In this document: positions 1 through 39,875 of the stretch, piece by piece | Position numbering within the stretch: position 1 is the stretch's first letter | Layout of the letters: every line of letters begins with the position of its first letter | From: a virus | Length of the DNA stretch: 39,875 bases | Virus record (IMG/VR): IMGVR_UViG_3300003323_000342 | Span: 1 to 39,875 of that record | Reading direction: 5' to 3' (one strand) | The notes under the pieces: generated by a model | Told to the model about the DNA's origin: nothing | Database searches by the model: none | Seen by the model: the letters and a program-made list of their open reading frames with translations, nothing else | Position numbers and translations under genes: made by a program

Positions 1-21
1 ACCACCTTGCCGTCCTTGCGG
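1..21. repeat. Terminal direct repeat, left copy (circular contig overlap)
   Basis: These 21 bases are identical to the last 21 bases of the window. Both copies lie inside terL, and joining them once restores the terL reading frame, so they are the overlap of a circular or circularly permuted assembly, not a biological terminal repeat. Confidence 0.93.
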
Positions 22-1283
22 TGATAAAGGCGGCGCTCTTCGAGCCATTCGACGCAGGTCGAAAACACCTTGAACCGACCCGTCTGCATGCGGTCCAGCA
101 TGTCCATAAGGCCGGCCTCGACGCTGTTCGTCCCATCTTCGAAAGTGGCTTGCTCGTCCAGCATGCCAAGCCCCTGGTCCCGATACTGAGACGCAAGGTT
201 CGGTCCGGCTGCGGTGTCGTTGTTGCCATCGTGCGGCCACGACCAAGGAAGCCATGTTCCCCACGGCTTGAGCGCCGCGGCATGCAGGATAGGCGATGCC
301 TCACGTTTGCGGTAAACCTTGGTCAGATAGACAATGTCTGCGTCTCGGTCCCATGCCAGGTTTGCGGCAGCTGTCGGGTGATCCCAACCAAAGTCAATGC
401 CGGCTATCTGTGGCCAGATGCTCGGAATGGGCCGAGGCTCAATAACGATATCCTCTTCCATCACCGGGAAGATCAGGCCGCTGCCGAGTGTCGGAATGCC
501 CTTGGTGCGCGCCTCCCGCTCGTGCGACGGATAACTGGCAATGATCTTGGCCCGCTGTTCCGGGGTATAGTGCTCAGCATCTTCAATGGTCATGGAGATG
601 ACGATGCGATCCTCGCTGTCTTCCAGCATGTAGCGCGCGACCACTGCGGACATGCCCTTGAGCGGGGTGAACGTCACCGCGATTGATCCGCCCGTCGCGT
701 TCGTCCTAGTGATACCCTCAAAATACACGTCGTCCGGCGGCTCTTCATCGAACCAGACGAATTCAACCGTGTTGGCCTGCCATTTGCCGCGCCCTTGCTC
801 GTAGGCCTTCAGCAGCAGCGTTGATGTTCCGCCAGAAACATGGCGCACTGTCACCGTATCGAGAGCACCAGAAACGCCAGAGCGCCGCGTCGTGGCGACT
901 ATGGCGTCTTTGGGGATGTATCCTGTTCCCCATTCCTCTTCCGTCATCGGCGGGCCAACTAGGAGACGCTGAACGCCGTCTCGTGTCAGCTCGTAGCTTT
1001 CCGACCCGGCAAGCATCGTGATCGGCTTGTCAAAGCGCCGGCCTTCCCACCAGTCTGGATATCGCCCGGTGAGATGCATCGCGGCTTCGGCTGCGCCTGC
1101 ATAGGTCTTACCCAACTGGTTTCCGGCCATGAAGAGCCGCTCGCGCTTGAGCGCGTGATGAAATTCGCGCTGCTTCGAATAGGGCTGGTAGTCCCTAAGC
1201 TTGCTCGTCCGCTTCCGCCGGTCCACCTCCAGCAGCAGGGATTGCAACTCCAGCTTTTCCGAGTAGCTCAGAGAGTCGAGCAT
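1..1283 (-). CDS. terL: Terminase large subunit, first 428 codons (gene continues at the other end of the window)
   Basis: This is the DNA-packaging motor ATPase and nuclease. The ATG is at 1281-1283 and the frame runs off base 1 into 39854-39734, giving 467 aa in all. Visible motifs are a Walker A-like AGNQLGKT (residues 53-60), a Walker B-like FVWFDEE (about 175-181), a coupling motif TFTPL (about 204-208) and the first aspartate of the RNase H-like nuclease in GIDFGWDHP (about 295-303). Translation was done by hand from the minus strand. The start lies 89 bp inside terS, an unusually long overlap. A start further in would remove residues that look like the normal N-terminal helix of phage terminases, so the early ATG is preferred. 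Confidence 0.93.
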   Translation of the reverse strand, partial: MLDSLSYSEKLELQSLLLEVDRRKRTSKLRDYQPYSKQREFHHALKRERLFMAGNQLGKTYAGAAEAAMHLTGRYPDWWEGRRFDKPITMLAGSESYELTRDGVQRLLVGPPMTEEEWGTGYIPKDAIVATTRRSGVSGALDTVTVRHVSGGTSTLLLKAYEQGRGKWQANTVEFVWFDEEPPDDVYFEGITRTNATGGSIAVTFTPLKGMSAVVARYMLEDSEDRIVISMTIEDAEHYTPEQRAKIIASYPSHEREARTKGIPTLGSGLIFPVMEEDIVIEPRPIPSIWPQIAGIDFGWDHPTAAANLAWDRDADIVYLTKVYRKREASPILHAAALKPWGTWLPWSWPHDGNNDTAAGPNLASQYRDQGLGMLDEQATFEDGTNSVEAGLMDMLDRMQTGRFKVFSTCVEWLEERRLYHRKDGKV

Positions 1284-1635
1284 TCAACTTGTCCTCTGGC
1301 ATTGTCTGGATTGAGCCCGAGTGGTTCACGTCGATCTTGTCGCCATAGACACGCGGCTGCAGTTTGGAAGCTTTCCACTTGCGCGCATCAATCCGATTGC
1401 GCGCTTTGGCTGCGTCCTTTTCCGTATCGGCAATGTCTACGATTTCGTCCGCCAGATAGTCGGCCTGTTCTTCGCGCGCCCGCGCGTACATGTCAGAAAA
1501 GGTGCTATCCTCGCGCAGCCACGCATAGATGGTTTCCCGTGTCGGCATGTCCTTTTCGGCGCAGATATCCTTGAGACTTTTGCCTGTTGCGATGCGCTCG
1601 CAAATGATTGGCTTGATAGCCTCTGCGTCGTACAT
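1195..1635 (-). CDS. terS: Terminase small subunit
   Basis: The 146-aa protein recognises phage DNA for packaging and hands it to TerL. The N-terminal half holds a helix-turn-helix of the terminase small subunit type (GKSLKDICAEKDMPTRETIY, about residues 18-37). A long charged helical segment follows, with an acidic, Ala/Gly-rich tail. A longer frame exists to 1683, but the ATG at 1633-1635 overlaps the upstream stop as ATGA, the usual joint in this genome, so that start is chosen. The position directly before terL and the portal gene supports the call. Confidence 0.88.
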   Translation of the reverse strand: MYDAEAIKPIICERIATGKSLKDICAEKDMPTRETIYAWLREDSTFSDMYARAREEQADYLADEIVDIADTEKDAAKARNRIDARKWKASKLQPRVYGDKIDVNHSGSIQTMPEDKLNARLSELLGKAGVAIPAAGGGPAEADEQA

Positions 1636-1889
1636 CAGTCGATCGTTGCCGCCACGCCGGCAGTTGCGGTCGCGGCCTTGCACTGGAACGGGATGATGTA
1701 GCCCGCCGGGAGCCCAACGAACGATAGAGTCGTACTTCCACCGGCTGGCGTGACCACGATATCGCCTGCCGTTAGCAGCACAATCGACTTGGCGATGGGA
1801 TCGAGTGCCGTGACTCCGCTGATCGCTCGGGTAGTCTTGCCGAAACTGTCATAGGTGTTCGGCGTGAGGTTTGCTTCTGGCTGTGCCAT
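1635..1889 (-). CDS. Small late protein, possible virion component
   Basis: This 84-aa protein of unknown function has a strong Shine-Dalgarno (AGGAGG, 5 bases before the ATG) and an ATGA joint to terS. It is rich in Thr, Ala, Val and Gly in short alternating stretches that suggest beta strands, ending in an Ala/Thr-rich segment. It has no Cys-rich, membrane or signal features. Lying between the tail protein and terS, it may be a small structural or decoration protein. That role is inference from context and composition. Confidence 0.7.
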   Translation of the reverse strand: MAQPEANLTPNTYDSFGKTTRAISGVTALDPIAKSIVLLTAGDIVVTPAGGSTTLSFVGLPAGYIIPFQCKAATATAGVAATID

Positions 1890-1943
1890 TCATGCCTCCT
1901 GTGATGTGCTGCATTGAACAGCGGTGTGAATGAGATCAAGCGC

Positions 1944-4172
1944 CTATACGGCGTAGGGATACATCTGCCCGAGAAGAGCACGAAGGTCGGCCGCCATGAG
2001 CGCGTGGATTGTGTTCACCGGGTGCGTGCCATCTTCACAGGCGTATTTGGCGACACCGTTGACAGGCCACTTCCAGTAATTCGATCCGGTGTCGTAGCGG
2101 GCCACGTTCTGGCTCAAGGCATGATCTATAAGCCCCGCTGAGAGCTGGGCATCTATCCAGTCATTGACATCTTGTGCCTTGGTGTCGAAGGCCGTGGTTT
2201 GAGATTGGTTGACCAATGTCGCCCAGAGGTCAGACGACTGATTCCTGGGGATCACCTTGGGCTTGATGATCTTCTCAATGCCTGCCGCTCGGAACGCCGC
2301 CCACTGCGTCAATTCATTGGCCTTGAAGGTGGTGATATCGCCGGCCCCGGATTGCTGGATATCGCCGGTCCCGTGGCCGTCAATCGCAACAGAGGCATAA
2401 CGATAATAGAACGAGCGCCGCGTGAGCGACATGCCATTGCCCAAGCTGGAGCTTGGGCGGGCATGGTTGAGGACAGGGAATGGCTTGGTATTGCCGGTAT
2501 CGAACATGGCCCGCATGATCCACCCAGCCCCGCCGAGGAGCGTGGAAACGCCAGCATCGATACTGGCCTGATCTATACTGGTGCCCTGTGCGTAGATGAT
2601 CGGAATGCGAAGATCGAGCGGAAGCCCGAGAATGCATGTAGTGTTGATCCCGGCGCCGAAGTCGGCTTGCCCCGTCTTTGCGGTCATTGCCCCGGTCGCA
2701 TCGACCTGGCTGACGTTGTTGGAGCCTACCGTTGCATCAAACCGGGTGGCAAAGCATCCGTTGGCCGAATAGGCAGCAACCTGTGCGCCGTCGAACATCT
2801 GGCCATTTGTCGGGACGGTGCCGCGCTTGCGAACCCAGATAAGGTCACCGCGGGTAAAGCGCGAAAGCCCGAAATTAGATGCGTAGAGCCGGTCCGATAG
2901 CCTCGTTTCGCCCGGCGCAATCACAACTGAGCGCGATCCGCTGAAAAGCACCGGGGACGTTGCCGAGGCCTTTTCGATGGCAACTGCGCTGATCGTTATG
3001 TCGGTCGGCGGCAGAATATCTGCACCGGTCGAGGCAATCCCCCAATTGTCGAAAGCCAGCTGAATGTAGGGCGTGTCAACGCCGATGTAAAACGGCTCGC
3101 GGGTTTCAAACGTGGTCAGGGTGGAACTGGTGCCGAGCAGAACCATGTTCCCGCGGCCGTTCGTGCCGACGATGCGCTCCGACGCGCTGACATCTCCCCA
3201 GGCAATGGATTTGACGATTGGCCTGCTGAGGTTGGTCGGATAGGCATATGTCCCCGCGGACACCCCTTCGATAACGTCCTTGGTGTCGTTGTCGAAAGTG
3301 AAGACCACAGGATGGGAACCAGATCCCATGAAAGTCGTGGAATAGGCATCGGCGGGGCGCTGCACTGCAACCGTATCGGTGATGATAGGGGAGCGCAGAA
3401 CCGATCCGTCGATACAGTCCAGGTTGTAACTGTCTATAACCTGCGTCGCGCTGCCCGGATAGGCGCTTGGCAGCGTGTCGCTGGTGATGGCCACGTCGCT
3501 CAAACCAAGGCTTGTCGAAATTGACGTGGTGCCAGTGGTGAAGGTGACGATAGCGAAATAGGTGGACCCGACCTTGCTGATACTCGCGGTAAAGCCAGAA
3601 CTGACGAAGGTCGTTGCAACGGTATCGAGATCAAACCCGACATTCTTGCTGGTCGCACCGTCTGGGATGATGCGCATCCAGACATAGCGGCGCACACGCT
3701 TCTTCAGGGTCCATATGAATGACTTCGTGGCGCCGTTTGCGACGTTGATGCCCGTGCCCTTGAACAACCTGTGCAGCGTGCTTGGCGCCAATTCAGTAAC
3801 CGGCGTGAAGCCGCCCACAGCGGGAGCGGAGATATCCACCCCGGTATTGGTCCACTGTGCATTGGCATAGGCGTTGGAACGCTGGTTGTCGTTCTGCACC
3901 GCCGGCTCGATGAGGAGCCCTCGGTCGTTGAGGCGGGGCACGTTAGGGCCATACGTACCGATATCGCCTGCGGCGTTACCAAGATCGCCAAAAGTTCCGG
4001 ATCGGGTATAGGCAAGGAATGTAGCCCGCGCTACGACGCTTCCAGCCAGGAAATACCTGTTGTTTATGAAGTCGCCATAAGCGAGGGCTCCTTCCGGAGC
4101 CCACGATGGCGCGCCGCCCCCCGATAGAGCAGCCGATCCGAGATGCAGACCAAGGTCTAGTGCGGTGGCCAT
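1944..4172 (-). CDS. Large tail/receptor-binding protein with SGNH-hydrolase-like C-terminus
   Basis: The 742-aa protein is probably a tail fibre or head-spike-type protein that binds the cell surface. Residues 1 to about 500 are Ser/Thr/Gly-rich and beta-like, with a jelly-roll-like middle section of the kind seen in phage spike proteins. The last 220 residues follow the order of an SGNH/GDSL esterase: a GTS near 530-532 in the place of GDS, a GTGD near 601-604 in the place of GTND, a conserved AAGIEKII-type strand, and DGTHP at 714-718 carrying the Asp/His pair. The block III Asn is Gly here, so activity is uncertain. Start: ATG preceded by GGAGGG. The gene stands first in the packaging block, not with the other tail genes. 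Confidence 0.72.
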   Translation of the reverse strand: MATALDLGLHLGSAALSGGGAPSWAPEGALAYGDFINNRYFLAGSVVARATFLAYTRSGTFGDLGNAAGDIGTYGPNVPRLNDRGLLIEPAVQNDNQRSNAYANAQWTNTGVDISAPAVGGFTPVTELAPSTLHRLFKGTGINVANGATKSFIWTLKKRVRRYVWMRIIPDGATSKNVGFDLDTVATTFVSSGFTASISKVGSTYFAIVTFTTGTTSISTSLGLSDVAITSDTLPSAYPGSATQVIDSYNLDCIDGSVLRSPIITDTVAVQRPADAYSTTFMGSGSHPVVFTFDNDTKDVIEGVSAGTYAYPTNLSRPIVKSIAWGDVSASERIVGTNGRGNMVLLGTSSTLTTFETREPFYIGVDTPYIQLAFDNWGIASTGADILPPTDITISAVAIEKASATSPVLFSGSRSVVIAPGETRLSDRLYASNFGLSRFTRGDLIWVRKRGTVPTNGQMFDGAQVAAYSANGCFATRFDATVGSNNVSQVDATGAMTAKTGQADFGAGINTTCILGLPLDLRIPIIYAQGTSIDQASIDAGVSTLLGGAGWIMRAMFDTGNTKPFPVLNHARPSSSLGNGMSLTRRSFYYRYASVAIDGHGTGDIQQSGAGDITTFKANELTQWAAFRAAGIEKIIKPKVIPRNQSSDLWATLVNQSQTTAFDTKAQDVNDWIDAQLSAGLIDHALSQNVARYDTGSNYWKWPVNGVAKYACEDGTHPVNTIHALMAADLRALLGQMYPYAV

Positions 4173-4263
4173 GCGCCCTCCGATCTATCTCCCCGGCTTT
4201 CCACCAGGGTTGACGCAAGAGAACCGTACGCTGCGGTGAGGGATGTTACAGACAGCTACTAGG

Positions 4264-4425
4264 CTATCGCTGGGACTTCCGAATACTCTCGAAGATGCAT
4301 ATGGCCGCCACTGTAAGGGGCAATAGCGCCATCCATTCGAAGCCGAGCGCGAACGCCGCCATCCCGATTAAAAAGCTCGGCAAAAACCACGGACCAAGCC
4401 TGTCAATCATCGTTTGCTTACGCAT
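4264..4425 (-). CDS. Small two-segment membrane protein (holin candidate)
   Basis: This 53-aa ORF starts 8 bases inside the end of the upstream HicA-like gene. The protein begins MRKQTMIDRLGPWF and has two hydrophobic stretches, about residues 13-27 and 31-45, separated by a short turn. It ends in a charged tail (IRKSQR). The size and hairpin topology suit a small holin or another phage membrane peptide. No family is recognised. The alternative holin activity in this genome is the membrane tail of the endolysin at 24.4-25.4 kb. Confidence 0.6.
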   Translation of the reverse strand: MRKQTMIDRLGPWFLPSFLIGMAAFALGFEWMALLPLTVAAICIFESIRKSQR

Positions 4426-4660
4426 GCTCGGACATCTCTCGCAGGATGCGCTTCACATCACTAATTTTCATTTTGAGCGCATCCCCACTGTTGCGAGGTG
4501 AGACAGACACTGGGGTTCGCCTCACTTTCCCCCACCCTTCAATCACAAGCTTAGGATGAGCGCCGCTGCTAATTTCCATGCGACAGTGCCCACCCGCAGC
4601 CTCTACTATTGTCTTTGCCTGCCTCAAGACAGCCTTTCCGTGACAGCTGATAGCGCCCAC
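4418..4660 (-). CDS. HicA-like small protein
   Basis: This 80-aa protein starts at GTG 4658-4660, two bases after the upstream stop. The residues around GGHCRMEISSGAHPKLVIEG (23-42), followed by a PVSVSPRNS turn and a C-terminal helix with DVKRILREM, match the layout of the small HicA/YcfA double-stranded-RNA-binding-like fold. In that family a His precedes a Gly-rich strand and a DVRRILR-type helix ends the domain. No HicB-type antitoxin lies beside it. It could be a phage protein using the fold for something other than mRNA cleavage. Confidence 0.5.
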   Translation of the reverse strand: MGAISCHGKAVLRQAKTIVEAAGGHCRMEISSGAHPKLVIEGWGKVRRTPVSVSPRNSGDALKMKISDVKRILREMSEHA

Positions 4661-4662
4661 GA

Positions 4663-4911
4663 TCAGCCTGCCAGCGGGACCATGGATGCGCCGATGTCAT
4701 AGCGAGCGACCGTCTTGCCATGATCGTTCATGACGAACACGGTTCCACCAATCAACGGAGACGCTTGTCCATCCGCATAGAACCAAACTGCATCTCTGGG
4801 GGCAGGCTTCCCGGGCTCTTTGTCCTGAATAGCCCCCGGAACAAAGTTCACGTGTGTGGTGGGGTAGACAAACTCTTCCCCCGACAGGGCAATGTGTTTC
4901 ACGGTCATCAT
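4663..4911 (-). CDS. Hypothetical protein, first gene after the late terminator
   Basis: This 82-aa protein of unknown function has tandem ATGs at 4909-4911 and 4906-4908, preceded by AAGGA at a good distance. An upstream in-frame GTG (4959) lies inside the terminator hairpin and is rejected. The sequence has an alternating beta-like pattern with a GGTVFVMNDHGKTVARYDIG stretch (about 59-78) resembling a small beta barrel or sandwich. It is the first gene downstream of the intrinsic terminator at 4948-4972, so its expression should need read-through. Confidence 0.65.
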   Translation of the reverse strand: MMTVKHIALSGEEFVYPTTHVNFVPGAIQDKEPGKPAPRDAVWFYADGQASPLIGGTVFVMNDHGKTVARYDIGASMVPLAG

Positions 4912-4947
4912 ACTACGTATTCCTTCTGTTGCTGGTTGGTAGGCACG

Positions 4948-4972
4948 AAAAAGCCCCACCGAATGGCAGGGC
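4948..4972 (-). terminator. Intrinsic terminator, leftward, after the tRNA-like gene
   Basis: Read on the minus strand, GCCCTGCC pairs with GGTGGGGC across an ATTC loop (8 pairs, two of them G-U) and is followed by five T. It separates the NusG-like gene and tRNA from the late genes. Confidence 0.72.
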
Positions 4973-5107
4973 GGAAGGCACGAGCGGGCGATCTATGGTG
5001 CAATGAAGCGATGAGGTGTGTATCGCCAAACGCTCGATGGGGATTGAGGCCGCTCCATGCGACGGCTTGGAGTGGTTAGGACTGTATCGTCTGTCCCGGC
5101 CTCAAAC

Positions 5108-5177
5108 TGGAGCGGAAACAGGGACTCGAACCCTGCTCAGGAGCTTGGAAGGCTCCAATCATCCCTGATGCATCCGC
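5108..5177 (-). tRNA. tRNA-Gly(UCC)-like gene with shortened D-arm
   Basis: On the minus strand the anticodon arm is GGAGC-CTTCCAA-GCTCC, giving anticodon UCC. The T-arm is CAGGG-TTCGAGT-CCCTG and is perfect. The acceptor strands GCGGATG and TTTCCGC pair with one T-T mismatch and one G-U. CCA is encoded at the 3' end. The D-arm is only ATCA-GGGA-TGAT with one linker base, so the whole molecule is 70 nt including CCA. It reads GGA/GGG codons if functional. The short D-loop and imperfect acceptor stem leave open a degenerate or non-translational tRNA-like RNA. Confidence 0.68.
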
Positions 5178-5532
5178 AAACTGGCACGAGCTAAACCTTC
5201 CGCATCGGCGGCCGGCCTTATCTTAGTCCGCACCCTCGTGCAGTACGGAAGCAATCGCAGTACCGTGGCCCGCACCCCGCCTGCGATTGCAGGAATGCGG
5301 CAAAGGGATTGAGGCAGCTTTCCGGCGGGGAAACCAGTGGCCCTTGCAGCCCGCTTGCGTGGGGTTAACTCCACCTTGGCACGGAGCCGCCTCAAACTTG
5401 TTGCCCATGGGGCGAATTCTGGACGCAGAAAAGAATGTGCGGGTAATCTTGTCTACCCGCTGGGCCCGAAGGTAGCGCCCGAAGGCCCCCTATGCGCCGA
5501 CCCAAATCAATTCGTGGGTAAATTTATGCTAT
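5178..5532 (-). ncRNA. 355-nt gene-free structured leader between NusG-like gene and tRNA
   Basis: No convincing ORF is present. On the minus strand the stretch holds several hairpins: a 10-bp perfect stem (5251-5260 with 5281-5290, 20-nt loop); a 9-bp stem with one G-U (5310-5318 with 5386-5394) closing a domain with a GCAA tetraloop; two CUUCGG tetraloop elements at about 5465-5490; and a 7-bp stem at 5439-5460. This density of structure next to a transcription elongation factor gene suggests a cis-acting RNA or a non-coding transcript. The function is inferred. Confidence 0.45.
5428..5460 (-). terminator. Possible weak terminator or RNA hairpin downstream of NusG-like gene
   Basis: On the minus strand GCGGGTA and TACCCGC form a perfect 7-bp stem with an 8-nt loop. 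A pyrimidine-rich tail (ACATTCTTTTCT) follows. The T run is interrupted, so it may be a pause or regulatory hairpin instead. Confidence 0.35.
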
Positions 5533-6093
5533 TTACGCCGCCCCTGCAAGCTCTTCGAACTGATCGACCTCAAGTTCCACAGGCGTGGGGCGCCCAAAGA
5601 TTTCGATCATCACGCGCAGGCGCTCCAAAGAGTGGATTTTCTCGACCGTACCGGGAAAGGTCGCGAATGGGCCATCGGTGATCCGCACTCTCTTGTTCTT
5701 GAGCCGGCGGCGCATGGCGGCCAGTGTATTGCGCGTGGTTTCGCCGCGATGCCGCCGTGCCTCGTCGGTGTCGTCCAGCTTCAAATCCGCCTGCGCTTTG
5801 CGAAGCGCAAGAACGTCTGCGGTCGGCACTGGCTGCGGCTCCAGCGGGCGCCCCGGCAAGAACTCTTCAACGCCATTGCACCCCTTGATACGACCGAGGT
5901 CGCCCGCGCTAGGCACTTCCACGAACATGTACCGAGGAAACAGGCACAGGGTGTTGACCACGCTCACGCGCTTGCGCCGGTTGAAACGCTCTACCTTGTA
6001 CTCAGGCAGGTACACTTCGAAACCCAGCGCCCTGATCTCGCGTAGGGCCTTCTGCTCGCACTTGATGTTCGTCCGGATGCAGTACCAGGTCAT
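5533..6093 (-). CDS. NusG/RfaH-like transcription elongation (antitermination) factor
   Basis: This 186-aa protein has the two-domain NusG layout. The NGN domain (about 1-85) opens with MTWYCIRTN and carries the family signature LFPRYMFV (51-58). A charged linker leads to a C-terminal KOW domain (about 130-182) with VRITDGPF and FGRPTPVELEVDQFE. NusG paralogues bind the RNA polymerase clamp and change pausing and termination. This copy is the last protein gene of the leftward early/middle cluster, just before a structured stretch, a tRNA and a terminator, with about 21 kb of late genes beyond. A role as late-gene antiterminator is inferred from that placement. The family call itself is strong. 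Confidence 0.88.
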   Translation of the reverse strand: MTWYCIRTNIKCEQKALREIRALGFEVYLPEYKVERFNRRKRVSVVNTLCLFPRYMFVEVPSAGDLGRIKGCNGVEEFLPGRPLEPQPVPTADVLALRKAQADLKLDDTDEARRHRGETTRNTLAAMRRRLKNKRVRITDGPFATFPGTVEKIHSLERLRVMIEIFGRPTPVELEVDQFEELAGAA

Positions 6094-6094
6094 G

Positions 6095-6355
6095 TCAGCT
6101 TACCTTACGGGAACGGATGGCAGCGGCAATCTCGTGAGAAATCGCAAGCCAAGTCGGTTTGTAGCCGTGCTTAATCGCCAGATCAGTCCGCCGCTCTACC
6201 TCCGCCAACTTCGCACACGCCTCCCTCTCTTCCTCGACAGCAGAGAGAATGGCGCGGGCTATTGAGAGCTGGAGGCGCGCGCTCCAGGTGCCTCTTGGAA
6301 TGGCTTCCTTTGCTCTGTCCCAAACCCACTGTGGGATATCTTCCGGCTTTGTCAT
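6095..6355 (-). CDS. Hypothetical 86-aa helical protein
   Basis: Unknown function. The protein is mostly helical and charged, opening MTKPEDIPQWVWDRAKEAI, with an EEEREACAKLAE segment (about 41-52) and a C-terminal HEIAAAIRSR. Proteins of this look are common small phage genes in rhizobia. The start overlaps the stop of the upstream HTH gene as ATGA, and one base separates its stop from the NusG-like start, so the three are probably translated together. Confidence 0.72.
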   Translation of the reverse strand: MTKPEDIPQWVWDRAKEAIPRGTWSARLQLSIARAILSAVEEEREACAKLAEVERRTDLAIKHGYKPTWLAISHEIAAAIRSRKVS

Positions 6356-6579
6356 TTGCTACTGTTCTCTTGGGGAAGGCTGTTGAGCCACAGGTGGATG
6401 GAAAGGTAGTTTTCCGCCGAAAGTGGCTTATGGTTCTGCATCCGGGAGATTGCAGCCTTGGATGTCCCTGTACAGGCAGCAACGGTTCTACAAGACATTC
6501 CAGGAAGCGAGAGAGCTTGACGCAACCTGAGCCTGTCGACGGCAATTTGATTTAGGGCCGCCTCCTTGCTCTCACTCAT
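6352..6579 (-). CDS. Small helix-turn-helix DNA-binding protein
   Basis: This 75-aa protein has one HTH: about residues 28-53, with the pattern MSCRTVAACTGTSKAAISRM, in which an Ala-Ala pair and a following SRM recognition helix are typical of XRE/CII-like regulators. No dimerisation or metal-binding region is obvious. It sits two genes upstream of the NusG-like gene in the same ATGA-joined string. It may regulate middle or late transcription, perhaps in the place of a CII-type activator. The promoter it acts on is unknown. Confidence 0.68.
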   Translation of the reverse strand: MSESKEAALNQIAVDRLRLRQALSLPGMSCRTVAACTGTSKAAISRMQNHKPLSAENYLSIHLWLNSLPQENSSK

Positions 6580-6776
6580 CCTTCTTCTCCTTGCGGCGGC
6601 TGTTGGGGATAGTGCTCACGGCACCAGTAGAGCCGCTTGCCGTGTTCGTCTGTGGTTCCGTAGGGAGCGCCTTCGATCTCACAGACCTCACAAATCTGGA
6701 TGATGGCCCGAGGGGTAAAGAGCTTGCCGTCCTTCCAGAATTTCGGGCCTGCCTGGCGGAGAACGGCGGGCATCAT
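6576..6776 (-). CDS. Small zinc-knuckle-like protein
   Basis: This 66-aa protein contains CEVC (about residues 30-33) and, 20 residues on, WCREHYP, giving a CxxC...CxxH set that could bind one zinc ion. The segment KFWKDGKLFTPRAIIQICEV precedes the first pair. The start at 6774-6776 is chosen because its ATG overlaps the upstream stop as ATGA; a longer frame reaches 6839. Such single-knuckle proteins occur widely in phage early regions. No specific role can be read. Confidence 0.65.
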   Translation of the reverse strand: MMPAVLRQAGPKFWKDGKLFTPRAIIQICEVCEIEGAPYGTTDEHGKRLYWCREHYPQQPPQGEEG

Positions 6777-6928
6777 GCGCGACCGCCGTTCCGCTCGAAT
6801 ACCGCCGCCCAGATTTCTACTTTCCGCTTCTGCAGCCATTCGCGGGCTTCCGCCGGCATCGTCGCAAACGCGAGAAGCTCTCCGATATGGCGAAGCTCTG
6901 CCCTTTCATCCTGGGTCATCGGCTTCAT
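6773..6928 (-). CDS. Hypothetical 51-aa protein
   Basis: A short ORF joined by ATGA overlaps to both neighbours (start 6928, stop 6773-6775). The protein MKPMTQDERAELRHIGEL... is helical and rich in Ala, Glu and Arg, with a WLQKRKVEIWAA stretch (about 31-42) near the C-terminus. No domain is recognised. The tight coupling on both sides is the main evidence that it is translated. Confidence 0.62.
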   Translation of the reverse strand: MKPMTQDERAELRHIGELLAFATMPAEAREWLQKRKVEIWAAVFERNGGRA

Positions 6929-7470
6929 GCAACACGCTCCCCGCCCATGTCGTGGTTGTCGTCGTCCGCGGTGTTGAAGGTCTTGGCGCCGACAAGTGCG
7001 CCGGCACGGACAGCATTGATCTGCATCTGGGCTTCTGAGATCGGCGGCGGAAGAGCGACAAGCCTTGCCTCGGCAACCTTGGCGTTTGGGAGCCACCAGC
7101 CATCCTTGCCGCTACTGCTCGAAACGGGCGGCGAACGCCCATCCATGAGTGTGACCTGCTTCCAGAGATCAGACCCGACAGGAACGAATGTGTTGACCTT
7201 CTGAAACTCTTCCCATGCAAGGGCGTCATTGAAGCCCTTGACCACCTGCGCAAGTTTGGCTGTCGACGGAGCAAAGTCGGGATTGTGCCCTTCCACCTGT
7301 CCGCGAACGAAAGCGCGGCACGCCCGGCGAACAGCCTCGAGCGAGAACTCCTCGACAGCGAAGGCGTATACCTTAGGCGTTTCGGCGGTAATGCTCGATT
7401 GCGATGATGGGAACGCCCTCAGCATCATCCCAATTGCCTTGGTGGCTTCGGCTGTTTCCTGCTCGTCCAT
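6925..7470 (-). CDS. Replication protein, helicase-loader-like (G39P-like N-terminal part)
   Basis: This 181-aa protein starts at ATG 7468-7470, preceded by GAGGA at 8 bases; an earlier ATG (7488) has no ribosome site. The first 80 residues have the pattern of small phage helicase loaders. A helix with IGMMLRAFPS is followed by a helix near FSLEAVRRACRAFVRGQ and a HNPDFAPSTAKLAQVV turn-helix, like the loader/inhibitor family of SPP1 G39P. The rest is less ordered. It overlaps the DnaT-like gene by 98 bp, consistent with a two-protein loading system for the host helicase. The family match is by eye and moderate. Confidence 0.55.
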   Translation of the reverse strand: MDEQETAEATKAIGMMLRAFPSSQSSITAETPKVYAFAVEEFSLEAVRRACRAFVRGQVEGHNPDFAPSTAKLAQVVKGFNDALAWEEFQKVNTFVPVGSDLWKQVTLMDGRSPPVSSSSGKDGWWLPNAKVAEARLVALPPPISEAQMQINAVRAGALVGAKTFNTADDDNHDMGGERVA

Positions 7471-8050
7471 TTTCCAGTTCCTCGGCATAATTGGTGAAGT
7501 GATCGGATCCTCTGGGTTGCGCCGTCTTGGGAGGCGCCTGCCCTCGTTTCGGGATTTTCTCAGCGGCACCCTTGGACCAGTTCCGCCAAGCGGCACGCCA
7601 GTTGAGCTTTGCCCCGCTTGGCGACGACAGCGACCAATCGCGCATCTTTTCGGCTTCGAGGTCGATTCGATCTCCCGGCAGGCCAGCCTTGATGGCGTCC
7701 TGCCGCCAGTCGATGGGCAGAACCCAATCAGCCGGGAGGCGCGAAGCGCGCGTTTTGGAGGAACCGTTAGGTTCCGTGCTGGAAGGGGTAGTTTTTTCTT
7801 TAGGGGGTGTGGGGGACGTTTCTTTTTTAGGGGAAACCTTGTCCCCTTCTGTCCCTTCTTGTCCCGCGATGTCCCTGTTTGTCCCAGGGACAAGAGCGCG
7901 TTGACGGCGCTTCTTCTCGGCCGCCTTCGCCCTCTTGGCTGCGAGCAAGGCATCGGCTTCCGCATTGGCCGTCTTGATAGCAGATGCAAGCTGCTCGGCA
8001 GTGCAGCCGGCGGCAACCATCGCGTCGATAACGGCAGCAGACAAGCTCAT
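7373..8050 (-). CDS. DnaT-like replication protein
   Basis: The 225-aa protein probably acts at the phage replication start. An N-terminal helical region (1 to about 50, ending in AKAAEKKRRQR) is followed by a Lys/Pro/Thr-rich linker (about 60-100) encoded by A-rich runs. After that comes a segment LPADWVLPIDWRQDAI...WRAAWRNWSKG that resembles the tryptophan-rich single-strand-DNA-binding region of DnaT and phage DnaT-like proteins. The start at 8048-8050 makes an ATGA overlap with the upstream stop; a longer frame to 8101 is disfavoured. The downstream gene is helicase-loader-like, supporting a primosome role. Confidence 0.65.
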   Translation of the reverse strand: MSLSAAVIDAMVAAGCTAEQLASAIKTANAEADALLAAKRAKAAEKKRRQRALVPGTNRDIAGQEGTEGDKVSPKKETSPTPPKEKTTPSSTEPNGSSKTRASRLPADWVLPIDWRQDAIKAGLPGDRIDLEAEKMRDWSLSSPSGAKLNWRAAWRNWSKGAAEKIPKRGQAPPKTAQPRGSDHFTNYAEELENGRAGNSRSHQGNWDDAEGVPIIAIEHYRRNA

Positions 8051-8349
8051 TGGCTCATCGCCTCCAGAGCCTCGCGAGCACCAGCTCGCTCTTTTCTCCA
8101 CGCGATGAACTGAGCCGTCTCTCTCGACACGCCAACCTTCACCGGCACATCATGGACATACCCGGCATTGACCATCGGCAACCGCTTCGGCTCGCGATAG
8201 TCTAGAACCCACTGGCAAAGGTCATTGACCTGGTACACGCCAACGTCGAGGGCGATTGCCTCCCATGACCAATTGAGCCTCACGAGGTGCTGGACGCGTC
8301 GATAGAGCGTGTGATTGTCAGGCGTTAGCTGTTCTATGCCGGCGGCCAT
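8047..8349 (-). CDS. Hypothetical 100-aa protein
   Basis: Unknown function. It is joined by ATGA at both ends. The N-terminal half contains a possible HTH-like arrangement (LVRLNWSWEAIALDVGVYQV, about 22-41), and the C-terminal half includes SRETAQFIAWRKERAGARE, a charged helix. It could be a small DNA-binding partner of the replication proteins encoded just downstream, but nothing decisive is visible. Confidence 0.65.
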   Translation of the reverse strand: MAAGIEQLTPDNHTLYRRVQHLVRLNWSWEAIALDVGVYQVNDLCQWVLDYREPKRLPMVNAGYVHDVPVKVGVSRETAQFIAWRKERAGAREALEAMSQ

Positions 8350-8702
8350 CAGACACGCTCCATCATCATCGGCGCAGCCAAAGGAACTTCAGCGCAGACC
8401 TGAAGGCACGCTTCAGCTTGGCCCTTCCATGCCCAGCCAACACTCGTTGTGGTGCCCGCTTTGTCCGAACGGAGGTATTGCGCACCGAGACGAAGGCGAT
8501 AGAGGATTGTTTCGCGCCTCGGAGGCCGGACCTCACGCGCCGTCGCCACTTTGGCCGGTGCTTTCCTGGGCATCAGATTTGAGACGAACACCCTATCCTT
8601 AATCGGACGAAACTCCGGCGTATCGGCCAAAGTTCGCGACAAGTTGAGGTGTTGCCGCGTGATCTTGCCAACGCCATTTGTGCGGACGCCAGTCGCGGTC
8701 AC
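8349..8702 (-). CDS. Hypothetical basic protein, GTG start
   Basis: This 117-aa protein starts at GTG 8700-8702, chosen because GTGA overlaps the stop of the preceding 39-aa gene and a strong GGAGGGGGAA sequence precedes it. It is rich in Arg and Lys, with a middle section FRPIKDRVFVSNLMPRKAPA (about 31-50) and a C-terminal Ala/Val-rich part ending MMMERV. It may bind nucleic acid, judged by charge only. Confidence 0.62.
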   Translation of the reverse strand: MTATGVRTNGVGKITRQHLNLSRTLADTPEFRPIKDRVFVSNLMPRKAPAKVATAREVRPPRRETILYRLRLGAQYLRSDKAGTTTSVGWAWKGQAEACLQVCAEVPLAAPMMMERV

Positions 8703-8818
8703 TTCCCCCTCCCCTTTTCCTTGGCAATGCGTTTGAGAATGGAATTGCTGGAAGGCTTGGGCTTGTGGCCTCGCCATACTCGGGGCTTCTTCTGCTGGGA
8801 TTGGAGGATGGAGGTCAT
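8699..8818 (-). CDS. Small basic 39-aa protein
   Basis: A short ORF between the methyltransferase stop (ATGA overlap) and the next gene (GTGA overlap). The product MTSILQSQQKKPRVWRG... is strongly basic, with about a third Lys and Arg, and ends EKGRGK. It could bind nucleic acid or simply couple translation. It is too short for a family call. Confidence 0.5.
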   Translation of the reverse strand: MTSILQSQQKKPRVWRGHKPKPSSNSILKRIAKEKGRGK

Positions 8819-9387
8819 TGCTTGCCTCCCCAGAGCATAATCGGGTGCTCCTCGAAACGACCCGTCTTGCTGGTCCACACGTACCAAGCGTGATCTTCAG
8901 TGCCTGTCTCGCCGTTCCCTGCCCACGAGATGCGGTCCAGCAACGCGATCTTCGCCATAAACCGGGGGTTGCCCTGGAATAGGTGGCGCCGGGTTTTGCC
9001 GAAGTCGAATTTGGCGGTCAGCAACAGAGCGACCATGCCATCGCAGCGCTCGAGCGCGAGTTCAGCGAAGCGCACAGCATCACGGTTTCCCTTGCCGTAG
9101 GGCGGGTTGGTGATGATGGCGTCGGAATAGTCCGGAACATTGACCGGCTGACCCAGCAGGAAGTCCCACAGGAAACTGTGCGGCCGATCGTATTCGACAA
9201 TGTCGCTAGTCACGACCACCGCGCCGTTCTCGCGCAGCACGTCGGCCATGAGGTGGTTGCCAGCGGCAGGCTCCCAGACCGTCAATCCGGCAATCGGGAA
9301 ATGCCGCAACAGCACTTCCGTCGCCCATGGCTCGGTCTGATAGAGGTCATTCGCCTGACGGGCGTAGTTGGAAGCGGTGACAGTCAT
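8815..9387 (-). CDS. Adenine-specific DNA methyltransferase (orphan)
   Basis: This 190-aa protein has the N6-adenine methyltransferase motifs: WEPAAG (about 38-43) for S-adenosylmethionine binding, an acidic residue after the next strand (SD near 61-62) and the catalytic NPPY (94-97). No restriction endonuclease gene is adjacent. It may protect phage DNA from host restriction or change gene control. ATG 9385-9387 is chosen for its GGGCAGGGGA ribosome site; a longer frame extends to 9552 but overlaps the upstream gene heavily. The recognition sequence cannot be read from the protein. Confidence 0.82.
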   Translation of the reverse strand: MTVTASNYARQANDLYQTEPWATEVLLRHFPIAGLTVWEPAAGNHLMADVLRENGAVVVTSDIVEYDRPHSFLWDFLLGQPVNVPDYSDAIITNPPYGKGNRDAVRFAELALERCDGMVALLLTAKFDFGKTRRHLFQGNPRFMAKIALLDRISWAGNGETGTEDHAWYVWTSKTGRFEEHPIMLWGGKQ

Positions 9388-9431
9388 TCCCCTGCCCTCT
9401 TCTTCCCAGTGGATAGGAATGGATGGGTCAT
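9384..9431 (-). CDS. Possible 15-codon micro-ORF linking two genes
   Basis: A 48-nt frame encoding MTHPFLSTGKKRAGE starts in an ATGA overlap with the upstream stop (9428-9430) and ends in an ATGA overlap with the methyltransferase start. It may be a coupling device, not a functional peptide. Confidence 0.3.
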   Translation of the reverse strand: MTHPFLSTGKKRAGE

Positions 9432-9661
9432 GTCCGTTCACCACCCAGCCGCTCCACCATGGCAATGGCTCGACGGTTTTCGAGGGATTGACGGGCGCGT
9501 TCTGCAAGATCAGCAGGCCTCGACGATGCCGCCTTCTGCATGAGCTTTTCACGCTGGGAATGACGGGTGACGCCGTTGGACTTGAGGCCAGCGCGCAAAG
9601 CTGCTGCCACCTCTTCCTGCTTTCTGATGACCTTGCGGGTGTTGGGCATGGAGAGGGTCAT
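9428..9661 (-). CDS. Hypothetical 77-aa basic helical protein
   Basis: Unknown function. The protein is almost entirely helical and rich in Arg, Lys, Glu and Ala (KVIRKQEEVAAALRAGLKS, about 10-28; later RARQSLENRRAIAMVERL). It starts at ATG 9659-9661, overlapping the stop of the membrane-protein gene as ATGA. A longer in-frame stretch to 9772 lies over that gene and is rejected. Confidence 0.65.
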   Translation of the reverse strand: MTLSMPNTRKVIRKQEEVAAALRAGLKSNGVTRHSQREKLMQKAASSRPADLAERARQSLENRRAIAMVERLGGERT

Positions 9662-9822
9662 TTGTCCCAGACCATCCGCTCGATAACGGTGGAGATAATC
9701 AACGACAAAATGAGTAGCATCGCGCTCAGCCACCAGCCGACTACCGGCACGGCCAATCCACAAAGCAGACAAAACACAGCGTCGAGCATGCTGACCCGAG
9801 GCTTGGTGATGTAGCGCAACAT
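9658..9822 (-). CDS. Small two-segment membrane protein
   Basis: A 54-aa ORF with an excellent ribosome site (GGGGAGGA, 5 bases before ATG). The product opens MLRYITKPRVSMLDAV and has two hydrophobic stretches (about 14-30 and 34-46) in a hairpin, ending VIERMVWDK. It is one of several tiny membrane proteins in the early regions of this phage. The role is unknown; superinfection exclusion or host membrane modulation are possibilities by analogy only. Confidence 0.65.
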   Translation of the reverse strand: MLRYITKPRVSMLDAVFCLLCGLAVPVVGWWLSAMLLILSLIISTVIERMVWDK

Positions 9823-9854
9823 GTCAGTCCTCCCCACGTGGGATAGAGTTGTCT

Positions 9855-10292
9855 TCAGGCGCCCCGGCCTTGAGGCTGGTCGGCTCGCTCATCAGCCTCG
9901 GTGAAGCCGGGATTTCCCACGGCGCAATCCAGTGCGCCAATTCGAGAGAGGACGCGCTCAACCGCAGCAAGGTCCGCGCGATCCAAGTCCGCACCCGTTT
10001 CCGCTGCATGGCTGTGGATGCTCCGAAGCCATGCGACGTGCTGCAGTTTTTGACGGTCGCGCTCGAGGCGCTTGAGTTCTTGGAGTTTTGCTCGTGCAAG
10101 ATCCTTCTCCCATGAGTCGATGCGGCGAGCCTTGCCCTTCAGAAATTCGAACGCTCTGTTCCAAGTCACTTTGGCCTTAAGTGCCTCGTAGATCGCCGTG
10201 ACGCGATCCTTGTCAGACGATGAAGCCGCAAGCCGTTCCGCGATCTGCTCGCAGAGGCCCTTCATCTCGAAAATGTCGTCAGCTGCCGACAT
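9855..10292 (-). CDS. Hypothetical 145-aa protein with long charged helix
   Basis: The first gene of the second leftward cluster. The start at ATG 10290-10292 has AGGGAGA upstream; an earlier ATG at 10364 has no ribosome site. The middle part (AKLQELKRLERDRQKLQHVA, about 68-87) should form a coiled coil, flanked by acidic helical segments. The C-terminus is loosely charged. No domain is recognised. A leftward promoter is expected between the terminator at 10495 and this start, but no clear one was found. Confidence 0.65.
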   Translation of the reverse strand: MSAADDIFEMKGLCEQIAERLAASSSDKDRVTAIYEALKAKVTWNRAFEFLKGKARRIDSWEKDLARAKLQELKRLERDRQKLQHVAWLRSIHSHAAETGADLDRADLAAVERVLSRIGALDCAVGNPGFTEADERADQPQGRGA

Positions 10293-10404
10293 TGGGGAAT
10301 TCTCCCTTCGATCTGTGGAGTTCTCCGGTGGGATTAGGGACACGTCCTTTTCCTTTCGCGCCATGTTGGGGCATCGACGCGATGGAATTTGAAAGGACTT
10401 GGTT

Positions 10405-10659
10405 ATGGAGCCGATCAGCTACAGCTTGAGAGACATGCTGGTTCGGCAGGGAATTCGCAGACGAACGGTTGGCGCCGAAAGCCTGCAAGGAATGAAAAAC
10501 CGGGAGAGCGCCGCTGAGCGCTCGATCCCGGAGGTTGCCGCCGAAGGCCGGGGAGTTACAGCCAGGAGGGAATTCGGCGGGGTTGGAATGATCACGAGTA
10601 ATGTCCGCATCATTCGAGAGCGGCCATTGCTGGCGATCATTGATGGCGGCCGGGCATGA
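10405..10659 (+). CDS. Doubtful rightward ORF, 84 aa
   Basis: This ORF has a good ribosome site (AAAGGA, 7 bases before ATG) and begins MEPISYSLRDMLVRQG. It runs opposite to its neighbours and over the leftward terminator at 10495-10531, whose hairpin it would encode. It may be a real small antisense gene or chance. The 10293-10721 gap has no better coding candidate. Confidence 0.28.
   Translation: MEPISYSLRDMLVRQGIRRRTVGAESLQGMKNRESAAERSIPEVAAEGRGVTARREFGGVGMITSNVRIIRERPLLAIIDGGRA
10495..10531 (-). terminator. Intrinsic terminator ending the leftward early operon
   Basis: On the minus strand a 12-bp stem (CCGGGA and GAGCGC arms, 2-nt bulge, 6-nt loop) is followed by five T. It lies about 190 bp after the winged-helix gene stop and before the next leftward cluster. 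Confidence 0.85.
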
Positions 10660-10721
10660 CGACGATAGAGCGCCGCATGCCCTGGGTGAGATTGCCGAGG
10701 AGAGTGGATTGGTGGAGGCCA

Positions 10722-11045
10722 TCACGCGGCCTCAACCGTGGCAACGCGGTAGCCGAAGCCACGGAGCGTCTTGATGGCATATCCAAGCCTAGCCAGTTTG
10801 GCATTGGCGCGCGCCATCGTGACGTAGACCACATTGCGAGGGTCAATCGGACCTCCGTCAATGTCATTACCCCAGAGGGCAAAGAACACGCGCTCCCGAG
10901 CGACGGCATCGCCCTGTCCTTTCGCGATGGCAAGGAATAGCTGGCGTTCGCGCGGCGAGAGACCGGCGCGTTCTGCAACTTTGGCGTATTCTGCGTACCC
11001 GCCTGGCAGTGGTTGTCCGCAACATGGGCAAGTGGCGACACTCAT
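10722..11045 (-). CDS. Winged-helix regulator with N-terminal CxxC
   Basis: This 107-aa protein starts with SVATCPCCGQPLPGG, where a single CPCC pair might bind metal as a dimer or form a redox switch. A domain of the OmpR/PhoB C-terminal winged-helix type follows: LSPRERQLFLAIAKGQGDAV, ALWGNDIDGG, then NVVYVTMARANAKLARLGYA and the wing KTLRGFGYRV. No receiver domain is present, so it is not a classical response regulator. It is the last gene of the Cro-to-terminator operon and is a candidate activator of phage or host promoters. Confidence 0.75.
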   Translation of the reverse strand: MSVATCPCCGQPLPGGYAEYAKVAERAGLSPRERQLFLAIAKGQGDAVARERVFFALWGNDIDGGPIDPRNVVYVTMARANAKLARLGYAIKTLRGFGYRVATVEAA

Positions 11046-11344
11046 TCCACCAGCTCCTTGGTTTTAAGGAGGGGGAGGAACCATTCGAGGTCCTGCTCTT
11101 CTTCTTGGGTGCGGGTGATGAGGGGACGGAAACGCTCAACTGCGAAGTCAGGGATGAGAGACCAGTTGCAAACCTCCGCGAGACGCACAACGAGGCTGGT
11201 ATCTACAAAGCGCCCAATAGTATCGGGAGAACGCACAAACGGCCGGACGCTGACAACTGTGTATGTCGCGCCAATGACGAGCTCAGGATGGTCGGTGTTA
11301 TCGACGCAAACACACTTCACGTCCGGACGCGCCCAACCGCTCAT
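11042..11344 (-). CDS. Hypothetical 100-aa protein
   Basis: Unknown function. The sequence MSGWARPDVKCVCVDNTD... looks like a small beta-barrel: GATYTVVSVRPF (about 25-36) and later SLVVRLAEVCNW. It ends in an acidic, hydrophobic helix (EEEQDLEWFLPLL). It is joined by ATGA to both neighbours. Small SH3-like or KOW-like beta barrels have this pattern, but the resemblance is weak. Confidence 0.65.
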   Translation of the reverse strand: MSGWARPDVKCVCVDNTDHPELVIGATYTVVSVRPFVRSPDTIGRFVDTSLVVRLAEVCNWSLIPDFAVERFRPLITRTQEEEQDLEWFLPLLKTKELVE

Positions 11345-11466
11345 GACACCGCTCCAATCAGGAACAGAACACTGGCGGCAACACCCAGAAGCGTGGATGC
11401 CGCAATGGTGGGCCAGAGTACCTTGGATGGATCGAGAGAGCCGGGGATGCGGGGGTGGGTCATCAT
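11341..11466 (-). CDS. Small single-pass membrane protein
   Basis: A 41-aa ORF. The start at 11464-11466 overlaps the GapR-like stop (ATGA) and its own stop overlaps the next start. The protein has a polar N-terminus (MMTHPRIPGSLDPSK) and one hydrophobic segment (VLWPTIAASTLLGVAASVLF, about 16-35). No family is recognised. Confidence 0.62.
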   Translation of the reverse strand: MMTHPRIPGSLDPSKVLWPTIAASTLLGVAASVLFLIGAVS

Positions 11467-11729
11467 CAGTACTCGTGAGGTTCCGACGACATGCCGATAG
11501 CGGACATGTACAATTCGAGAAGTGCGGCCTGTTCCATGCGCTTGCTCGGGTCCATGGCGCGAATTTTGATGATCTTGTTGAGTATGCCGACATCGAAGCC
11601 GTCGCCCTTGGCCTCGGCCTTCACTTCCTTGATGTCGTCGCCAATCGAGTTCTTCTCATCGATCAGACGCTCAAGACGTTCGATGAACGCAAGCAGTCGG
11701 TCTTGGGCTACGCTGTCCTCAACGGCCAT
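11466..11729 (-). CDS. GapR-like (DUF2312) nucleoid-associated protein
   Basis: This 87-aa protein matches the alphaproteobacterial DUF2312/GapR family along its length. An N-terminal helix contains LLAFIERLERLIDEKN (12-27), then DIKEVKAEAKGDGFDVGILN (32-51), then KIIKIRAMDPSKRMEQAALL (52-71) and a C-terminal helix. GapR proteins form DNA-clamping dimers of dimers that prefer overtwisted DNA and aid gyrase and topoisomerase IV. Here the gene sits in the leftward early operon near Cro. A role in phage replication, transcription or chromosome takeover is inferred. Confidence 0.88.
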   Translation of the reverse strand: MAVEDSVAQDRLLAFIERLERLIDEKNSIGDDIKEVKAEAKGDGFDVGILNKIIKIRAMDPSKRMEQAALLELYMSAIGMSSEPHEY

Positions 11730-11732
11730 CGA

Positions 11733-11963
11733 TCAATTTCCTACTTTTTCTGTGTGAGCACTGTTTACTTCGCTCTTGCTACGAGCGCGGATCGCCATGA
11801 ACAGAGCGGCGCCTGCGAGCGCAGAACCCGGGCTCTCGATCACGCCAGCGCCATGCAGAAATCCGATGGCAAAGACACAGAATGCCCAAAGCAACCAGTC
11901 CAGACCAAGGCGAATGAGATACTGCCCAATGGGCTGATCATGGCTCGTGCGAATGTCGCTCAT
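11733..11963 (-). CDS. Small membrane protein
   Basis: This 76-aa protein has a polar N-terminus, a hydrophobic segment LDWLLWAFCVFAIGFLHGAG (about 21-40) and a second, weaker one (SALAGAALFMAIRA, about 47-60), then a charged tail. It probably makes a two-helix membrane hairpin. It lies between Cro and the GapR-like gene and overlaps the Cro stop. The function is unknown; a place in the immediate early operon suits host membrane modulation or exclusion. Confidence 0.65.
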   Translation of the reverse strand: MSDIRTSHDQPIGQYLIRLGLDWLLWAFCVFAIGFLHGAGVIESPGSALAGAALFMAIRARSKSEVNSAHTEKVGN

Positions 11964-12187
11964 GCCGCACCTACCTCTGCTTTGGAGGGGCGCAGAAACG
12001 CATCGGCCGAAAGCTCGACGCCGCTTTCCCGCAATGCGTCGATGATTTTTCCGACCGTGTTCAGCGTTGGGGTCTGCTGGTCGTTCTCAATCCGCAGGAT
12101 ACTAAGCCGGTCACAGCCGACCAGGTCCGCTAGAGCCTGTTGGGAAAGGTTTGCGCGACGACGCGCTTCTGCAAGAGGGTGATCCAT
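11960..12187 (-). CDS. Cro-like XRE-family repressor
   Basis: This 75-aa protein has an XRE helix-turn-helix near the N-terminus (AEARRRANLSQQALADLVGC, about 6-25, with the recognition helix around DRLSILRIEND). No cleavage or dimer domain is visible. It is the first gene of the leftward early operon and diverges from the CI-like gene, the Cro position in lambdoid phages. The start is ATG 12185-12187 with AAAGG close upstream; an upstream GTG (12202) is possible. It should bind the same 17-bp palindromes as CI. Confidence 0.82.
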   Translation of the reverse strand: MDHPLAEARRRANLSQQALADLVGCDRLSILRIENDQQTPTLNTVGKIIDALRESGVELSADAFLRPSKAEVGAA

Positions 12188-12192
12188 GCCCT

Positions 12193-12221
12193 TTCGTAAC
12201 ACCCCGTGTAACAGATGGCAA
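12193..12221 (-). promoter_or_regulatory. Putative leftward early promoter
   Basis: On the minus strand TTGCCA, 17 bases, then TACGAA, with the Cro ATG 5 bases further on. The 17-bp operator lies between and over the -10 region, with the same geometry as at the rightward promoter, which supports the assignment. Confidence 0.5.
12196..12212. promoter_or_regulatory. Operator copy 1 (17-bp palindrome, Cro side)
   Basis: GTAACACCCCGTGTAAC: two 6-bp half-sites around 5 bp, one of four matching copies in the immunity region. It covers the -10 area of the leftward promoter. Confidence 0.75.
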
Positions 12222-12230
12222 ATGTTTTCT

Positions 12231-12247
12231 GTTGCGTGGGACGTAAC
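12231..12247. promoter_or_regulatory. Operator copy 2 (17-bp palindrome, Cro side)
   Basis: GTTGCGTGGGACGTAAC: half-sites GTTGCG and CGTAAC around 5 bp. Its centre is 35 bp from copy 1, suitable for cooperative binding on one face of the helix. It lies upstream of the CI-like start. Confidence 0.68.
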
Positions 12248-12280
12248 TTATGTGACGGGCCGATGCGATACCCTGCACCC

Positions 12281-12634
12281 ATGGCTGAGACTACCTACAA
12301 AAAGACCTACATCAGAGAGTGGCGGAAGAAACGCGGATTGTCGCTTCGCCGCCTTGCCGACCGCCTAGAGCAATCTCCAGGTGGCGAACTATTGGTCTCT
12401 CATGCCTCGATTTCGCGCATCGAGCAGGGTCTACAGCCCTACTCACAGCCCATTCTTGAGGCTATAGCTGAGGCGCTTGGGGTGTCTCCGGTGATGCTTC
12501 TTGAAGTCAACCCGGACAAGGACGGTGACGTGATCGATATCACTCTCCGCCTCAACAAGGCTCCTCCCCAACTTCGTAAGCAGGCCATCGACATAATAGA
12601 GGCCCTTCTCAAGTCTGCCGGACCCAGCCGGTAA
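12281..12634 (+). CDS. CI-like XRE-family repressor
   Basis: This 117-aa protein has an XRE helix-turn-helix (about 11-52: REWRKKRGLSLRRLADRLEQ, an inserted SPGGELLVSH loop, then ASISRIEQGLQP) and a C-terminal part (about 80-117) for dimerisation. There is no LexA/CI autocleavage domain, so induction must differ from lambda, perhaps by an antirepressor. ATG 12281 has no clear ribosome site and an alternative in-frame ATG lies at 12263, so the mRNA may be leaderless or nearly so. The gene is bracketed by two pairs of the same palindromic operator. Confidence 0.82.
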   Translation: MAETTYKKTYIREWRKKRGLSLRRLADRLEQSPGGELLVSHASISRIEQGLQPYSQPILEAIAEALGVSPVMLLEVNPDKDGDVIDITLRLNKAPPQLRKQAIDIIEALLKSAGPSR

Positions 12635-12704
12635 GCCAATCTCCAGTTCCATATTCTCCCCCCGCCGCAATGGGATTCGCAGTGTAGCGAACTAGGCCGC
12701 ACCT

Positions 12705-12729
12705 GTTGTAACATGGGGTGCAACTTTTT
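12705..12729 (+). terminator. Possible weak terminator of the CI transcript, overlapping an operator
   Basis: GTTGTA and TGCAAC can form a 6-bp stem (one G-U) with an 8-nt loop, followed directly by five T. The stem overlaps operator copy 3. Its low GC content makes it a weak candidate. Confidence 0.4.
12708..12724. promoter_or_regulatory. Operator copy 3 (17-bp palindrome, rightward side)
   Basis: GTAACATGGGGTGCAAC: half-sites GTAACA and TGCAAC around 5 bp. Its centre is 45 bp from copy 4, one helical turn more than the spacing of the Cro-side pair. Confidence 0.66.
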
Positions 12730-12742
12730 CAAACAACCCCCA

Positions 12743-12771
12743 TTGCTTTTGTGTTACATCGCGTGTAACGT
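12743..12771 (+). promoter_or_regulatory. Putative rightward early promoter
   Basis: TTGCTT, 17 bases, TAACGT. Operator copy 4 fills the spacer and runs into the -10, mirroring the leftward promoter. The first rightward gene starts 54 bp downstream, at 12826. Confidence 0.58.
12753..12769. promoter_or_regulatory. Operator copy 4 (perfect 17-bp palindrome, rightward side)
   Basis: GTTACATCGCGTGTAAC: perfect 6-bp arms around 5 bp, the best copy of the set. Binding here would block the rightward promoter. Confidence 0.8.
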
Positions 12772-12825
12772 CATTCCCAGATCAAACACCACAGACGCAC
12801 CGCGTCACCGATGGAGAGCAAGCAA

Positions 12826-12999
12826 ATGACCGTCAGCTTCGAAACTCGTGCAGGCCAGAAGATCGCAGGCACCTTGGAAGGCAACGCGCCCGACCACTGC
12901 ATCTCCGTCCGGGTGGAAAAGGGCCCTCGCTTTGCCAAGGGCAAGGTCCTTCTGTTCCCGAAGAACGGGATTTCCAACTACCGCCAGTCCGCTGCCTGA
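12826..12999 (+). CDS. Hypothetical 57-aa protein, first rightward early gene
   Basis: The start at 12826 follows GGAGAG; an earlier in-frame ATG at 12811 lacks a ribosome site. The product MTVSFETRAGQKIAGTLEG... has alternating polar and apolar residues like a small beta barrel, with a basic middle (KGPRFAKGKVLLFPK, about 35-49). As the first gene under the rightward promoter it may act early on the host or on phage transcription. No family is recognised. Confidence 0.65.
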   Translation: MTVSFETRAGQKIAGTLEGNAPDHCISVRVEKGPRFAKGKVLLFPKNGISNYRQSAA

Positions 13000-13066
13000 C
13001 CTTTCACCAGCCGGCCTCCGCAGTGGGGCCGGTCAGCGAATGGTTTCGTGTCCTTGGAGGACGAAA

Positions 13067-13498
13067 ATGACCACCAGCCAGATTATCCAGATCAGCACTC
13101 ACAAGCTCTCCCTCGTTCAGGGCGTCTATGTGATTGCGCAGAACTGCAGGCCTGTTTCGGTCTGCACTTCACTGAAGGCGGTTCGCGAATGGCTTGATGG
13201 CGCTCGCTATGACGAGGCCGGAAAGATCACTATCAGCCTTTGCAGCCTCGACGGCATGGAAGCGGACGACATCACGCATCTGATCGCAGACGATCTCATG
13301 GGCGACTATCGCACCTACGAGGACTGTTCGGAAGATCAGGGCTACGCGCTTCCGTGGCTCGAATACTGGTTCGATGAAATCACGGCCGGTGAGTTCGTGC
13401 AGGACATCAAGCGCCGCACGGATCGGCGCCGGGAGGTTTTTGCACCTCTCCGCTCTGAGCGGTTTGAAGGCTCGGAAGTTATGGAGGCGGCGGAATGA
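13067..13498 (+). CDS. Hypothetical acidic protein, 143 aa
   Basis: A strong ribosome site (TTGGAGG, 6 bases before ATG) fixes the start. The protein is acidic with a mixed alpha/beta pattern: KLSLVQGVYVIAQNCRPVS (about 13-31), a helix with LKAVREWLDGA, then a very acidic stretch (DGMEADDITHLIADDLMGDY, about 62-81) and a basic C-terminal helix (DIKRRTDRRREVF). The charge pattern could suit an inhibitor or DNA mimic, but this is only a composition argument. Confidence 0.7.
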   Translation: MTTSQIIQISTHKLSLVQGVYVIAQNCRPVSVCTSLKAVREWLDGARYDEAGKITISLCSLDGMEADDITHLIADDLMGDYRTYEDCSEDQGYALPWLEYWFDEITAGEFVQDIKRRTDRRREVFAPLRSERFEGSEVMEAAE

Positions 13499-13719
13499 AA
13501 GTGAGCGATCTAGGAGCCGCCGAGGACATCGTCCGCGCTCTTCGCAAGTACCGTGAAATGGAAGAAATGGTCACGGGCTACCCGCGCCGAGAGGGATACC
13601 TCGATATTGGCGACAAGACGATTTCTCTCACGCATGCGCAGGTTGACGCGCTTTTGGCTGCCGAATTTCAGCGCATTTCGGACGCCGCCGCGTCTATCGG
13701 ATTGGAGCTGGAGGAATGA
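13495..13719 (+). CDS. Hypothetical 74-aa protein
   Basis: Unknown function. It is ATGA-joined to the gene before and after. It has an N-terminal helix (LGAAEDIVRALRKYREMEEM, about 6-25), a short beta-like part with GYLDIGDKTISLTHAQV, and a C-terminal helix (DALLAAEFQRISDAAA). The segment resembles small phage proteins that follow HTH clusters but has no known domain. Confidence 0.65.
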   Translation: MKVSDLGAAEDIVRALRKYREMEEMVTGYPRREGYLDIGDKTISLTHAQVDALLAAEFQRISDAAASIGLELEE

Positions 13720-13823
13720 CCCTCCCCTCCTTCACCCATTACCCGAGCCAATACCTGTGGCTCCTATCCCTGATCCTATGTGCGGCAATCGTGGTGTTGC
13801 TGCCTGATGGAGGCGTGTTCTGA
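13716..13823 (+). CDS. Small membrane peptide, 35 aa
   Basis: A short ORF in ATGA overlap with the preceding stop. A polar start (MTLPSFTHYPSQY) leads into one hydrophobic segment LWLLSLILCAAIVVLLP (about 14-30). It is probably a single-pass membrane peptide of unknown role. Confidence 0.55.
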   Translation: MTLPSFTHYPSQYLWLLSLILCAAIVVLLPDGGVF

Positions 13824-13825
13824 AA

Positions 13826-14050
13826 ATGACTGATGATCTTAGCGCGTTCGTTGCCATCAGGAATGGCGAGGTTAGGGGCATCATGGGCATTCGCGACGAC
13901 AGTGTAAGTCGCGACTTTCTCATGGAGTGGGCGCTCGATCCCTCCGTCACATGCATCATCCGCGTCCCTATCGATGTAGCGCGGAAATGCTTCGACGCGA
14001 CCGAGCAGGAAGTCCGCGACATGGTTTCACAGGCGGCGGGCTCGTCATGA
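13826..14050 (+). CDS. Hypothetical 74-aa protein
   Basis: It begins two bases after the membrane peptide's stop. The product MTDDLSAFVAIRNGEVRGIM... has a short beta hairpin at the start and a helix-rich second half (VPIDVARKCFDATEQEVRDM, about 48-67). No domain is recognised. Its ATGA joint to the next ORF suggests co-translation. Confidence 0.62.
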   Translation: MTDDLSAFVAIRNGEVRGIMGIRDDSVSRDFLMEWALDPSVTCIIRVPIDVARKCFDATEQEVRDMVSQAAGSS

Positions 14051-14181
14051 CCAAGTGGACATGCACCCCTAACGGCACCTGGGTTCAAGTCCCCGCCCCT
14101 CCCCAAGACCTCCCCTACTTCACCCGCATAGCCACCCTTTCCGCCACTCAGAAGAAGGAACAGAACAATGCAGGCCGTTGA
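14047..14181 (+). CDS. Hypothetical 44-aa protein
   Basis: A short ORF overlapping the previous stop (ATGA) and the following start by 14 bases. The product MTKWTCTPNGTWVQVPAPPQ... is Pro- and Thr-rich with no predicted domain. The C-terminus overlaps the ribosome site of the next gene, so it may be mainly a coupling ORF. Confidence 0.45.
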   Translation: MTKWTCTPNGTWVQVPAPPQDLPYFTRIATLSATQKKEQNNAGR

Positions 14182-14902
14182 ACTGAGCCAGACCGGCAAT
14201 GACCGGATCGCGATGGGCGGTAACCAGCCTCCTGAAATGATCATCTTCGGTGAGATCGACGCCTATTACGACGAGGCGAAGAATTGGGCTTCGGACGGGT
14301 TCAAGATCGAAAGCTCCGAACAGGAAGCGCAGATTAATGAAATCGATAAGGCGCTTCTGAAGCTGGGGCAAGAAGCCGATGCATTGCGCGTCGAGGAGAA
14401 GAAGCCTCACGACGATGCCGCCCAGGCGGTGCAGGACAAATATAACCCGTACGTCCAGAAGGGCAAAGGCAAGGTTGATGTCGCCCGCTCGACGCTAAAG
14501 TCTCTTCTAACGGCGTGGCGCATCGAACAGCAGCGGATTGCCGATGAAGCCGCGCGCAAGGCACGCGAAGCAGCCGATGCCGAACGTAAGGCGGCCGAAG
14601 AAGCCCTTCGCGCATCATCTGGCGATCTTGTGGCCCGCGAGCAGGCAGAGCAGCAGCTTGAAGCCGCCAAGCAGGCCGAGAAGGTCGCGAAGAAGGCGGA
14701 CAAGGCAGCAACGACCGGCACTGGCCTCCGTACCAGCTATGCGCCGCGCCTCGTCAATCGCACCGACGCCATCAAGCACTATTGGGCGAAAGACCCCATC
14801 GCGTTCGAACGCCTCGTGGTTGATCTGGCGATCACCGAAACGCGTGCCGGCATCCGCGAAATCCCCGGTTTCATCATCGAAGAAGTGAAGGTGGCAATCT
14901 GA
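14168..14902 (+). CDS. Coiled-coil protein upstream of ERF recombinase
   Basis: This 244-aa protein starts after AAGGA. Residues about 55-180 form a long charged helix rich in Ala, Glu, Lys and Gln (EAARKAREAADAERKAAEEA near 119-138), a coiled coil. The C-terminal 55 residues form a compact end with LVNRTDAIKHYWAKDPIAFE. Proteins of this design commonly precede recombination genes in alphaproteobacterial phages. It may be a partner of the ERF protein, whose start overlaps its stop by one base (TGATG). Confidence 0.7.
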   Translation: MQAVELSQTGNDRIAMGGNQPPEMIIFGEIDAYYDEAKNWASDGFKIESSEQEAQINEIDKALLKLGQEADALRVEEKKPHDDAAQAVQDKYNPYVQKGKGKVDVARSTLKSLLTAWRIEQQRIADEAARKAREAADAERKAAEEALRASSGDLVAREQAEQQLEAAKQAEKVAKKADKAATTGTGLRTSYAPRLVNRTDAIKHYWAKDPIAFERLVVDLAITETRAGIREIPGFIIEEVKVAI

Positions 14903-15753
14903 TGGGCGCCGTTCAGAAGATCGATCAGGAGGCTTCGGCCCCTGCCATTATCACCCCCGCCGCAATGATTCAGCAGGCAATTCAGCAGGGCAGCGGCGTG
15001 GAAGTCATGGAGCGGCTTCTTGCCCTTCAGGAGCGCTACGACGCATTCAATGCCCGCAAGGCATTTGACGACGCCATGGCCGATCTGCGGAAGAACCTGC
15101 CGAAGATCACCAAGAGCCGCGAGGTTGATTATGTCTCGAAGGGCGAAGGTGGAGGTCGGGTCAACTACAAGTTCGAAGATTTGGCGGAGATCACCGAAAG
15201 CCTTGCCGGACCAATGTCCGATGTCGGCCTCTCGTTCCGCTGGTACACGGACAACGTTCAGGGCGGCGTCAAGGTCACTTGCCGGATTACGCACCGCGAC
15301 GGGCACTTCGAAGAAACCAGTCTTGTGGGGCCGCTCGACGCCTCGGGCAAGAAGAACCCGATCCAGGCCATTGGCAGCGCCGTGACCTATCTCCAGCGCT
15401 ATACGCTCAAGGCTGCTGTCGGCATTGCCGCAGCGCACGACGATGACGCACAGGAAGTTGGAAAGAAGGCTGAACCTCAGCAGCGTCAACCAGCGGACAA
15501 CAGCCGCGCCATCCTTGCTTCCTTCGATAGCGAAATCCAAGCAGCCGGCAACCAGTCAATGTTGCAGGCAATATGGAAACGCATCGAGGCCTCAACGCTC
15601 TCTGACGAACAGGTCGATGAGCTTGGCGCCATCATCAACCGCCGCATCGAAGCGCTGAAGGCCAAGGCAGACAAAGCCTCCAGAGCGCCCAACGACGACC
15701 CCTTCGGCTTCGACCGGATGGAGCGCGACCAGTTCCCGGGCGACCGCACCTAA
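14902..15753 (+). CDS. erf: ERF-family single-strand annealing recombinase
   Basis: This 283-aa protein promotes annealing of complementary DNA strands. The ERF core runs about 40-185: a helix with ARKAFDDAMADLRKNLPKI, a YKFEDLAEITESLAGPM segment, then SFRWYT and the conserved end AIGSAVTYLQRYTLKAAVGI (about 155-174) followed by an acidic DDDAQ. The C-terminal 100 residues are charged and probably flexible, with a tip rich in Asp and Phe (PFGFDRME) that may recruit single-strand-binding protein. It lies in the middle of the rightward early operon. Confidence 0.88.
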   Translation: MGAVQKIDQEASAPAIITPAAMIQQAIQQGSGVEVMERLLALQERYDAFNARKAFDDAMADLRKNLPKITKSREVDYVSKGEGGGRVNYKFEDLAEITESLAGPMSDVGLSFRWYTDNVQGGVKVTCRITHRDGHFEETSLVGPLDASGKKNPIQAIGSAVTYLQRYTLKAAVGIAAAHDDDAQEVGKKAEPQQRQPADNSRAILASFDSEIQAAGNQSMLQAIWKRIEASTLSDEQVDELGAIINRRIEALKAKADKASRAPNDDPFGFDRMERDQFPGDRT

Positions 15754-15823
15754 TTCCCAACCTGAAAGGGACCCCGGTCGCTCTTCATGGGCGCGTAAGT
15801 CGCAAGAGCCGGGAGCAGTTCAA

Positions 15824-16252
15824 ATGCAGATCGAAGCAGGAAAGTACTACCGCACGCGCGACGGGCAGAAGGTCGGGCCGATGATGGATTGCTCCCATAA
15901 GGACGGCTTCCGCTGGTGCACGGAAAGCCTCGACCCACCCTATTACAGCGACGATGGGTGTCCGCAACCTGGAACAGCGAGTCGTGGCTACACTGAGGAA
16001 CCCATTGTAGCCGAATGGACCGACGAGCCCGCCGGCCCCGTTCGCACCCGCACCGTGACGGAGATCGTGTCGGGCGTTTATGGGCGGATCGAGGTTTACG
16101 CCTACCGCGACGGCACTGTCGGAATCCGCCCCCGGCTCAAGAATGGCGAGGTTGCCGGCGAGTCCTTCGCCGTCCTCACCGCCGCCGAGCTTAGCGCCGC
16201 CGCTGCCGTGTTCGTGCAGCTTGCCGACGCCTTGGAAGGCGATGCGTCATGA
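15824..16252 (+). CDS. Hypothetical 142-aa protein
   Basis: The start follows GGAG in a GC-rich hairpin-prone leader. The N-terminal part (GKYYRTRDGQKVGPMMDCSH, about 6-25) looks like a small beta domain, a Pro-rich acidic linker follows, and the second half (VYGRIEVYAYRDGTVGIRPR) forms another beta segment with a C-terminal Ala-rich helix. It is probably two small domains. No function is recognised. Confidence 0.65.
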   Translation: MQIEAGKYYRTRDGQKVGPMMDCSHKDGFRWCTESLDPPYYSDDGCPQPGTASRGYTEEPIVAEWTDEPAGPVRTRTVTEIVSGVYGRIEVYAYRDGTVGIRPRLKNGEVAGESFAVLTAAELSAAAAVFVQLADALEGDAS

Positions 16253-16434
16253 ACACCCTCGAAATGGACAAAGACCTCTCCACCTATAACGACTTCGACA
16301 AGCTGTCGGATCGGGTGAGCTATTGGCGCCGTAGGCTGGCTCGTTCATCTGACAAGGAGGAACTGGCCGAGCGCTTTGATGAAGTGGTGGCCAAGCACTC
16401 TCTGCGGGTGGTTTCGCTTCTGAGGGCCGGGTAG
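16249..16434 (+). CDS. Hypothetical 61-aa helical protein
   Basis: ATGA-joined to the preceding gene and ending directly before the next ATG. The protein is acidic and helical (MNTLEMDKDLSTYNDFDKLS, then YWRRRLARSSDKEELAERFD), likely two helices. Unknown function. Confidence 0.62.
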   Translation: MNTLEMDKDLSTYNDFDKLSDRVSYWRRRLARSSDKEELAERFDEVVAKHSLRVVSLLRAG

Positions 16435-16881
16435 ATGACCAAGCTCGTCATGCGCCGCGAAGGAACTCGCCTTACCTGCCCCTCTCCCGACTGGCTGGAC
16501 ATGCTTATGGAGCTGCCGGAGGGCGTTGATCTCAACGTCACCGCAACACGGGCGCGGTCCATTCCCCAGCTCGGGACGTATTGGGCATCTCTGGCCTTTG
16601 CGCTTGAGCATGGCCCCGAATGGATGAGCAAGCAATGGCTCACCAAGGACGAGCTTTCCGACGCACTTCAGATTGAAGTCGGCTTCGTGAACCAGATCCG
16701 TTTGGGCAACGGCATGAGCTACGGCGTCCCGAAGTCCAAGAGCTTCAGCGAATGCGGGCAGGACGTGTTCAATGCCTACTTCTCTGCGGCCTCCGATCAA
16801 CTCGCTCGCTGGTGCGGCTTTGATGCTGTTCGGGCTTATCTCGACCACATGCGCACTCGTGGGCAGCGGAGGGCGGCATGA
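16435..16881 (+). CDS. DUF1367-like protein
   Basis: The 148-aa protein follows the pattern of the DUF1367 family found beside phage recombination and nuclease genes: an N-terminal strand, an ARSIPQLGTYWASLAFALEH helix (about 40-59), then a KSKSFSECGQDVFNAYFSAA segment (about 104-123) and a C-terminal helix. Members are thought to work with Nin-type recombination functions, but the activity is not established. Its neighbours are ERF upstream and an HNH nuclease directly downstream, which fits. Confidence 0.58.
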   Translation: MTKLVMRREGTRLTCPSPDWLDMLMELPEGVDLNVTATRARSIPQLGTYWASLAFALEHGPEWMSKQWLTKDELSDALQIEVGFVNQIRLGNGMSYGVPKSKSFSECGQDVFNAYFSAASDQLARWCGFDAVRAYLDHMRTRGQRRAA

Positions 16882-17294
16882 GAACCGCTAGGCTCAAGGA
16901 ATGGGTTGGCAAGACGCCTGAGGCAATGCCGGGGCAGACCGTCCTATTGCGCCTCTATGCCAAGCAGAACGGTATTTGCGCCTGCGGCTGCGGCCAGGTG
17001 ATGAATCTGAACCGGGACAAGGTCGATTGCGACCACGTCATTGCAGTGATCGACGGCGGAGAAAACCGGGAGAGCAATCTGCAGCTCCTCCTCAACGCCT
17101 GCCACAAGCGGAAGACCAGCGCGGAAGCCTCGGCGCGCAGCGAGGAGCGCCGGCACAAGTCGAAGGCCTTCACTGCTCTTCGCAAACCAAAATGGGGCAC
17201 CCAGCGCCTCGGCAGCGGGAACAACCAGCGCAGGGCTTCTACTCCCCCTACTCCTAAATTCCCCGGCGACATAATGGCCAGGAGGCCGACATGA
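16878..17294 (+). CDS. HNH endonuclease
   Basis: This 138-aa protein has the HNH motif set: a CACGCG cluster at about 34-39, CDHVIAVIDGG (51-61) with the catalytic His, the Asn of NLQLLLNACH (67-76) and HKRKT. Cys pairs before and after suggest one structural zinc. The C-terminal 50 residues are basic and unstructured. HNH proteins next to DUF1367 and ERF genes can act as junction-processing or packaging nucleases. It could also be a homing-type nuclease, though nothing shows mobility. Confidence 0.82.
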   Translation: MRTARLKEWVGKTPEAMPGQTVLLRLYAKQNGICACGCGQVMNLNRDKVDCDHVIAVIDGGENRESNLQLLLNACHKRKTSAEASARSEERRHKSKAFTALRKPKWGTQRLGSGNNQRRASTPPTPKFPGDIMARRPT

Positions 17295-17752
17295 GCAAAG
17301 TAGCCGTGCCCTATTCTGGCGCAACCAGCGGCGCCGCAGCGCGTGACGAAATCACCAAGATCCTGCGCCGTTTCGGCTGCTCCAATGTCGGCTTCATGGA
17401 TGACTATGAGCGCCATGAAGTGTTGCTGGCGTTCGAGCATCGCGGCAACCGGGTGCAGCTCCGCGCCTCGGCCCAGGGATGGGCAAATATGTATCTGCGG
17501 GAGAACCCATGGACCCCGCGTCGCGCGCTGCGCAAGGACGCCTATGAGCGAGACGCTCTCGACCGCGGACTGATCGCCATCAATTCGGTACTGCGGGACT
17601 GGGTCAAGGGCCAGGTCACTGCTGTCGAGTGCGGCGTGCTGAGTTTCGCCGGCGTGTTCCTCCCCTACATGCTCGCGGCAGACGGGAAGCCTCTGCTCGA
17701 GCATATCGCGGCATCCAACCTTTTGCCGCCGCCATCGGGATCCCAGCCATGA
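17291..17752 (+). CDS. Hypothetical 153-aa protein
   Basis: ATGA-joined to the HNH gene. The sequence has an N-terminal helical segment (ARDEITKILRRFGCSNVGFM, about 17-36), then a strand with RNRVQLRASAQGWANMYL and a C-terminal half of helices (GLIAINSVLRDWVKGQVTA). Proteins of this kind recur in alphaproteobacterial prophages, but no biochemical role is recognised. Confidence 0.65.
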   Translation: MSKVAVPYSGATSGAAARDEITKILRRFGCSNVGFMDDYERHEVLLAFEHRGNRVQLRASAQGWANMYLRENPWTPRRALRKDAYERDALDRGLIAINSVLRDWVKGQVTAVECGVLSFAGVFLPYMLAADGKPLLEHIAASNLLPPPSGSQP

Positions 17753-18174
17753 CCGATCTCCACGCACTCCTTGAGAGGGTGAAAGCAGCGACGGGAATTG
17801 ATGGTCGTGAGAACTACGCCCTGAATATCGAGATTGGAAAGTCACTCCTCGGATGGCACCTCCACGAACACAAGGCGTTCGGAGACTACGACACCGATTG
17901 GGCCGAATGGCGCGACGCTGACGACAAGCAAATCAGGGTCATTCCCGACTTCTCCGCCTCCATCGACGCCGCCCTTGCTCTGTGTGAGCGGGTGCTGCCG
18001 GGGTGGGGATATGTGCTTCATGCCAATCCCGGAACAGTTCCGAATGCGATGCTCTTGTCGCAAATGTTCGGTGGCGAGCGACACGACGCCTTTGCAAGAA
18101 CTGTCCCCCTCGCGATCCTCGCCGCCCTTCTCACCGCCCTCATTTCGAAAGCCCAAGAACATGACCAGCAATGA
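17749..18174 (+). CDS. Hypothetical 141-aa protein
   Basis: ATG 17749 overlaps the preceding stop. The product MTDLHALLERVKAATGIDG... resembles many rhizobial phage proteins that carry a LHALLERVEAATG-type N-terminus, a FSASIDAALALCERVLPGWG middle and an ALLTALISK end. Function unknown. It shares the DLHALL and AALLTAL style with neighbouring genes, suggesting a locally duplicated set. Confidence 0.68.
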   Translation: MTDLHALLERVKAATGIDGRENYALNIEIGKSLLGWHLHEHKAFGDYDTDWAEWRDADDKQIRVIPDFSASIDAALALCERVLPGWGYVLHANPGTVPNAMLLSQMFGGERHDAFARTVPLAILAALLTALISKAQEHDQQ

Positions 18175-18799
18175 GACTGTGACCCTGTTGCCGTTGGAGT
18201 GGTGCGGGAATATCGGCCGCGCAGGCAAGGCGTTTAGATATGACATTGCAGAGCCTGACCGGACGATCGGTTGGCGGGTTTGGGTTAGCATTGGCGATCA
18301 GTCGCCCAGCTTCTTCCTGACCGCGAAACCAGAGAACCGGGAAGCTGCTGTGTCGTTTGCCGAAGCCGACTGCCGTGCTCGCATCCTTTCCTGCATCGAC
18401 CTCTCTCCACAAGGAGAGCCGGTGGCGGCCGAATACGACCCCGACGCGCCTCCAGACCACAGCGCCGACAACGCTGCCGAGTTCATCCTTCATGAACTGG
18501 CCAAGGCGCTCAAGGTGGAATTCCGACCCGCCGAAGGTTCGGAGACGTGGGAGGGAGATGTTCTCGGCACCATGTGGCATGCGCTGGTGGACAGCGGCGT
18601 CATTGACGAGGAAGACAACAGCCTTCGCGTTTCGCCAAAATCATCCTCTCCCCAGCCAGCAGCGATCTCCGAGGAGATGGTGGAGCGGGCCTGCCTGAGC
18701 TTCATCCCGCATTGGTATGAATGCACGCCAGAGGTCAAATCTGATTGCTTCAAAGACATGCGCGCCGCCCTCACCGCCGCTCTTTCGAGGGAGGCGTGA
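18161..18799 (+). CDS. Hypothetical 212-aa protein
   Basis: Starts 14 bases inside the preceding gene. The N-terminal half is beta-like (WCGNIGRAGKAFRYDIAEPD, about 14-33; then a FLTAKPENREAAVSFAEADC segment). The C-terminal half ends with ERACLSFIPHWYECTPEVKS and AALTAALSREA, a tail seen in many small alphaproteobacterial phage proteins. It may be a fusion of two modules that occur separately elsewhere. No catalytic motif is visible. Confidence 0.65.
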   Translation: MTSNETVTLLPLEWCGNIGRAGKAFRYDIAEPDRTIGWRVWVSIGDQSPSFFLTAKPENREAAVSFAEADCRARILSCIDLSPQGEPVAAEYDPDAPPDHSADNAAEFILHELAKALKVEFRPAEGSETWEGDVLGTMWHALVDSGVIDEEDNSLRVSPKSSSPQPAAISEEMVERACLSFIPHWYECTPEVKSDCFKDMRAALTAALSREA

Positions 18800-19015
18800 A
18801 TGGCTGGGCTGACGACACCTCAGAAGGAGATGCTTCTGGCCTCCGCGGCAGACGGAGGCGCGGGGGCCGCTTCATTCTACCCACCGGCCAAGAAACTTGT
18901 AGCACTCGGTCTTATTGAAGAACGGCAGATTAAATGGGGGAGCCGGTTCTTCATCACCGATGCCGGCCGCCTCGCCCTTTCCCAATCCCTTCTCAATGAC
19001 AAGAAGGAGGGGTGA
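18800..19015 (+). CDS. Small winged-helix-like protein, paralogue A
   Basis: The 71-aa protein reads MAGLTTPQKEMLLASAADGG..., then KLVALGLIEERQIKWGSRFF and ITDAGRLALSQ. The pattern of helix, recognition-helix-like VALGLI, beta wing and TDAGRLAL matches small winged-helix proteins in which TxxGR follows the wing. A second copy with the same end lies at 19805. They may bind DNA or serve as decoys. Start and stop abut the neighbouring genes. Confidence 0.65.
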   Translation: MAGLTTPQKEMLLASAADGGAGAASFYPPAKKLVALGLIEERQIKWGSRFFITDAGRLALSQSLLNDKKEG

Positions 19016-19018
19016 GCC

Positions 19019-19312
19019 ATGGCGAAGCATGTCATTGTTGCTCATGTCGGCCACGACAAGACCTCGCTGACCGCAGCAATCACGAAGGTGCTGGCCGAGC
19101 TTGAGCCCATGGAACACCGCGACGACGAGATCACTGTGATCCTCGATTGCCCGCAGGAGTTCGAAGTCCTTCCTCCGACCTTCGAGGACCTCACCATGCC
19201 GACCAAGAGGGAACTCTGCGCCGCTGGCATCAGGCAGCGCGGCACTAAGCGAGACGACATCCCACGGCCAAAGGACTTGTACAGGCAGCGCACAAAGGGG
19301 TTCCGTCCATGA
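19019..19312 (+). CDS. Hypothetical 97-aa protein
   Basis: Begins after AAGGAGGGG. The N-terminal half (KHVIVAHVGHDKTSLTAAIT, about 3-22) and ITVILDCPQEFEVLP give a mixed alpha/beta core; the second half is basic and ends in TKGFRP. No known domain. ATGA coupling to the next gene. Confidence 0.62.
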   Translation: MAKHVIVAHVGHDKTSLTAAITKVLAELEPMEHRDDEITVILDCPQEFEVLPPTFEDLTMPTKRELCAAGIRQRGTKRDDIPRPKDLYRQRTKGFRP

Positions 19313-19812
19313 CTGACCTCCCCGACAATCCCGTCCATGCTGGAGATGGGGCAGAGATCATAGCACGGCTTCGTTATCGCGCCTCAACTGCGCATATGGC
19401 GTTCTACACCAATCTGGCCGAACACGCCGCCCTCGACCGCCAAGCCGCTGACCTCATCCAATCCCTCCTCGCCCAGATGCAGAAGGTCGAGGGGGAGAAC
19501 GAGAGGCTGAGGAAGGAGCGGGTCGAGTGGAAGGAAATAGCCGACCTTGGAGCATGGGCCGATGGATTGCATGATCCCTCTCACCCCTATGTCAACACGA
19601 TCCTTGCCCGGGCCGAAACCGCAGAAGCCACCATTGCCACCCTCCAGAAGCAACTGGAGACAGCAAGGGGCGCCATGCGGCGTATCATGCCATATCTTAC
19701 CTTCACGATAGGCGAAGAGTCCCCAGGCCACCACCCTACCATGCCAAGCGCAGTCGCAGCCTTCAAAGAGGCCCTTTCCGCCATCAATACACAGGAGGGG
19801 AAGGATGGGTAA
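19309..19812 (+). CDS. Coiled-coil protein, 167 aa
   Basis: Contains two heptad-rich stretches (LLAQMQKVEGENERLRKERV, about 53-72, and ARAETAEATIATLQKQLETA, about 101-120), with a short segment between. The C-terminal third includes VAAFKEALSAINTQEG. The layout recalls lambda Ea22/Ead-type proteins of phage early regions, without firm homology. The stop lies inside the next gene start. Confidence 0.6.
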   Translation: MTDLPDNPVHAGDGAEIIARLRYRASTAHMAFYTNLAEHAALDRQAADLIQSLLAQMQKVEGENERLRKERVEWKEIADLGAWADGLHDPSHPYVNTILARAETAEATIATLQKQLETARGAMRRIMPYLTFTIGEESPGHHPTMPSAVAAFKEALSAINTQEGKDG

Positions 19813-20029
19813 GCTGACGAAGGTACAAAAACAGGCCCTGGAATGGCTGAACCTGAGACCTAAAGACTATCGTGCTTGGACCAGCCACAGAATCGATCCT
19901 CCTATCGATGTTCTTGAAGACCTTGTCGATAACGGATTGGCAGCATGCCTTCATCGCACTGGGTGGTTTTCTCAATTCCGAATTACTGATTCAGGCCGCG
20001 CCGCCCTCTCCCAAGGAGAGAAGCCATGA
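19805..20029 (+). CDS. Small winged-helix-like protein, paralogue B
   Basis: This 74-aa protein has the same plan as the 71-aa protein at 18800: an opening LTKVQKQALEWL helix, DLVDNGLAACL in the recognition position, FRITDSGRAALSQ at the end. The two differ in most positions, so the duplication is old or each was acquired separately. The start overlaps the preceding gene by 8 bases. Confidence 0.63.
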   Translation: MGKLTKVQKQALEWLNLRPKDYRAWTSHRIDPPIDVLEDLVDNGLAACLHRTGWFSQFRITDSGRAALSQGEKP

Positions 20030-20412
20030 GCCAGGATAAAGCGCCAGAGTGGGCATACGAGGAAGCGCGGAACATGCGCGTGTCTCTCGACGCCATCGCC
20101 CTTGCCCTCTCCCAAGCCTATGAGCGGGGGCAGGAAAGCCAGTGGCAGGACATATCGACAGTCCCAAAGGACGGACGCTGGGTCATGCTATACTGCCCGT
20201 TCGATGACCGCGATGAAATCCGCATATGCCGGTGGGTTGCCGACCACATGCTGTCCCGTCGACACGGATCATTCGGACCATTTGTATGGTCCACCTATGA
20301 TAGCATGCCAAACCTTGGCGTGATTGCCGAAATGGTGCCAACGCACTGGCAACCGATTCCTGCTCCTCCCGCCATCCGTTCTCTCCCTATAGAGCAGGAG
20401 GCCGGGGAATGA
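20026..20412 (+). CDS. DUF551-like protein, 128 aa
   Basis: An N-terminal helix (EARNMRVSLDAIALALSQAY, about 13-32) precedes a domain of the DUF551 kind: WQDISTVPKDGRWVMLYCP (about 40-58), a middle with a Trp pair, and the ending PTHWQPIPAPP. DUF551 proteins are frequent in phage early operons and prophages; function unknown. Another, shorter copy of the domain is at 23550. The last codons overlap a 15-bp repeat shared with the next gene end. Confidence 0.68.
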   Translation: MSQDKAPEWAYEEARNMRVSLDAIALALSQAYERGQESQWQDISTVPKDGRWVMLYCPFDDRDEIRICRWVADHMLSRRHGSFGPFVWSTYDSMPNLGVIAEMVPTHWQPIPAPPAIRSLPIEQEAGE

Positions 20413-20741
20413 AACTAGGGAACCGATACCCGCCGCTTCCTGACCGGGAGTTTCTGCAGGTCATCCCATCATCGGATGGCCGCGCTTGGCGCAAGGCATG
20501 CGACCAATGCGCCGGCCGCACGAGCGACCCACAAGAGCTTGGTGGGTACTATCAACGCGACATAATGGATGGCGCGCCAGGGACGCTTTTCTACTGCATT
20601 CACCGCGACGAAGACGGCAATGATCCGATATATGATCAAGATGGCGTAGCCATCTCGCCAGTTCGGGTGTGCGCCTGCTATGCCGCATACCATCCTGAGC
20701 AGGCCATCCCTATAGAGCAGGCCAGGGAGGAGGGGAAATGA
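20409..20741 (+). CDS. Hypothetical protein with possible metal site, 110 aa
   Basis: The protein has CDQC (about 36-39) and later CIH and VCACY, a Cys set that could bind zinc. The segment YYQRDIMDGAPGTLFYCIHR (about 47-66) is conserved-looking. It ends PIEQAREEGK, resembling the PIEQEAGE end of the gene before, over a shared 15-bp DNA repeat. Unknown function. Confidence 0.6.
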   Translation: MKLGNRYPPLPDREFLQVIPSSDGRAWRKACDQCAGRTSDPQELGGYYQRDIMDGAPGTLFYCIHRDEDGNDPIYDQDGVAISPVRVCACYAAYHPEQAIPIEQAREEGK

Positions 20742-21031
20742 ACATGCGGGAGAAGATTGCTCGCGCCATTGATCCTGCGTGGTGGAAACACGCCGATGCG
20801 CTATTCAATGACCACAGCGCCGCCGCAGAGCAGCGCTCAAACTATATCAAAAATAGCGCTCAGGGGTTGCAGTCTTTGGCCAGCGCCGACGCCGTTCTAG
20901 ACGCCCTTATGGAGCCGACAGAGGGGATGCGGGAATCGGGGAACCTGCCCGGCTGGGATGACAGCGTGACGGTCGGCTTAAGCGAACAAGTCTTTACCGC
21001 CATGATCCGCGCTGCCAAGGAGGGCAAATAG
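20738..21031 (+). CDS. Hypothetical 97-aa protein
   Basis: The opening MNMREKIARAIDPAWWK and the middle LASADAVLDALMEPTEGMRE (about 47-66) follow a pattern common in small rhizobial phage proteins of unknown function. It is mainly helical. It is ATGA-joined to the gene before, and one base separates its stop from the next ATG. Confidence 0.66.
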   Translation: MNMREKIARAIDPAWWKHADALFNDHSAAAEQRSNYIKNSAQGLQSLASADAVLDALMEPTEGMRESGNLPGWDDSVTVGLSEQVFTAMIRAAKEGK

Positions 21032-21148
21032 ATGATCCTCCGACCGAATGAACGGGCGAAGATGATGGGCCTTGCTCTCATCGGCGCAATAGCCCTCATC
21101 CTCATCTCCTGGGATGATGTAGGGCGGTATTTGGGGTGGTGGGGATAA
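21032..21148 (+). CDS. Small membrane peptide, 38 aa
   Basis: A short ORF between the 97-aa gene and the excisionase-like gene. A charged start (MILRPNERAK) leads to a hydrophobic segment MMGLALIGAIALILISW (about 11-27), then a short tail ending YLGWWG. Its stop overlaps the next ATG (TAATG). Confidence 0.55.
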   Translation: MILRPNERAKMMGLALIGAIALILISWDDVGRYLGWWG

Positions 21149-21513
21149 TGGTGCCGATTACCAGACACACCATTTCCGAAGTGGCTGCTCACTTCGGTGT
21201 TTCCGAACGCTATTTGAGCGCGACCGCAAGGAAGCATAAGCTCTGTGGCAAGGCTGGACGAAGCCTTTATTTCACCGATGCCGACATAGAAGCACTGGAC
21301 GCATTATGGCACGCCTCAGGCTCTACAAACGAGGAAAAATCTGGTGGCTTGACGGCTCGGTCGATGGACAGCGTATCCGCGAGAGCACGGGAACGGCTAT
21401 TCGGAAAGACGCCGAAGAGCTTGCTGCGAAGCGCGAGCGAGAGCTCCATGTCGAGAAAGTCTACGGCACCGAAGCAATCCTCACATTCGGCGCGGCAACT
21501 GGCCACTACCTAG
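21148..21513 (+). CDS. Excisionase-like HTH protein
   Basis: This 121-aa protein has an N-terminal MerR/AlpA-type helix-turn-helix: HTISEVAAHFGVSERYLSAT (about 7-26) with a wing around GKAGRSLYFTDADIEALDAL. Such proteins bend attachment-site DNA and steer the integrase towards excision. The last 69 residues are Ser/Arg/Lys-rich and are encoded out of frame over the first 208 bases of the integrase gene. The start at 21148 overlaps the previous stop; a longer frame starts at 21136. Confidence 0.72.
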   Translation: MVPITRHTISEVAAHFGVSERYLSATARKHKLCGKAGRSLYFTDADIEALDALWHASGSTNEEKSGGLTARSMDSVSARARERLFGKTPKSLLRSASESSMSRKSTAPKQSSHSARQLATT

Positions 21514-22325
21514 ATGCTGGCAAGAGCGATCGATATGTGGCGCCGATCTTCGCAAAATGGGAGCGCAAGCTCGTGCGTGAGATCAAGCCCGGAAATGTCA
21601 TCGACCTCGCCAAGAAGCTCTATCCCAATGCTGGGCCGGCCACGATGAACAGGCAGGTGATTACGCCGGTTCAGGCCATCATCAACCACTGTGCCAAACG
21701 CGGCATGTGCAGCCCCGTCAGGTTCGAACGGCTGCATGTGCCGGCAAAGGCAAGGCGGGTTGCATCGATCAAATGGCTGGAAGCTTTCATGAAGGCGGCC
21801 ACACCGAATATGGGCGCTTTGGCCCAGTTCATGGCCATGACTGGCGCTCGCATCAGCGAGGCAGTCGCCCTTGATTGGGAGCAAGTAGACCTGAGTACAC
21901 GCACGGCTACGCTGCTGAAGACCAAGAATGGCGACTTCAGGGACGCGGCTTTGCCAAGCGCACTCGTGACAACGCTTCTGGCGCTACCAGGTCGGAAGGA
22001 TAAGGGGAAGGTTTTCGGCTTCAAATCCCGCCAGTCCATTCAGACCGGGTGGGCTTCGACGGAGAAGCGCGCCAAGATCGAGCACATACCGCCTCACGAT
22101 GCCGGTCGGAGGCTATTCGCCACCCTCATGATCCGGTCTGGAGTTGACCCTGTGACTGTCGCTGAAGCAGGCGGATGGAAGAGCAAGAGAATGGTGGTCG
22201 AGGTCTACGCCCAGCCCGACGATCCGCGCAAAGCAGTCGAGCGCACATTTGGTACATTTAGCGCACAGGACGATAGCGCTGCACAGGATAAGTCTTTGGG
22301 AAAGAAAGGAAATATGCTAGGTTAG
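21306..22325 (+). CDS. int: Tyrosine-family integrase
   Basis: The 339-aa enzyme cuts and rejoins attP and attB. Residues about 1-50 are the arm-binding beta domain, about 60-150 the core-binding helices, and the rest is catalytic: R182 (TGARISEAV), a Lys in LLKTKNGD (near 205-207), H264 and R268 (PPHDAGRRLF), W291 in the second His position (GGWKSKR) and the nucleophile Y301 (EVYAQP). All six catalytic positions are filled. The stop lies 5 bases from the attachment core. The start has a poor ribosome site and lies deep in the excisionase gene, so translation is probably coupled. Confidence 0.92.
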   Translation: MARLRLYKRGKIWWLDGSVDGQRIRESTGTAIRKDAEELAAKRERELHVEKVYGTEAILTFGAATGHYLDAGKSDRYVAPIFAKWERKLVREIKPGNVIDLAKKLYPNAGPATMNRQVITPVQAIINHCAKRGMCSPVRFERLHVPAKARRVASIKWLEAFMKAATPNMGALAQFMAMTGARISEAVALDWEQVDLSTRTATLLKTKNGDFRDAALPSALVTTLLALPGRKDKGKVFGFKSRQSIQTGWASTEKRAKIEHIPPHDAGRRLFATLMIRSGVDPVTVAEAGGWKSKRMVVEVYAQPDDPRKAVERTFGTFSAQDDSAAQDKSLGKKGNMLG

Positions 22326-22330
22326 CTCGG

Positions 22331-22372
22331 CCCTTAGCAGGGGTGTGCCTTCGACCACTCGGCCACCTCTCC
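22331..22372 (-). other. attP core: 5' half of a tRNA-Ser(GCU) gene
   Basis: On the minus strand the sequence runs from the tRNA 5' end (GGAGAGG, D-arm GCC-GAGTGGTCGAA-GGC) through the anticodon loop CTGCTAA (anticodon GCU) to the first three bases of the 3' anticodon strand (GGG). The next two bases (CC) no longer pair with the 5' strand, so the identity with the host gene should end there. The position directly after int marks it as the attachment core. The rest of the tRNA is absent, so it is not a working gene in the phage. Confidence 0.85.
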
Positions 22373-22381
22373 ACAAAGGGC

Positions 22382-22411
22382 CTGATACGGGAAAATGCCT
22401 CGGCAGTGCAA
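22382..22411 (-). promoter_or_regulatory. Candidate phage-borne promoter for the rebuilt tRNA-Ser
   Basis: On the minus strand TTGCAC, 18 bases, TATCAG, then 9 bases to the tRNA 5' end. After integration this side of attP should lie upstream of the intact tRNA, so a promoter is expected here. Confidence 0.4.
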
Positions 22412-22558
22412 GGCTTTTGTCGGGGCGGATGGGAAAATCGTGGTGGAGAACAGCCGTTCTGATTTTTGCGCCTTGAGTCGCCTGCTGTGCGTGAACGTGC
22501 GGCGAACGTTGGCACAAATCTGACACAGCTTTGTTCTGCACTTGTTCATGAGGAACTT

Positions 22559-22966
22559 ATGTCCAAGGACGACTATGCCAAGATCGAAGTAACGACCTTT
22601 GTCTACGTGATGGGATGGATGGGTAAGGTGAAGATCGGGATTTCGCGCGATCCGGAAAAGCGACTTCGGCAGCTCCAGTTGGCGAATCCGGGAGAGGTGC
22701 GAATTTTGCACCTGCGCGCTTTCTCGACGCGGCCCAGCGCAGCGTTTGTGGAGCGCGCCCTTCACAAGAAATTCGCAGCTCACCGGCTTTTGGGGGAATG
22801 GTTCGACATTCCCGCCGACCGGGCAGTCAAAGCACTTGATGCTCAGAGAGACCGCCATATCCACCACAAGCACTGGCACCCGAATATGCCTTTCGAGATC
22901 GGCGCGGCCGGCGCCTTGGAACGATGGAAGTGGCACAGGTCTCACGACTTGTCTCTTCCCGCATAA
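22559..22966 (+). CDS. GIY-YIG (T5orf172/MUG113-like) domain protein
   Basis: This 135-aa protein has the elements of the GIY-YIG fold: FVYVMGW in the GIY strand position (about 14-20), VKIGIS in the YIG position (24-29), the Arg of EKRLRQLQ, and the catalytic-type Glu in FVERALHKKF (about 63-72), with GEWFDI closing the domain. This matches the T5orf172/MUG113 branch, many members of which are found in phages. ATG 22559 is preceded by GAGGAA; a longer frame begins at 22466. Activity as a nuclease is likely but unproven. Confidence 0.78.
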   Translation: MSKDDYAKIEVTTFVYVMGWMGKVKIGISRDPEKRLRQLQLANPGEVRILHLRAFSTRPSAAFVERALHKKFAAHRLLGEWFDIPADRAVKALDAQRDRHIHHKHWHPNMPFEIGAAGALERWKWHRSHDLSLPA

Positions 22967-23002
22967 CCCCTACCCTGTTCATGGAAGGATATGATGATGG
23001 AA
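22964..23002. repeat. 39-bp direct repeat, copy 1
   Basis: A 39-bp sequence identical to 23249-23287. It covers the region after the GIY-YIG stop, a GGAAGGA ribosome site and three in-frame ATGs that start the next gene. Confidence 0.95.
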
Positions 23003-23251
23003 TTACGCGACCTGTCCCCGTCTGCGCTCAAGGCGGCAATGAAGGGCGGAACCGATGGTTGGGGGCTGCATGGCAGTAGCAGAGATCATGTTCGCTATGC
23101 GGAGCCGTATCCGAAGCAATATTGGCGAAATCGCCGCAACTGCCCGTGTGGCTGCAAGCACCGGTCAACCCACGTTGGTATGGCCAACGGTGTGGCACTA
23201 ACCTCGGGCTGCGAACTATACATTTCCCGATGGCTTAAGACCGGCGCCTAA
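22997..23251 (+). CDS. Hypothetical Cys-rich protein, 84 aa
   Basis: The start is placed at the third of three tandem ATGs because it lies 7 bases from the ribosome site; the first would be only 1 base away. The product has a helical N-terminus (LRDLSPSALKAAMKGG) and a CPCGCKHR cluster (about 49-56) that could bind metal, followed by a small beta-like end. Unknown function. Confidence 0.62.
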   Translation: MELRDLSPSALKAAMKGGTDGWGLHGSSRDHVRYAEPYPKQYWRNRRNCPCGCKHRSTHVGMANGVALTSGCELYISRWLKTGA

Positions 23252-23287
23252 CCCCTACCCTGTTCATGGAAGGATATGATGATGGAA
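23249..23287. repeat. 39-bp direct repeat, copy 2
   Basis: Identical to 22964-23002. It contains the end of the Cys-rich gene and the ribosome site plus start codons of the next gene, so the two genes share one translation-start cassette. Confidence 0.95.
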
Positions 23288-23524
23288 GCAACGTTCCCAC
23301 CACGGCACTGGACTGACATATTCGGTTATGACGACGACGATGTGGTCTCTGGGTATCGTGAGCACCGCCCAAACGATCCGGAGCCAGGTGCTAACCGTTC
23401 TCCGGGATATCGTTGGGGCTGGGCAAACCGACAGCGCGACAGCAGTCGAGAGGATGACGGACTGGACCAGGTCCGGCGCGAATATATCCGCGCCACCAAG
23501 GGCCCCTTCTCAACCACCCACTAA
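23282..23524 (+). CDS. Hypothetical 80-aa protein
   Basis: Start at the third ATG of the repeat, as for the gene before. The protein has an acidic middle (GYDDDDVVSGYREHRPND, about 15-32) and a motif ANRSPGYRWGWANRQRD followed by DQVRREYI, a pattern common in small rhizobial phage proteins of unknown function. Confidence 0.63.
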   Translation: MEATFPPRHWTDIFGYDDDDVVSGYREHRPNDPEPGANRSPGYRWGWANRQRDSSREDDGLDQVRREYIRATKGPFSTTH

Positions 23525-23549
23525 CCCACCCCAATACATGAGGAAGAGA

Positions 23550-23747
23550 ATGGACTGGAAACCTTTGAAGTCCGCGCCGTTTGGTCGTGTTATTGTGGTG
23601 AGCAACCGCCAGTGGGGCGTTAATGCCATTACGTTCGTCTATTGGAAAAACCAGCACGCGAAGGACGCCGAATTGGGAAACTGGACTGATCCACCGACAC
23701 ATTGGTTGGATCGCATCCCCGAAGTCCCCACCATTCCCCAGGAATAG
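23550..23747 (+). CDS. DUF551-like small protein, 65 aa
   Basis: ATG 23550 follows GAGGAAGAG. The sequence MDWKPLKSAPFGRVIVVSN... and the end THWLDRIPEVP match the DUF551 pattern (opening W-x-P strand, closing THW-x-P). It is a shorter relative of the domain at 20026. Function unknown. Confidence 0.6.
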   Translation: MDWKPLKSAPFGRVIVVSNRQWGVNAITFVYWKNQHAKDAELGNWTDPPTHWLDRIPEVPTIPQE

Positions 23748-23757
23748 GAGAACGAGG

Positions 23758-23997
23758 ATGGCCCTTTGGTACGTTGATAGGGATGGCAAGCCCAGACGGG
23801 CGATCCCATCTGATTACGTTTTTGCCGACATGGACACGCAATACGCACATGATGTGCTTGGGCGCCTGCTGGACCTGTTGTGGGAAACCGGAAAGCTCAG
23901 TGACGCCGAGGTCGTGGAGATCATTGGTGGTAACAGGCTTTCTACGCAGCCGCCCACTCCCACCCAAGGAGAACGAGAATGGACTACTGCCCCGTAG
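23758..23997 (+). CDS. Hypothetical 79-aa protein
   Basis: ATG 23758 follows GGAGAACGAGG. The product MALWYVDRDGKPRRAIPSDY... has a short beta start and then a helix-rich part (AHDVLGRLLDLLWETGKLSD, about 30-49), ending in a Pro/Thr tail. It is the last gene of the rightward cluster; its end overlaps the convergent spanin-like gene by 14 bp. Confidence 0.62.
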   Translation: MALWYVDRDGKPRRAIPSDYVFADMDTQYAHDVLGRLLDLLWETGKLSDAEVVEIIGGNRLSTQPPTPTQGEREWTTAP

Positions 23998-24289
23998 CCG
24001 TCCTCTTTGTCTCTTCGACATTTCTGCGAAGATAGCCGACGTCTACCCGTATACCCTCTAGCACAATGGCCATGGCATTCCGGTCTTTGGTCAGTTCGGC
24101 AATGCTGGCGTCCTGACGCGAATCGCGTTCAAGGGAAGCTGCCTTCGCCTCAAGCGTTGTTCGCTCATTGGATGATACCCGATTGTCGAGGTTCACCCAC
24201 GCGGTGACGCCGCCGACCACGAGCAGAAGGATCTGCAAGATATGGCCAAGCGATATTTTCTTGTCGATTTCAACGCCACCAACGGTCAT
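23984..24289 (-). CDS. Single-pass coiled-coil membrane protein (spanin-like)
   Basis: This 101-aa protein has a short N-terminal cytoplasmic part, one membrane segment (LGHILQILLLVVGGVTAWVN, about 14-33) and a coiled-coil region (TLEAKAASLERDSRQDASIA, about 45-64), then more heptads. This is the layout of an inner-membrane spanin such as lambda Rz and also of some other phage envelope proteins. It follows the endolysin in the lysis cassette. A partner outer-membrane spanin was not found. Confidence 0.6.
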   Translation of the reverse strand: MTVGGVEIDKKISLGHILQILLLVVGGVTAWVNLDNRVSSNERTTLEAKAASLERDSRQDASIAELTKDRNAMAIVLEGIRVDVGYLRRNVEETKRTATGQ

Positions 24290-24333
24290 TCAGGGAATCC
24301 TAACCTATTGGGGCGCGAAGTGATAGCAGCCAT
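24286..24333 (-). CDS. Possible 15-codon micro-ORF before the spanin-like gene
   Basis: A 48-nt frame encoding MAAITSRPNRLGFPE has AGGA 8 bases upstream, and its stop overlaps the spanin-like start as ATGA. It has the same length and arrangement as the micro-ORF at 9384-9431. It may act only as a leader for coupling. Confidence 0.3.
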   Translation of the reverse strand: MAAITSRPNRLGFPE

Positions 24334-24361
24334 GATCCTGGTCCTAACAGGGTGGTGGTTA

Positions 24362-24397
24362 GGGTAGCGGCTGGGATCGCAATTCCCGCCGCTACCC
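24362..24397 (-). other. Strong RNA hairpin in the lysis cassette
   Basis: GGGTAGCGGC pairs with GCCGCTACCC, then after a 1-nt bulge GGGA pairs with TCCC around a 7-nt loop: 14 pairs. It lies just after the endolysin stop. No T run follows on either strand, so it is not a standard terminator; it may protect or separate the endolysin and spanin messages. Confidence 0.6.
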
Positions 24398-24404
24398 GCA
24401 TAGA

Positions 24405-25379
24405 TCAGCGAACCGGAGGCTGCTGCTTGAACAGGCCGCCGAAGCCATCGCGAACGATGTTGATGCCGGTCTTGAGCAGACCGAGCGCCGCGGTGATGCC
24501 GGTGGTCCACACAGGATCGATCCACGAAGCCGAGCAGTCGAGAGCACCAGTAACGAGCTGCGTACAGCCAGTTGCCAGGAGAAACGCGGTGACGCCGGCA
24601 AGGAGGGCGATCGCGACATTCAAAATATTGTGCAGGAGGTTCGAATTGAGCATGTTGTGGTCCTTCATGGTTGATACGACTTGTTCGGTGGCTTTCTGGA
24701 CAAACCACCCTCTGACCAGGTCCATGAGCGTCTTGCGCTGAGGACTGGCGGGAGCTGGGGAAGGCGTTGGAGGTGACGGCACCGCCGGCGATTTCCCGGC
24801 TGAAACCAGTGCTTCCTCGAATTTGTCGGCGTAGCCGGCGATCAGGGAGGCCTTGTCGGTGCCATTCACGACGCGACGGGCGTTGATGTAGTCGGTCTTG
24901 GCCGCATTGATATAGTCCCCGAGCTTCTTGCCGGTGAACCAGCCCTCCATGCAGCCCTTGACGAGGATGATAGCAGCAACCTCGAGTTGCGCGGCCTTCT
25001 CCGGCTCCTTGATGAGGTCAACGCCAATCTTCTGGCCTGCCTTGCGAAAGTTGGCGCGCCCGGTGAGCTGCACGAGCCCCGTGCCGCGGAAACGATAGCC
25101 ATCCCCGACTATCGTGTTGCCCAGAGCCTTTCCGAGTTTTGTGCCGGGCTCGTATTTGTCGAAATAGGACTTCGCCCCTCGTTCGTAGATGGGGGCCATG
25201 GTGTTGGCAGTCTCGTGCTTCGCGGTCGCGAGAAGGTATGCGAGCTTACGATCATCGCCGTCCCCACTGCGGCTCCATGCTTCGGCAATGGCCTCCATGC
25301 CACGCACCTGGCCCTCGGTGAGCTTTTTGCCGAACAAAGAAAGGCGCACGGCGTCGAAGAACGCTGCGTTAAGGGCCAT
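24405..25379 (-). CDS. Endolysin (GH19-like) with C-terminal membrane segments
   Basis: This 324-aa lysis enzyme begins with a glycoside-hydrolase-19-type catalytic domain (about 1-195): HE in ATAKHETANTMAPIYERG (55-56) and the conserved YRFRGTGLVQLTGRANF (about 95-111). A Pro-rich linker (198-213) follows, then a C-terminal part with hydrophobic segments at about 249-274 and 287-306. A membrane tail on a GH19 endolysin suggests self-export or holin-like action. Start: ATG behind AGGAGG. Cell-wall cutting is well supported; the membrane role is inferred. Confidence 0.82.
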   Translation of the reverse strand: MALNAAFFDAVRLSLFGKKLTEGQVRGMEAIAEAWSRSGDGDDRKLAYLLATAKHETANTMAPIYERGAKSYFDKYEPGTKLGKALGNTIVGDGYRFRGTGLVQLTGRANFRKAGQKIGVDLIKEPEKAAQLEVAAIILVKGCMEGWFTGKKLGDYINAAKTDYINARRVVNGTDKASLIAGYADKFEEALVSAGKSPAVPSPPTPSPAPASPQRKTLMDLVRGWFVQKATEQVVSTMKDHNMLNSNLLHNILNVAIALLAGVTAFLLATGCTQLVTGALDCSASWIDPVWTTGITAALGLLKTGINIVRDGFGGLFKQQPPVR

Positions 25380-25404
25380 ATAGGCCTCCTGATGCTGGGA
25401 ATGC

Positions 25405-25426
25405 AGACAGGTCTTACGACTTGTCT
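25405..25426. promoter_or_regulatory. Palindrome over the moron promoter, possible operator
   Basis: AGACAGGTC and GACTTGTCT are inverted arms (8 of 9 matches) around TTAC. The right arm includes the proposed -35 box of the rightward gene at 25456. Confidence 0.45.
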
Positions 25427-25449
25427 CGCTGAGAGGGTTTTGCCACTAT
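25421..25449 (+). promoter_or_regulatory. Putative moron promoter
   Basis: TTGTCT, 17 bases, CACTAT; the ATG of the rightward gene begins 7 bases after the -10, so transcription would start at or near the start codon, giving a leaderless message. Confidence 0.42.
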
Positions 25450-25455
25450 CGGGCC

Positions 25456-25683
25456 ATGAACCTGATCGAGAAGATTTTTGGCCCCCGCACACCAGCAGCA
25501 CCGCTATTCACGGACGTGGATGGCCTTCTCTCGCTTCTACGGGAGAACGGCGGGACATACCCCGTCGATTTGATGCATGGGACCGATCAGGAAATTGCCG
25601 AGAAGGCCGTGAAAGAGGGAATGGTCACGTGGCATACGGGGTCTTGGGACGCCCCGGATTACTACCGGCTCGTCAGCCCTTGA
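25456..25683 (+). CDS. Rightward moron-like gene, 75 aa
   Basis: A rightward ORF embedded between two leftward late genes. The product MNLIEKIFGPRTPAAPLFTD... has a helix with LLSLLRENGGTYPVDLMHG (about 25-43), then DQEIAEKAVKEGMVTWHTGS (about 44-63), resembling a small helical, perhaps winged-helix, domain. It has its own promoter-like sequence and no ribosome site. The orientation, position and separate promoter are typical of morons expressed from the prophage. Function unknown. Confidence 0.6.
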   Translation: MNLIEKIFGPRTPAAPLFTDVDGLLSLLRENGGTYPVDLMHGTDQEIAEKAVKEGMVTWHTGSWDAPDYYRLVSP

Positions 25684-26383
25684 TTTCCTCAATGACCATG
25701 GTCGCCGCGAGCGCGCCACCGAAGCGACGGGCAGTTGTCGTGCCATTCAGATACATCGTGCCACTACCCGGGCCGACCCTCACCTGAATGTTGATCGGGG
25801 ACGTTGTTCCTGCCGTGAACTCGTGCTCCAGGTTCAGGGTATGGAAGTAGTTGGCGCTCGGGATCGTGTTCCAGTCCACCTGTACGGCGTCCGCACCACT
25901 TGCTACGAACAGGGCGGCGGTCACATTGTCGAGTCCGCTGGCAGTGCAGGGGATGGATGCCCTGACCCTGATCTTGTTCGTCGCACTCTTGGGTGTGTAA
26001 TTCTGCGAGAATACGGGGTCGCCCTCGGTGATCTGAGGTTTGGTGTCGTCGGTCGGGATTTGCGCGGACGTGGATGAATAGGTGCTGTACGCATAGCCGA
26101 TGCTGCTGACGATTTGCCCGCTGGTCGCCAGTGTTCCCCCTGCCCCCACGACAATGGTTGTCGTGCCAGACGTGAGCGCCGAGAGATCAAATGCCAGTAG
26201 CTTGGTTTGATCGGTGCTGTCACGGAGGCGGAAGATGCTCGCCTTGAACGCTCGACGGATCAGGCCGGCCAAATTGCGGATGGCATTGTTGATCTCACTT
26301 GGTGCACACCCCTCGGCAATGTTGGCCCCGGAGATGTTGATGTTGCTGGCGTCAGTTTCGCTCAGGTCGGTGAGTTCGGTCAC
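25673..26383 (-). CDS. Tail fibre or appendage protein
   Basis: This 236-aa protein starts at GTG 26381-26383 behind GGAG. The N-terminus SETDASNINISGANIAEGCA (about 8-27) followed by PSEINNAIRNLAGLIRRAF is the attachment-end pattern of many podovirus tail fibres and appendage proteins. The rest is Ser/Thr/Gly-rich beta sequence ending in a MVIEEIKG strand, like a trimeric tip. It follows the internal virion gene block and precedes lysis genes. It ends 11 bases inside the rightward moron gene. Confidence 0.75.
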   Translation of the reverse strand: MTELTDLSETDASNINISGANIAEGCAPSEINNAIRNLAGLIRRAFKASIFRLRDSTDQTKLLAFDLSALTSGTTTIVVGAGGTLATSGQIVSSIGYAYSTYSSTSAQIPTDDTKPQITEGDPVFSQNYTPKSATNKIRVRASIPCTASGLDNVTAALFVASGADAVQVDWNTIPSANYFHTLNLEHEFTAGTTSPINIQVRVGPGSGTMYLNGTTTARRFGGALAATMVIEEIKG

Positions 26384-26392
26384 AGATCGCTC

Positions 26393-27853
26393 CTATCCAT
26401 AAATGCTGCTGGCGCCGCCGCTGTAGGCACTGAGGCCCGAGGAGCCGCGCACGCGGTCTTCGACGCTCGGTCGATTGTTCCCAGCATTGGCGAGGGCGTA
26501 GACTTGTGCAGGCGCGAGGCGTGGCATCGGGCGGGGAACAACGGCGTCACGCTGCACGACGACGCGCAGGGGCGCGGCGGGCCGTGCCTGTATCGGCATT
26601 GGACGTGGTGCAACCATCGGACGGGCCACGGGCGTCGCGCCGCCAAACGGGCGCATACTGGCCGGCATAGGCATGGGGGCGGCGAGACGCGGTGCCAGGC
26701 TCGGATTGGGCACAACCTGGATGGGCGGCTGGTTGAGCGTAACGCCTGCGGTCTGCGGCACGAGCGGCCCCGAAGGCATGAGCCGGTCTGGGATATATTC
26801 CCGCGGCTGCAAACCATCCTGAGCCGCATAGGTCTGCTGCACGCCCCTCGGCATGGGCACAGGCGCCTTTGTCGGGATGGTTGCAATGGTCGTGCCGGCC
26901 GCGCGTGCAATCTCCTGCGGGGTTGGCTCCATGTTCATCGGAACGGACGGCACCACGCGCGTTGCTGGCGGCTGTCCGATGGCGCTGGGAGGTAGAGGCG
27001 GCAGGCGCGTTGGCGGGTAGCGCTGGTTGAGCGCCATTTGCAGATCTTGGTCCCGAGCGCGAAGGGATGCGACCTGCGGGGACATGGTAGCCGGAACAGG
27101 TGCCGGGGCTGGCGATGCTGCAAAGCCGACGCCTGCATTTGCCATCGGCGCCGACATCATCCGCATGGAACCGAGGCGCGTATCGTATCCCGCATCGAAC
27201 ATGGGCGACATTTGCGCGCCGCCCTGTATCGGGCTCTGAGCGATGCTATCCGCGATGGCGCTTCCACGCGCGGCACCACTGGCGGCTGGCGACGGGCGAC
27301 GACGCGGCAGTGGCACATTCGCGGTAGGAGTGACCTGCGCTGCCCTTGCTTCGGCGCTCATTGCGGGATTGCGCAGGAGTGACAGGTCGGGCGTCATCGT
27401 CACCGGAACAGGCGGGGTGCGCGGAACGGTGTCGGTGAGAGTGCCGACCGTGTTCGGGATTTCGCCGGGAGGGATTGGACGGGAGGCAAAGAAAGCGTGA
27501 CCGCCATACTGCCCGGTTGGAGTCATCGACCGAGCCCAAGATGGCTCCGAAACCACGCCGGGAGCATAATAGTGGTCTGCCCCGCCTGTTGGGTCGCCCG
27601 GCTCCAAGGCAAGTCGCCAAGCTGCTTCTGCTGCTGCACGGGTGGTCGGATTGCCTTGCGCTCTCACCGCCCCCGGTCCCGGATTGGAATAGCCGGTGTA
27701 CTGCGACCTCTGCTGTACGACCTGTTCCGGCGAGAGGCCACGAATGGCGGCGCGGTTGAGGATGGTTTCGGCTACCCGGCGCATGCCTTCCGGGCCTTCT
27801 CCAGCCGCTTCGGCAATCAGGGTATCGATGACGGAACGAGGGATATCGACCAT
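26393..27853 (-). CDS. Virion-associated SleB-like cell-wall hydrolase
   Basis: This 486-aa protein has an N-terminal domain (about 1-125) of the SleB/CwlJ hydrolase type: LIAEAAGEGPEGMRRVAETI (12-31) with the likely catalytic Glu, then ADHYYAP (92-98), PSWARSM and GGHAFF (117-122). The remaining 360 residues are low-complexity, rich in Pro, Met, Ala and Arg, probably flexible and packed in the virion. It should open the peptidoglycan during DNA ejection. An intrinsic terminator lies directly upstream of its ribosome site. Confidence 0.78.
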   Translation of the reverse strand: MVDIPRSVIDTLIAEAAGEGPEGMRRVAETILNRAAIRGLSPEQVVQQRSQYTGYSNPGPGAVRAQGNPTTRAAAEAAWRLALEPGDPTGGADHYYAPGVVSEPSWARSMTPTGQYGGHAFFASRPIPPGEIPNTVGTLTDTVPRTPPVPVTMTPDLSLLRNPAMSAEARAAQVTPTANVPLPRRRPSPAASGAARGSAIADSIAQSPIQGGAQMSPMFDAGYDTRLGSMRMMSAPMANAGVGFAASPAPAPVPATMSPQVASLRARDQDLQMALNQRYPPTRLPPLPPSAIGQPPATRVVPSVPMNMEPTPQEIARAAGTTIATIPTKAPVPMPRGVQQTYAAQDGLQPREYIPDRLMPSGPLVPQTAGVTLNQPPIQVVPNPSLAPRLAAPMPMPASMRPFGGATPVARPMVAPRPMPIQARPAAPLRVVVQRDAVVPRPMPRLAPAQVYALANAGNNRPSVEDRVRGSSGLSAYSGGASSIYG

Positions 27854-27865
27854 TCATTGCCTCAT

Positions 27866-27893
27866 AAAAAAGCCCCATCTTGCGGATGAGGCT
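27866..27893 (-). terminator. Intrinsic terminator inside the late operon
   Basis: On the minus strand AGCCTCATC and GATGGGGCT pair (9 bp, one G-U) around CGCAA, followed by TTTTT. It stands 13 bases before the start codon of the SleB-like gene, in the path of late transcription. Confidence 0.8.
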
Positions 27894-27908
27894 GAGTGCG
27901 CGTATCGT
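27880..27908 (+). promoter_or_regulatory. Putative promoter of the second moron unit
   Basis: TTGCGG, 17 bases, TATCGT; the ATG at 27917 is 9 bases from the end of the -10, so the leader would be absent or about 2 bases long. The -35 lies in the loop of the leftward terminator. Confidence 0.38.
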
Positions 27909-27916
27909 TCGCGGCT

Positions 27917-28138
27917 ATGCAAAACAGAATTGATGCTAGTCAGACCATCGCGGGTCGGCTCGGATTAACGCTTCACTGGAGCGGCGCCGTTGCCCTTGCC
28001 TGTGCCTCGGCCTTTGCGCTTTACGTCGGCTTTGGAACTGGGGAAGGCGGTTGGACCTTGGCCCTGTTCTCGTTTCTTGCTGGCGCCGTGCTCTTCGGCC
28101 TTGGGCGCCTGTCGCTCTTTATTTTGGGCGGACGATGA
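27917..28138 (+). CDS. Rightward small membrane protein, 73 aa (moron)
   Basis: It lies opposite to the late genes in the gap between the internal virion gene and the SleB-like gene. The product opens MQNRIDASQTIAGRLGLTLH and has two or three hydrophobic stretches (SGAVALACASAFALYVGF, about 22-39; ALFSFLAGAVLFGLGRLSLF, about 49-68). It is probably a multi-pass membrane protein made in the lysogen. Superinfection exclusion is a common job of such proteins; nothing proves it here. Confidence 0.62.
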   Translation: MQNRIDASQTIAGRLGLTLHWSGAVALACASAFALYVGFGTGEGGWTLALFSFLAGAVLFGLGRLSLFILGGR

Positions 28139-28263
28139 TGAAGCCAGACATCTTCGATTGGGTCGGCTATGTGCTAGCCGCCGCAATCCTCGTTCCGTTG
28201 GGCTTTTGGCTCAAGACCAACCACGCGGACGCCATAGGGCATTTTATCTTGGGTCTGTTTTAA
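28135..28263 (+). CDS. Second small membrane protein of the moron unit, 42 aa
   Basis: ATGA-joined to the gene before. The product MMKPDIFDWVGYVLAAAILV... has a hydrophobic segment (VGYVLAAAILVPLGFWL, about 10-26) and a second weaker one near the end (IGHFILGLF). Its stop overlaps the convergent stop of the internal virion gene. It probably works with the 73-aa protein. Confidence 0.58.
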   Translation: MMKPDIFDWVGYVLAAAILVPLGFWLKTNHADAIGHFILGLF

Positions 28264-30383
28264 CTGCCGGTTGGCATAAGCGCACCACGCGCGCCAATCT
28301 GTAACTGCACCTCCATCGCCCGGATGGCATCCATCCACTTAGGGCTCATAGATGCGTTATAGATCGCCTTTTGCAGGTCCTTGGGGTCCCGACTGGTGAG
28401 AATACGGGCCACTTCCTGCATGACCTTAGCGTCGACGCGTTGACCCAAGGCCTTTGCGCCAGCGGCGCCCGCTCCAATAGCCGCCCCCTGCAGGGCCGCA
28501 CCCATATTCCCACCGGATAGAGTAAAGCCACCCACGCCGCCAACGCCGGTTCCAATCCCCAGCTCCACCAACTGGCGGGCCGTGGTTGAATTGCCAAGTG
28601 CTCCACGGATCATATCCGCCAGATTCTCGACGCGAACATAGGCCTCGAGCTGGCGTGCTTTGGCCTGCCCGAAGACGAGCTCGATCATCTCGCGACTCGA
28701 TTGGTTCCCGAATACCTGACTGATGACATTCACTCGGTCACGGGCCGACCGAATGCGATCGATAAGCTCTGATGCATAGCCAGTCTGAAAGGCACGCTTC
28801 TCAACATCGCTGAACTTGCTAAAGGCCTGCCGGGCTTCAGGGACATTCCGTGGCTGTGTGGCAAACTTCTTGCCCGCCTCCAACGCGTCTTCCGCATCGA
28901 AGAAGCTGGCCGCGCCCTGCCGAGCTATCTTGTATCGCGGCACCGACGCATCCAGGCTCTGGACAAGTTTGGCTTTCATTTGTGTCAGGTCGGCCATGAG
29001 CGCATTGTCTCCGCTGCGCTGGGCCGTGCCAATCATGCCATCAAGATTGCGCTTAACCTGGTCCCAGAACGCCAGCGAAGGCAGCGCCCTTGACCCATCC
29101 GGGTTGACCTTCAGGGTCACTGTGCCATCAGGGCGAAAGTCGAACGGGTTCTTCACTGCCTTGAAGCCGGAAATGGCCGCCTTGTCCGTGCCCCGGCTCT
29201 CCGCTGCCCTGATCGCAGTCCGGAAGGTATCCGACTGCATCAGTTCTCGAATTGGCTGATTCCAAACCGCCTGGGCGTTGGGCGCATTGAATGCGGCATC
29301 ATATCGAGGCTTGTTTACAAGCTTTGCCGTGTCCCTGATGGACTGCTGATACCCAAGATCATCGACTGCACCGCCCGTGATGCGCTTGATGAAATCGACT
29401 GCTCGAAGTCCCTGCGTTTCAAATCGCTCATCCGCCGCTTTGGTGATGATGGCGCGAGCCTCGGGGTTTTGGTTGGCGACTGCTCGCGCCAGGGCGCGCG
29501 TGGTTTCCCCCCCTCTATCGACATTCATCAGCGGAACGCCGGCCTGACGGGCAATTGCCTCGTCCGTGGCGTTCATCATACTGCCGGGGTTCACTTGGGC
29601 ATCGCGCACAAAAACCTGCCCAGCCCGCCTCGCTCCCTCGTCAATGGGATTGGTGGCCGCCGCAATGGTCGGTGCAATCTTTGCGCCGACTGCTCGGGCG
29701 ATTGTGCCCAGCCCAGCCGCCAACGGCGGGGTAACGGCGCCGATACCGCCACCAATAGCAGCGTTGCCAACCACGTTGGCAGGATCACCGCCTTTGACCG
29801 CCGCGTCCGCTGCCGAGATCGCCGCACCGGAAGCAGCAGAGTTGCCAATACGGGAAAGCATCGACCCAGTGAGGCCAAGCGCTTGAGCACCGTTGGCGGT
29901 CGCTGCCAGACCGCCAAAGGCCCCAATTCCACCGGCAAGGTTACCTGCCACGTCCGCGACGGGATTCGCGTCCGCGAGTTGTGCGCGGCGAGCACGGAGC
30001 CCTTCGACCGTTTTTTCATAGTCGCCACCCGTCAGAACGGCGCCAGCGCCAACAAGAGCGTCTGATGCATTTTGCGCCATCGGGCCAACAACCGGAATGC
30101 CCTGAACGATACCGCCGAGGGTGGCGGCAGTCGCCCCGGCCAGGTCCGAACGCATCGGAGTGCTTTGGCCGCGGGGCGCAACTGGACCGGCGAACTTTGT
30201 GCTTGCCTGCGATGCAGTCGCCAGCGCTTCGTCGTAGACCGGAGATGGCGGAGCATTGCCAGGAGCCTGCCCACCTATGCTGGCAGCGATCTCCTCAACG
30301 GTCTGACTCTGCTGTTCTGGAGTGAGGCTCAGGAAGTCGTCAGAAACCTTGACCTTTGTGCCACCGATAGTGAGCGTTGCCAT
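28260..30383 (-). CDS. Large internal virion (DNA ejection) protein
   Basis: The 707-aa protein opens MATLTIGGTKVKVSDDFLSL, then has Gly/Ala-rich hydrophobic stretches (about 85-250 and 610-650) of the kind seen in podovirus ejection proteins that insert into the host envelope. Helical, charged sections lie between (VANQNPEARAIITKAADERF near 310-330). It ends in a helix before LMPTGS. It forms a block with the two following internal proteins, the gp7-gp20-gp16-like position of P22. Sequence identity with those is not claimed. Confidence 0.72.
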   Translation of the reverse strand: MATLTIGGTKVKVSDDFLSLTPEQQSQTVEEIAASIGGQAPGNAPPSPVYDEALATASQASTKFAGPVAPRGQSTPMRSDLAGATAATLGGIVQGIPVVGPMAQNASDALVGAGAVLTGGDYEKTVEGLRARRAQLADANPVADVAGNLAGGIGAFGGLAATANGAQALGLTGSMLSRIGNSAASGAAISAADAAVKGGDPANVVGNAAIGGGIGAVTPPLAAGLGTIARAVGAKIAPTIAAATNPIDEGARRAGQVFVRDAQVNPGSMMNATDEAIARQAGVPLMNVDRGGETTRALARAVANQNPEARAIITKAADERFETQGLRAVDFIKRITGGAVDDLGYQQSIRDTAKLVNKPRYDAAFNAPNAQAVWNQPIRELMQSDTFRTAIRAAESRGTDKAAISGFKAVKNPFDFRPDGTVTLKVNPDGSRALPSLAFWDQVKRNLDGMIGTAQRSGDNALMADLTQMKAKLVQSLDASVPRYKIARQGAASFFDAEDALEAGKKFATQPRNVPEARQAFSKFSDVEKRAFQTGYASELIDRIRSARDRVNVISQVFGNQSSREMIELVFGQAKARQLEAYVRVENLADMIRGALGNSTTARQLVELGIGTGVGGVGGFTLSGGNMGAALQGAAIGAGAAGAKALGQRVDAKVMQEVARILTSRDPKDLQKAIYNASMSPKWMDAIRAMEVQLQIGARGALMPTGS

Positions 30384-31441
30384 TATGGTTCAATGCTCCA
30401 CTGTACGCCGCCACTGGTCACATTGCCGGCTGGCGCCGCTTGGCCTGGCACATAACCGCCATCGAAATAGTTCCCCTGGCGGAGCGCCTGCGCCTTCTGC
30501 TGGTTCGTCGCAATCCGACGCTTTGCGGCTTCGATGGCACGTCGATAGATGCCCTCTCGTACGGCCTTAGGCTGATCAACAGAGCCTTGGATTTCGAGAA
30601 GGATTTTACGCTCGCCCTCTGTCGGCATGCCGCCGAAGATAGCCTTCAGATTGTCGAGCGCCTGTGTCGTGACGACATTCTTCAGGTCTAGCGTTGCCTG
30701 TCCGCCAGGATCTCCGAAAAGTGCCGTAGTATAGGCGCGCTGTTCAGACCAAGGCCCGTCATACGCGCTGGAGTTGAGCTGGAGCGCTCGTTCCAACGAA
30801 TTGACGACCGCCTGTCCCGCCGCAACCGTATCATCGGCCTCGAAAATCTCTTTCTGGATTGTCGAGTTCATGGGGTTGTCGCGAGCGCTCGGCTGTTTGG
30901 GGCCGCCCACCGGAACAAACTCCGTGCCCTGCATATAGCCCTTGACTGGCTGACCTGTGGAAGAATCGAAGATTTCCACGATCTGCGGCGCTTCCCCGGA
31001 ACCACCACCAATGAAGGAGGCGAATTCGGGATTGTCCTGCGCGAACTGGAAATTACGCATATCGGCAGTAAGCTCCGGTTGGCCATAACCTGGCTGGCTG
31101 CGGCGCAGCGCCTCGCTCCACGCCGTACCCATATCAAGCCCGCCGCCTTCCACACCGGCCACGAGGTCGGAGTAGCCCTGCTGCTTCAGCCATTCGAGGG
31201 TGTTGTTTTTGACCTGGTCCTGTTCCGCCTTCTGCTGGGCATCGAGTGCGTATTGCTGGTCGAGCGCATTGCCGCGAGCAAAGCCTTGGGAAAACCCGGA
31301 GGCCGGATTGAGCGGGTCGCTGCCGAGACCGGCGAAGCCTTGGATGAAAGCGTTCCGGTTTCGGTCGAACGACTGATAGAGCGGGTTATCCCCCAGCCCA
31401 AACATCTGACCAAGGCGCTGCGGCTTCGGAAAATCAACCAT
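30383..31441 (-). CDS. Internal virion protein, 352 aa
   Basis: Starts MVDFPKPQRLGQMFGLGDNP... and continues with Gln-rich helical segments (DQQYALDAQQKAEQDQVKNN, about 60-79), a middle acidic part and a helical C-terminal third (REGIYRRAIEAAKRRIATNQ). TAATG overlap joins it to the large ejection protein. Composition and place suit a second DNA ejection protein. No enzymatic motif is seen. Confidence 0.68.
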   Translation of the reverse strand: MVDFPKPQRLGQMFGLGDNPLYQSFDRNRNAFIQGFAGLGSDPLNPASGFSQGFARGNALDQQYALDAQQKAEQDQVKNNTLEWLKQQGYSDLVAGVEGGGLDMGTAWSEALRRSQPGYGQPELTADMRNFQFAQDNPEFASFIGGGSGEAPQIVEIFDSSTGQPVKGYMQGTEFVPVGGPKQPSARDNPMNSTIQKEIFEADDTVAAGQAVVNSLERALQLNSSAYDGPWSEQRAYTTALFGDPGGQATLDLKNVVTTQALDNLKAIFGGMPTEGERKILLEIQGSVDQPKAVREGIYRRAIEAAKRRIATNQQKAQALRQGNYFDGGYVPGQAAPAGNVTSGGVQWSIEP

Positions 31442-31450
31442 CTGCTTCTC

Positions 31451-32158
31451 CTAGAACATGGCGCCGAGGACGGTGCCGCCAATCTGTGCCGGAACCTGCC
31501 ACCACGGCGTTTGCTGGCTCTGCGTGGTGGTCGTCCCCGCACTTGGCGCCGTCCCCGCCAGAATGCTCGTCGCGGTGCCCAGTGTTTTCCAGCCGGCGTT
31601 CTGCGTGGCATCGAAAATGCGCGCCTGATCCTGCGCACGAGCAGTATTCCAGTTGTCCATGAGCTGGCCCGCCTGAAGCTGCGCACCGGCTGGCAACATG
31701 GAAGCCTGGTAGAGGCCGGGAAGGTTCTGGATGGCCTGCTGCTGGCGCCCGTAGTCGTATTGCGCGAGCGCGCCCGTCGCTGCGTTTGCGGCTTCGTCGA
31801 CCATGGCCGAAGAGCCGAACCGCCCATCGGTCAGGAATGACGAATTGACGCCTGCCAGCGCATCATCGAGCACTCGAGAGCGCACTGGATCGGAACCGAA
31901 GTTGCCCGCTGCGATCTGTGACTGATTGCCGATGGCGCCGGAAATCCCAGACCCATATGCAGCGTTGTTCGGATTGTTGGTGAGAGAGCCGATGCCAGCC
32001 TGTGTCTGGCCCGAGAGGGCTGGAACCATGCTTTCGGTATAGGGCTTCACGCCCTGCCCCAACTGCGTGGTGAGCTGGTTGCCGATGGTCGAAACGGCTT
32101 GTTTCAGCTCTGGGTTGCTCATCCCTGAAGTCGTGGTTTGCGTGTTGTCGCCGCCCAT
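31451..32158 (-). CDS. Internal virion protein, 235 aa
   Basis: Low-complexity protein rich in Gln, Ala, Gly, Asn and Thr; opens MGGDNTQTTTSGMSNPELKQ. The middle has helices such as ALAQYDYGRQQQAIQNLPGL. It ends in TPWWQVPAQIGGTVLGAMF, a hydrophobic tail. Small Gln-rich proteins of this type precede ejection proteins in P22-like and related podoviruses. Its TAATG joint to the GNAT-like gene shows co-translation. Confidence 0.65.
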   Translation of the reverse strand: MGGDNTQTTTSGMSNPELKQAVSTIGNQLTTQLGQGVKPYTESMVPALSGQTQAGIGSLTNNPNNAAYGSGISGAIGNQSQIAAGNFGSDPVRSRVLDDALAGVNSSFLTDGRFGSSAMVDEAANAATGALAQYDYGRQQQAIQNLPGLYQASMLPAGAQLQAGQLMDNWNTARAQDQARIFDATQNAGWKTLGTATSILAGTAPSAGTTTTQSQQTPWWQVPAQIGGTVLGAMF

Positions 32159-32577
32159 TATGCCAGCACCTTTTCTAGTCCGTTTCGAGCGCCGGCATAC
32201 GGCGCGTAATCAGGGAAAAGCCTCGAATAGTCACGGCCACAAATCCGATGAGCCCGACACCCTGCCGCCCGGGCGACGTTCTCGATTGCGCCAAGTGCCT
32301 CGCGCATGGCTGCAAGCCGGCGCTTCGGACCGCCGTCGATCCTGCCCGCTATTGCCGTTGTCCATGCCACTAGACCGTCCTCCTCCACGACCGACACGAC
32401 CCAGAGGCCTTTCGCTCCCTCCCCGACTTCAAAGAGGATGGCCGCGCCCGCCGACAGGCGCTCATAAAGTCCCCGCATGTCGTAGCCTGGGTCTTGCCTC
32501 ACAGCCGGCCAGAGCATTTCGGCAAAGACCGGCCACTCCCGCTCAATGCGGGCCGTGTCCACCAATGAAACCTGCAT
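32158..32577 (-). CDS. GNAT-like small virion-region protein, 139 aa
   Basis: The fold pattern is acetyltransferase-like: a middle AILFEVGEGAKGLWVVSVVE (about 46-65), a helix with LAAMREALGAIENVARAAGC (about 88-107), and an end RICGRDYSRLFPDY similar to the GRxGWxRxLPxY end of small podovirus proteins encoded between the tail hub and internal proteins. A canonical acetyl-CoA loop is not obvious, so catalysis is doubtful. The protein probably has a structural or assembly role. Confidence 0.55.
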   Translation of the reverse strand: MQVSLVDTARIEREWPVFAEMLWPAVRQDPGYDMRGLYERLSAGAAILFEVGEGAKGLWVVSVVEEDGLVAWTTAIAGRIDGGPKRRLAAMREALGAIENVARAAGCRAHRICGRDYSRLFPDYAPYAGARNGLEKVLA

Positions 32578-32930
32578 TACGAGCCAGGGATATTCGTCAG
32601 GCTGTGAATGGCATGGACATGCAATTGCCCGTCCGCATCGCCACTCGTGACCCGCAGGGATTGACCCTGATCAAGAAGGATATCGTAGATGTCCACATAG
32701 CCACCCGCCGATGCCAGCGAGAGCCCGCTAATCAGGATGGCGACGACGGACGAGCCGTTATGGATATCCACTGAGACGACAACGGGAGCCGCCCCGTCCA
32801 CATTGGCGATATGCACCTTGCCCACCGACTGCGATTGGTCCGCCGAAGCCACAACCACCGTTGCGCTCGTGTTGGTAAGCTTCGTGTTGGTCGAACCCGG
32901 GTTCGAGAGCAAACCACTGTAGAAGGTCAT
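32577..32930 (-). CDS. Small beta-rich virion protein, 117 aa
   Basis: ATG 32928-32930 overlaps the tail hub stop; a longer frame to 32966 is disfavoured. The protein (MTFYSGLLSNPGSTNTKLTN...) is all beta-like, Ser/Val/Gly-rich, with VVVASADQSQSVGKVHIANV (about 24-43) and later ISGLSLASAGGYVDIYDILL. It resembles small decoration or tail proteins by pattern only. Confidence 0.6.
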   Translation of the reverse strand: MTFYSGLLSNPGSTNTKLTNTSATVVVASADQSQSVGKVHIANVDGAAPVVVSVDIHNGSSVVAILISGLSLASAGGYVDIYDILLDQGQSLRVTSGDADGQLHVHAIHSLTNIPGS

Positions 32931-34345
32931 CGGCCGCCACCCTTGGCAATCGCACCTTCCGGCCACTCGATGCCGCGGTCATAGCTCCAGGTGTCTCCAG
33001 CGGCGTGCCTGGACCGAATGATGATGCATTTGCCCCGCCCGCGCATCGGGCAACGCCCGCTTGCCGCCAGAGCGCTGGGGTCTTTCCAAGACACGGTGTC
33101 GGGGAGGCGATCCCTCACTCCGAGAGCAAGCGTCACATTCGCATCGTCCGTTACCGGCTCAGCCCAAGATACCAGCATGGACACTCGATCCGTGAGCGTT
33201 GCGGTATCGAACTCAGCAGCGAGATAAAGGCCGTCGAAGAACCCGAACTTCAGATCGGCATCGAGAGCCGCCAGACGAGGCTTGCCGCCCTGCCATGCCG
33301 CCGAATCCAGCGAGAATGGCAGGCTATCGAGCGTCCCGAAGGAATCGAGGTCTTCAAGCGTCTGTGCCGTCGCCGCCATCTTCACAATTGCTGCCGTGGT
33401 GTCCTGAACCGGCATGAATTCCCCGGTCGGAATATCGAAGGTCAGGAGTGATGTGCCCGAAAGCCTCCAGATGACCTGCCGACGTTCTGGATCATAGGCA
33501 CCGCTGATGGTAGCCACGTCGATCAGTTCGGCATAGGTTCTGGCCACCTTGCCCTCGCCAATGGCTTCGACACCGTTTGCCGTAACCCGCTGAGGGCCGG
33601 AAGCGTCCCAGAAGTAGACCGCGCCGGGCGCCTGCACGATACAGTCTGGATTGACCGCGCCAACATCGGAGGCCTTGTCGCGCCGAAAGATGCGATCCGT
33701 TCCGGTGACGGTCAGGATATGCGTTCCAGCCCGCTGGATAATGGCCGCCTGCCCGTCATTGATGACGCCGCCCCCCATCAGAGCTTCGCCTTCGGCAAAG
33801 GGTGATTTCTGTGCGCCGCGTGTCTTCCAGTTGGTGTAGGAGCCGGGTGCCGAATTCTGCATCATGCGATTGTCGCCGTCGCAATCGAGCGCGATGAGCA
33901 TTTCAGCCCAGAAGAACACGAACCGGGCGGATGGAGCGTCCGCAATGGCAGTGACAGTGCCCCCGGCTTCGATGTCGTATTCCAGCATCCCATCCACGAT
34001 ATTGGTGGCAATGAGCTTGTCGCCGTACTGAGTGAAACTCCAGTTATGGCCTGTCGTCACGGCATAGCCCGTGCCGATCTGACTGAAGGTGTAATCACTC
34101 GCGAGGGAATACAGGCTATCCTCGGTCCCGAAGTATCCCTTGAAGTCGCCATTCGTCGCCACCACGGCAATCGCACCACGAGGTTCATCAGGCAAGGCCT
34201 CTGCGCTGGTCGTAACCTGAAGCGACTTTCGCGGCCCATAGGCAACGCCCTGGGCGTCCCTGAGATAACTGGCATTGAGCGCATGCCGGGAGACGCCGGG
34301 GTTGGTTTCCGCAACATCGGGACGATAGGGGCCATAGGAGAGCAT
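32927..34345 (-). CDS. Tail hub/nozzle protein (P22 gp10-like)
   Basis: This 472-aa protein consists of repeated beta strands with Trp/Phe-rich turns (HNWSFTQYGDKLIATNIVDG near 100-119, SARFVFFWAEMLIALDCDGD near 138-157), like a beta-propeller. It has the same length as P22 gp10, the tail hub that stabilises packaged DNA, and the same place after the adaptor gene. The opening LSYGPYRPDVAETNPGVSRH is common in podovirus hub proteins. The family match rests on length, order and pattern. Confidence 0.7.
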   Translation of the reverse strand: MLSYGPYRPDVAETNPGVSRHALNASYLRDAQGVAYGPRKSLQVTTSAEALPDEPRGAIAVVATNGDFKGYFGTEDSLYSLASDYTFSQIGTGYAVTTGHNWSFTQYGDKLIATNIVDGMLEYDIEAGGTVTAIADAPSARFVFFWAEMLIALDCDGDNRMMQNSAPGSYTNWKTRGAQKSPFAEGEALMGGGVINDGQAAIIQRAGTHILTVTGTDRIFRRDKASDVGAVNPDCIVQAPGAVYFWDASGPQRVTANGVEAIGEGKVARTYAELIDVATISGAYDPERRQVIWRLSGTSLLTFDIPTGEFMPVQDTTAAIVKMAATAQTLEDLDSFGTLDSLPFSLDSAAWQGGKPRLAALDADLKFGFFDGLYLAAEFDTATLTDRVSMLVSWAEPVTDDANVTLALGVRDRLPDTVSWKDPSALAASGRCPMRGRGKCIIIRSRHAAGDTWSYDRGIEWPEGAIAKGGGR

Positions 34346-34980
34346 CAGAACTGCGTCGGGCGAAGCAGACCCGTCCCCACTTTGGATGCCGAAGCAGCAT
34401 GCAGACGGCTCAGCGCATCCGCTTCTGCCACCCGCATTAGTGCGGCCAGATTGCCGGGGTCTTCCCAGCGATGGACGTACATCTCAGCCTTGGCGCGGCT
34501 CATGATGAGATCGTATGCCTCAGTGAACCACTCGTTTCCTGTATCGTCATCCGACGTTGGAGTCGCAATTTTTACGTGCCCCGTCACGCGCACCGGGTAG
34601 ACCGCATCAGGAAATGGATAGATGCGCAGCTCGCGGTTCACATAGGCGAAGGAGACAGGCAGCGCCGACGTTGTGTTGGCATCGAGCAAAATCTCTAGTG
34701 CTCGATAATCCGCCGCACGAAGGTCATAGACATTGCTGCCCTCGGTGAGGAACGCGCCGTCGATCTCGTAGAATTCGGGATCGATGTCGGTGCCAAAAGC
34801 ATAATCCGACTGATCGATGACTGTGTCGAACGTCGCATCGCGGCTCTCGTTGAACCAGAAGCGAGTGGGCTGATAGTGGCGAATTGCCGCGGCGATCTTG
34901 TTGCGGATAGCGTCCGTTTCCGATGCCGGGCGCTCGGTGTCGGACAGGATTTCGGCTATCATCACTGCTTGCGTGGTCAT
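34345..34980 (-). CDS. Head-tail adaptor protein (P22 gp4-like)
   Basis: This 211-aa protein probably forms the ring below the portal. It opens with a helix, MTTQAVMIAEILSDTERPAS, and IRNKIAAAIRHYQPTRFWFN (about 25-44), the usual start of podovirus adaptor proteins. A beta middle follows and then helices with DLIMSRAKAEMYVHRWEDPG. The downstream gene is the tail hub and they overlap by one base (TGATG). Confidence 0.72.
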   Translation of the reverse strand: MTTQAVMIAEILSDTERPASETDAIRNKIAAAIRHYQPTRFWFNESRDATFDTVIDQSDYAFGTDIDPEFYEIDGAFLTEGSNVYDLRAADYRALEILLDANTTSALPVSFAYVNRELRIYPFPDAVYPVRVTGHVKIATPTSDDDTGNEWFTEAYDLIMSRAKAEMYVHRWEDPGNLAALMRVAEADALSRLHAASASKVGTGLLRPTQF

Positions 34981-35034
34981 GGCTCAAATCCTGGCATGAG
35001 AGAGGCGGCAGGTTTCCCCGCCGCCCAATGTGCT

Positions 35035-35436
35035 TTAGCCAGCCGAACGGTTGGCGATGATGTAGGCGACATACACATAGCCGGCGCCGGCCGAGACGGT
35101 TGCACCTGCGGAGAGGGTGTAAGTCACGGTGGTATCGGCAGCGATATAGAGGTCGTCGGAAGTGGCCAGTTCGTCAGCGACCTTGCGGCCAGCCGAAGTG
35201 ATGACCAGAGCCGTTGCGAACCCATCTGGGTCGGCGGCGGTGCCGATGTCGAGCGTCTGCGGCGTGCCGCCTGCAAAGGCAGTCGTAACCACGATAGCCG
35301 AGTCGATCACCAGGGCGCCCGCTGGCAGCGTACCGATGGTGCCAGTCAAAGTGGTGTAGACCACCGGGCAGGACACATAGTGAACCAGGTCGTGGTGGAA
35401 CTTGCGAGCGACGGTGGCGAGAGTACCAGTTGCCAT
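35035..35436 (-). CDS. Capsid-associated beta protein, possible decoration
   Basis: This 133-aa protein is beta-rich (GTIGTLPAGALVIDSAIVVT, about 32-51; DDLYIAADTTVTYTLSAGAT, about 93-112) and ends in an Ala/Tyr-rich strand (YVYVAYIIANRSAG). It has a strong ribosome site (GGAGGG) and follows the capsid gene. Proteins here often decorate or cement the shell. It shows general compositional likeness to the small proteins at 1635 and 32577. Confidence 0.65.
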   Translation of the reverse strand: MATGTLATVARKFHHDLVHYVSCPVVYTTLTGTIGTLPAGALVIDSAIVVTTAFAGGTPQTLDIGTAADPDGFATALVITSAGRKVADELATSDDLYIAADTTVTYTLSAGATVSAGAGYVYVAYIIANRSAG

Positions 35437-35449
35437 TTATCAGCCCTCC

Positions 35450-36538
35450 TTACGATGCCGGAGCGGCGTAAGTGGACAGGACAATCGTGCCGTAATCGAC
35501 ACTGTTGTACACCGTCTTCTTGATGCCGCCGATGAACGATGCCCGCACGCCAAGCTCGCGGTCGTAGTCGAAGAGATCTTCGACCCACTTGAACTTGTTC
35601 TTGCCGCCGCCCTTGCCGAAGGCCACGCCGAGCGACTGAGCCCCGCAGAAGATGGCACGCCGGGTAAGGGACTGCGCAGCGGACGTGCTGGAGTGAACGC
35701 CGAGGGGAACGCGATTGTTCTCCACGATCAGGGTGCGGTTGTAGACACCGAGCGCGCCGGTATAGAGCCCGCTCTTGTCCGTTTCGCCGCCCTGAAGGCG
35801 CTTGCCCTGGAGGTCGAACCAGTTGCCCACCGTCGCCGTATCAGCACGCAGCGAAAGCGTCTGGTTCGGGTGGATGAAGCACACATAGTCGATGTCCTTG
35901 CCGAGGCCCTTGATGGGGCGCAGCATGGGCGAGGTGGTCTTGGCGATGTTGACCGCCTTGTCGATCAGCGAGAGCTTGAAGATAGCCGTCGCATCGCCGT
36001 TGACCGCCTGGTCGGTGGTCAGCGAGGTGCCGCCGCGGAGAATGCGGCCGGACGAAGGGGCAATCGTCGCGTTGAACCCGGAATACTTGCTGGACAGGCC
36101 AGTCACGGTATTGCCGGCGAGCTGGTTGAAGAACCACGTGTCGATGCGGTCCGCCGTCCAGTCCTTGAGCGAGTCGTAGCACTCCTCGCGCATGTCGTAG
36201 GGCACGCGCTGACGGTCGATGGTGCCTTCGGCGCGCACGCGGTGAGCGTGGCCGAGTTCGTTGATGACCATCGTATCCGAGTAGCGGGTGAGGCCTTCTT
36301 CGTTGCCTTCCTGCGTCTCGTTTTCAGTGGTGCCGTCGCCAGTGGCCAGCATGCGAATGCCCCACTTGATGGAGTCGCCGGCACCCTTCTGGGTTTCGGT
36401 CATGATCTGGGCGAGCGAGCCTGCGCCGGTCCCCATGAATTCGTAAGCGGTCGTCTCTTTGAGCGCCTCGACATCCATGCGGTTCGACCACAGCTTCACC
36501 GCCAAGGCGTCATTGACGCCAATGGTATGAACAGCCAT
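35450..36538 (-). CDS. Major capsid protein (N4-gp56 family)
   Basis: This 362-aa protein matches the N4-gp56 capsid family: the start AVHTIGVNDALAVKLWSNRM, a helix region, then ELGHAHRVRAEGTIDRQRVP (about 94-113), a middle with SLIDKAVNIAKTTSPMLRPI (about 189-208), VCFIHPNQTLSLR, and the end GIKKTVYNSVDYGTIVLSTY. The fold is HK97-like. The scaffold gene lies just upstream. AGGA 8 bases before the ATG is the ribosome site. Confidence 0.9.
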   Translation of the reverse strand: MAVHTIGVNDALAVKLWSNRMDVEALKETTAYEFMGTGAGSLAQIMTETQKGAGDSIKWGIRMLATGDGTTENETQEGNEEGLTRYSDTMVINELGHAHRVRAEGTIDRQRVPYDMREECYDSLKDWTADRIDTWFFNQLAGNTVTGLSSKYSGFNATIAPSSGRILRGGTSLTTDQAVNGDATAIFKLSLIDKAVNIAKTTSPMLRPIKGLGKDIDYVCFIHPNQTLSLRADTATVGNWFDLQGKRLQGGETDKSGLYTGALGVYNRTLIVENNRVPLGVHSSTSAAQSLTRRAIFCGAQSLGVAFGKGGGKNKFKWVEDLFDYDRELGVRASFIGGIKKTVYNSVDYGTIVLSTYAAPAS

Positions 36539-36689
36539 TTGGTTGGTCCTGAATGATGTTGGGAGAGGTGTTCGCTTTGACGCCGCGAAGACTGGCGAGG
36601 ACCGTTACGATGGTCAGACGCTTGCCGTTACGCCCGGCTGGCGGGGATGATTAGAGCCCATCATGGCTTAGGCACTTGGGCAGACGGCC

Positions 36690-37646
36690 TTAGCCGCCGG
36701 CCAACTTTCTGAACTTGTCGGCGCCGTTTTTCGAAAGCCATGCCGCGAAATCTTCCGGGCTCATATCGGCCACGGACTGCGCCGTTGTCGCCGCAACGCG
36801 GCCGCCGCCGGCATTCGATAGCGACGTGGCCCCATTTACGCCTGCAGCAAGCTTATCGAGGTCTTCGGCCGAAGGCGTTGCCTCCTGTTTGGCCGGCGCC
36901 GTCACATTGCGCGCCTTTGCGAGCCGTCGCATGTGTTCACCGACATTGATACCGCGATTGACCGCGTAAGCGATCTGCTGGGCCTCGAAGTTGTCAACCT
37001 CTGCGATGGCCTGGGCCTGAGTGAGCCCGTAAAGCTCCATGTACTCGCCAGCAATGTTGTTGCGCAGGGCGGTGTAGGTTGGCTCGAAGGTGGCATCCGC
37101 AGATGCCGCTTCGCTGTATTGTGCGCGAGCCACGTCGAGCGTTCTTGCCCATGCTGTATTTGCAGCCTCCTGTTCCTTGACCTGCTGCGCTCTCTGGGCT
37201 TCCTGCTGTTTGCGCTGCTGATGGTCGGAAACAAGTTCGGTTATCGCGTGGATTGGGTCTTTGAGAGGGTCGAGCGCCGGCTTTTCTTCGACCTGAGTGC
37301 GCGCCTGTTCTTCGCGCTGCGCGAGTATTTGGTTCCACCGATCCTCGAGAATTGCTGCCTTGCGCTCGGCTTCGAGGCGCGCTGCACGCTCGGTCTTGAG
37401 TTCGCCCCGGGTCTTGGTCAGGGCCGCAAGAGGCACCTTGGACTGGCCAGTTGGCTTTTCCCCTTCGCCTGTCGCCGCCGCCTCGCCCACTTCGCCGGCA
37501 TCAGCCTCAGCTTCCGCGACTTCGGCTATTTCCTCCTCTGTCGCCGCAGGCGAGCCTGACTGAGCCGGTTCCGGCGCGGTGACAGTTTCGCCTCGCGAGT
37601 CAAAGTAGGCCTTGTCCTCTGCGGACAGGGTTTCGTTATCGATCAT
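36690..37646 (-). CDS. Scaffolding protein
   Basis: This 318-aa protein is highly charged and helical, rich in Glu, Ala and Gln, with an acidic N-terminal region (EEEIAEVAEAEADAGEVGEA near 37-56), a long coiled coil (KTERAARLEAERKAAILEDR near 85-104) and Gln-rich helices. It ends in AAWLSKNGADKFRKLAGG, a basic helical end that could bind the capsid protein. Placement between portal and capsid fits. The start is put at 37646; an in-frame extension to 37709 lacks support. Confidence 0.8.
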   Translation of the reverse strand: MIDNETLSAEDKAYFDSRGETVTAPEPAQSGSPAATEEEIAEVAEAEADAGEVGEAAATGEGEKPTGQSKVPLAALTKTRGELKTERAARLEAERKAAILEDRWNQILAQREEQARTQVEEKPALDPLKDPIHAITELVSDHQQRKQQEAQRAQQVKEQEAANTAWARTLDVARAQYSEAASADATFEPTYTALRNNIAGEYMELYGLTQAQAIAEVDNFEAQQIAYAVNRGINVGEHMRRLAKARNVTAPAKQEATPSAEDLDKLAAGVNGATSLSNAGGGRVAATTAQSVADMSPEDFAAWLSKNGADKFRKLAGG

Positions 37647-37680
37647 CTGTGTCTCTGATGGTTTCGCTATCAGTAGCGGG

Positions 37681-37699
37681 GCCGCAATGCGCTTGCGGC
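37681..37699 (-). other. RNA hairpin between portal and scaffold genes
   Basis: GCCGCAA and TTGCGGC form a perfect 7-bp stem around 5 bases, in the 87-bp gap between portal and scaffold genes. No T run follows, so it may be a processing or message-stability site. Confidence 0.5.
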
Positions 37700-37733
37700 G
37701 TGCGTGCACTGGCTTCGGGCCAGCGATCCGGGG

Positions 37734-39737
37734 TTAGTTGGGGTTCGCGACGACCGGCTTCTGCGCATCCGCCAGCGCGGCGTATGCCTCAATCCTCTCG
37801 TTGCCGATGCGCTCGCGCTCGGTCTGATCCTGCATAACTGCAATCTGGCCTTTGCCCTGCGCTTCCATAATTTTGAAGTCCAGTTCGCGGGCCTTGTTCT
37901 GCTCTTGGAGCACCTGCAGGTCGATTTCCTTGGCGGCATTCTGGAGTTTAGCCTGTTCCAGCAGGAACGCAGGGTTCTTCGTCGGGTCTTGCGCCTGCTG
38001 ACCCTCCTGCCCCATGGTTTTCAGCCTCTCAACAAGCGAGGTCGGGAGCGGGCTGTATTCCGCTAGCATCAGCGTTTCCTTGGGGCCGATGCGGTCTTTG
38101 AACATCGGTAGAATCTGCGTCAGAAGTGCCCAGGTGCGTTCCTTTTCGTTGGTCGAGGTCGGGCTGTCATCAACGATGATGTCGTATTCGACCGCAGAGA
38201 CATCGGCCTTGGTCAGTGGCACGTAGCGCGCTTCTTCCTCACCAACGATGCGCACGAGCCGGCCATCAGCAAGGAAGTTCTGGATCAGGTGGAGCATGCC
38301 CCTGCCCTGTATCTTGCGATATCGGCGAAGGCTGTCGAAAAGGCTGGCGAGAATGGCAATGCCGGACTGCTTACGCTGCGCTTCAAGCACGCCGGGCTGA
38401 TTCACCTCGCGCATGCCCAGCAATTCCATATTGATGCCAGTCGCCTTGATGATGGCATCGTCTGCGTATTGAAGCAGCCGATCGAAGCCGGCCGGGAATT
38501 GCGCCATGGGCTTTTGTGCCCATTTCTGCCCGTTCGTGCCGGACAACGCACCCTTGTTCATCCATGTGATGCGCTCGACACGCGCCCAGCTGTCTTCGGC
38601 GTCCCGCTGGTTCTCGAAGGCATCCTTCTCCGCCATGATGCCACCCTTGGCCTGGCTGTTGAGAATGTGCATCATCTGCGAGAGCCACTTATTGGCCCAG
38701 CGCTGGGGATCTTTCGCGCGGCGGACGATACCGTAGAACGTGCCCTTGTCGTGGTCTTTAAGGCCCGTAATGCAGTTCCACGTCCAACTGCCGGTCTGCG
38801 TCGGCTCCGGCTTCTTGAGCATGACACGGCCAAGGAAGCACTGAACCACGATCTTCCGCGTCAACTTTACCGACTTCATCAGCGCGCCGGCTTCGGTGGC
38901 AATCTGGAATTTCTCGAGATCGAGGTCGGCTTGGACGGGCGTGCCGTCCGGCCCCATGACTATGGCGCGATAGTAGGTCTCGCGCTTGTAGTACTGGCAA
39001 GCGACAATCGTCACTTCCTTCGGCAGATCTCCGTTCTTGCCTTCCTTTCCATCGCCCTCATAGCGATGGCCGGGGTCGTTGCGGGACGGCGCATTGTCGT
39101 CTTCGTCAACATCGGCCCAAGCAGCGTTCAGATCGAATTCGTCTGCTTCGGGGAACATCGCTTTGGCATCGGCAATAGGCATCTTGCGCACGCGCCAGCG
39201 CCGCGTTGTGTCAACCAGATTGGCTTTGGTTGCATTGCAGTCCCAACGAGCTTCCAGCGGGTCGAAGTGATCAACCTTCGGGTCGCCCTGCGGATTGCTC
39301 TCATAGTCGAGACGGGTTTCCGTCCAGCCCATGCCGGAGGTCACCGCATCCTTGAAGGCCTCCGATTCCTCGTCTTCAGCATCGCATTGGTCGCGGAACC
39401 ATTCGGCTGCCGATGTCAAAACCTCGTTGGGCTTCGCATCGTTCATTTCGCGCGGAATGAAACGCACTTCGCGCCGATTTCCGATTTCCGACCCGACAAC
39501 AGCGTCAACCATGACGCCAGTGCGGTTGAACACAAGGGCGGGGCGCTGCTGGTCCTCGAGGTCACGCTTTTCCCGTTCGCGCCACTGATCACCGTCACGG
39601 AACTTGAAGTCTTCGACGGCGCCGGATTCGCCATCCGATCCGTAGGCCCATACCTTGAACTTCTCGTTGTCCGCCCGATACCACGCCTTATAGAGGGTGA
39701 GATCGGTGCCGTCCGGCTCGGTGATGTCGTCAGTCAT
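37734..39737 (-). CDS. Portal protein (P22-like)
   Basis: This 667-aa protein forms the ring through which DNA enters and leaves. The early segment FRDGDQWREREKRDLEDQQR (near 47-66) followed by PALVFNRTGVMVDAVVG is the standard opening of P22-type podovirus portals. GMGWTETRLDYES, a central RTWALLTQILPMF helix and a long Gln/Ala-rich C-terminal helix (about 575-660) follow. ATG 39735-39737 is chosen because it overlaps the terL stop as ATGA; another ATG lies 12 bases upstream. Confidence 0.88.
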   Translation of the reverse strand: MTDDITEPDGTDLTLYKAWYRADNEKFKVWAYGSDGESGAVEDFKFRDGDQWREREKRDLEDQQRPALVFNRTGVMVDAVVGSEIGNRREVRFIPREMNDAKPNEVLTSAAEWFRDQCDAEDEESEAFKDAVTSGMGWTETRLDYESNPQGDPKVDHFDPLEARWDCNATKANLVDTTRRWRVRKMPIADAKAMFPEADEFDLNAAWADVDEDDNAPSRNDPGHRYEGDGKEGKNGDLPKEVTIVACQYYKRETYYRAIVMGPDGTPVQADLDLEKFQIATEAGALMKSVKLTRKIVVQCFLGRVMLKKPEPTQTGSWTWNCITGLKDHDKGTFYGIVRRAKDPQRWANKWLSQMMHILNSQAKGGIMAEKDAFENQRDAEDSWARVERITWMNKGALSGTNGQKWAQKPMAQFPAGFDRLLQYADDAIIKATGINMELLGMREVNQPGVLEAQRKQSGIAILASLFDSLRRYRKIQGRGMLHLIQNFLADGRLVRIVGEEEARYVPLTKADVSAVEYDIIVDDSPTSTNEKERTWALLTQILPMFKDRIGPKETLMLAEYSPLPTSLVERLKTMGQEGQQAQDPTKNPAFLLEQAKLQNAAKEIDLQVLQEQNKARELDFKIMEAQGKGQIAVMQDQTERERIGNERIEAYAALADAQKPVVANPN

Positions 39738-39875
39738 GCTGCCTGCCATCCGGTAGAGGAGCGGCCCCTCCCCGCTCCATAGCGCTGGCGGGGCTGGCTG
39801 TTCGGTTCAATAATTGCGTGGCGCAGCATCATGAGCGCATAGCGAGAGGCCTTGACCACCTTGCCGTCCTTGCGG
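39734..39875 (-). CDS. terL: Terminase large subunit, last 39 codons and stop
   Basis: Continuation of the terL frame that runs off base 1. From 39854 to the TGA at 39734-39736 it reads on to SRYALMMLRHAIIEPNSQP and ends with SSTGWQAA. Bases 39855-39875 repeat 1-21 and must be counted once. The stop overlaps the portal start. Confidence 0.9.
   Translation of the reverse strand, partial: RKDGKVVKASRYALMMLRHAIIEPNSQPRQRYGAGRGRSSTGWQAA
39855..39875. repeat. Terminal direct repeat, right copy
   Basis: Exact 21-bp copy of bases 1-21; it shows that the window is a closed circle of 39,854 bp. Confidence 0.93.

Follow-up and report, generated by a model that had tools for sequence, protein, structure and literature searches.

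In the textbook case, a phage that integrates into a tRNA gene leaves that gene under its host promoter. The attachment site described here, in which a tRNA gene fragment follows a phage integrase gene, raises the question of what becomes of the host gene when the phage brings the 5′ half of the tRNA, and of which promoter then drives it. The window, i.e., the whole stretch of 39,875 nt that makes up virus record IMGVR_UViG_3300003323_000342, encodes portal, major head, endolysin and Erf-like genes. ARAGORN also called a 70-nt tRNA-Gly(TCC) at 5108–5177 on the minus strand, which was unconfirmed by Rfam at the gathering score.

The attP core and its integrase

The integrase gene (21306–22325, plus strand) encodes a tyrosine recombinase of 339 amino acids with a recognisable catalytic domain (PF00589, E = 4e-19). 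Five bases past its stop codon lies the attP core (22331–22372, minus strand), which reads GGAGAGGTGGCCGAGTGGTCGAAGGCACACCCCTGCTAAGGG from 22372 to 22331 and corresponds to nucleotides 1–42 of tRNA-Ser(GCU), from the first base of the tRNA through the anticodon loop and into the 3′ side of the anticodon stem. The core is identical to the 5′ halves of Devosia tRNA-Ser(GCU) genes, and the sequence thus bears out the first-pass annotation, which had placed the 5′ half of this tRNA, from its 5′ end to the anticodon stem, in attP. The 3′ half is absent from the window and ARAGORN found no complete tRNA-Ser within it. The site therefore has the form expected of a tRNA-targeting integrase system, an attP adjoining int with a tRNA fragment identical to a host gene, yet it carries the 5′ half and so falls outside the usual 3′-half, promoter-keeping subtype. 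It fits instead a 5′-half, promoter-separating subtype, the separation itself being visible in related prophages.

The layout is shared with several relatives. At the corresponding position behind int, three IMG/VR phages (L002–L004), whose integrases are 61–65% identical to that of the window, have a 39-nt core that differs by one base (A/G) at most. The arrangement recurs in two isolated Rhizobium phages, RHph_I1_23 and RHph_TM3_3_3, with integrases 38–39% identical, a Rhizobium-type tRNA sequence and the upstream element TTGATC-N17-TATCAG-N9. Across Rhizobium phages and Devosia prophages together, integrase identity to the window is 33–39%. As related phages are not independent samples, conservation among them lends support but does not amount to a formal test. 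Nevertheless, judged from the sequences, the joint presence of the 5′ half and an upstream element in attP is more than chance. Acidovorax phage ACPWH and Bcep781 were considered as further 5′-half carriers and rejected, as theirs are complete tRNA-Ser genes. Core matches at two other loci (L013 and L018) are explained by prophages with another type of integrase that occupy the 3′ end of this gene.

The element upstream of the core

On the minus strand, TTGCAC (22411–22406) is followed by 18 bases, TATCAG (22387–22382) and nine further bases before tRNA nucleotide 1, exactly as the first-pass annotation had written. This forms part of a candidate host-like tRNA promoter, AAAAGCC-TTGCAC-N18-TATCAG-N9, at 22373–22419 (minus strand). 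A sigma-70 scan of the attP element made no call, and a host-trained matrix was used in its place; the consensus of the scan is of the E. coli type and need not fit an alphaproteobacterial promoter. The training set of this −35/−10 weight matrix comprised 48 promoters of this tRNA gene at empty sites in Devosia and in another, Rhizobium-like genus (that of G102), and excluded the window. Over both strands of the window, the attP element ranked first among 79,750 positions with a score of 15.26, against 11.71 for the runner-up. Its best alignment to a native host promoter scored 15, compared with 5.4 ± 1.7 for shuffled sequences (maximum 14).

The −35 and −10 are kept in all four phages (the window and L002–L004), with the surrounding flanks near background identity. 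In the best cases, 40 (the phage promoter in lysogen G510) and 37 (L002) of the 45 bases upstream of the core are identical to native promoters. This similarity is mostly lost by −61, which indicates that the host-resembling block comprises the promoter together with the 5′ half rather than the half alone. The fit is not universal: the phage promoters in lysogens G003 (TATTAG) and G210 match the Devosia/Rhizobium matrix poorly. The earlier proposal that attP probably holds a replacement promoter is supported by homology to the host and conservation among relatives.

Transcription from a 5′-half promoter would also run antisense into int, from the phage promoter in attP and from the host promoter in attL. 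It could be argued that the main product of the promoter is an RNA antisense to the end of int, on the 3′ side, with tRNA expression secondary, since promoter and 5′ half do point into int at both sites. We consider this unlikely as the main function, because it leaves unexplained both the exact identity of the tRNA half and the host tRNA-promoter style of the element; moreover, the two roles could coexist.

Less probable still is that the upstream element is an arm-type binding site for integrase, IHF or Xis, with the tRNA at attR transcribed by read-through or unexpressed. The element does sit inside attP between the core and the outer sites, where such binding sites occur. However, it occupies about −40 to −10, while recognisable arm-type motifs are found elsewhere: pairs of the TGTGNN-N5-TGTRCC type lie farther out, at about −130 to −155, in attPs and prophage attR regions, and another lies within int. 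The promoter is thus distinct from the arm sites. In the window, the probable P′ site is TGTGTC-AGATT-TGTGCC (22511–22527, minus strand), with similar motifs in other phages, and a probable P site, CTGTGCGCTAAATGTACC, follows the same pattern inside the 3′ end of int (22251–22268, minus strand). A repeat search for arm sites found none; they emerged from comparison of motifs across attPs, and the less strict TGTACG forms, found at the attRs of Devosia and G210, were identified by eye. An arm site would also not be expected to match host tRNA promoters at empty, phage-free chromosomal sites, as this element does, nor to follow the promoter style of a particular host, as in G210, where the phage copy resembles the different style of promoter at its own host’s attL. 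Finally, a small ORF to the right of attP (22559–22966, plus strand; from the ORF list and sequence, GIY-YIG-like by eye) is transcribed away from the core, so that a rebuilt tRNA at attR would probably need its own promoter.

Junctions in related lysogens

If the 5′ half serves integration as proposed, lysogens should hold a complete tRNA gene at one junction and a fragment at the other. An integrase-family profile scan of genome contigs returned none, and no lysogen of the exact window phage was found; the closest integrases in 75 genomes of the genus Devosia are about 36% identical to that of the window. The junctions were instead located by DNA pattern, where the integrase alignment scan had found no relative. 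TATCAG followed by the tRNA 5′ half occurs at seven loci in bacterial genomes, six from Devosia and one from an uncultured Rhizobiales bacterium, from which we infer that the host of the window phage belongs to the Devosiaceae.

Four bacterial genomes carry related prophages at the tRNA-Ser(GCU) site with attL and attR junctions of the kind that the first-pass annotation had predicted. At attL the order is host upstream DNA, host promoter, 5′ half and int; at attR it is phage DNA, promoter, complete tRNA-Ser(GCU) and host downstream DNA. ARAGORN called tRNA-Ser(GCU) at each attR and at none of the attLs. The tRNA is thus rebuilt at one junction and left as a fragment at the other, in these related prophages. 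The native promoter stays behind with the 5′ fragment and the gene that the cell needs sits behind phage DNA, the separation from its own promoter that had been proposed. An arm-type motif is also present at L014, which was initially regarded as belonging to a host and is probably a fifth attR.

In two of the four lysogens, attL and attR lie on separate contigs. In Devosia riboflavina IFO13584 (G004), contig 47 runs from GST and DUF2147 genes through the host promoter and 5′ half into int, and contig 6 runs from phage tail and lysis genes through the promoter and complete tRNA-Ser(GCU) into host genes. Most of the 75 same-genus genomes have two matches to a 28-nt tRNA pattern (the GCU type and a related Ser isoacceptor); this lysogen has three, the one beyond the two junctions being another Ser isoacceptor. 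The junctions of Devosia sp. ZB163 (G003) are each close to a contig end, on two different contigs.

Both junctions are on one contig in G210 (52.7 kb apart) and in G510 (62.9 kb apart), which is the clearest case. The flank left of attL in G510 is 88.3% identical to an empty-site relative over 1500 bp, up to tRNA nucleotide 1, and the flank right of attR is 86.9% identical to the same empty-site locus over 1520 bp. Here the host’s own promoter type (TATCAG) has been replaced by CATAGTTAGG, which is native to other genomes of the genus.

Inside the G210 element, upstream of attR (L113:4638–8929), there are two genes similar to those for an OLD-type ATPase/nuclease and a UvrD-like helicase, by eye a Gabija-like pair. 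Directly downstream of the rebuilt tRNA-Ser is an integrase-like ORF (L113:11868–13217), which suggests that a further element has entered this tRNA gene at its 3′ end, as at L013 and L018.

These observations are consistent with a mechanism in which the integrase would recombine attP with tRNA-Ser(GCU), a single-copy gene in the presumed Devosiaceae host, the crossover probably falling in the anticodon stem-loop. As attP holds the 5′ half, the host promoter would stay at attL with the host 5′ half, facing int, and at attR the 5′ half brought by the phage would join the 3′ half of the host to give the complete gene. The host-type promoter between the core and the P′ arm sites may be of host origin or may owe its host-like form to selection; after integration it would transcribe the rebuilt tRNA. 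We put the probability of this reading as a whole (5′-half integration, reconstruction at attR and transcription from a phage-borne host-type promoter) at roughly 0.88, and would expect the window phage to behave in the same manner. That the core is instead a decayed phage-borne tRNA-Ser gene, or belongs to a lysogeny dependent on a complete complementing tRNA, is scarcely credible: although the unrelated Acidovorax ACPWH and Burkholderia Bcep781 phages do carry complete tRNA-Ser(GCU) genes, the window has none, all relatives share the same truncation, and the attL/attR junctions, where lysogens rebuild the host gene, refute it for the relatives.

Polarity, precedents and possible promoter exchange

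In an order-level survey with the integrase alignment, the tRNA half, where one could be recognised in a relative, was mostly the 3′ half of tRNA-Thr, -Arg or -Val, with the anticodon end adjoining int, as in Rhizobium phage phiU. That phage shares the integrase family and attP geometry of the window phage (anticodon end at int, tRNA half pointing away); however, phiU and most relatives use the 3′ half of these tRNAs and keep the host promoter. In a maximum-likelihood tree the 5′-Ser users fall in three places, requiring at least two changes of polarity. Such changes might be accounted for by a near-symmetric anticodon stem-loop, accessible to integrase in both orientations. Three members of the group that is sister to the clade of the window (L081, L082 and L084) have a common core after int, CCTCGTTGGGGAGGGGTGTCCCACGGACGG, which does not look like a tRNA.

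Carriage of the 5′ half is known but rare, in archaeal pTN3-like elements and a few bacteria. The pTN3-like elements of the Thermococcales use the 5′ half of a tRNA gene as attB, which parts the rebuilt gene from the promoter it had before (PMC8371274); the same logic appears in a supplementary figure legend (PMC5495485). Integration of those elements disrupts the integrase gene, whose promoter is said to drive the rebuilt tRNA, whereas in the window int is intact (it ends at 22325 and the core begins at 22331), as it is beside attL in the relatives, and attP has a separate, host-resembling tRNA-type promoter. In the tRNA-dependent lysogeny of actinobacteriophages, a single-copy host tRNA is disrupted and prophage expression becomes necessary (PMC10865867). 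In that system the host gene stays disrupted and is complemented by a complete tRNA gene of the phage, while the window has no complete phage tRNA of the disrupted isotype; here the gene would be rebuilt, with just the promoter and 5′ half coming from the phage. In S. meliloti, nine of 88 elements have a 5′-end tRNA repeat and keep gene integrity (PMC11476347); promoter replacement is not discussed in that study. The new feature here is a conserved putative replacement promoter, host-like and built into attP, in a family of integrases that has 3′-half users as well.

Upstream of tRNA-Ser(GCU), loci L117–L146 show two sharply different promoter types (CATAGTTAGG and TATCAG) within one genus, and the last ~168 bp upstream of the gene cannot be aligned between genomes that share 91% identity in the flanking gene. 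The type A Rhizobium-like promoters were checked as possible prophage scars; synteny extends across the host genes upstream, and the check revealed no arm motifs. We tentatively suggest, at somewhat less than even odds, that these phages are promoter-swap vehicles for a presumably essential single-copy tRNA, capturing a promoter from one host lineage and imposing it on another (as in G510), and that some of the two native types may be scars of lost prophages.

tRNA-Ser(GCU) reads AGC and AGU codons. After integration, expression of its sole complete copy should depend on viral DNA and no longer on the cell’s own promoter, and the tRNA should thus fall under viral cis-control in every lysogen. 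This would tie the viability of the cell to phage regulatory DNA, and selection would keep the attP promoter host-like. As the integrase family includes both 5′-half and 3′-half users, it allows the switch in polarity to be studied. Such phages may furthermore offer a route for the promoters of essential genes to move between species.
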